Of a DNA stretch of 34,498 nt, positions 1 to 34,498 are shown one piece after another (within the stretch, counting starts at the first letter, position 1; every line of letters starts with the position of its first letter). The translations under genes were made by a program, and so were the position numbers. Source of the stretch: Terriglobia bacterium (lineage in GTDB: Bacteria > Acidobacteriota > Terriglobia > Terriglobales > SCQP01). The DNA is taken from the NCBI GenBank assembly GCA_021323595.1, contig JAJPKR010000009.1:1-34498 (forward strand). The letters are read 5' to 3'. The notes beneath the pieces are model-generated. The model was not told where the DNA came from, searched no databases, and was given only the letters and a program-made list of their open reading frames with translations.

Positions 1-188
1 AGCGCGATTCCCTCCTTGTCTAGCGCCGGAGCAAAGCGCGACCCCATTATTCAGTTGTCAAACCGCAGCGGAGGCGCAGAAGGCGCGATCCGCGGAGGCT
101 ACCCCTGGGGGGCCTCGTAAGTAGGATTCGGTTTGGGCCAGCGGAGTTGGCCGGGATCGCTGGATAAGCGTTCAGCTAGAGGCTGGAT

Positions 189-208
189 GGCAGGCAGGAA
201 TGCCTGCC
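189..208. repeat. REP-like palindrome, copy 1
   Basis: The sequence GGCAGGCAGGAATGCCTGCC forms a perfect 8-bp stem with a 4-nt loop. Related copies lie at 251-270 and in the 8832-8934 cluster, always between genes. The flanking bases (T before, CCA after) are also shared with copy 2, so the unit is a little longer than the palindrome. Confidence 0.7.
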
Positions 209-250
209 CCATGGCTGTCGTTCGCAATGGGCGGCTAGCTAAAGGCAGTT

Positions 251-270
251 GGCAGGCGAGAATGCCTGCC
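251..270. repeat. REP-like palindrome, copy 2
   Basis: GGCAGGC and GCCTGCC form a 7-bp stem around a 6-nt loop (GAGAAT), followed by CCA as in copy 1 at 189-208. Confidence 0.65.
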
Positions 271-503
271 CCACGGCGACCCATGCGCGGTGTGAAGGAG
301 ATCTGAAGGAACAAAAGTAAGGTCCTGGAGCCTGGCGACTAAAGCGCGGCACGTCCCAGCCGGCGGGGTGGAGCGAGTCGTTCGGTTTCGGACACTGCAG
401 TTGCGAAAACGGACGGCACGACGCCGGAACCTCGCCCGAAGCCCTTGCCGCGCAAGCAATTCGCGACACGGTCCCGTGGCAACGCAAGTGCATTTCCACG
501 GAC

Positions 504-2951
504 ATGGCATGGGAAGATCTGCGGACGGCGGTTCGCATTTTTAACCGCAAACCGGGGTTGGCTCTCGCCGTGATCCTCTCGATCGGGTTAGGCATCGGCG
601 CCAACACCGCCATCTTCACGCTGGCCGACGCACTTTTGCTGCGGATGCCGGCGGGGATCCTGAGACCGGCGCGGCTGGCCGAAGTTTGGACGATCAGCCA
701 CGCGCCCAACTCGCCGCTGGGCGGGAGGCTGCCGGTCAGCTACCAGGACTTCGAATATTTTCGCGATCACAACCATACCTTTGCGAATCTCGCGGCCTAC
801 GCGGCATTTCTTCCCGCCACCCCATGGATTCGGAAAAGCGGCTCGACGGAGCTGCACGGCCAGTTGGTCTCGGCGAACTATTTCGCGACGCTGGGCGTGC
901 GGCCGGCGCTCGGGCGCGCCTTCGCGGCGAGCGAAGACCGCGTGATCGGCGGCAGCGCGGTGGCGGTGGTGAGCGATTCGTTTTGGCGGCGGCAGTTGGG
1001 CGGGACGCGAGCGGCGCTCGGACGGCAGTTGGATCTCAACGGGCACGAATTCACGATCATCGGCGTGGCCCCGCGCGGCTTCGAGGGCATGATCGCGGGC
1101 TTCGCGCCGGACTTTTGGGCGCCCATCACCATGGCCGACGCGTTGGGTGCGTTTCCCGGGCTGCTGACCCGCGGCGCTGCACGCGGGCTGTTTCTCATCG
1201 GGCGGCTGGCGCCCGGCGCCAGCCGCGGCGCGGCCGCGCAGGACGCCGACCGGCTCGCGCGCCAGCTCGACCGGCTGCATCCGGATACCGACAACAACTT
1301 GGATGCAACGGCGCTCGCGAGCGGGGCGCTGCCGGCGATCCTGCGCACCGACTTGGGAGCGCTGGGCGCGCTGCTATTGGCGGCCGTGGGGCTGGTGCTG
1401 CTGGTCGCTTGCGCCAACGCCGCGAATCTACAACTGGCACAAGCCTACGCACGACGGCGGGAATGGGCCGTGCGCGCGGCGCTCGGGGCGAGCCGCGGGC
1501 GCATCATGCGGCTGATGCTGACCGAGAGCGTGCTGCTGGCGCTGGCGGCCGGAGGGCTGGGCGTGCTGCTGGCGATCTGGCTGACGCCGGGGCTGCGCGC
1601 CCTGATTCCGGCATCGTTTTCGTTCGCGCCGAATCTGGCGCCGGATTGGCGCGTGTTCGCATATGCCCTGGCGCTGGCGGTGGCGGCCGGGCTGATTTTC
1701 GGCTTGGCGCCGGCGCTGGGGGCGGGACGGGCCAGCGTCATCGAGGACTTGAAGCCGGGCACGCCAGGGGCGGGAACGGCGCGGAGCCGGCTGCGCGGGT
1801 TTATGGCGGCCGGACAGCTAACCGTGAGTCTGGTGGTGCTCGCGGCCGCCGGCTTGTGCCTGCGCGGGATGCAGCGCGCCGAGAGGCTCGACCCCGGGTT
1901 CGATGCCGATCATCTCCTGGCCGTCAGCTTCAATCTCGCGCCCTACGGGTATCAAGCGGAGCAAGGCCGCGCGATGCTGCGCGAGTATGTGGCGCGGGCG
2001 GCGCGCCTGCCGGGGGTGCGCGCCGCCGCGCTGACCGACCACTTGCCGCTCGGCATCGAGGACGACACGGTGACCATCCAGGTGGCCGGCGTGGCGCCGC
2101 CGCCGGGGCAGCCGGGTTTTGCGATCGACGACGCCGAGGTTGGGCCGGGCTATTTCCGCGCCAGCGGCACGCCGCTGTTACGCGGGCGCGACTTCCGCGA
2201 GGCCGATGTGACCGCGGGCGACCGAATCGCGGTAGTCAACGCGACCCTGGCGCGGCGCTTCTGGCCGCGCGGCGACGCCCTCGGCGCGCAGTTCTACACA
2301 GGCTCAGGAGGGCAGCGGCAGGCCTGGCGCATCGTGGGCATCGCGGCGGACGGCAAGTACCGCAGCTTGCAGGAGCCGCCGACGCCGTTCCTGTACCGCC
2401 TGCACGAGCCGGAGACGCGGGCGACGGTGCTGCTGCGCAGCACGGGTTCGCCGGCGGCGCTCTCAAGCGCCGCGCGCGCGCTCGCGCGCGCTCTCGATTC
2501 GCGGCTGGCGCCGGCGATCGAGACCATGCGCGAGCACCTGGCGCCGCAGTCTTTCGCCTCGCGGCTGAGCGGCGTCCTGTTTTTGGGTTTCGGGGTGCTG
2601 GCGCTGGCATTGGCGCTGATCGGGCTCTACGGCGTCATCGCCTATGCGGCGGGGCAGCGCACGCGCGAATTTGGGCTGCGGCTGGCGCTGGGCGCGCGGC
2701 CTGCGGATCTGGCGCGCCTGGTGCTGCGCCAGGGTCTGCGGCTGGCGGCGGCGGGGTTGGGCGCGGGCTTGGCGGCGGCGCTCCTGCTGGCGCGGCTGCT
2801 GCGCGGCCTGCTGTTCGGCGTGAGCACGGCGGATCCGCTGGTGCTCGGCGCCGCGATTGTCTTGCTGGGAGCGCTGGCGCTGGCCGCGGCATGGATACCG
2901 GCGCGCCGGGTCAGCAGGGTGGATCCGGCGCAGGCGCTGCGGAGCGAGTGA
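504..2951 (+). CDS. ADOP-family ABC transporter permease (duplicated orphan permease)
   Basis: An inner-membrane protein of 815 residues in the FtsX/MacB permease superfamily. It has the duplicated layout typical of acidobacterial duplicated orphan permeases: an N-terminal membrane segment with the motif LGIGANTAIF (about 30-40), a periplasmic MacB-like core domain (about 50-240), three membrane segments (about 280-405), then a second unit with its own core domain and C-terminal FtsX segments (about 690-805). No ATPase gene is adjacent, as is usual for this family, so any partner ATPase and the substrate are unknown. The ATG at 504 is chosen because it places the family's usual N-terminus (DLRTAVR) at the start; the ribosome binding site is weak. 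The 3' end overlaps the convergent VWFA gene by 41 bases. Confidence 0.9.
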   Translation: MAWEDLRTAVRIFNRKPGLALAVILSIGLGIGANTAIFTLADALLLRMPAGILRPARLAEVWTISHAPNSPLGGRLPVSYQDFEYFRDHNHTFANLAAYAAFLPATPWIRKSGSTELHGQLVSANYFATLGVRPALGRAFAASEDRVIGGSAVAVVSDSFWRRQLGGTRAALGRQLDLNGHEFTIIGVAPRGFEGMIAGFAPDFWAPITMADALGAFPGLLTRGAARGLFLIGRLAPGASRGAAAQDADRLARQLDRLHPDTDNNLDATALASGALPAILRTDLGALGALLLAAVGLVLLVACANAANLQLAQAYARRREWAVRAALGASRGRIMRLMLTESVLLALAAGGLGVLLAIWLTPGLRALIPASFSFAPNLAPDWRVFAYALALAVAAGLIFGLAPALGAGRASVIEDLKPGTPGAGTARSRLRGFMAAGQLTVSLVVLAAAGLCLRGMQRAERLDPGFDADHLLAVSFNLAPYGYQAEQGRAMLREYVARAARLPGVRAAALTDHLPLGIEDDTVTIQVAGVAPPPGQPGFAIDDAEVGPGYFRASGTPLLRGRDFREADVTAGDRIAVVNATLARRFWPRGDALGAQFYTGSGGQRQAWRIVGIAADGKYRSLQEPPTPFLYRLHEPETRATVLLRSTGSPAALSSAARALARALDSRLAPAIETMREHLAPQSFASRLSGVLFLGFGVLALALALIGLYGVIAYAAGQRTREFGLRLALGARPADLARLVLRQGLRLAAAGLGAGLAAALLLARLLRGLLFGVSTADPLVLGAAIVLLGALALAAAWIPARRVSRVDPAQALRSE

Positions 2952-5202
2952 CGAGGCGCGGGCGGCGCGCGCCGCGGGCCGCGCCCGGGGCCGGCTCGTT
3001 GGCGGCGGCAGGCGCGGCGCCGGGCGCGGCGGGCGCGCGCACGAGCAGGGCGAAGCGGGGGAAGCGGAAGCGCGCGGCGGTCTCGTCAATGACGTTGACC
3101 TGGCAGACGTAGAGGCCCGGCGGCAGCTTGGCGAGCGGCACGTCGAGCTCGAAGACCGCAGCCTGGCGGCGCGGGTCGTTGACGCCGCGGCGGACGACCT
3201 CGGCGCTCTGGTAGCGCACGAGGCCGTCGCGCAAGAACTCGACATTCGAGCGCAGCTCGGCGGGCGCGCGGCGGCGGCCGGCGGCGTCGTACACCTCGAA
3301 ATAGATGTAGAGATGCTGGTTGGCGGCGAAGACGCGGGTGACGTCGGGGATCACCTGCTTGCCCTTCCAAACCAGCGGATTCTCGCCGCCGCCCGCCTTG
3401 ACCGCCTCGATGCGGTTGCCGACGAGGAGCGAGCTCATGGGCAGCTCGGCGGCGGCGCCGGGCGCGGCGGGCGCGAACGGGTCGGGCAAATCCAGCGAGG
3501 TCTCGAAGCTGCCGATCGTGCCGGTCTGGTTCTCGCGCACGATCATGCGCAAGCGATACCGGCCGGGCAGGAGCACGAAGCCGGTGTCGTACTGCAAATT
3601 CTTGCCGCGCAGCTCTCCCGGCGCGAGCTTGAGATTGAGGGTGTGGCGGATCTCGCCGACCTGCTCGCCGTCGGGCGCGCGCACGATGCCGGCGATCTCG
3701 AGCGAGGCGGCGCCGAGGCCCTTGCCGCCGCGGAAGGGAATCGCCGCGCCGGGCACGGCGAGCGAGACGGGCACGAACCAGCGGCGGCCGTCGAGGCGGA
3801 AGTAGCCGGTGGCGAGATACAGCGGCAAGTCGGTATCGGGCAGCGGGGCATCGAGCTCGTCTTGGATCTGGCGGGCCTTGTCTTCGCGCGTGAAATGGCG
3901 GTAGTCCTTGGCGGCGAAGTAGCCGGCGCGGTACTCGAGCTTCACGCCCGGCCGCAAGCACTGGACTTTGATGCGGCGGAAGCGGCCGTCCTCGCGGCGA
4001 TCCGTGCTGTGATAGCCGAGCACGTAATAGGCTTCGGTGTCTTGCTGCACGCGGGTGAAGACGCGGCCGAAGTCGTTGGTGTCGAGGAAGGCGCGGCCGC
4101 CGGTGTCGTTGGCGAGGGTGGTGAGGGTTTCTTGCGAGCTGAAGTTGCCGCCGAGGGCGTTGAGGGTCGCGGCGCCGGAGAAGGCGGCGACGCCGCGCAG
4201 GCTGGCGCTCTGCGCCTCGCCGCCCGGCGGCAGCGCTTGCAGGCCGCGAATGTCGAGGGGATAGACGGCGACGTTGTTCTTGACCAGGGCATCGGTGGCG
4301 GCGCGCAGGACGGATTGGTTTTCGATGCCGGTGCGGGTGAGGCCGGCGCTGAAATAGACGACCGACTTGCGCTGGTGGATGGCGCCCAGCATTTCGGCGA
4401 GGGACTCGAGGGCGGCCAATTCGCGATCGGTGTCGAAGATGTTGTACTCGGTGTCGTCGGGATTGAACGAGCCGCCGGTGTCGGGGGCGCCTTCGGCGCT
4501 GCCCGTGCCGCCCGCCTCGAAGCCTTCGCCAGAGGGCGCGTTCAAGGCGGCGAGGACGCGGTCGAGCAAGCCGCGGTCGGCGGTGAAATCGAGGTTGACT
4601 TGCAGCGACGTGCCGAGGCTGACGACGGCCACCAAGTCGGCGGGCGCCATTTGCCGGGCCACGTATTGCCGGGCGGCGGCGACGGCGGAGGCGACATCCC
4701 CGGGCTGCATCGAGGTCAGATCGAAAAACAGCACGATGAGGCGGCGATCGCGCGCCATCTCCGGCGCCGGCAGGCGCTGCTGCGGCGCCGGCAGCGCGGC
4801 GGCGGAAGGCGCGGGCGGCGCGGCCGCGGCTTCCACCAAGGGCGCGGCCGCGGCCTGCTCGTAGTCGAAGGAATCGATGGTTTGCGGCTTGCCGTCCTCG
4901 GTGATGCGGAAGTCGTTTTTCGTCAGGCCGCGCACCAGGCGGCCCTCCCGGTCGCGCACGGTGACGTTGACGACCACCAGCGCCGACGTCACCTCGATGT
5001 GATACGGCGTCCGCGGCGCTTGCGACTGGGCAGGCGCCGCAGGCGCTTGCGCCAGCGCGGTCATGGCCGCGAATGCCGCCAGCCCCGCCAGGAAGTGGTG
5101 GACGGGGCGATAAGCTTCGCAGGGCTTCGTTCTCCCACCCCAAGGCGCGCCGCTGCGCCTTGGGGACCCCGGGTCCGGCTGGCCGGGGCGGATCGGATCC
5201 AT
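2911..5202 (-). CDS. Secreted VWFA-domain protein of the acidobacterial type
   Basis: A protein of about 763 residues. A hydrophobic segment (FLAGLAAFAAMTALAQA) at about 40-56 resembles a signal peptide, followed by an immunoglobulin-like stretch containing VNVTVRDREG and DFRITEDGKPQ, which is characteristic of acidobacterial VWFA-related proteins. A von Willebrand A domain (RRLIVLFFDLTSM) follows; its metal site is the loose DxTSM form rather than DxSxS. The function of the family is unknown. The ATG at 5202 is chosen because GGAGG lies 9 bases upstream. This gives an unusually long n-region of about 38 residues, and roughly 27 of those residues are encoded by half of a dispersed repeat (5094-5173). 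The upstream frame stays open to 5541 but crosses the other half of the repeat. It lies on the same strand as, and downstream of, the TonB-dependent receptor gene. Confidence 0.82.
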   Translation of the reverse strand: MDPIRPGQPDPGSPRRSGAPWGGRTKPCEAYRPVHHFLAGLAAFAAMTALAQAPAAPAQSQAPRTPYHIEVTSALVVVNVTVRDREGRLVRGLTKNDFRITEDGKPQTIDSFDYEQAAAAPLVEAAAAPPAPSAAALPAPQQRLPAPEMARDRRLIVLFFDLTSMQPGDVASAVAAARQYVARQMAPADLVAVVSLGTSLQVNLDFTADRGLLDRVLAALNAPSGEGFEAGGTGSAEGAPDTGGSFNPDDTEYNIFDTDRELAALESLAEMLGAIHQRKSVVYFSAGLTRTGIENQSVLRAATDALVKNNVAVYPLDIRGLQALPPGGEAQSASLRGVAAFSGAATLNALGGNFSSQETLTTLANDTGGRAFLDTNDFGRVFTRVQQDTEAYYVLGYHSTDRREDGRFRRIKVQCLRPGVKLEYRAGYFAAKDYRHFTREDKARQIQDELDAPLPDTDLPLYLATGYFRLDGRRWFVPVSLAVPGAAIPFRGGKGLGAASLEIAGIVRAPDGEQVGEIRHTLNLKLAPGELRGKNLQYDTGFVLLPGRYRLRMIVRENQTGTIGSFETSLDLPDPFAPAAPGAAAELPMSSLLVGNRIEAVKAGGGENPLVWKGKQVIPDVTRVFAANQHLYIYFEVYDAAGRRRAPAELRSNVEFLRDGLVRYQSAEVVRRGVNDPRRQAAVFELDVPLAKLPPGLYVCQVNVIDETAARFRFPRFALLVRAPAAPGAAPAAANEPAPGAARGARRPRLVTRSAAPAPDPPC
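5094..5173. repeat. Dispersed repeat, left half, inside the VWFA coding region
   Basis: These 80 bases match 10873-10952 almost base for base, starting AGTGGTGG. They include a 28-base hairpin at 5138-5165 (11-bp arms CCCCAAGGCGC and GCGCCTTGGGG). The segment is read in frame as part of the n-region of the VWFA protein signal peptide. Confidence 0.85.
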
Positions 5203-5253
5203 CCGTGTATTCCTCCCGCCCCTCCCAGCCTGCGGCCTTGCCCTGCTGGCTTT

Positions 5254-5410
5254 TCCCACCCCAAGGCGCGCCGCTGCGCCTTGGGGGCCCCGGGCTCGCC
5301 CCGCTCCGGCGTAGTCAGCTGACAGGGACCCTTCCTGCGGAATTTCGCTGGTCTCCTTCTCAATCTCGGCTGGCGGGATTTTCCGTGGTGGACCCGGGGG
5401 CTGCCGCCAA
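5254..5410. repeat. Dispersed repeat, right half, upstream of the VWFA gene
   Basis: These 157 bases align without gaps to 10912-11068, with about 14 mismatches counted by eye (roughly 90 percent identity). The same 28-base hairpin recurs at 5259-5286, so the hairpin module is present twice in this copy. The 80 bases between the halves (5174-5253) are not repeated and carry the ribosome binding site and start codon of the VWFA gene. Confidence 0.85.
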
Positions 5411-5438
5411 TTGCGCGCGCGCAGGATCATCCTCATGG

Positions 5439-8400
5439 TCAGAAGCGATAGCGCGCCAGCAATTGCATGGCGCGCATCGGCCCGGCGGCGGTGACCTGGC
5501 CGAAGGTGGGAGAGTTGACGACGGTATCCACGCCGGTCCATTGCGGCGTGTTGAAGACGTTATTGGCTTCGAGGCGCAGTTCGAGCATGCGGTACTCGCC
5601 CAGGGCAATGGTTTTGCTGAGCGCGAAATTGAACACCAGCGAGCCGGGGCCGGGGATGATGTTGCGGCCAGCATCGCCGAATTCGCCGGGCGGCGGGACG
5701 GCGAAGGCGGCAGTGTTAAAAAATTCGGCGATGGAGGGAGCCGCGACGGCGAGCGGGCGGCCGGTGAGGTTGGGCCGCAGCGTGCCGTTGGTGCCGCGCG
5801 CCACGTCGCCGGGGTTGCCGAGCACGCGCGGGGTGAGCGGGGTGCCGGAGGCGATGGTGAAGTCGCCGCTCCACTGCCATTGGCCGAAGACGCGCGCGGC
5901 CCAGGAATCGCCGGCCAGCCAGCGGCGCTCCGGTCCCCAGGGCAGCTCGTAATCGAAGTCGCCCGTTAAGCGCTGGCGCACGTCGAAGCTGGACAAGCCG
6001 CGCTCGGCGGCGAGGTCGAGAGGATTCTGCGCGACGACGGTCGCGCCGCCGCCGATGGTGGAGGCGTCGTCAATGGATTTGGCCCAGGTGTAGGTGCCGC
6101 CGAGGGCGAAGCCGCCTTGCAGGCGCTTGCGCAGCCGCACCGAGCCGGCATGCAAGATGGAATCGCCGCCCGAGGTCTCCCACAAGAACGCGTCGACGCC
6201 GGGCAAGAGCAGGCCGAGCGGGCCGCGGTTCGGCGCGAGCGTCTGATCGAGGTTGGTGCCCTTGCTGCCGGAGTAGTCGAAGTTCAGGAGCAAGGTCGGG
6301 CGGAGCTGGCGCTGCAAATCGAGATTCCAGAGCTGCACGTAGCCGAGCCGGTAATTGGGATCGACGGCGAAGCCGTTGGTGATGACGCCGGGCGCGGGCG
6401 GAGTGAAGGCGGCGGCCATCGCGACCGGCGCCGCGACGGCGCCGATCACGGTTTGGCTGGTGGCGTAGGGCGGCTGCGCGGCGAGCTGCGTGGCGAGCGA
6501 GGCGTAGGCGCCGGTGTTGATATTGATGCCGTAGCCGCCGCGCAGGACGGTATTGCGCAGGGGCGACCAGGCGAAGCCGAAGCGCGGCTCGAAGCCGCCG
6601 CGGTCGGGGCGGATCAGGGCGAGCGGCAGGCGGCCGGAGTAGGGGCCGAGGCCGCCGGCGAGCACGGGCGCGACGGCGGCGAGCGCGGAGCTGGACGCGA
6701 ACTGGAGATCGAGATTCGCGAGGCGGTTGTATTTTTCGGTCAGCGGCGAGACGAATTCATAGCGCAGGCCCCAGTTGAGGGTGAAGTTGCCGCGCGCGCG
6801 CCAGTTGTCTTGCGCGAAGAGGTCCCAGGAGTCGCCGCGGAAATACTCGGCGCCGGCGCCGAAGTTGACCGACGCCTGCTGCGCCTCGCCGAGCAGGAAG
6901 TCGGCGAAATCGCTGCCGGTGCCGGGCGCGGGCGCGCCATTCACGAGGCGCGCGGTGTAGAGGCCGCTGAAGACGAACGAGCCGCGGGGGTTGGCGTCGG
7001 TTTCGGGGTTGACTTGCAGGCGGCGGAAATCGCCGCCGAAGCGCCAGAAATGCTTGCCGTGAAACCAGATCACGAAGTCGCTGAACGAGCCGGTTTGGTT
7101 GCGGACGAGCGAGGGGGCGACATCGTTGAGGCTGGTGAAGCTGCTGAAGGCCAGGCCGGGCAGGCCCCAATCGAAGGGGGCGGCGGCGATGCCGGTGATG
7201 CCGGCGGCGCCGGCGACGTTTTGCACGAAGGCGTAGAGGTTGGTGGTTTCGACGCGCTGGCGGTTGAAGACGACGCGCATGATGTTGGTGACGCGGCCGG
7301 CGCCGCGCACATACCCGACGTTGACGTTGAGGCCGCGCGAGCGAGTGAGGCCGGCGATGGTGGGCAAGGCGTTGGGCTGGGCATCGCGGCTGCCGCTGTA
7401 GTTGACGGCCAAGCTGAGGTTGTTGCGCGCGCCGCCGCGGCCGAAACCGGCGGGGGCGGGACCGAAGTTGTGCATCAGGCGCAGCGCCGCCTCGTCGCTG
7501 CTAGTCTTGGAAGTCGTCGCGTAATAGAAGTTCTGGGCGGCGCCGGGCAGATTGGGCGCGGGGATGAACGGCAAGAGCGCCTGCGCCACGGGACTGATCG
7601 CGGGCACAGCGTCGTTGGCGAGCGGCTGGCCGGTGGCGGGATCGTACAGCACGATCGGCTGGCCGGCGCGGGTGGTGGCGCCGCTGAAGTCGCCGGCGCG
7701 CTCGGCAACCGTGGGCACGGTGGAAAAGGCGGTGAAGGGACTGGAGGAGTGATTGCCGGTGACGTTCAAGAAGACGAAGGTCTTGGGGCTGTTGACGAGC
7801 TTGGGAATCACCAGCGGACTGCCCACCGCGAAGCCGAAGCGCTGCTGCAAGAAGGCGGGCTTGGGCGCGGGGACGCCGGTCAGGGCGAAGGGCCGGGCAT
7901 CAAGGGCGGAATCGGCTAGGGAGTAATAGAGCGAGCCATGCGGGCGATTGAAGTCGAAACCGCCGCGGCGGCGGGCGATGAAGATCATGGGTCCGCCGCG
8001 GAAGCCGCCGGGGCCGCCGCGGCCGGGCGGGCCGCCGGGGCCGTTCTGGCGAAAGCGGGCGAAGCGGCGCTCGGCGCCGGGGCTGAGCATGCCGGGCTCG
8101 GTCTGGCCCATGCGGCCGGCGATGGTGACGGCTTCGGTGGAGGTGTCGGCGGCGCCGTTCAAGCCGGGCACGGCGGCGCCGCCGGCGAGATTGGCGGCGT
8201 TGCCTTCTTCGAGATTGCTGAAGCCGGCGCCGCCGCCGGCTTCATTGTCTTGCAGCGTGAGATTTTGCGGTCCGGCGGCGCCCAAATCCGCGCCCGCGCC
8301 CGCGCGCGCGGGCGCGCCGGCGGCAGCTTGGAGGCGCGCCAGGAGCGTCATCTCGATGAGCACGCGGCTGCGGCCGGCGGCGACGGCGATGGTTTGGCCG

Positions 8401-8669
8401 CTGGGGGCGAAGCCGGCGAAGGTGGCCCGCAGCGCGTAGCGGCCGGGGGCGGGCAGATGCAATTCGAAGCTGCCATCGACGCCGGTGGCGGTGATGAAGC
8501 GCCGGTGGAGGGCGGCGCTGGCGGCGACGATGGTGACGCCGGGCAGGGGCGTGCGCCCGGAGAGCACCCGTCCGCTGAGGACCACGGGACCCGGCGGCGC
8601 TTGCGCGCGCAACGCCGCCGCGCCGCCGTATAGCAGCACGGCCATGCTGAAAATCGTGAACTTTCGCAC
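5439..8669 (-). CDS. Oar-like TonB-dependent outer-membrane receptor
   Basis: A protein of about 1076 residues in the outer membrane. After a signal peptide (VRKFTIFSMAVLLYGGAAALRAQ) comes a carboxypeptidase-regulatory-like beta-sandwich (VLSGRVLSGRTPLPGVTI, about 30-110), a low-complexity Gly/Ala-rich stretch, then a plug and a large beta-barrel ending in RYRF, with the terminal Phe typical of barrel proteins. Oar-like receptors are abundant in acidobacteria; the ligand cannot be read from the sequence. A GTG start at 8669 is chosen because GGAG precedes it and it begins the signal peptide; the ATG at 8708 adds 13 residues and has no ribosome binding site. The VWFA gene follows on the same strand after the repeat-containing gap. 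Confidence 0.88.
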   Translation of the reverse strand: MRKFTIFSMAVLLYGGAAALRAQAPPGPVVLSGRVLSGRTPLPGVTIVAASAALHRRFITATGVDGSFELHLPAPGRYALRATFAGFAPSGQTIAVAAGRSRVLIEMTLLARLQAAAGAPARAGAGADLGAAGPQNLTLQDNEAGGGAGFSNLEEGNAANLAGGAAVPGLNGAADTSTEAVTIAGRMGQTEPGMLSPGAERRFARFRQNGPGGPPGRGGPGGFRGGPMIFIARRRGGFDFNRPHGSLYYSLADSALDARPFALTGVPAPKPAFLQQRFGFAVGSPLVIPKLVNSPKTFVFLNVTGNHSSSPFTAFSTVPTVAERAGDFSGATTRAGQPIVLYDPATGQPLANDAVPAISPVAQALLPFIPAPNLPGAAQNFYYATTSKTSSDEAALRLMHNFGPAPAGFGRGGARNNLSLAVNYSGSRDAQPNALPTIAGLTRSRGLNVNVGYVRGAGRVTNIMRVVFNRQRVETTNLYAFVQNVAGAAGITGIAAAPFDWGLPGLAFSSFTSLNDVAPSLVRNQTGSFSDFVIWFHGKHFWRFGGDFRRLQVNPETDANPRGSFVFSGLYTARLVNGAPAPGTGSDFADFLLGEAQQASVNFGAGAEYFRGDSWDLFAQDNWRARGNFTLNWGLRYEFVSPLTEKYNRLANLDLQFASSSALAAVAPVLAGGLGPYSGRLPLALIRPDRGGFEPRFGFAWSPLRNTVLRGGYGININTGAYASLATQLAAQPPYATSQTVIGAVAAPVAMAAAFTPPAPGVITNGFAVDPNYRLGYVQLWNLDLQRQLRPTLLLNFDYSGSKGTNLDQTLAPNRGPLGLLLPGVDAFLWETSGGDSILHAGSVRLRKRLQGGFALGGTYTWAKSIDDASTIGGGATVVAQNPLDLAAERGLSSFDVRQRLTGDFDYELPWGPERRWLAGDSWAARVFGQWQWSGDFTIASGTPLTPRVLGNPGDVARGTNGTLRPNLTGRPLAVAAPSIAEFFNTAAFAVPPPGEFGDAGRNIIPGPGSLVFNFALSKTIALGEYRMLELRLEANNVFNTPQWTGVDTVVNSPTFGQVTAAGPMRAMQLLARYRF

Positions 8670-8960
8670 GAGAACTCCGCTCCCGCTGCGCGCACCGCTG
8701 GCAGGCATTACGCCGCGACGCGCGGCGCAGTTACAGGCGGGGCCGAGTCTGCGCCGCGGGGCGCCGGCGCGGGCTGCGGTGCGGCGCGGAGTTCACGATC
8801 GTGTAGTGAGGGCAGTGTCGCGAGCAAAGCTGGCAGGCAGGAACGCGTGCCCCCCGATTGGGCGCGAACACGGCGGGGAGGAATGCCTGCGCTGCGATGC
8901 GCCCGAGGGGTGGCAGGCTAAGGATGCCTGCGCCACGATGCGCCCGAAGACGCGGTGCGG
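8670..8960. other. Intergenic region with palindrome cluster
   Basis: There is no gene here. The part nearest kdsC (8832-8950) is filled with repeats; the part nearest the TonB receptor should hold that gene's promoter, but I see no clear -10/-35 pair. Confidence 0.5.
8832..8950. repeat. Cluster of REP-like palindromes and a direct repeat
   Basis: Variants of the palindromes at 189-270 occur at 8832-8851 (with a mutated right arm) and 8912-8934 (GGCAGGC and GCCTGCG arms). A direct repeat of about 26 bases, ATGCCTGCGC followed by CGATGCGCCCGA, occurs at about 8883-8909 and 8924-8949. The cluster sits just past the 3' end of kdsC. Confidence 0.65.
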
Positions 8961-9515
8961 CTAGAGGTAGCCGCGCGCGGCGGCGCGCCATTTGCCCTGG
9001 GTCTTGAGCACGAATTCGATGAGATCGCGGGCGGCGCCGGCGCCGCCGGGGCGGCGCGCCACGAAGTGCGCCAGGGCCAGCACCTCGGGCCGCGCATTGG
9101 CCGGGGCGGCGGCCAAGCCGCAGGCGCGCAGCATGGGCAGATCCACGAGGTCGTCCCCCATGCAGCAGGCTTCGGCGGCGGCGACACCGGCTTCGCGCAG
9201 GACTTCGGCGAAGGCTTCGCCCTTGCGCTCGATGCCCTGGCGGACGAAGTCCATCTTGAGGTCGCGGGCGCGCGCCGCGAGCGATTGCGAGACGCGCTTG
9301 GTGATGACGCCGGTGAGCAGGCCGGCGCGGCGGGCGAGCATGATGCCGATGCCGTCGTGGGCGCTGAAGCCCTTGACTTCGACCAGGCGCTGGGCGGAGA
9401 GGGGGAAGTACCAGATGGTGCCGTCGGTGAGGACGCCGTCCACGTCGAACAGCAGGAGGCGGATGCGGCGGGCGCGGGCGCGCGCGTCGCGAGCGAGGAT
9501 GGGAGCGGAGGGCAT
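8961..9515 (-). CDS. kdsC: 3-deoxy-D-manno-octulosonate 8-phosphate phosphatase
   Basis: A cytoplasmic HAD-family enzyme of 184 residues that hydrolyses KDO 8-phosphate to KDO, a lipid A-core sugar. The catalytic motif FDVDGVLTDG contains Asp24 and Asp26. GVITKR follows at about 78-83, and the metal-binding motif MGDDLVDLPML at about 140-150. The length matches the stand-alone KdsC family. It starts 10 bases after the kdsD stop and is almost certainly co-transcribed with it. The C-terminus (KTQGKW) is normal for the family. Confidence 0.93.
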   Translation of the reverse strand: MPSAPILARDARARARRIRLLLFDVDGVLTDGTIWYFPLSAQRLVEVKGFSAHDGIGIMLARRAGLLTGVITKRVSQSLAARARDLKMDFVRQGIERKGEAFAEVLREAGVAAAEACCMGDDLVDLPMLRACGLAAAPANARPEVLALAHFVARRPGGAGAARDLIEFVLKTQGKWRAAARGYL

Positions 9516-9525
9516 GAGGGGCGAA

Positions 9526-10485
9526 TCAGAGCAGTTGCGTGGTCCAGAGATCGTGGAGGTGAATCAAGCCGGCGAGGCGGCCGTCGCCCTCGACGACCAG
9601 CAGCGCCGTGATTTTGCGCTGCTCCATGAGGCGCAGCGCGGCGGGGGCGAGCTCGGCGGCGGCGATGGTGACGGGCTGACGGGTCATGTAGGCTTCCGCC
9701 GCCATCTCGAGCGCCTGCGCGCCATGGCGTTCGAGCAGGCGGCGGAGGTCGCCATCAGAGATGACGCCGAGGAGGCGGCCGTCGGGGTCGAGCACGGCGG
9801 CGACGCCGAAGCCCTTGCGGCTCATTTCATAGAGGACGTCGTGGAGGCGGGCGGCGGCGGGGACGATGGGCAGTTCGTCGCCTTTGTGCATCAGCTCGGC
9901 GATAGGGGTGAGGCGCTTGCCCAGGCGGCCGCCGGGATGGAGGGCGGCGAAGCGCTCGGCGCTGAAGCCTTTTTCCTCGGCCAGCGCCATGGCCAGGGCG
10001 TCGCCCAGGGCGAGCATGGCGGTGGTCGAGGCAGTGGGCGCCAGGCCCAGGGCGCAGGCTTCCGCTTCGACGCTGACGTCGAGCACGGTGTCGGCGGCGC
10101 GCGCCAGCGGCGATTGCGGCGCGCCGGTCATGGCGATCAGCGCCAGGCCCATGCGGCGGATCGGGCCGAGGAGGTCGAGCAACTCTTCGGTGTCGCCGCT
10201 ATAGGAGAGCGCCAGGACCACGTCGCCGGGCGCGAGCATGCCGAGATCGCCATGGCGGGCTTCGGCGGGATGCAAGAAGAGCGCGGGCGTGCCGGTGGAG
10301 CTGAGGGTGGCGGCGATCTTGCGCGCGACCAAGCCGCTCTTGCCCATGCCGCTCACCACCACGCGGCCGGCGCAGGCGTGCATCAGCGCCACCGCGCGGC
10401 GGAAGCGGTCGTCCACGCGGGCGATGAGGGCGCGCACGGCGGCGGCTTCGATTTCGAGCACGCGCTTGGCGCTGTCTTCGATCAT
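9526..10485 (-). CDS. kdsD: Arabinose-5-phosphate isomerase (KdsD/KpsF)
   Basis: An enzyme of 319 residues interconverting ribulose 5-phosphate and arabinose 5-phosphate, the first committed step toward KDO. An N-terminal SIS domain carries GMGKSG (about 46-51), the histidine-containing stretch HPAEARHGDLG and SYSGDTEE; two CBS domains fill about 195-319 (for example ISDGDLRRLL). The ATG at 10485 starts MIEDSAKRVLEIEA, the usual N-terminus. The frame is open further upstream, but that part runs antisense through the tRNA gene and a repeat and is not part of the protein. It is first in an operon with kdsC. No strong ribosome binding site is visible. Confidence 0.93.
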   Translation of the reverse strand: MIEDSAKRVLEIEAAAVRALIARVDDRFRRAVALMHACAGRVVVSGMGKSGLVARKIAATLSSTGTPALFLHPAEARHGDLGMLAPGDVVLALSYSGDTEELLDLLGPIRRMGLALIAMTGAPQSPLARAADTVLDVSVEAEACALGLAPTASTTAMLALGDALAMALAEEKGFSAERFAALHPGGRLGKRLTPIAELMHKGDELPIVPAAARLHDVLYEMSRKGFGVAAVLDPDGRLLGVISDGDLRRLLERHGAQALEMAAEAYMTRQPVTIAAAELAPAALRLMEQRKITALLVVEGDGRLAGLIHLHDLWTTQLL

Positions 10486-10606
10486 GGGGGCAGGCCCATG
10501 GTAGCACCCGGCGCCGGCCGCGCTCCGGCGCAGGGTGGGCGGGGCGAGCGGCAACGGCGGGTGGATTGGCGGCCGGGAAAGCCCGCCCGGGCGGCGCGAA
10601 ACGCTC

Positions 10607-10615
10607 TGGTATATT
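10607..10615 (+). promoter_or_regulatory. Extended -10 promoter of tRNA-His
   Basis: TGGTATATT provides a TGn extension plus a TATATT -10 hexamer about 31 bases before the mature tRNA, the only AT-rich hexamer in a very GC-rich gap. No good -35 is present, which is common with an extended -10. Confidence 0.5.
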
Positions 10616-10645
10616 GAGACTGGAGCGCCGTCGCGGCGCCGCCGT

Positions 10646-10722
10646 GGTGGGTGTAGCTCAGCTGGTAGAGCGCTGGATTGTGGCTCCAGTGGCCGAGGGT
10701 TCAAATCCCTCCACCCACCCCA
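10646..10722 (+). tRNA. tRNA-His (anticodon GTG)
   Basis: A full cloverleaf can be drawn: acceptor GTGGGTG/CACCCAC (10647-10653 with 10712-10718), D stem GCTC/GAGC, anticodon stem CTGGA/TCCAG with loop TTGTGGC and anticodon GTG at 10680-10682, T stem GAGGG/CCCTC with loop TTCAAAT. The extra G at -1 (10646) facing discriminator C73 is the histidine identity element, and CCA is encoded at 10720-10722. No terminator is visible downstream; a decayed reductase gene begins within about 30 bases. Confidence 0.96.
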
Positions 10723-10752
10723 AGTTTCCCCCGATACGATCCTTACCGCGGT

Positions 10753-11490
10753 ATGGGGAAGATCGACCCGCCCGAGTCCGACGATGCGGGGATGAGCCGC
10801 ACGCTGACGATCGCCAGCGCGCCGTTCGAAGAGCGGCTGCTGTTCGCGATGCGGCTCCGCGACACGGCGTTCAGTGGTGGGCGGGGCGATAAGCTTCGCA
10901 GGGCTTCGTTCTCCCACCCCAAGGCGCGCCGCTGCGCCTTGGGGGCCCCGGGCTCGCCCCGCTCCGGCGTAGTTAGCTGGCAGGGACCCGCCCTGCAAAA
11001 TTTCGCGGGTCTCCCCCTCGATCTCGGCTGGCTGGATTTTCAGGGGTGGACTCGGGGGCTGCCGCCAAAGGCGTTTTGCGGAACCTGCCGCTGGGCAGCG
11101 AGGTCGCGATCGATGAACCGGCGGGGGCGTTCACGCTGCACCGCGACACCGGCCGCGCCGCGGTCTTTCTCGCGGGCGGAATTGGCGTCACGCCGTTCCG
11201 GAGCATGATCCGCCAAGCCGAGCACGACGGGGTCGCGCGGCGGCTGTACCTCTTCTATTCGAATCGCAGGCCCGAGGACGCGGCCTTTCTCGATGAGTTC
11301 CGCGAGATGGCGGCCGGGAACGGCGAGTTCAAGTTCGTGCCGACGGTGACGCAAGCCTGGCGTTCGGGCTGCGAATGGCAAGGGGAAACGCGCTATATCG
11401 CGCCGGAACTCATCGTCCGGCACGTGGGCGCGCTGCAGGGCCCGATGTATTACCTTGCCGGCCCGCCCGCGATGGTCCAAAGCTTGATCC
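10753..11490 (+). pseudogene. Ferredoxin/flavodoxin reductase-like gene, truncated and split by a repeat
   Basis: Two pieces of one FAD/NAD(P)-binding oxidoreductase. The first (10753-10872) reads IDPPESDDAGMSRTLTIASA through RLRDTAF, part of the FAD domain. The second (from 11067) continues KGVLRNLPLGSEVAIDEPAG, FLAGGIGVTPFRSMIR (the NAD-binding start), LFYSNRRPEDAAFLDEF and YYLAGPPAMV. The pieces are in different frames; deleting 10873-11066 (194 bp) joins RDTAF to KGVLRN in frame. About 50 N-terminal residues that the family normally has are missing: upstream there are only 30 bases before tRNA-His. After GPPAMV the sequence departs from the family and turns into an antitoxin-like tail. 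The gene is certainly broken; the role of its ancestor is inferred from family only. Confidence 0.85.
10873..11066. mobile_element. 194-bp dispersed repeat inserted in the reductase gene
   Basis: The element runs from AGTGGTGG to GCTGCCGCC. Its limits are fixed in two ways: both ends coincide with the ends of the copy at 5094-5410, and removing it restores the host reading frame. It encodes no protein. A 28-base hairpin with perfect 11-bp arms sits at 10917-10944. I see no terminal inverted repeats and no convincing target duplication; near-identical GTGGTGGAC-like words at the two ends are in direct orientation. It could be a non-autonomous element or a mobile structured RNA; the type is unknown. 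Confidence 0.8.
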
Positions 11491-11705
11491 AAGAGCGGGT
11501 GGATGCGGGCGTGAAGTTCCTGGACGGGGTGCTGGCGACGGGGCGACCGGTGCTGATCCACCGCAAGGGCAAGCTGCTGCGGATTGTGGCCGAGCCGGCG
11601 CCGGACCGGCTGCAGCGGCTGAAACGGCGGCCGCGGCTGCTGCGGGGCGACCCCGAATAGATCGTCCATCTCGACTGGTCGCGGTATTGGAAGCCGCGGC
11701 GATGA
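11491..11705 (+). pseudogene. VapB-like antitoxin remnant fused to the reductase fragment
   Basis: The frame of the reductase remnant continues without a stop into GVKFLDGVLATGRPVLIHRK and LLRIVAEPAP, which resembles the core of Phd/VapB-type antitoxins, then RLLRGDPE and a TAG at 11658-11660. Reading past the TAG gives IVHLDWSRYWKPRR and a TGA at 11703-11705 that overlaps the ATG of vapC (ATGA), the coupling expected in a toxin-antitoxin operon. GDPE-x-IVHLDWS is a C-terminal signature I associate with VapC-paired antitoxins in acidobacteria (recollection, not a search). So the TAG looks like a single-base nonsense change, and the normal antitoxin N-terminus is missing. Confidence 0.6.
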
Positions 11706-12076
11706 TTCACCTCGACACGCACGTCTTGGCGTGGCTGGCGGCGGGCGAGGCCGCGCGACTGAGCCCGGCGGCGCGGCGGCTGATCGCGAGCGAACCACTG
11801 GCGGCATCCCCGATGGCGGTATTGGAGCTGCAGTTCTTGCACGAAATCGGGCGTCTGGCGGAGAACGCCGCATCCATCATGGCGGCCTTGGGCGATGATC
11901 TGGGCGTCACGATTGCCGATCTATCCTTTGCGGCGGCGGTGGCGGAAGCGCGCGAGGAGTCTTGGACGCGCAATCCCTTCGATCGTTTGATCGTGGCCAG
12001 CGCCCGCGCGGCGGGCGCGCGGCTGGTGAGCAAGGATCCGTTCATCCGCCGGCATTTCGCGGATGCGATCTGGTGA
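11702..12076 (+). CDS. vapC: VapC-family PIN-domain ribonuclease toxin
   Basis: A PIN-domain protein of 124 residues; VapC toxins cleave RNA (often tRNA or rRNA) using a Mg-binding acidic pocket. The expected acidic residues are all present: Asp5 (LDTHVLAW), Glu42 (VLELQF), Asp94 (RNPFDRLIVA) and Asp112 (SKDPFI). Length and fold pattern are normal, so the toxin looks intact. Its ATG overlaps the stop of the damaged antitoxin frame. An intact toxin beside a broken antitoxin suggests that the toxin is poorly expressed, that another antitoxin compensates, or that the fusion still works. Confidence 0.88.
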   Translation: MIHLDTHVLAWLAAGEAARLSPAARRLIASEPLAASPMAVLELQFLHEIGRLAENAASIMAALGDDLGVTIADLSFAAAVAEAREESWTRNPFDRLIVASARAAGARLVSKDPFIRRHFADAIW

Positions 12077-12143
12077 CGGGCGGCGCCGAGGGCTGGCCAC
12101 CTACGCCTGGTGATGCTAGGCCAGAGCCCAGGGGGGCGCAGGG

Positions 12144-12431
12144 TCAGGAGGCTTGGCCGACGGCGGCGGGCTTTTTCTCGAAGCGGCGGGCGTTGATGCC
12201 GGCGAAGTGCGCCCACTTGAGCGGCAGGTCGTCGCGGGCGAAGATCGCCGCCACCGGGCAGACGGCGACGCAAGCGCCGCAATCGATACACTCGGCGGGA
12301 TCGATGTAGAGCTGGGTCTCGCCGGCGAAGTCCGGCTCGCTCTGGGTGGGATGAATGCAATCCACCGGGCAGGCCTCGACGCATGCTCCGTCTTTGACGC
12401 CGATACACGGTTCCGCGATCACGTATGCCAT
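12144..12431 (-). CDS. 7Fe ferredoxin (3Fe-4S plus 4Fe-4S)
   Basis: A cytoplasmic electron carrier of 95 residues. Cysteines at 9, 17, 21 and 25 (PCIGVKDGACVEACPVDC) and 48, 51, 54 and 58 (ECIDCGACVAVCP) match the 7Fe type: the CxxC of the first cluster is replaced by C-x7-C, as in Thermus/Bacillus-like ferredoxins, which implies a 3Fe-4S first cluster. The C-terminal extension ending near FAGINARRFEKKP is also typical. The ATG at 12431 is chosen because AGGAG lies 10 bases upstream; the longer open frame upstream has no coding features. It stands alone, with vapC convergent on the far side. Confidence 0.93.
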   Translation of the reverse strand: MAYVIAEPCIGVKDGACVEACPVDCIHPTQSEPDFAGETQLYIDPAECIDCGACVAVCPVAAIFARDDLPLKWAHFAGINARRFEKKPAAVGQAS

Positions 12432-12581
12432 GACAATGCCACTCCTACGCCTTAAGTATTCGGTCGCGGGCGGCGGCCGGCGATGACATTTGTCAGGCGG
12501 GCAGGGCGGGGCAAAAAGGCGTCGGGCGCCGGCAGAGGCGGGCCGCCGGATGGCGCGGCGTTTGCACGGAGCGAGGCGAGT

Positions 12582-12710
12582 ATGTTGCGATCGCTCACCC
12601 TGGCCGCCACCGTCGCGCTGATGGCCGCGCTTACCGTCGGGATCGGCATTGCCGCCGTGGAACTCGTAATCGCCGGACTCGAACGCGAACTGCGGCACAG
12701 GCAGCGGTAA
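12582..12710 (+). CDS. Possible small single-span membrane protein
   Basis: A 42-residue frame with N-terminal MLRSLT, then a hydrophobic stretch of about 22 residues (ATVALMAALTVGIGIAAVEL), ending in a basic tail RELRHRQR. GGAG lies about 10 bases before the ATG. A small hairpin (CGCAA/TTGCG at 12733-12747) followed by CTTTT lies just downstream and could end the transcript. I do not recognise a family; high GC makes chance frames common, so this stays tentative. Confidence 0.35.
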   Translation: MLRSLTLAATVALMAALTVGIGIAAVELVIAGLERELRHRQR

Positions 12711-13082
12711 AAGCAGGCACGCCGGGACATTACGCAAAGATGTTGCGCTTTTAGGGAACGGCGCGACCTGACGGCCTTTGGGCGAAACGACAGTTCCGCG
12801 AGGCAAGGGCTCCGGGCGCAAATGCAGCACGACATGAGCGATGTTCGGACGGCGGGCGAGGCACCGCGGCGCGGCCGAACCCACCCGCAATGAGGCAAAT
12901 GCCCCAGTGCCTGGGGCAATTGACCCATAATCCGCACGAGCGCGAGCTGTTCCAAGGTGCGACCACGGCCGCGCGACGACGGCCGAAGGCGCGGCCTTAC
13001 GGCGCGAAGCGCCCGCGCGCCGCGGCGGGACCGTCCGGCGGCCGACTGGCCAACGATGTGCAGCTACCCAATATGGGCCGAG
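12711..13082. other. Intergenic region with two adjacent palindromes
   Basis: No supported gene; the open frames here are GC-driven. Two symmetric sites adjoin: GCCCCAG/CTGGGGC around TGC at 12901-12917, and GGGGCAATTGACCC (symmetric around CAATTG) at 12913-12926. They overlap by five bases and lie about 160 bases before the next gene, a plausible place for an operator. Confidence 0.4.
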
Positions 13083-13382
13083 ATGATACAATCCAACGCG
13101 ATCGCGCTGCATTCCATCTCGCCGGGAGCCATCTCGACGACGGCGGCGGCCGCCGCGGATGAGCTCCCTCAACTCAACAACAGGCCCGGCGCGAGTGAAA
13201 CCGCGGCGCAGGCGAAGGGCGAGACGGGTACAAGGGCGCGGCTGGACGAAGCCCTCGAGCAGTCGTTTCCGGCGAGCGATCCGCCTCACGGCTGGACGCG
13301 CATCGGGCCGCCGCGGCGGCGCGGCGCGCGGGAAGCGGTAGAAGGTTCTGTCGTAAACAATCCCCAAGGAGGTTTTGCATGA
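13083..13382 (+). CDS. Small protein with LDEALEQSFPASDPP motif
   Basis: A small soluble protein of about 99 residues. The C-terminal half contains ARLDEALEQSFPASDPPHGW, which matches a motif (LxEAL-x-ESFPASDPP) I know from many short uncharacterised bacterial proteins; the N-terminal half is low-complexity and Ala-rich. The stop codon overlaps the ATG of the next gene (ATGA at 13379-13382), which supports the frame and suggests translational coupling. The start is uncertain: the ATG at 13083 has no good ribosome binding site, and an in-frame ATG at 13056 is an alternative. The function is unknown. Confidence 0.6.
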   Translation: MIQSNAIALHSISPGAISTTAAAAADELPQLNNRPGASETAAQAKGETGTRARLDEALEQSFPASDPPHGWTRIGPPRRRGAREAVEGSVVNNPQGGFA

Positions 13383-13738
13383 AGAAAGTTGCTATGACGT
13401 TATGCATGCTGGCGGCGTGCGCGGTCTGGGCCGGCGCGCAGACGCATGCGCGCGCGCGGCGGTTCTCCGGGCAGATCATGGATAGCCAATGCGCGACGCA
13501 GGGCAATCACAACGCCGGTTTCAAGATGACCGGCACGCACACGCGCAAGGACTGCACTTTGGCGTGCGTCAAGGCGGGGGGTCAATTCGTGCTCTACAAC
13601 GCGCGCACGAAGACCACCTACAAACTGGACAATCAGGATGAGCCGCGCGCCTACGCGGGCGACAACGTCCGGGTGCTGGGAACCTACGATCCGGCGACGC
13701 AAACGATTCACGTCGAGAAGATTTCGCGGGTGCGATAG
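13379..13738 (+). CDS. Secreted DUF5818-type small protein
   Basis: A protein of 119 residues with a signal peptide (MKKVAMTLCMLAACAVWAGA, cleavage near Ala20-Gln21) and a small mature domain starting FSGQIMDSQCA, with CTLACVKAGGQFVLY and VRVLGTYDPATQTIHVEKI. This pattern fits the small beta-barrel DUF5818 family common in acidobacteria. Three cysteines occur in the mature part (DSQC, DCTLAC). AAGGAGG lies 7 bases before the ATG, the best ribosome binding site in this part of the window. It is coupled to the gene before it and followed by a strong terminator. The function is unknown. Confidence 0.85.
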   Translation: MKKVAMTLCMLAACAVWAGAQTHARARRFSGQIMDSQCATQGNHNAGFKMTGTHTRKDCTLACVKAGGQFVLYNARTKTTYKLDNQDEPRAYAGDNVRVLGTYDPATQTIHVEKISRVR

Positions 13739-13751
13739 CGAGTCACACCCA

Positions 13752-13789
13752 GCCGGCCTGGAGGCGTGCCGCCAGGCCGGCGCTTTTTT
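13752..13789 (+). terminator. Rho-independent terminator after the DUF5818 gene
   Basis: GCCGGCCTGG pairs with CCAGGCCGGC (10-bp stem, 10-nt loop), followed by GC and six T. It ends only 14 bases before the ATG of the cytochrome c gene, leaving no room for a promoter between them. Confidence 0.85.
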
Positions 13790-13803
13790 GCGGAGGTGGC
13801 GCC

Positions 13804-14367
13804 ATGAGTGCGATCGCGCCGGGTGCAGAGCAGGACGGGCAGCGGGAGAGGCGGCGGCGCTGGCTGCCGGCGGCGGTGGTCGCGGGTGTGCTGATCGCGG
13901 CGGCAGCGACGTTCTTGTTGTCGTTCAATATCAGCGCCCTGCCCGCGCCGGGCGGGCTCGAGACCGCATTGGCCACCGCCGGCAAGCACTGGTTCATCGG
14001 CCGCGCGGCGGGCGACGCGCCGCCGGCGCCGCCTGACGATGCCGCGAACCGCGCGGCGGGGCAGTCGCTATTCGGGATGGCGTGCGCGAACTGCCATGGG
14101 CAGGACGGCCGCACAGCGGCGCCGATCGGGCAGGCGATGTATCCGCGCGCGACCGATCTCGGCGCGAGCGCGACGCAAGACTTTTCGAACCGCGAACTCT
14201 TTTGGATCATCAAGAACGGCATCCGGCTCACCGGCATGCCCGGCTTCGCCCACATCAATTCCGACCAGGAGATTTGGCAGCTCACCTATTTCGTGCGCAG
14301 TCTGGGGCGAGCGCCGGGCAAGGCCGCCGGCATGCCGCCGAAGGCCGCAGCGAGGCGGCAGCGTTAG
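13804..14367 (+). CDS. Membrane-anchored monohaem cytochrome c
   Basis: A protein of 187 residues with a basic N-terminus (RERRRRW), one membrane anchor (about 21-42) and a periplasmic class I cytochrome c domain. Haem attachment is at CANCH (Cys94, Cys97, His98), and the likely axial Met145 is in LTGMPGF. An electron-transfer role is inferred; the partner is unknown. GGAGG lies 8 bases before the ATG, immediately downstream of the terminator, so transcription may come by read-through. An AhpD-like gene follows 30 bases later on the same strand. Confidence 0.92.
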   Translation: MSAIAPGAEQDGQRERRRRWLPAAVVAGVLIAAAATFLLSFNISALPAPGGLETALATAGKHWFIGRAAGDAPPAPPDDAANRAAGQSLFGMACANCHGQDGRTAAPIGQAMYPRATDLGASATQDFSNRELFWIIKNGIRLTGMPGFAHINSDQEIWQLTYFVRSLGRAPGKAAGMPPKAAARRQR

Positions 14368-14397
14368 AGCAGAAGCTTCAAGCAGGAAGGAGAGGTC

Positions 14398-14751
14398 GTG
14401 TCCCAACAGGATCAGGTTTATGTAGCAGCAACGCGCGAGACCGCGGCCAAGCGCCGGACGCTGGCCCCGAAGCCGGCGGAGGCTTTTCGAGCGTTCAGCC
14501 AAAGCGTTTTCGCCGACGGCGCGTTACCGGGCAAGGTCAAGCAACTGGTCGCGGTGGCGGTGGCGCACGTTACGCAATGCCCGTATTGCATTCGCAGCCA
14601 TACCAAACACGCGTTGGAGGCGGGCAACTCACCGCAGGAGATCATGGAGGCGATCTGGGTCGCCGCCGAGATGCGCGCCGGCGGCGCCTATGCGCACTCG
14701 ACGCTGGCGCTGGACGAGATCGATCACTTCGGCGATTCCGGCCGCGGCTGA
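14398..14751 (+). CDS. Carboxymuconolactone decarboxylase / AhpD-like protein
   Basis: A protein of 117 residues of the all-helical CMD family. The redox motif CPYCIRSH (Cys61, Cys64, His68) is the AhpD-type active site, so a peroxide-linked or other thiol redox role is more likely than decarboxylation. The GTG at 14398 is chosen because AGGAAGGAGAGG lies just upstream. It probably shares a transcript with cytochrome c. The 3' end overlaps the convergent radical SAM gene by 28 bases. Confidence 0.9.
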   Translation: MSQQDQVYVAATRETAAKRRTLAPKPAEAFRAFSQSVFADGALPGKVKQLVAVAVAHVTQCPYCIRSHTKHALEAGNSPQEIMEAIWVAAEMRAGGAYAHSTLALDEIDHFGDSGRG

Positions 14752-15621
14752 GCCTGGCGCGGGGGCGCGGTGCGGGGCGAGCGGCGGCGGCGCTTCCACC
14801 AAAACAGCGGCCGCGCCAGCAGCCGCAGCAGGCGCTGACGGGCGAGATAGCGGCGGGACGCGAACGTGCGCGGCGCCAGGTAGATGGTGTCGCCGGGCTG
14901 CACAATCAGGCTGACCTCTATGTTGGGCGCGAGGTCTAGGGGGATCTTGTTCTTGCGGCAGGCTTCGTAGACATGGGCGAAGACCTCGTGCATGGCGGCG
15001 GGGTCGGGCGGCGGAGCGGCTTGCATTTGCGAGCCGGCGGTGGGGCGAAAGATGCAGACGGTGGGGAAGGCGCCGAGGCTGGTGATGTAATCGATGGCGC
15101 GGTGGGTATCGTCCAGCGGCTCGATGCCGGCGATGATTTCGCCCGAGCAGCTCCCCCGAGTCAACTTCTTGGCCAGGTACTCGTGCGCGCGAAAGAAGGC
15201 CGCTTGCCCGAGCAGAGAGTGTTTGCCGGGCAGCAGGCGGGCGAAATATTCCGGGTTGTGGAATTCGTAGCAGATGCTGAAGCGGTCGGCCCCCAAACCG
15301 ATGAGCCGGTCGTACTGCGCGAGGTCGCGAGCGGGCATAAGCTGGAGACCGACGAGAGCGCCGACGCGCGTCTTGATGGCCGTGAGGTAGCCCGCGGCGC
15401 GGGCGAGGTCGCAGCCCGACTGATAGCCGGAGTAGGCGTTTGGCGGCGGCCGCGACCTCGACGACGTCCTCCACGTGCTTTTCCGCCACTTCGTTGACGC
15501 CGACATTGAGGCCGGTGGTGCAGAATTTGCAATTCAGCGAAGGCGAGTGATACCTGAAGCCGCGGGAGTTCGAGATATAGATCGCCAGGTAGGTGCCCTG
15601 CAGGACCCCGATGCGGTGCAT
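14724..15621 (-). pseudogene. Radical SAM-like gene with a frameshift
   Basis: The N-terminal part (ATG at 15621) reads MHRIGVLQGTYLAIYISNSR, then SPSLNCKFCTTGLNVG and EKHVEDVVEVAAAAK; at about 15439-15441 the homologous reading jumps frame to NAYSGYQSGCDL and continues through GADRFSICYEFHNPEYF, CSGEIIAGIEPLDDTHRAI and PRTFASRRYL to a stop at 14724. Removing one A of the AAA at 15439-15441 would join them. The Cys pair of NCKFC fits the second and third Cys of a radical SAM site, but no Cys stands four residues before it. A further in-frame TGA at 15652-15654 is followed by LTARGVPMHRIGV, which may be coding that lost its start. It is either a pseudogene or carries a sequencing error; the substrate is unknown. 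Confidence 0.65.
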
Positions 15622-15938
15622 GGGGACGCCGCGCGCGGTGAGCTGGGAATCTCACGGGGCTTCCGGCCGCCGGTTGACGATCGACCGCCGGCGTTTGGGA
15701 GGCAGGCGCCGAGACCCGGTGTTCGGAACGGCGCGGCGGCGCGGCGCACCGCCCCACAGCGCACGGCTCGAAGCTCGTGAGCCACGGCTCAGGCGGCGCG
15801 AGCCACGGATCTGGGTTCGCCAGCCACGGCCGACGTTTCGGGCTCTCGGTCCCATACGCGTAGGCGCGACGCTCAAGGCCCTCGGTGGGTCGTGCGTTGG
15901 CGCGGTTACGGCCGGCGGGCGGCGGGACGGGGGCGGCG
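15622..15938. other. Intergenic region with phased repeats
   Basis: No supported gene. The stretch lies between the PAS-LuxR gene and the radical SAM gene (both -). The main structure is the series of AGCCACGG words listed next; short frames here code only Arg-rich sequence with a seven-residue period caused by the repeat. Confidence 0.45.
15759..15842. repeat. Direct repeats AGCCACGG at 21-bp spacing
   Basis: AGCCACGG starts at 15780, 15801 and 15822, exactly 21 bases apart, and the CACGG half recurs one period earlier at 15762. The bases between differ, so only the core word is kept. Two helical turns per unit would place all cores on one face of the DNA. Confidence 0.6.
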
Positions 15939-16640
15939 CTAGATCAGGCCGCGGCGGGCGGCCTGGACCACGGCTTCGAGCCGGGAGCGCGTGTGCAGCT
16001 TTTGATTGACGTGATGGAGATGGTTGCGCAGCGTATGGCCGGTGATCTGCAATTCCGCCGCGATGGACTGCGGTGATTTCCCGTCGGCCAGGCAGCGCAA
16101 CACCTTACATTCTTGAGCGGTCAATTGCAGGACCGGGCCCGGCGCCGGGGAGGGATCGGGCAAAGAGACAATTTGATGCGCCAACTTCACGAAGCGCTGA
16201 GCCAGCTCGTCGCGAACTTTGCGCTCCCCGATGTCGCGGGCCAGGTGAAGGATCAGGCGGCGGCCGGTGCGCCGCTCGCGGGCGCTGAAAATCGAGACGT
16301 GCACCCAGGCGCGCTTGCCGGAGCGGAGCACGACCTCCATTTCATAATCGGGAACTTTACGGCAGCGGACGCTGCACTCGATCACCTGGCAGTTGGCGAG
16401 GCAGACAGGGGTGCCGAAGGAGTCGCGGCCCTTGAAGATCGGCGCGCACGGCTTGCCGACGACCTCGGCGGCGCGGTAGCCGAATAGCTCTTCGGCGGCG
16501 CGGTTCCAGCAGCGGATCATGCCGCGGTCGTCCACGACATAGGCGGCACCGGCCGCGTTCTCGAGCAATTCGTTCAGATCGAGCTCCGGACCGCGCAGGT
16601 ACCCATGGTTTTCAGCCCGTACCGCCTCGGGATGGCGCAT
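15939..16640 (-). CDS. PAS-LuxR transcriptional regulator
   Basis: A cytoplasmic protein of about 233 residues: a PAS domain (about 25-140; AAYVVDDRGMIRCWNRAAEE) and a C-terminal LuxR-type helix-turn-helix (LTAQECKVLRCLADGKSPQS onward to about 230). Within the PAS domain a Cys cluster (PVCLANCQVIECSVRC, four Cys in 14 residues) could bind metal or sense redox state; this is an inference. There is no phosphorylation receiver domain, so the signal is probably sensed directly. The ATG at 16640 is used; a TTG at 16658 would add six residues, and neither has a clear ribosome binding site. The gene upstream on the same strand is a small unknown protein 69 bases away. Confidence 0.85.
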   Translation of the reverse strand: MRHPEAVRAENHGYLRGPELDLNELLENAAGAAYVVDDRGMIRCWNRAAEELFGYRAAEVVGKPCAPIFKGRDSFGTPVCLANCQVIECSVRCRKVPDYEMEVVLRSGKRAWVHVSIFSARERRTGRRLILHLARDIGERKVRDELAQRFVKLAHQIVSLPDPSPAPGPVLQLTAQECKVLRCLADGKSPQSIAAELQITGHTLRNHLHHVNQKLHTRSRLEAVVQAARRGLI

Positions 16641-16709
16641 GCCGGATTTCACGTGCAATTTCGCTGCCGTGCGGACACGACCGGACTCCGGAGTTTTGGC
16701 CGCCAGCCG

Positions 16710-17018
16710 CTACGCCGCCCGGCGCGGCAGCACGACGCGCGGGATGCGCTCCATGGGCGCGATGTCGCGGCGGATGACTTCCTCCTGCGCGGTTTCCCCG
16801 ACGCCGGGTCCGGGTTCGTTTTGCCAGTTGGCGGGATCCTCGGGACGATTGTCGGCGGTGTGCACGAGCTCGCCGGAGATGGGCGGCGCGATGGTCATGG
16901 GCACGGTATGGCGCAGAACCATCTTGTCGTGATGAGATTCACGAGGCCAGGCGACGCGATAGGGAGCTTGCTTGACGCCGGGAACGGTGAAGGGAACTGC
17001 TGGGGGAGAGACTTTCAT
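16710..17018 (-). CDS. Unrecognised small protein
   Basis: A 102-residue protein I do not recognise. It is Pro-rich and lacks membrane segments, signal peptide and Cys; readable stretches are MKVSPPAVPFTVPGVKQAPY and ADNRPEDPANWQNEPGPG. The ATG at 17018 has an excellent ribosome binding site (GGAGG, 7 bases away), which is the main evidence that it is real. It lies just upstream of the PAS-LuxR regulator on the same strand and may share its transcript. A palindrome at 17078-17090 lies 60 bases before its start. Confidence 0.6.
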   Translation of the reverse strand: MKVSPPAVPFTVPGVKQAPYRVAWPRESHHDKMVLRHTVPMTIAPPISGELVHTADNRPEDPANWQNEPGPGVGETAQEEVIRRDIAPMERIPRVVLPRRAA

Positions 17019-17427
17019 TGGGCTGCCTCCGTTACGCGGGCGCGATCGCGATTGGAAAGACCGCGCGCGCAATATGGATCACATTGTGATTCAGCATGTG
17101 GAGTTCCGTCCGGCGCCATGGCCCTTGGGCGGCCGGCGCGGCTGCGGGCGTTCAGGCGCGGGGCGGGATGCGCAAATTGACCCAGCCACCGGGGCAAACA
17201 GCCCAGGAGTTGGCGCGGGGCTCTCGAACCGTCGGAGGCGGCGCTACCGGCCGGCGCGCGCGGCCGAGGACGGCGGATGGACAAGCCGCGCCCTCCTTCG
17301 GGCGCGAACCGAGCGACGCGGGCCCCGGCAGGCGGAGCCCGAAGCGGAAGCGATCTGCAGAGCCGCCGCGCGGCAAGGAGCCGAACTGGACCTGGCGGAC
17401 CGCCGCCGGCGGTCAGCTTTTCGAGGT
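17019..17427. other. Intergenic region upstream of the small unknown gene
   Basis: No gene is supported; both strands show only GC-driven open frames. The one notable site is the 13-base palindrome near its left end. Confidence 0.45.
17078..17090. promoter_or_regulatory. Operator-like palindrome
   Basis: ATCACATTGTGAT is perfectly symmetric around the central T and unusually AT-rich for this window. The half-sites TCACA and TGTGA are those of CRP/FNR-type sites but in the opposite order and spacing, so the binder cannot be named. It lies 60 bases upstream of the gene at 16710-17018. Confidence 0.4.
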
Positions 17428-17919
17428 TCAGCCGGGGCGCAAGGCGGGAACGCCATCGGCGGCAGTGAAGAGCGGCGCGGGGTTGGCGGCGCCGGCTTGC
17501 CGGCTCGCCCAAAGCAGCAGGCGCTCCATGCCGTCACGATCGAAGCCTTGGAGGACAAGGCGGATGATTCCATCGGGATCCACGGCGAAGATCGAGGGCA
17601 CGTGCGTCAGGCCGTAGGCGCGCCTGGCGAGGTAGGTTCCAGGCGGATCCAGCAGGATGGGAAAAGCGGCGCCGGTGCGGCGCACGAATTCGGACGCGGC
17701 GCCCGCGGTGTCCTGTGAAATGCCGAACACCGGCACGGCGGGGACGCGCTGGGCAAGCCGGGCGAGATACGGAAACGTAAACTGGCAGACCGGACAAGAG
17801 GTCTTGAAGAAGGCGAGAACGACGGCTTGGGAGCGCGCGGAGGCAAGGGAAAACGAGCCTCCGTCCAAACGGGCGAGCGTGAAGCCGGGCGCGGGCAGAC
17901 CGGCAGCCAGTGCAGCCAT
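17428..17919 (-). CDS. Thioredoxin-like (TlpA/AhpC-type) protein
   Basis: A protein of about 163 residues with a thioredoxin fold. The active site is SCPVC (Cys42, Cys45), the cis-proline is in THVPS (Pro107), and VDPDGIIR begins the last strand pair, all as in the TlpA/redoxin group. No signal peptide or membrane anchor is evident with the ATG at 17919, so it may act in the cytoplasm. An open frame continues upstream to 18036 but that part has no family resemblance and would cross the promoter region of the divergent heat-shock gene. It probably reduces disulfides or peroxides; the partner is unknown. Confidence 0.85.
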   Translation of the reverse strand: MAALAAGLPAPGFTLARLDGGSFSLASARSQAVVLAFFKTSCPVCQFTFPYLARLAQRVPAVPVFGISQDTAGAASEFVRRTGAAFPILLDPPGTYLARRAYGLTHVPSIFAVDPDGIIRLVLQGFDRDGMERLLLWASRQAGAANPAPLFTAADGVPALRPG

Positions 17920-17932
17920 ACCTTCATTTTGC

Positions 17933-17959
17933 CTTGAAGGCGGGACAACTGGGGCATAT
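17933..17959 (+). promoter_or_regulatory. Candidate sigma-32-like promoter for the sHSP gene
   Basis: CTTGAAG, 12 bases, then GGGCATAT resembles the heat-shock consensus CTTGAAA-N11-16-CCCCATnT (the -10 box keeps CAT and the final T but not the leading C run). It lies 115 bases before the TTG start at 18074 and points toward the small heat-shock gene. Confidence 0.4.
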
Positions 17960-18073
17960 TGCGCCGCGCTGCGCGCGAGCGCCCATCGCCCCGGGCCGGC
18001 GGACGCGTCCGGCGGCCGGTGCAATACAAAGGCCATCGAGTTGCTCCATTCAGATCGGCGAGGGGAGGGCTTT

Positions 18074-18949
18074 TTGACGAGTCTCGATGTTTTCGAAGCC
18101 CTGGGCTTGGAATTGATGTGCCCATTGTGCGGCCGCTGCTACCGGCTGCCGCTCGCGTCTTTGGGCATCTCGCGGCACGTGCTGCACGAGGGATGCCTGG
18201 CGGGCGACGAATTGGGCCCCACGTCCGTTTATTACGGGCACCTGATCGACGCGCGGCTGCTGGACGAACTGCGCTCGGCTTGGAGACGGCTGGAGGAGGA
18301 GGCCGCGAACGTGGGCGGGCGGATTGTGTCTCTCAGCGATGGCGGCAGCGGCGATGCAAGCCCGGAGCGCGCGCAGCAGCCGCGAGGGAGGGGCGTTGGC
18401 AGCAGGCGTGCAGCAGACAAGAGTGGGTGGCAAGCGACGGCTTGGGCCCGAGGAGGTAGAGAAATGGCATTTGGTTCGTTGCTGCGCCGCGATACCGACC
18501 CGTGGTTTCGCGAGCTGATGGATTTCCGCAAGACGTTCGACGAGCTTTTCGGACGCGCGCTCTCACGGCCGAGCGAAGGCTGGCTGACCGACGGCACCTG
18601 GGTGCCGCCTGTGGAATCGTATGTCGAGAAGGGCACGCTGCACGTTCGCATGCCGATGCCCGACATCGATCCCAAGGACGTCACCGTCGAGGTGCGCGGC
18701 AACCAGTTGCGCGTGGCCGGCGAGGCACGGCAGCAGAAGGAAGCGCCGGACCGCAACTATCTGACACGGGAATTTTCCTACCAAGGCTTTGAACGCGTGG
18801 TCACGCTGCCCGAGGGCGTGAAGACCGAGGCGCTCACGGCCAATTACACGAAGGGCATGATCGAGGTCACGGCACCGGTCGCGGAGAAGGCGATGCCGCG
18901 CAAGATCGAGATCAAGACCGGCGAAGCGAGCAAGCAAATCGCGGCGTAA
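18074..18949 (+). CDS. Cys-rich domain fused in frame to a small heat-shock protein
   Basis: One frame without a stop runs from a TTG start at 18074 (GGGGAGGG a few bases upstream) to 18949, 291 residues. The first about 85 residues contain ELMCPLCGRCYRLPL and SRHVLHEGC, a likely zinc-binding cluster, then helical LLDELRSAWRRLEEEAANV. A linker of about 40 residues, low-complexity and Arg/Gly-rich, leads into the alpha-crystallin domain. Because a second start with its own strong ribosome binding site lies inside at 18464, the locus may make both a long fusion and a short sHSP. The alternative is that the first part is a separate gene whose stop has been lost. Its promoter candidate is at 17933-17959. 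Confidence 0.5.
   Translation: MTSLDVFEALGLELMCPLCGRCYRLPLASLGISRHVLHEGCLAGDELGPTSVYYGHLIDARLLDELRSAWRRLEEEAANVGGRIVSLSDGGSGDASPERAQQPRGRGVGSRRAADKSGWQATAWARGGREMAFGSLLRRDTDPWFRELMDFRKTFDELFGRALSRPSEGWLTDGTWVPPVESYVEKGTLHVRMPMPDIDPKDVTVEVRGNQLRVAGEARQQKEAPDRNYLTREFSYQGFERVVTLPEGVKTEALTANYTKGMIEVTAPVAEKAMPRKIEIKTGEASKQIAA
18464..18949 (+). CDS. Small heat-shock protein (Hsp20 family)
   Basis: Read from the internal ATG, which has GAGGAGG about 6 bases upstream, this gives 161 residues, a normal length for an Hsp20 chaperone. After the N-terminal arm (DPWFRELMDFRKTFDELFGR), the alpha-crystallin domain spans about 50-145 (VESYVEKGTLHVRMPMPDID, VEVRGNQLRVAGE, RNYLTREFSYQGFERVVTLP). The C-terminal tail RKIEIKTGE replaces the usual I-x-I motif with IEI, which fits. 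It holds unfolding proteins in the cytoplasm without ATP. Confidence 0.92.
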   Translation: MAFGSLLRRDTDPWFRELMDFRKTFDELFGRALSRPSEGWLTDGTWVPPVESYVEKGTLHVRMPMPDIDPKDVTVEVRGNQLRVAGEARQQKEAPDRNYLTREFSYQGFERVVTLPEGVKTEALTANYTKGMIEVTAPVAEKAMPRKIEIKTGEASKQIAA

Positions 18950-18992
18950 CGCGGAAGGGAGGAAAGCTCCCACGAGCGGCTCGCGTCGTCCG

Positions 18993-19079
18993 AGAGGGCG
19001 GAGGGCGAGAGGTGGAGAGGCGAGAGGGGCCGACGAACTGCGGCGAACTTCGCTCTCCACCTGTCACCCTCCGCCCTCT
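18993..19079. repeat. Long imperfect inverted repeat after the sHSP gene
   Basis: Arms at 18993-19019 and 19053-19079 pair over 27 positions with two mismatches, with a 33-base loop. The arms are purine-rich on one side (AGAGGGCGGAGGG and so on). It may terminate transcription or protect the mRNA end; no T-tract follows. Confidence 0.6.
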
Positions 19080-19202
19080 TGCTGATCGAGGCCGGACGGC
19101 TCGCAAGCGGCCGGGACGCTAAGGCATCCCATTGATTGCCGGCGCGGCATCGAAACTGCAGCAGCGGCGCGGGAAGCCAACCAAAAATCCTAGGGATGAA
19201 AC

Positions 19203-20279
19203 ATGCCCCCCGATACACTCCAGCATCTTCTTATCGTCAGCGCCCACTTTTCGAAGGTGCCGCTCGCATTGCGCGAACGCCTGGCCTTGGGAGATCAAGA
19301 TCCGCATCCCGCCGCGCTGCTGGCCCGGATGCCGGGGATCGAAGAAGCGATGTGGCTGGAAGCCTTCGACCGCGTGGCCGCGGTGCTGCTGGCCGAAGAC
19401 GAGCTGCAGGCGCGGCGCAGCCTGGCGCGGCTCTGGGATCCGCGCGCGTTGGCGGCGGGGCCGGCAACGCTGGGGGCGAGCTGCGAGCGTTGCGCGATTT
19501 ACCGGGGCGAGGCGGCGCGGCATCACTTGCTAGGGAGCCTGGCGTGGCTGGATGCGGCTTTTCCCGGCTCGCTGTATTTGCGACGGGAGTTTCGCGAAGC
19601 CTGGCGCATGAGCTGGCAGAGCGGGGGCATGAAGGCGAAGCTGGACTTGCTCTGCCGGGAAGTGGGCAGCCTGGCGGAGACATTGGTCCCCGATCCCGCG
19701 GCAGGGTACTGGCCGGCGGCGGCCGAGAGCCGGATAGCGCCGGCGGAAGCGGCGCCGGCCGCGCTGGCGGTCGCGCGGGCGCATTTGGCGCCGCTGCCGG
19801 GCCGCAGAGCGCTGGTGCTGGGGACCGGCAGTTTGGCGGCGCGCTTGGCGCGGGCGCTGCACGCCGCCGGCGCGCGCGTGGCGATTCCGGGGGTGCACAG
19901 CGTCGCGGCTCGCGATCTGGCGCAATCGCTCGGCGCCGAATGGGCGACGATGAGCGAACTGGCGGCGCGGCCCCGGGCTTACGATGTGGTGCTGAATGCG
20001 GCGGCGGATCGTCATCGTTGGGGATTTTCGGGGCCTTTGCAGGCGCCCTTGATGCTCGATTTCGCGTTTCCGCGGGCGCTCGCGCGGGAAGGCGCGGCGG
20101 GCACGCTTTTCTATGACGTGGACGATCTCGCCCGGCAGGCGCGCGCGCTCGCCCAGGGCGGGCATCTGGCGCCTTTGCGCCGCCCGGCGACGGCGCTGCC
20201 CGCGTCCGCGCAGCGCCCGCTGATGCCGGCGCCGGTTCGCGCGCCGGAGGCGGAATTGGCGGCCGTCTCCGCCGCCTAG
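19203..20279 (+). CDS. Glutamyl-tRNA reductase (HemA)-like protein without the catalytic Cys
   Basis: A protein of 358 residues that follows HemA from end to end: HLLIVSAHFSKVPLALRERL (N-terminal domain), HLLGSLAWLDAAFPGS, the nucleotide-binding VLGTGSLAARLARAL (about 195-210), the strand PLMLDFAFPRAL (HemA: DIAVPRD) and DVDDLARQ. In HemA the substrate is attacked by the Cys of STCNR; here the same place reads LEAFDR, with Phe55 where Cys should be. The GEPQILGQ motif is also lost (PGSLYLRREF). It is therefore probably not a working reductase and may bind tRNA, glutamate or NADPH-like ligands in another role. AGGG precedes the ATG. It is transcribed alone, convergent with the sigma-54 regulator. 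Confidence 0.8.
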   Translation: MPPDTLQHLLIVSAHFSKVPLALRERLALGDQDPHPAALLARMPGIEEAMWLEAFDRVAAVLLAEDELQARRSLARLWDPRALAAGPATLGASCERCAIYRGEAARHHLLGSLAWLDAAFPGSLYLRREFREAWRMSWQSGGMKAKLDLLCREVGSLAETLVPDPAAGYWPAAAESRIAPAEAAPAALAVARAHLAPLPGRRALVLGTGSLAARLARALHAAGARVAIPGVHSVAARDLAQSLGAEWATMSELAARPRAYDVVLNAAADRHRWGFSGPLQAPLMLDFAFPRALAREGAAGTLFYDVDDLARQARALAQGGHLAPLRRPATALPASAQRPLMPAPVRAPEAELAAVSAA

Positions 20280-20423
20280 ATCGGCGGGGGCATGCTGTGG
20301 CGGCGGCTTGCGGGCGAGACCGCGATGCGCCAGCGGCCGCCGAGGTGCGCGCCGCTGCCGGGCGAAGGCGCAGCACCGCGGCGTCTGCGGTTGCAGTAAG
20401 CGAGCGACTTCGGGGCTAGGGCT

Positions 20424-20446
20424 CCGGGCGAGTTCTTCGCGCCCGG
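20424..20446. terminator. Hairpin between two convergent genes
   Basis: CCGGGCG pairs with CGCCCGG around a 9-base loop. There is no T-tract on either strand, so intrinsic termination is uncertain, but the position between the HemA-like gene and the response regulator suits a bidirectional terminator. Confidence 0.3.
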
Positions 20447-20467
20447 CTCGGCCGAATTGCCGGCGAC

Positions 20468-21928
20468 CTAAGGGTTGGCGTCTTGCCGCTCGGAATCTTG
20501 CAGGCCGTGCTTCTTGATCGCGTAGCGGATCGTGTCGCGGCTGATATCGAGCAAGCGGGCAGCGCGGCTCTGGTTGCCCTGCGTCTGGCGGAGGGCCTCG
20601 ATCACCAAGTGCTTTTCGATCTCCTCGAGCGAGGTGCCGCCGGCGGGAATGCGAAGATCGGGCAGGAAGCGCCCGTTCGGCAGTCTGCGCCACTGCCCCG
20701 GCGTATTGGCTTGGTCTTCGCGGTCGGGAAACGCGGCAGCGGCCATGAAGAGCCGGCTCTTGGGCGCGAAGGGCAAGCAGTCGGCCTGAATCCGCGGCGT
20801 GTCTTCCAAAATCATGGCGCGCTGAATGGCATTGCGGAGCTCGCGCACGTTGCCGGGCCAGGAATAGCTCTCCATCAACGCGGCGGCTTCGGGGGTGACC
20901 CCCTCGATGTGCTTGCCGAAGCGGCGATTGAACTGCTCGATGAAGAACGCGGTGAGGATGGGGATGTCCTCTTTGTGGCTGCGCAGGGGCGGGATGAAGA
21001 CGGGGATCACCATCAGGCGGTAGTACAAATCCTGGCGGAAGCGGCCTGCCGCGACTTCATCCTCCAGGTTGCGATTGGAGGCGGCGACGACGCGCACGTC
21101 CACGCGGATGTCGCGCACGCCGCCGAGACGGCGGATGGACTGGTCTTCGAGCGTGCGCAGCAGCTTGCTTTGCAAGGCCAGCGGCAGTTCGCCGATTTCG
21201 TCGAGGAAGATGGTGCCCCCGGCGGCAATTTCGAACAAGCCCTTTTTCATCGCCTTGGCGTCGGTAAAGGCGCCTTTTTCGTGGCCGAAGAGTTCGGCTT
21301 CCAACAGGTTTTCGGGGATGGCGGAGCAGTTGACGGGCACGTAGGGGCCGTCGCGGCGCGGCGATTCCTGGTGGAGGATGCGGGCGATCAGATCCTTGCC
21401 GGTGCCGCTCTCGCCTTGCAGCAGCAATGCATTGGCGGGGCTGGCGGCGGCGCGGAGCACGAATTCGATGAGCTGCCGGGCCGCGGGCGACTTGCCGATG
21501 AACTCCGGACGCTCCATGCCGCGCTGCGCCTGGTCGCGCAAGTTGGCCACCTGCGCGCGCAATTGACTGGCTTCCAGGGCGTTGCCGATGGTGAGGCGCA
21601 GTTCATCGAGGTTGACGGGTTTGCAGAGGTAGTCGTACGCGCCGAGCCGGAGCGCGGTCTTGACGTCTTCGACCTGGGGATCGGCGGTGATCATGATCAC
21701 CGGGCCGCTGAAGTCTTCCTTGGGGAGCTGGCGCAAGAGCTCGACGCCGTTGCCGTCGGGCAACTTGATATCGAGAAGCGCCAGATCGGGTGGGTCGGAA
21801 TGGAACTTCTCCGTGGCTTCGGCGCAGGTTGCCGCCTGCGCGGGATCGTAGCCCCATTCCTCGAGCTTGCGCGCCAGCGACCAGCGCAGCAGCTTTTCGT
21901 CATCAATGATGAGAATGCGCGGTTTCAT
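20468..21928 (-). CDS. Sigma-54-dependent response regulator (NtrC family)
   Basis: A protein of 486 residues. The receiver domain (1-120) has Asp9/Asp10, phosphorylated Asp53, Thr81 and Lys103. The AAA+ domain (about 140-380) carries Walker A GESGTGKD (172-179), Walker B TIFLDEIGE (239-247) and the sigma-54 contact loop at 219-224, which reads GAFTDA instead of GAFTGA. The C-terminal Fis-type helix-turn-helix (NQSRAARLLDISRDTIRYAI) binds enhancers. It overlaps the kinase gene by 26 bases, so the two are co-transcribed. It should activate sigma-54 promoters; a candidate lies beside the divergent stress-protein gene. Confidence 0.95.
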   Translation of the reverse strand: MKPRILIIDDEKLLRWSLARKLEEWGYDPAQAATCAEATEKFHSDPPDLALLDIKLPDGNGVELLRQLPKEDFSGPVIMITADPQVEDVKTALRLGAYDYLCKPVNLDELRLTIGNALEASQLRAQVANLRDQAQRGMERPEFIGKSPAARQLIEFVLRAAASPANALLLQGESGTGKDLIARILHQESPRRDGPYVPVNCSAIPENLLEAELFGHEKGAFTDAKAMKKGLFEIAAGGTIFLDEIGELPLALQSKLLRTLEDQSIRRLGGVRDIRVDVRVVAASNRNLEDEVAAGRFRQDLYYRLMVIPVFIPPLRSHKEDIPILTAFFIEQFNRRFGKHIEGVTPEAAALMESYSWPGNVRELRNAIQRAMILEDTPRIQADCLPFAPKSRLFMAAAAFPDREDQANTPGQWRRLPNGRFLPDLRIPAGGTSLEEIEKHLVIEALRQTQGNQSRAARLLDISRDTIRYAIKKHGLQDSERQDANP

Positions 21929-23414
21929 CGGTTTGCGTCGGGGTCGCCAGCGGCAAGAAGATGGTGAACGTGCTGCCGCGGCCGACCTGGCTGCGCACCT
22001 CGATCCGGCCGCCGTGCATTTCGGCGATGCGCCGGCACATGGGCAGACCGAGGCCGTTGCCTCTTTCCCCTTTAGTGGTGAAGAATGGCCGGAAGATTTG
22101 CGTCAACTGTGCGGCGGGGATGCCGGAGCCGTTGTCGCGGACTTCGATTTTGGCGGCGGCGGCCGGCGCCGCGGCCACGGCGGTGGAAATCTCCACCCGG
22201 CCCTGATCGGGCGCGGCCTCGATGGCGTTGAGCACCAGATTGGCGACCATGCGCTCGACCTGTTCCGGATCGTGACGCAGCGGCGGCAGACTGCCGGGCG
22301 TGAGCGTGACGCGCACGCCGCGAAGCTTGGCCCCGAGCGCCGCCAAATGCACCGCCCGAGCCACAGCCAAGTTGAGATTGCCGAGCTCCATCTGCGGCGG
22401 CCGAGGACGGGCGTAATGCAAGAGATCGTCCACGATGCCGCGGATGCGCTCGACCTGCTGGCGGATTTCGGCCATGATCTCCTGCCCGCCGCCGAATTGG
22501 CCCGCCAAGACCTCGAGGGCGGCGGCGATGCCGGCCAAGGGATTCTTGATCTCGTGGGCGAGGCCGGCGGCGATTTCGCCGAGGTTGGCGAGATGTTCGG
22601 CTTGCGCCAGCTCCAGGTCATGGACGCGATTCAATGCGGCTTCGGCACGCTTGCGCTCGGAAATGTCGCGAACGGCGGCCGTGATTAACAGGTGCTCGTC
22701 AATCCGCAGGGGGCTGAGGCTGACCTCGACGGGGATTTCCGAGCCATCCTTGCGCCGGGCCGCCAATTCGAGGCCGCTGCCCATGGGCCGCGCCTTCGGC
22801 GCGTGCGAGTAAGCGGCGCGGTGGTCGCGATGCACCGCGTGGAACCGAGCCGGGATAAGCGCCTCGACGGGCAAGCCTTGCAGTTCGTGAGCGGTGTAGC
22901 CGAACATCTGCTCCGTGCGGCGATTGGCGAGAGCGATGCTGCCTTGTTCGTCCACGATGATCATGGCGTCCGGGGCGGACTCCAACAGAGCGCGAAACTT
23001 GGCTTCGCTGCGCCGAAGGGCATCTTCCGCCTGCCGGTGCGCGGTGACGTCGGTATTCGACTGCACGATGCCGATAGGATTGCCCGCCGCGTCATGCTTT
23101 AAAACCCATCGGCTGTTCACAATGAGCGTGGAACCGTCGCGGCGCGTGTGCTCCAGCTCGCCTTCCCACTCTCCGGCTTCGAGAATGGCCGCCTCAATCT
23201 GCGCGACCGGTTTCGGGTACTTGCTCTTGAGCAAAGTCTGGATCGGCTGGCCCAGGGCTTCCCCTTTGGACCAGCCATAAAGGCGCTCGGCGCTGCGGTT
23301 CCAATAGCGGACAACACCGTTCAAGTCGCGGACGAGAATCGCGTCGCGGGCCAGGTCCAGAAGTTGCGCTTGTTCTTCAACGGTATCCAGGTTCAGGTTT
23401 TCTGGCGCCTCCAT
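21903..23414 (-). CDS. PAS-domain sensor histidine kinase
   Basis: A soluble kinase of about 503 residues with no membrane segment. Two PAS domains come first (about 15-125, with YWNRSAERLYGWSKGE; about 140-255, with SAPDAMIIVDEQGSIALANR). The dimerisation helix carries the phosphorylated His in AHEIKNPLAG, and the ATPase domain has NLVLNAIEA (N box), VRDNGSGI (G1) and KGERGNGLGLPM (G2). The ATG at 23414 is chosen; a GTG at 23465 adds 17 basic residues without a domain. It pairs with the adjoining sigma-54 regulator. The PAS signal (redox, ligand or other) cannot be read. Confidence 0.93.
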   Translation of the reverse strand: MEAPENLNLDTVEEQAQLLDLARDAILVRDLNGVVRYWNRSAERLYGWSKGEALGQPIQTLLKSKYPKPVAQIEAAILEAGEWEGELEHTRRDGSTLIVNSRWVLKHDAAGNPIGIVQSNTDVTAHRQAEDALRRSEAKFRALLESAPDAMIIVDEQGSIALANRRTEQMFGYTAHELQGLPVEALIPARFHAVHRDHRAAYSHAPKARPMGSGLELAARRKDGSEIPVEVSLSPLRIDEHLLITAAVRDISERKRAEAALNRVHDLELAQAEHLANLGEIAAGLAHEIKNPLAGIAAALEVLAGQFGGGQEIMAEIRQQVERIRGIVDDLLHYARPRPPQMELGNLNLAVARAVHLAALGAKLRGVRVTLTPGSLPPLRHDPEQVERMVANLVLNAIEAAPDQGRVEISTAVAAAPAAAAKIEVRDNGSGIPAAQLTQIFRPFFTTKGERGNGLGLPMCRRIAEMHGGRIEVRSQVGRGSTFTIFLPLATPTQTDETAHSHH

Positions 23415-23618
23415 ACGGCCAACTCTAGTTTTCTCCTTTCGACGGCGCCACCGGGACGCCAGCACGCATGGGGCCTAATGCCCACTTCAGCGTAATTCGC
23501 CCACTCTTTCGCAGCGGATCCGGCCGGGAATTGGGGAAATTAACCCGTGATCGCGTCATTCTACGCAAAAAAGCTGGTCCTTCGAGCGTGGCTAGGGGAT
23601 CGCCCGCTCCCTTCCTGC

Positions 23619-23634
23619 TGGCGTGCGGCGTGCA
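23619..23634 (+). promoter_or_regulatory. Candidate sigma-54 promoter of the stress-protein gene
   Basis: TGGC, then 8 bases, then TGCA gives GG and GC exactly 10 bases apart, the -24/-12 spacing of sigma-54 promoters. Transcription would start near 23645, 12 bases before the ATG. GG-N10-GC occurs often by chance in GC-rich DNA, so the match is only suggestive. Confidence 0.3.
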
Positions 23635-23656
23635 GGCGAATTTGCAGGGGTCGGCC

Positions 23657-24583
23657 ATGAAACCTGCCAATTCAATTTCGATTCATCGCGTCACCGTCAA
23701 AAACATCCTGGCGATGACCGACTTCTCCCCCACCTCCGCGCCGGTATTGCCCTACGCCGCCAACTGGGCGCGGCGTTTCGGAGCGACGGTTCATATCGCC
23801 CACTTTATTCGTCCGACCTCGTATGCGATGGCGGGCGATGCTTACGGCTTGCTGATCGAGAATCTTTGGAAGATGGGACGGGAGAACCTTGCCGCTTTGG
23901 AAGCCAGCGACGTCTTGCGCGGCGTTCCGCACACGACCTTTCTGGATTCAGGCGAGATCCTCGACGGTTTGGCGGCGCTCATGAAGGATCGCAACGTGGA
24001 TCTGATCGTGATGGGCACGGGCAGCCGCCGCGGGCTGGGGAAGGCGTTGATCGGCTCGACGGCGGAGGCGGTCTTTCGCACCGTGACGTGCCCGGTGCTG
24101 ATGCTGGGACCGAACTTGAGCGCGGCGGCGGAAGAGCCGCGGGAGCCGCGCCGCATTCTGTTCGCGACCGATTTCGGGCCGGCGGCGGATCGGGCCGCTG
24201 CCTACGCCTTCGCGCTGGCGGAAGAGGGACAGGCGAATCTGCATTTGCTGCATGTGCTGCCTTCCCGCGAGGACACGCACGACGGCTTCGTGCGTAAAGC
24301 GGAAGCGGAGTTGGCCGAGTCGCTCTTGGACGACATGGTGCCGGAAGGCGCCGACCGCTGGTGCGAAATTCAGGCGGTCGTGAAGCACGGCGAACCCGCC
24401 CGCGAAATCGTGAATGTGGCGCGCACGATGGGAGCCGACCTGATCGTACTGGGGACGCGCCGGCCGCCGCGGATCGCGCTCTATACCGGCTGGGCCGTCG
24501 CCTATCAAGTTCTGGGCATGGCGCCTTGTCCCGTGCTTACGGTGCGGGAAGCGGAAGTCCAAACCCAGACCCATGCCGCCTGA
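23657..24583 (+). CDS. Tandem universal stress protein
   Basis: A protein of 308 residues with two Usp domains (about 15-155 and 163-300). The first has the ATP-binding signature: MGTGSRRGLGKALIGSTAEA followed by CPVLML. The second is degenerate in the loop (GTRRPPRIALYTGWAVAYQV) but keeps CPVLTV. Such tandem proteins act in the cytoplasm in stress survival; nucleotide binding by domain 1 is likely. The ATG at 23657 follows AGGGG. It is divergent from the histidine kinase gene and behind a possible sigma-54 promoter, so control by that two-component system is a reasonable inference. Confidence 0.92.
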   Translation: MKPANSISIHRVTVKNILAMTDFSPTSAPVLPYAANWARRFGATVHIAHFIRPTSYAMAGDAYGLLIENLWKMGRENLAALEASDVLRGVPHTTFLDSGEILDGLAALMKDRNVDLIVMGTGSRRGLGKALIGSTAEAVFRTVTCPVLMLGPNLSAAAEEPREPRRILFATDFGPAADRAAAYAFALAEEGQANLHLLHVLPSREDTHDGFVRKAEAELAESLLDDMVPEGADRWCEIQAVVKHGEPAREIVNVARTMGADLIVLGTRRPPRIALYTGWAVAYQVLGMAPCPVLTVREAEVQTQTHAA

Positions 24584-24769
24584 GCCCGTTCCTGCCGAGC
24601 TCGAGCGGTGAGGGGAACGGCGCCGGTCCACCTTGGGGGATGGATCGGCGCCGCCTCGGGGGCCAGCCAAGGGACCCGCCGTCGGCGGCGGGCATTCCCG
24701 TTTCGCCTTCGGCCTGGGGCCGATGCGAACCGGTGCAAGCGCGCCATGGCCGAGGGCGCGGCGGCGTAA

Positions 24770-25177
24770 TTATTGGCCGCCGGCGCCGCGCTGGGCGGTG
24801 AAGTCGCGGCTGAAGCGGCCGCCGCCCATGGTGCCTTTCATGGTGTCGCCGGAGACGGTCGCCTTGTACTGGATATTGAAGGTGCGGCCGTTCGGGGTTT
24901 GGACCGAGACCGTCCAGGTCACGTTGTTGCCGTCCACGGTACCGGTGAAGTTGCGATCACCGCGGCGCCCTTTCATCGTGCCTTTGATGTTGGCGCCGTC
25001 CTGCGCGATGGTCATGGTCTCGGTCATGGTGCTGCCATTGCGGCCTTGCATACTCAGTTGCCAGGTGCCGGCGACATTGGCCGGTTGATTTTGCGCGGCC
25101 AAGGCCAGGCCTAGCATCAAGACCATGCTCGCGGCCGCGATGGACGCGGCGCTGATGTTCAGCAGTTTCCGAGACAT
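24770..25177 (-). CDS. Small secreted protein, lipocalin-like
   Basis: A protein of 135 residues: a signal peptide (to about Ala28, LALAAQ), then a beta-rich domain with the repeated patterns VAGTWQLSMQGRNG, GANIKGTMKGRRGDRNFTGT and GDTMKGTMGGGRFSRDF. The alternation of short strands and Gly turns suggests a small beta-barrel, as in secreted lipocalin-like proteins of acidobacteria. GAGGAG lies 6 bases before the ATG at 25177. It is divergent from the S9 peptidase. The function is unknown. Confidence 0.8.
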   Translation of the reverse strand: MSRKLLNISAASIAAASMVLMLGLALAAQNQPANVAGTWQLSMQGRNGSTMTETMTIAQDGANIKGTMKGRRGDRNFTGTVDGNNVTWTVSVQTPNGRTFNIQYKATVSGDTMKGTMGGGRFSRDFTAQRGAGGQ

Positions 25178-25375
25178 CGAATTCTCCTCGTAAAAGACGT
25201 TTCCCGCTGGGCGCAAGCGCAGGCCTTGCCACTCTTGCCACCGGGCGTTCAATAGCCAGTACGACGAGCCGAGGCGGTTGGTTTCCGCGGCTGCGGACAC
25301 GCGGCTGGCCGCGCGTCACGGCAGAGGCAGGCGCGGAGGATCGAGCGGCGGCGAGTTTGGGGTACGCTGAGTGCC

Positions 25376-27481
25376 ATGCGAAATGCCGCTCTCGTTCTGG
25401 CGGCGGCGCTGGCCTTGGCTTCCGCCGCTCCCGCCGCCGCTCCGCCTGCCGCTCCGCGTTTTCAAGGCACGACGTGCCCCAGCAACGAGCAGTTGCGGCA
25501 TTACGAGACGGTAAGTTCGCCGCGGCTGTCGCCGGATGGGCGCTGGGTGGCGTACGTGCAGCGCGAGGGCACGGCGGAGGGCGCGCGTTCGCACATTTGG
25601 CTGGCAGCGACAGCGCCGCCGGCGCAAGCGCGGCAGGTGACGCAATCGCCGGCGGCGGAGAAGGCCGGCGAGTCCGATCCGCAATGGATGCCCGATACGT
25701 CGGCGCTGCTGTTTCTCGCCAAGCGCGGCGAGCATCGCCAGATTTTCCGGCTGCGCATGGCGATGCCGAGCGGGGATGCCGAGCCGCTGGCGATCACAGT
25801 TCCCGTGGCCGGGGCCCAGGCGCCGGTTGCGCTCGATATCAATTCTTTTTTCATTTCCCCCGACGGCCGGTGGATCGCGCTGGTTGCGCGGCCGCCGCAG
25901 ACGCCGGCCGCGGAGAAGAAGATTAAGGATAAGGACGACCCTGACGTCGTTGGGCAAGACCGGCGGCCGGCGCGGCTGTGGCTTTATTCGTTCCAGGATG
26001 GCCAGGTGAAGGCGGTGACCGCAGCCGACCGCCAGGCGCGCTTTGCCGCCTGGGCGCCGGATTCACGGCGGCTGGCGGTGATCACGGCGCCGCCGGGCGA
26101 TGCCGACGACCTCGGTCCCCAAAATCGGCTGGCGATCGTCACGGTGCCCGATCTTCGGGTCACGCCGCTGCCGCAGGCGCTGGCGAGCGCCGAGACCGCG
26201 GCGTTCTCGCCGGATGGCGCGACGCTGGCGCTGGTGGCGCAGAGCGAGCGCGACGTGCCGCCTGGCGTCGGCGCGCTCTGGGTCATGCCCGCGAGCGGCG
26301 GCGCGCCGCGCGACCTTACCGATTCGGGCGAATTCAACCTCGCCGGGCGCGAAGCGATTTGGGCAAACGATGGCAGCGCTATCTATATCGGCGCGCAGCG
26401 CGGGACCACGGCGGGCTTGGCGCGGGTCGCGGTGACGCATGGCGCGATCCGCTATTGGCCGCAATCGGCGCCGGTGGAGACGAACTTCGCGACCAATCCG
26501 CGCCAGACCGGCTGGACTTATGTAGCGCAGGCGAGCGACCGATTGCCGCAGGTGGTCTATGCCGCCAGTCCGGGGGCGGCGGCCGCGGTGCTGAGTGCGG
26601 CCAATGCCGATTGGCCCGCGGGCGGCTGGGTGGCGGCGGCGACGATACAGTGGCGCGGGCCGGGCGATTTGCCGATCGAGGGTCTGCTGTATTGGCCGGA
26701 GGCGGAGCATTGCGGCGCGGCGACGCCAGTTGGCGGCAAGCTGCCGCTGATTGTCGAGGTGCATGGGGGGCCGACGGGCGCCTTCTTGCAATCGTTTTCG
26801 CCGTTCAACCAATGGCTTCTGGCGCAGGGCTGGGCGCTGCTCGAGCCGAACCCGCGCGGCAGCACCGGCTACGGCGCCGCGTTCGTCGCCGCCAACAAGA
26901 ACGACCTGGGCGATCGCGATTTCGACGACGTCATGGCGGGCGTGGATTGGGCGCTGGCGCACGAGCCGGTGGATGCGCGGCGGCTAGGGCTTTTGGGCTA
27001 TAGCTATGGCGGCGAGATGGCCGGCTTCGTCGAGGGCAAGACGGACCGCTTCGCGGCGGTCATCTCCGGCGCCCCGGTGATCGATCAGTACAGCGAGTAC
27101 GGGACCGAAGACGGGTCTTGGTATGACCGTTGGTTTTTCGGGCAGCCTTGGCTGCGCCCGCAGGACGCCTGGCGGCAGTCGCCGCTGGCCTATGCCGCGC
27201 ATGCCAAGTCGCCGCTGTTGCTGCTGCAAGGGCAGGCGGACACGACCGATCCGCTGGGGCAATCGCAGGAGATGTATCGCGCGCTGCATCAGATGGGCGT
27301 GCCGGTGGAGTTGGTGACGTATCCGCGCGAAAATCACGGCACGCTGGCGGGCGGCATTCTCGGCGCGCCCAGCCGGGAGCCGTGGCACGGCTTCGATGCG
27401 CGGCAGCGCATCGCCGCCTGGTTCCGCGAGCATTTCAAGGCCCGGGGGCAGGAATCCGGGGCGAAGGAACTGCAGCGCTAG
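25376..27481 (+). CDS. S9-family prolyl oligopeptidase, exported
   Basis: A serine peptidase of 701 residues. An N-terminal signal peptide (AAALALASAAPAAA) suggests periplasmic location. A beta-propeller of PD40-like repeats (for example SPRLSPDGRWVAYVQ, AAFSPDGATLALVAQ) fills about 45-420, and the alpha/beta-hydrolase domain carries the triad Ser543 (GYSYGG), Asp622 (GQADTTDP) and His654 (ENHGT). Enzymes of this type cleave short peptides, often after Pro or as dipeptidyl peptidases. The ATG at 25376 begins the signal peptide; the ribosome binding site is weak. The stop overlaps that of the convergent bioD gene by 4 bases. Confidence 0.93.
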   Translation: MRNAALVLAAALALASAAPAAAPPAAPRFQGTTCPSNEQLRHYETVSSPRLSPDGRWVAYVQREGTAEGARSHIWLAATAPPAQARQVTQSPAAEKAGESDPQWMPDTSALLFLAKRGEHRQIFRLRMAMPSGDAEPLAITVPVAGAQAPVALDINSFFISPDGRWIALVARPPQTPAAEKKIKDKDDPDVVGQDRRPARLWLYSFQDGQVKAVTAADRQARFAAWAPDSRRLAVITAPPGDADDLGPQNRLAIVTVPDLRVTPLPQALASAETAAFSPDGATLALVAQSERDVPPGVGALWVMPASGGAPRDLTDSGEFNLAGREAIWANDGSAIYIGAQRGTTAGLARVAVTHGAIRYWPQSAPVETNFATNPRQTGWTYVAQASDRLPQVVYAASPGAAAAVLSAANADWPAGGWVAAATIQWRGPGDLPIEGLLYWPEAEHCGAATPVGGKLPLIVEVHGGPTGAFLQSFSPFNQWLLAQGWALLEPNPRGSTGYGAAFVAANKNDLGDRDFDDVMAGVDWALAHEPVDARRLGLLGYSYGGEMAGFVEGKTDRFAAVISGAPVIDQYSEYGTEDGSWYDRWFFGQPWLRPQDAWRQSPLAYAAHAKSPLLLLQGQADTTDPLGQSQEMYRALHQMGVPVELVTYPRENHGTLAGGILGAPSREPWHGFDARQRIAAWFREHFKARGQESGAKELQR

Positions 27482-28137
27482 GGGAGGGCGCGGCCAGGGA
27501 CGAGCGCGGCGAAAGCGGCGCGGAGGTGGACGGGGTCGAGACGGGGGAGCGGCGGCAGGGTGTAAAGCGCCGAGACCCGGCCGTACTGGCGGATGGCGGC
27601 TTCGTTTTCCGGATGCGAGGGGCCGTTGAGAATGACGGCGGCCGGCTCGAGATTGCGGGCGCGCAGCGCCGCCAGGCTGAGCAGCGTGTGATTGATGGTG
27701 CCGAGGGTGCTGCGGGCGACGAGCACGACGGGAAAGCCGAGCTGGGCGATGAGGTCAATGATCAGGTCGCGCTCATTGAGCGGCACGAGCAGGCCGCCGG
27801 CGCCTTCGGCGATGAGCGGGCGGGCGCGATTCCAGGCGGCGGGCACGGCGCAGCGCGCGAGCTCGATGTGAACGCCCTCGGCGGCGGCGGCTAGGTGGGG
27901 CGACGCGGGCAGCTTGAGGCAATAGGCTTCCGGGAGCAGGCGGTCGGGCGGAAGGGCGGTCCATTGGGCGACGCTGGCGCGATCGGTGCCGCCCGCCGTG
28001 CCCGATTGGATCGGTTTCCAATAACAGCCATCGAGGCCGAGCGCCAGCATGGCGGCGACGACGGTCTTGCCGATGCCGGTGTCGGTGCCGGTGACGAAGA
28101 GACCGGCGGATGCCGCAACGTTGGCGAAGGGATTCAC
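27478..28137 (-). CDS. bioD: Dethiobiotin synthase
   Basis: An enzyme of 219 residues that uses ATP and CO2 to close the ureido ring of dethiobiotin from 7,8-diaminopelargonate. The P-loop GTDTGIGKT is at about 17-25, followed by YWKPIQSG with the substrate-binding Lys, then EGAGGLLVPL and a C-terminal nucleotide-recognition region. The GTG start at 28137 overlaps the TGA of bioF (GTGA), which fixes the start and shows translational coupling. It is the last gene of bioB-bioF-bioD. Confidence 0.94.
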   Translation of the reverse strand: MNPFANVAASAGLFVTGTDTGIGKTVVAAMLALGLDGCYWKPIQSGTAGGTDRASVAQWTALPPDRLLPEAYCLKLPASPHLAAAAEGVHIELARCAVPAAWNRARPLIAEGAGGLLVPLNERDLIIDLIAQLGFPVVLVARSTLGTINHTLLSLAALRARNLEPAAVILNGPSHPENEAAIRQYGRVSALYTLPPLPRLDPVHLRAAFAALVPGRALP

Positions 28138-29318
28138 GAGGCCAGGGGCGCGCGCAGGGCGGCGGCGAGGGCGGCGGCGAAGCCCTCGACCGCGGCCGCG
28201 GTTTGGTTGGCGTGGAGAGTGACGCGCAGGCGGGCGGTATTCTCGGGCACGGTCGGGGGGCGAATGGCGCGGGCATCGTAGCCGGCGCGGGCGAGGGCAT
28301 CGGCGACCGCCAGCGCGCGGGCATCGGCACCCAGGATCACGGGCACAATCGCAGAGCCTTCGGCATCGGGCCCGGTTTCCAGGCCGGCGGCGCGGAGGCG
28401 CCGCCGCAGTTGCCGCGCGAGCTCGAGCACGCGCTCGCGGCGCCAACTTTCGCTCGCGGCCAGCCGCATGGCCTCGAGCACTTGCCGCGCCAGCCAGGGC
28501 GGCGGCGCGGTGGCGTAGATAAAGGTGCGGGCGCGGTTGATGAGGTAGTCGCGCAGCACCGCCGAGCCGGCCACCAGCGCTCCAGCCGCGCCCAAAGCCT
28601 TGCCGCAGGTGTGGACGGTGGCGAGCACCTGGCCGCGGACGCCGTCGGCGGCGACGGCGCCGGCGCCGCCGGGGCCGCACAGGCCGGTGGCGTGGGCCTC
28701 ATCCACAATGAGCGCGACCTCGGCGCGCGCGCAGAGCTCGGCCAAAGCGGCCAGCGGCGCGCGGTCGCCCTCCATGCCGTGCACGGACTCGACGATGGCC
28801 AGGCGCCTTTGTTCCGCCCGGGGCGGATGCGCGGCGAAGGCCTGCTGCCACGCGGCCAGGTCGTTGTGGGCCACGCGCACGCGCTCGGCGCCGGAAAGGC
28901 GCACGCCGTCAATCAGGCTGGCGTGATTGAGCTGGTCGGAAAAGATCAAATCGCCCTTGCCGGCGAGGGCGGCGATGAGGCCGACGTTGGCGGCGTAGCC
29001 GGAGGAAAAAAACAGCGCCGCTTCGGCGCCGACGAAGGCGGCGAAGGCTTGCTCCAGCTCGGCAAAAGCAGGATGCTCGCCCCGCACCAGCCGCGCGCTG
29101 GCGCCGCCCAACGCCAGGCCGCCCGCAAGCGCGCGCACGGCCGCCTGGCGCAGGGCGGGGTGATCGGCCAGGCCCAGGTAGTCGTTCGAGCAGAAGTCCT
29201 CGCCGGCGGGCGGACGGAGGCGGCGGCGGCGGGAAGCGGCCTCGAGCGCGGCCAGTTCGCGCGTCATGCGCGCTTCGAGATCGGCAATGGCGGCGGAAAA
29301 GCCGGTCAGCGCGGGCAC
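28134..29318 (-). CDS. bioF: 8-amino-7-oxononanoate synthase
   Basis: A PLP enzyme of 394 residues that condenses pimeloyl-thioester with alanine. Markers: [13 protein letters not shown] (about 42-54), [40 protein letters not shown] with the PLP-contacting Asp and His, and the PLP lysine in [12 protein letters not shown]. The GTG at 29318 is chosen: GGAGG lies 7 bases upstream and the N-terminus fits. It overlaps the end of bioB by 13 bases. Confidence 0.94.
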
Positions 29319-30289
29319 GGACTGGCCTCCGTGCGCGCCGGCTCGGGTTGCAGTCCCAGTTCGGCCAGCAGCGCGAGATCGGCGGCGGTCTCGGGGTTCG
29401 GGGTGGTCAGTAGGCGCTCGCCGGTGAAGATCGAATTCGCGCCGGCATAGAAGCAGAGCGCCTGGCCCTCGGGGGAAAGCGCCAAACGGCCGGCGCTGAG
29501 ACGCACCTTGGCGTGCGGCATCAGGATGCGCGCGGTGGCGATGGCCCGCACGAACTCGAAGACCGGCACGGGCGGGCGGCCGGCGAGCGGAGTGCCCTCG
29601 ACCGCAACCAGCGCGTTGATGGGCACGCTCTCGGGCTGCGGGCGCAGACTGGCCAATTGATGCAAGAGGCCGATGCGGTCTTCTTGGCTCTCGCCCATGC
29701 CCAAGATGCCGCCGCAGCAGACGGTGATGCCGGCAGCGCGGACGTGAGCCAGCGTCCGCAGCCGGTCTTCATAGGCGCGGGTGCTGATGATCCGGCCGTA
29801 GAACTCCGGCGACGTGTCGAGGTTGTGGTTGTAGGCGGTCAGGCCCGCCTGCGCCAGGCGCTGCGCTTGGGCGGCGGTGAGCATGCCCAAGGTGCAGCAA
29901 ACTTCCAGCCCGAGATCGGCGACGCCGCGCACCATGGCCAAGACGCGCTCGAAGTCCTTGCCTTCGCGCACTTCCCGCCACGCTGCGCCCATGCAAAAGC
30001 GCGTGGCGCCGTCGGCCTTGGCCTCGCGCGCCGCCGCGAGGACGGTATCGTGGTCGAGCAGCTTGCCGGCGCCGACGCCGGCGTCATAGTGGGCGCTCTG
30101 CGGGCAATAGGCACAGTCCTCGGGGCAGCCGCCGGTCTTGATCGAGAGCAGCCTGCACAACTGCACGTCGCCGCGCGGATGATGCCGGCGGTGAACGGCA
30201 TGGGCCTGCTCGATCAACTCCAGCAGCGGCATGCGGTAGATGCGCGCCGCTTCGTCGCGGCTGTAATCGCTGCGCTCGCCGCTTCGCAT
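29306..30289 (-). CDS. bioB: Biotin synthase
   Basis: A radical SAM enzyme of 327 residues that inserts sulfur into dethiobiotin. The 4Fe-4S/SAM site is CPEDCAYC (Cys55, Cys59, Cys62). The 2Fe-2S ligands are visible in [16 protein letters not shown] and TVCCGGI, with the Arg of RLSAGR. N-terminal spacing to the Cys motif matches known BioB, supporting the ATG at 30289. It is first in the bioBFD operon. Only 11 bases separate it from the divergent outer-membrane gene, so its promoter must lie within or beside that gene. No bioA or bioC/H-type gene is in the window. Confidence 0.95.
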
Positions 30290-30297
30290 GACAGACT

Positions 30298-30308
30298 CTT
30301 ATGATAAG
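30298..30308. promoter_or_regulatory. Palindrome in the bioB divergent gap
   Basis: CTTATGATAAG is perfectly symmetric around one G and lies 9 bases before the bioB start, overlapping the possible ATG at 30301 of the divergent gene. It resembles the BioR site of alpha-proteobacteria (TTATMKATAA) but is one base shorter in the centre. Confidence 0.4.
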
Positions 30309-31071
30309 CCGTATGTCTCGATTCCGAAGCGGATGGGGCCGCCTGGCCGCTGCGGCGGCGATGGCGGTCTTACTGTCGGCGGTAGGGGTTGCGGCCATGG
30401 GCCCGCCCTTTCAGACGGACGATCCGGACCCGGTGCCGTTTCGGCATTGGGAATTTTATCTGGCGTCCATCGGTTTTCACGACATGGGCCAGACCTTCGC
30501 CACGGCACCGCACATCGAGGTGAATTACGGGGCGCTGCCGGGACTACAACTGCACATAATCGCGCCGTTTACGTATTCGAAGGTCAGCGGCGCGCCGGCG
30601 GAGTACGGGTACGGCGACACCGAAATCGGCGCCAAGTACCGCTTCGTGAAGGAGACGGCGACGCGCCCGGAGATTGGGACCTTTCCCTTGGTGGAGGCGC
30701 CGACCGGGGATGCCGCGCGCGGCCTGGGATCCGGGCACACACAGATCTTCCTGCCGATTTGGGTGCAAAAGAGCTGGGGGCACTGGACCAGCTACGGCGG
30801 CACGGGTCTTTGGCGCAATCCCGGCCCCGGCAATAAGAACTGGAATTTCAGCGGCATCGAAGTGCAGCGCGACGCCGGCAAATTCGGCTGGCTGGGCGGA
30901 GAAATCTTCCACACCACGGCGGCGCAGATCGGGGGCCAGGGCGGAACGAGCTTCAACATCGGGGGCCAGGTTGACTTCTCCAAGGTCAACCATCTGATCT
31001 TTTCCGCAGGGCGCAACCTGACCGGACCGCGGCAGGACCTCTGGTACGTCGCCTATTACGTGACGCTCTGA
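30301..31071 (+). CDS. Outer-membrane transporter-like beta-barrel protein
   Basis: A protein of 256 residues (or 252 from the ATG at 30313). A signal peptide (RLAAAAAMAVLLSAVGVAAM) is followed by FQTDDPDPVPFRHWEFYLAS and alternating strands such as GLQLHIIAPFTY, YGYGDTEIGAKYRFV and LIFSAGRNL, ending DLWYVAYYVTL. This pattern fits the MetA-pathway/phenol-degradation-type outer-membrane family often annotated as transporter; the substrate is unknown. Neither start has a ribosome binding site; ATG 30301 lies inside a palindrome. It precedes the efflux genes but is not a TolC-type channel. Confidence 0.75.
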   Translation: MISRMSRFRSGWGRLAAAAAMAVLLSAVGVAAMGPPFQTDDPDPVPFRHWEFYLASIGFHDMGQTFATAPHIEVNYGALPGLQLHIIAPFTYSKVSGAPAEYGYGDTEIGAKYRFVKETATRPEIGTFPLVEAPTGDAARGLGSGHTQIFLPIWVQKSWGHWTSYGGTGLWRNPGPGNKNWNFSGIEVQRDAGKFGWLGGEIFHTTAAQIGGQGGTSFNIGGQVDFSKVNHLIFSAGRNLTGPRQDLWYVAYYVTL

Positions 31072-31093
31072 GCCGGAGCGTGGGAGCGATGTC

Positions 31094-31153
31094 ATGCAGA
31101 ATCAAGCAAATGCACGCGGCAACCGGCGCGGACCGCGGAAGGGTTTGCTGTAA
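31094..31153 (+). CDS. Possible 19-residue leader peptide upstream of the efflux operon
   Basis: The frame MQNQANARGNRRGPRKGLL has GGGAG 7 bases before its ATG, a better ribosome binding site than that of the adaptor gene downstream. It is basic (five Arg, one Lys) and ends 48 bases before the adaptor start; a 12-base palindrome (CGCCGGCCGGCG, 31159-31170) lies between. The arrangement is like a translated leader that could control an efflux gene, but no family is recognised. Confidence 0.35.
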   Translation: MQNQANARGNRRGPRKGLL

Positions 31154-31201
31154 CCCGCCGCCGGCCGGCGTCGTTGGGAAAGGTGTAGGCCAGATACCAG
31201 C

Positions 31202-32758
31202 ATGAACAGCGTTCTTCAAACCCGGATGCGGTCGCGCGGCGTGCAGATCGGCATCGTCGTCCTGATCATTATTGTCGGTCTGATCACGCTCGCCTTCACG
31301 CGCAAGAGCGCACCGCAATACTTCACGGCCAAGGTGACCAAGGGCGACATCGTCTCCACGGTGCAGGCGACAGGTACGGTGAATGCGCTCAAGACGGTGC
31401 AGGTGGGCTCGCAGATTTCGGGCCGCATCGTCAAGCTTTTTGTGGACTTCAACTCGCGGGTGAAGCAGGGGCAGTTGATCGCGCAGATCGATCCCACGGT
31501 TTATGAGAACCAAGTGGCGCAGGCCAAGGCCGACTTGCAAAACGCCGAAGCTTCGGTTCGGTCGGGCGAGGCCATGGTGGGGGTGCAGCAAGCGGCGGTG
31601 GCCACGGCCAAGGCCAACGTAGAGAAGGCGGAAGCGGCGCTGCACGACGCGACGCTGGTTCAGGAGCGCACGATGAGCCTGTTCCAGCAAGGCATCGATT
31701 CGCAGCAGCAGCGGGACGATGCCGTGGCCGCCTACAACACCGACCTGGCCGATTTGCACGCGCAACAAGCGGCAGAAGCGCAAGCCGAGGCCAATTTGCG
31801 GTCGGCGATGGCGCAGGTCGCTGCCGCCAAGGCGCAGGTGGCGATCAAGCAGGGTGCGTTGCGGGTAGCGGAGACGAACCTCAGCTATTGCAATATTTAC
31901 TCGCCGATCGACGGCGTGGTGGTCAATCGGGCGGTGGACGTGGGGCAGACGGTGGCCGCGTCGTTCCAGACGCCGACTCTGTTCACGATCGCCCAAGACC
32001 TCACCAAGATGCAGGTGGACACGCAGACCGACGAAAGCGATGTGGGCCGGCTCAAGGTCGGCGATCCGGCGACGTTCACCGTGGACGCGTTTCCGAATGA
32101 GATTTTTCACGGCCGGGTGGCGCAGATTCGCATGAACGCCACCACAGTGCAGAACGTGGTTGAGTACGATACCGTCATCGATTTCGACAATCCCGGGGAG
32201 CGAGTGTTCCCGGGCATGACCGCTTACGTCAACATTCCGTCGGCCATAGTGCACGATCAGTTGGAAGTGCCGAACGCGGCGCTGCGCTTCAAGCCGGACT
32301 TGAAGCCGGACCAAATGCGCGAATTGCTCGCGAAGTATGGGATGGGGGGCGGCGCGGCCAACGGCAACGGCGGCACGGCCACGGCGCGAGCGGGGGCCAA
32401 CGGCGGCGCGGCAGCGGGCGGCGGAACGCCGGGCGGCGGCCCACGGTACGGCTCGGCGCAGCGGATGGGCGGCGGCCAGGGCTTCGGGGGCGGCCAGCGC
32501 CCGGGCGGCAATCGCGCGGGGGGTGGCGCCGGGCCTAGCGATGTCACGTTCCATGCCTCGACGGCTCTGATCTGGAAGCTGGGTCCGAACAAGGAATTGA
32601 TTCCGGTCCGGATTCGTACCGGGATTACGGATTTCACCAATACCGCCGTGATGCGCGTGCTGAAGGGATCGCTCGAGCCGGGCGACCTGGTGGTGACCGG
32701 CCAAGTGGTGCAGCGCAGCATGGGCGGGCCGCCGATGGGCGGCGGGTTCCGGAGGTAG
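31202..32758 (+). CDS. MacA-like periplasmic adaptor (HlyD/RND membrane-fusion family)
   Basis: A protein of 518 residues anchored by one N-terminal membrane segment (about 15-32, [17 protein letters not shown]). A barrel-sandwich half ([20 protein letters not shown]) leads to a long coiled-coil hairpin (about 105-220), the second lipoyl half ([20 protein letters not shown]) and beta-barrel ([20 protein letters not shown]). An unusual insertion rich in Gly, Ala and Asn (about 380-445) lies before the final membrane-proximal domain. It links an inner-membrane MacB-like pump to an outer-membrane channel; the ATPase and permease genes follow directly. The ATG at 31202 has only a weak ribosome binding site. 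Confidence 0.9.
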
Positions 32759-32760
32759 CC

Positions 32761-33561
32761 GTGGCGTTGTCGAGCCAAGTCGAGCCCGCGGACGCGACGG
32801 CGCCGGCGGTCAAGCCGGAGGCGTTGATCCGCCTGGCGGGCGTGCACAAGATCTACGACTTAGGCGAGGTGCAGGTGCACGCGCTGCGCGGCATCGACGT
32901 CGAGATTCGCGGCGGCGAGTTCGTCGCCATCATGGGGGCGTCCGGCGGGGGCAAGAGCACGTTCATGAACATCGTCGGCTGCCTGGACCGGCCGACGCGC
33001 GGCCAGTATTGGCTGGAGGGCACCGACGTCTCGCAACTGGACAAGCGCGAGCTGGCCAGGATTCGCAACCGCAAGCTGGGCTTCGTCTTTCAGGGCTTCA
33101 ACCTGCTGTCGCGCACGACGGCGCTCGAGAATGTCGAGCTGCCCGCTCTCTACGCGCGCTTGCCGCAGGCCGAGCGCATCGAACGGGCGCGCGCCGCGCT
33201 GCAGATCGTCGGCTTGGCCGACCGCGAGCATCATTTTCCCAGCCAGCTCTCCGGCGGCCAGCAGCAGCGCGTCGCCATCGCGCGCGCGCTGATGAACCGA
33301 CCCTCGATCCTGCTCGCCGACGAGCCCACCGGCAATCTCGACAGCCGCACCAGCGTCGAGATCATGGACATCTTCCAGCGCCTCAATGCCGAGCAGGGCC
33401 TGACCATCATTCTGGTGACCCACGAGCCCGACATCGCGCATTACGCGCAGCGCGTGATCACCTTCCGCGACGGCAAGGTTCGCAAGGATCAGCCGGTTGA
33501 AAACCGGCTGGTGGCGGCCGAAGTGGTCAAGAACCTGCCCGTAGTGGGCGAGGAGGACTAG
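32761..33561 (+). CDS. MacB-like ABC transporter ATPase
   Basis: An ATPase of 266 residues of the LolD/MacB class. Walker [10 protein letters not shown] (59-67), ABC signature LSGGQ (163-167), Walker B ILLADEP (Asp187, Glu188) and switch His221 are all present. The N-terminal 20 residues are a nonconserved extension. The GTG at 32761 starts 2 bases after the adaptor stop with GGAGG 5 bases upstream. It powers the following permease; in E. coli MacB the two are one chain, here they are separate. Confidence 0.94.
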
Positions 33562-33563
33562 CC

Positions 33564-34498
33564 GTGGACCTTGCCTCCGTCTTGCGCATCGCCCTGCGAG
33601 CGCTGACGCGCAACAAGATGCGCTCGGCGCTCACCATGCTCGGCATCATTATCGGCGTCGGCGCGGTCATCGCCATGGTCGGAGTCGGCCAAGGGGCGAA
33701 TCACCAGATGCAGGATCAGATCGCCTCGATGGGCAGCAATTTGATCTTCATCGCTTCGGGCTCGCACCAGGCGGGGGCCGTGCATCTGGGCTGGGGACAG
33801 ACCAAAACGCTGGTGCACGAGGACGAGGCCGCGATTCTGCACGAAGTGCCGACAATCAAGGAAGTCGCCGCTGGGGCCAGCGCCCGCGAGCAAGTCGTCT
33901 TCGGCAACAACAACTGGGGCACCAATATCACCGGCACCGAGCCGCCGTATTTCGACATCCGCAATTGGACGTTCGACGAGGGCACGTCGTTTACCGATCA
34001 AGACGTGACCATGGCCAACAATGTCGCGGTGCTGGGCGCGACGGTCGTGCAAAATCTCTTTCCCGACAGCGATCCGCTCGGCCAAACCATCCGCGTCGCC
34101 AACTTGCCGTTCAAAGTCGTCGGCACCCTCCAGGCCAAGGGCCAGTCGGGCATGGGACAGGATCAGGACGACGCGGTCTATGTCCCTTACACCACGCTGC
34201 AAAAGAAGATCACCGGCCAGCCCTGGCTCTCTTACATCGTCGCCTCGGCGGTCTCGAAGGACGCCACGGCTACGGCGCAGCAACAGATCACGGCGCTCCT
34301 GCACCAGCGGCATCGCATCGCGCCCGGCCAGCCCGACGATTTCATGGTGCGCAACATGGCCGACATCGCGGACGTGGCCAACGCCGCCGGGACGATCATG
34401 ACCATTTTGCTCGGCAGCATCGCCTCGGTGTCGCTGCTGGTGGGCGGCATCGGGATCATGAACATCATGCTGGTCTCGGTCACCGAGCGCACGCGCGA
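33564..34498 (+). CDS. MacB-like ABC transporter permease, cut by the window edge
   Basis: The frame starts at GTG 33564 (AGGAGG upstream, 2 bases after the ATPase stop) and is still open at the last base, giving about 311 residues of an expected 400 or so. The N-terminal membrane segment ([19 protein letters not shown]) and the periplasmic MacB core domain (about 45-265) are complete. The second membrane segment ([20 protein letters not shown]) and the start of the conserved SVTERTR loop are present; the last two segments lie beyond the window. It is the inner-membrane part of the pump with the two preceding genes. Confidence 0.93.

Follow-up and report, generated by a model that had tools for sequence, protein, structure and literature searches.

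An exact insertion in a reductase remnant

Within the 34,498-nucleotide window (the whole stretch of DNA analysed), a tRNA-His gene (10647-10722) is directly followed by a reductase remnant that lacks ~45 N-terminal residues and is split by a 194-bp segment. The C-terminal tail of the remnant resembles part of a Phd/YefM antitoxin (a weak match, below the curated cut-off), and a PIN-domain gene follows at 11702-12076. We refer to the inserted segment as W1 and to a second copy elsewhere in the window as W2, and divide both into the modules listed below.

5094-5408, forward strand: second copy W2 (modules A5-H-T-H-C1-E3), 315 bp
10752-10872, forward strand: reductase remnant, left part; N-terminal part missing
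10873-11066, forward strand: whole element, copy W1 (modules A5-H-C1-E3), within the reductase remnant; 1-bp uncertainty at the ends
10875-10912, forward strand: module A5 (left end), with conserved TGGTGGGCGGGGCGATAAGCTTCGCAGGGCTTCGTTCT
10881-10894, forward strand: left arm of the closing stem (GCGGGGCGA.TAAGC), pairing with TCGCCCCGC at 10954-10962
10913-10951, forward strand: module H, made of CCCA, an 11-bp hairpin (10917-10927 with 10934-10944) and GCCCCGG
10954-11012, forward strand: module C1, the right arm of the closing stem and then a hairpin, GACCCGC (10985-10991) with GCGGGTC (11005-11011)
11014-11066, forward strand: module E3 (right end), with a sharp end ...GGTGGACTCGGGGGCTGCCGCC
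11013-11017 and 11054-11058, forward strand: subterminal hairpin of E3, CCCCC with GGGGG
11067-11071, forward strand: right flank AAAGG, fitting the rule of a G at +6 after GCCGC
11067-11663, forward strand: reductase remnant, right part; its C-terminus passes into the Phd/YefM-like antitoxin tail

Joining 10872 to 11067 produces one open frame, reading ...AMRLRDTAF up to the junction and KGVLRNLPLGSE... beyond it. The closest reductase homologue, from a genome of the same family (G005, 65% identity), reads AMRMRNTPYKRRLGALPLGSE with no gap at this point. The preliminary description had placed a 194-bp insertion at 10873-11066, and the relative's intact reductase, which reads through the junction, shows this placement to be exact; the limits carry an uncertainty of 1 bp, since one A may be counted on either side. 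Homologous reductases were found without the segment. It had also been proposed that removing the segment restores a broken reductase gene. Removal does restore the reading frame but yields no working gene: the reductase was already truncated at both ends and is a remnant independently of the insertion.

Modular architecture

W1 is one arrangement of a modular family. Copies have fixed ends in common, A5 (GGTGGGCGGGGCGATAAGC...) on the left and E3 (...GGTGGACTCGGGGGCTGCCGCC) on the right, and nearly every copy in the same genome (G000) follows the order A5, any of H, T or T2, C1, K and E3. Between these ends lie the core C1, T or T2, H repeated 0-3 times and K repeated 0-5 times, and copy length ranges from about 100 to 550 bp; some G000 copies are truncated or partly tandem. 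W2 had been described as having the same limits as W1, which holds for both ends but not for the interior, where an additional T and a further H module bring it to 315 bp. The short forms (C2, C13, C33 and C53) have lost the interior from the H loop up to K or E3. H and K have GCTGCGC-like words in common, and recombination between repeated arms would be a simple explanation of the short forms.

Two copies have neighbours worth recording. W2 abuts the start of a minus-strand gene below 5094 that encodes a vWA-domain-like secreted protein; the signal-peptide frame of this gene runs on into the element, which may now supply its start codon. At C33 of G000 (L032, 100-1050), an antitoxin-like gene and a PIN-type-toxin-like gene form a pair between two degraded element copies.

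Copy number and distribution

The preliminary description had called for a search of the host and its relatives, and many copies beyond the initial two were recovered from both. BLAST against G000 (3.55 Mb, 65 contigs) returned 58 pieces in ~30 places, with a best E of 1.5e-97 and further copies at 1e-77 to 1e-37, a multiplicity far above chance, and end-specific sequence models located 38 left ends and 24 right ends. Counts were higher in a genome of the sister genus (G001), with at least 67 left ends and at least 42 right ends. Five other genomes (G002, G007, G004, G006 and G008) held 5 to 28 left ends each and G009 had one weak left-end match; the left-end model had no match in G003 or G005. 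Genomes of a neighbouring family contained no copies except for single weak, near-threshold matches in one of them, and no element match was obtained in the viral contigs, plasmids and phages searched. A pattern search for A5 across genomes returned only four loci, all in three same-family relatives, apart from one match in an Atopobiaceae genome that is probably due to chance.

We read 25 complete copies in G001, of which those in the commonest length class were 94-100% identical to one another (mean 97.9%); the flanks of the 25 copies are unrelated. Having left dozens of near-identical copies in this genome, the family must have moved recently. Many of the G001 left-end matches fall within ~100 bases of a contig end (such as C8, C15, C46, C47 and C52); the element therefore seems to break assembly, and the count of copies is a minimum. 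Most copies are intergenic and occur in either orientation to neighbouring genes, and some begin at once after a stop codon.

Insertion sites and flanking sequence

Three empty sites could be inferred from homologous proteins: the W1 reductase, an acetyltransferase gene of G002, interrupted by a related element with other ends (genus g3) but uninterrupted in a G006 homologue, and a short G001 gene resembling an antitoxin, for which G047 has a homologue. At each, the bases beyond the element are host-gene codons, for K (W1), W (the antitoxin-like gene) and E/A (the acetyltransferase). In G001, the constant GCCGC is followed by T (32/32), A (93%), three free bases and a G at +6 (32/32); the G at +6 recurs in 13 of 15 G000 copies. 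At a G frequency of 0.32, such conservation is expected by chance with a probability of about 1e-16 in G001 and 2e-5 in G000. Because the bases past the element belong to the host gene, the G at +6 is a property of the target. Left flanks have just a G at -1 (87% in G001), with no other position over 0.45 bit.

Both absences reported at the outset, of terminal inverted repeats and of a clear target duplication, were borne out. Neither in the recent G001 copies nor elsewhere do the ends (TGGTGGGCGGGG and GGCTGCCGCC) form inverted repeats, and in 25 G001 and 19 G000 copies the left and right flanks had no more words of 3 to 8 bases in common than shuffled pairs. A 3-bp target duplication was considered as a source of the variable NNN and rejected, as the left and right words disagree.

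A diverged A5-T copy in G004 (L158, ~560-800) lies between direct repeats of ~18 bases (TTGCCGGGCCAGTTAAGA), a feature seen at no other copy read. A second element, with other ends (TGCTTGGCGCGGGCCCC ... GCGGCCCCCGCGA), is present in high copy number in genus g3 (L040 of G002, 1473-1718; L047, L048 and L060); it has the same H hairpin and a similar C1 hairpin, and here too NNNG stands beside the L040 acetyltransferase insertion.

Folding and covariation

The strong 28-base hairpin first noticed in W1 is real, with an 11-bp stem and a 6-base loop at 10917-10944. H is an 11-bp hairpin in a constant surround (CCCACCCC...GGGGNCCCCGG), whose inner pairs vary on both sides across G000, G002/G007/G010, G003, G005 and G040; 92.7% of its cells are paired, compared to 54% or less when slid. 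A long closing stem joins the left end to the start of C1 (GCGGGGCGA.TAAGC with GCTTC.TCGCCCCGC) and has different bases in G004 and G001, with pairing kept. Using rows that were picked and trimmed by hand, so that the counts lean towards structure and are not a blind test, we found covariation at 5 pairs of H (11 cells versus 2.3 cells in shuffles) and 8 double changes in the closing stem (versus 2.6). The hand-chosen alignments thereby support the view that both stems keep their pairing between genera through compensatory changes. In the E3 hairpin (CCCNC/GNGGG), the N pair is C-G in G000, A-T in G001 and G-C in G010.

Single-sequence folding was modestly better than that of shuffled sequences (z -1.4 to -2.2). 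In a strand-bias test, G-U and C-A mispairs were about equally common in stems, and therefore neither one-strand RNA nor single-stranded DNA is favoured as the working form. Rfam matches in 4900-11300 comprised nothing but tRNA and one sub-threshold chance match (E up to 1); a group I or group II intron was rejected for want of a catalytic-RNA match in this interval. H-type hairpins (CCCACCCC-stem-GGGGNCCCCGG) also occur inside other repeats of genomes without A5 or E3, namely G003 (L042, L049 and L056), G005 (L044 and L051) and G040 (L045), the last extending the reach of this hairpin into another family of the order.

Candidate enzymes and alternative origins

No autonomous partner bearing these ends was found in G000. 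Genes for IS110 DEDD transposases (PF01548), IS91-type Y2 transposases (PF04986; search positive in 0 of 14 control genomes) and reverse transcriptases (RVT_1) were not found in G000 or G001, both of which are 95% or more complete. Each of these genomes does hold one gene for an IS200-like Y1 transposase, and Y1 is also present in G002 and G007. Movement by this resident tyrosine (HUH) enzyme, in the way proposed for REP sequences and RAYT proteins, would suit hairpins near both ends together with the lack of inverted repeats and target duplications, as in IS200/IS605-type movement, and the failure to find the three other enzyme families in G000 and G001 also speaks for it. The Y1 genes themselves (G000 L064, 1100-2000; G001 L180), however, have on either side not element modules but inverted repeats of their own, of GGGGAC type (AAAAGGGGACAGCCTGAT and AAACYGGGGACGTCC), the left flanks of the element have no constant target of 4-5 bases and neither a GTAG nor a CGTC tag is seen. 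Moreover, G006 and G004 lack the gene while holding diverged A5 copies (with no clear E3), and G003 has the gene but no A5. We therefore treat Y1 as a candidate for E3-type elements that is unsupported by shared repeats, and as the mover of the family we find it possible but doubtful.

Other origins fare worse. A DDE-type miniature transposon of the ordinary sort, its inverted-repeat ends and target duplications lost to decay, would be small, non-coding, present in many copies and mostly intergenic, as observed, but the recent near-identical G001 copies lack the same signatures, so decay cannot explain their absence, and we consider this origin unlikely. Strong folds without inverted repeats, and one 5'-truncated copy (C11:37146-37358), would fit a structured RNA copied back to DNA by a reverse transcriptase, in the manner of a bacterial SINE-like element; against this stand the failure to find an RVT_1 gene in G000 or G001, the 3'-truncated copies, which are common too, and the lack of strand bias in G-U pairs, which together make it very unlikely. 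It is hardly credible that the family is not mobile at all, its copies being ancestral hairpins of intergenic DNA (terminators, for instance) that local duplication multiplied. The placement of most copies between genes, some of them at once after a stop codon, could be read in that way, but the copies have unrelated flanks, lie in both orientations to their neighbours and underwent a recent genome-wide burst in G001, and the exact insertions within reading frames, with in-frame empty sites, refute it for the family.

Comparison with known repeat families

The closest design to that of the present family is BOX of Streptococcus pneumoniae and S. suis, in which fixed end modules likewise surround variable, exchangeable middle modules. 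BOX elements consist of boxA, boxB n times and boxC, with boxD and boxE/boxF ends also found in S. suis; they are about 67-637 bp long, non-coding and predicted to fold, have a folded transcript and are assumed to be mobilized in trans (PMC3049150). Inverted-repeat ends and target duplications are reported for BOX, and ISSpn2 has been proposed as its partner (PMC3049150), whereas the present family has neither signature, is GC-rich and follows the NNNG rule on its right flank. The CIR, ERIC and YPAL repeats resemble it as short, non-coding, dispersed sequences with long stem-loops. In the parts of the source consulted, CIR (Caulobacter/Brucella repeats) is recorded as lacking inverted-repeat ends and as having independent stem-loops on its 5' and 3' sides, ERIC and YPAL duplicate their target, and module exchange is not among the features described for them (PMC2229807).

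REP/REPIN sequences served by RAYT are similar in their hairpins, mostly intergenic positions and single resident Y1 gene, but aligned copies of our family have no GTAG/CGTC tag beside the hairpin and its repeats do not flank the Y1 genes of G000 and G001. Acidobacterial tyrosine transposases flanked by terminal inverted repeats have been described (PMC3733652), and the G000 and G001 Y1 genes are similar to these. Non-autonomous elements derived from IS200/IS605 match the family in having hairpins near both ends, no inverted repeat and no target duplication, and differ from it in the constant 4-5-base target on the left. DDE-type MITEs are set apart by their terminal inverted repeats and target site duplications. 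We found no paper describing the family in the literature searched, which does not show that none exists; the family is probably new.

Interpretation

The suggestion that W1 is a small mobile unit of unknown type is supported by the many dispersed copies and by reductase homologues without the segment. That it is a mobile element we regard as very likely; that it is, more specifically, a copy of a non-autonomous, protein-free, modular mobile family within one uncultured acidobacterial family is probable. On the best reading, the mover acting in trans is a recombinase and the design is BOX-like with different ends. A5 and E3 would bound the element on the left and right, and the series of hairpin modules between them could shrink, grow or exchange members. 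Copying or movement would depend on an enzyme acting in trans that recognizes the ends in folded form, most likely in single-stranded DNA, and joins E3 to the 5' side of NNNG; the number of modules would change through recombination between repeated arms. Single-strand, hairpin-recognizing movement is a possibility that we put forward tentatively. More speculative, and rather unlikely as a whole, is the broader proposal of a modular, hairpin-built family that inserts at NNNG without target duplication through a recombination chemistry not yet tied to a known class of transposase, its evolution proceeding by the exchange of hairpin cassettes within constant ends.

In kind the family is ordinary, as bacteria hold many small non-autonomous repeats; its unusual points are the module exchange, the clean insertion without the usual end signatures and the strict right-flank rule. 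In bacteria, small dispersed repeats are usually assigned to an insertion sequence from their matching ends. Here those usual end signatures are missing, although the copies are recent and near-identical, the empty sites exact and the insertion rule sharp; it is thus feasible to name the candidate enzymes and test them individually. Swapping of hairpin modules, in turn, offers a readable record of how such elements evolve.
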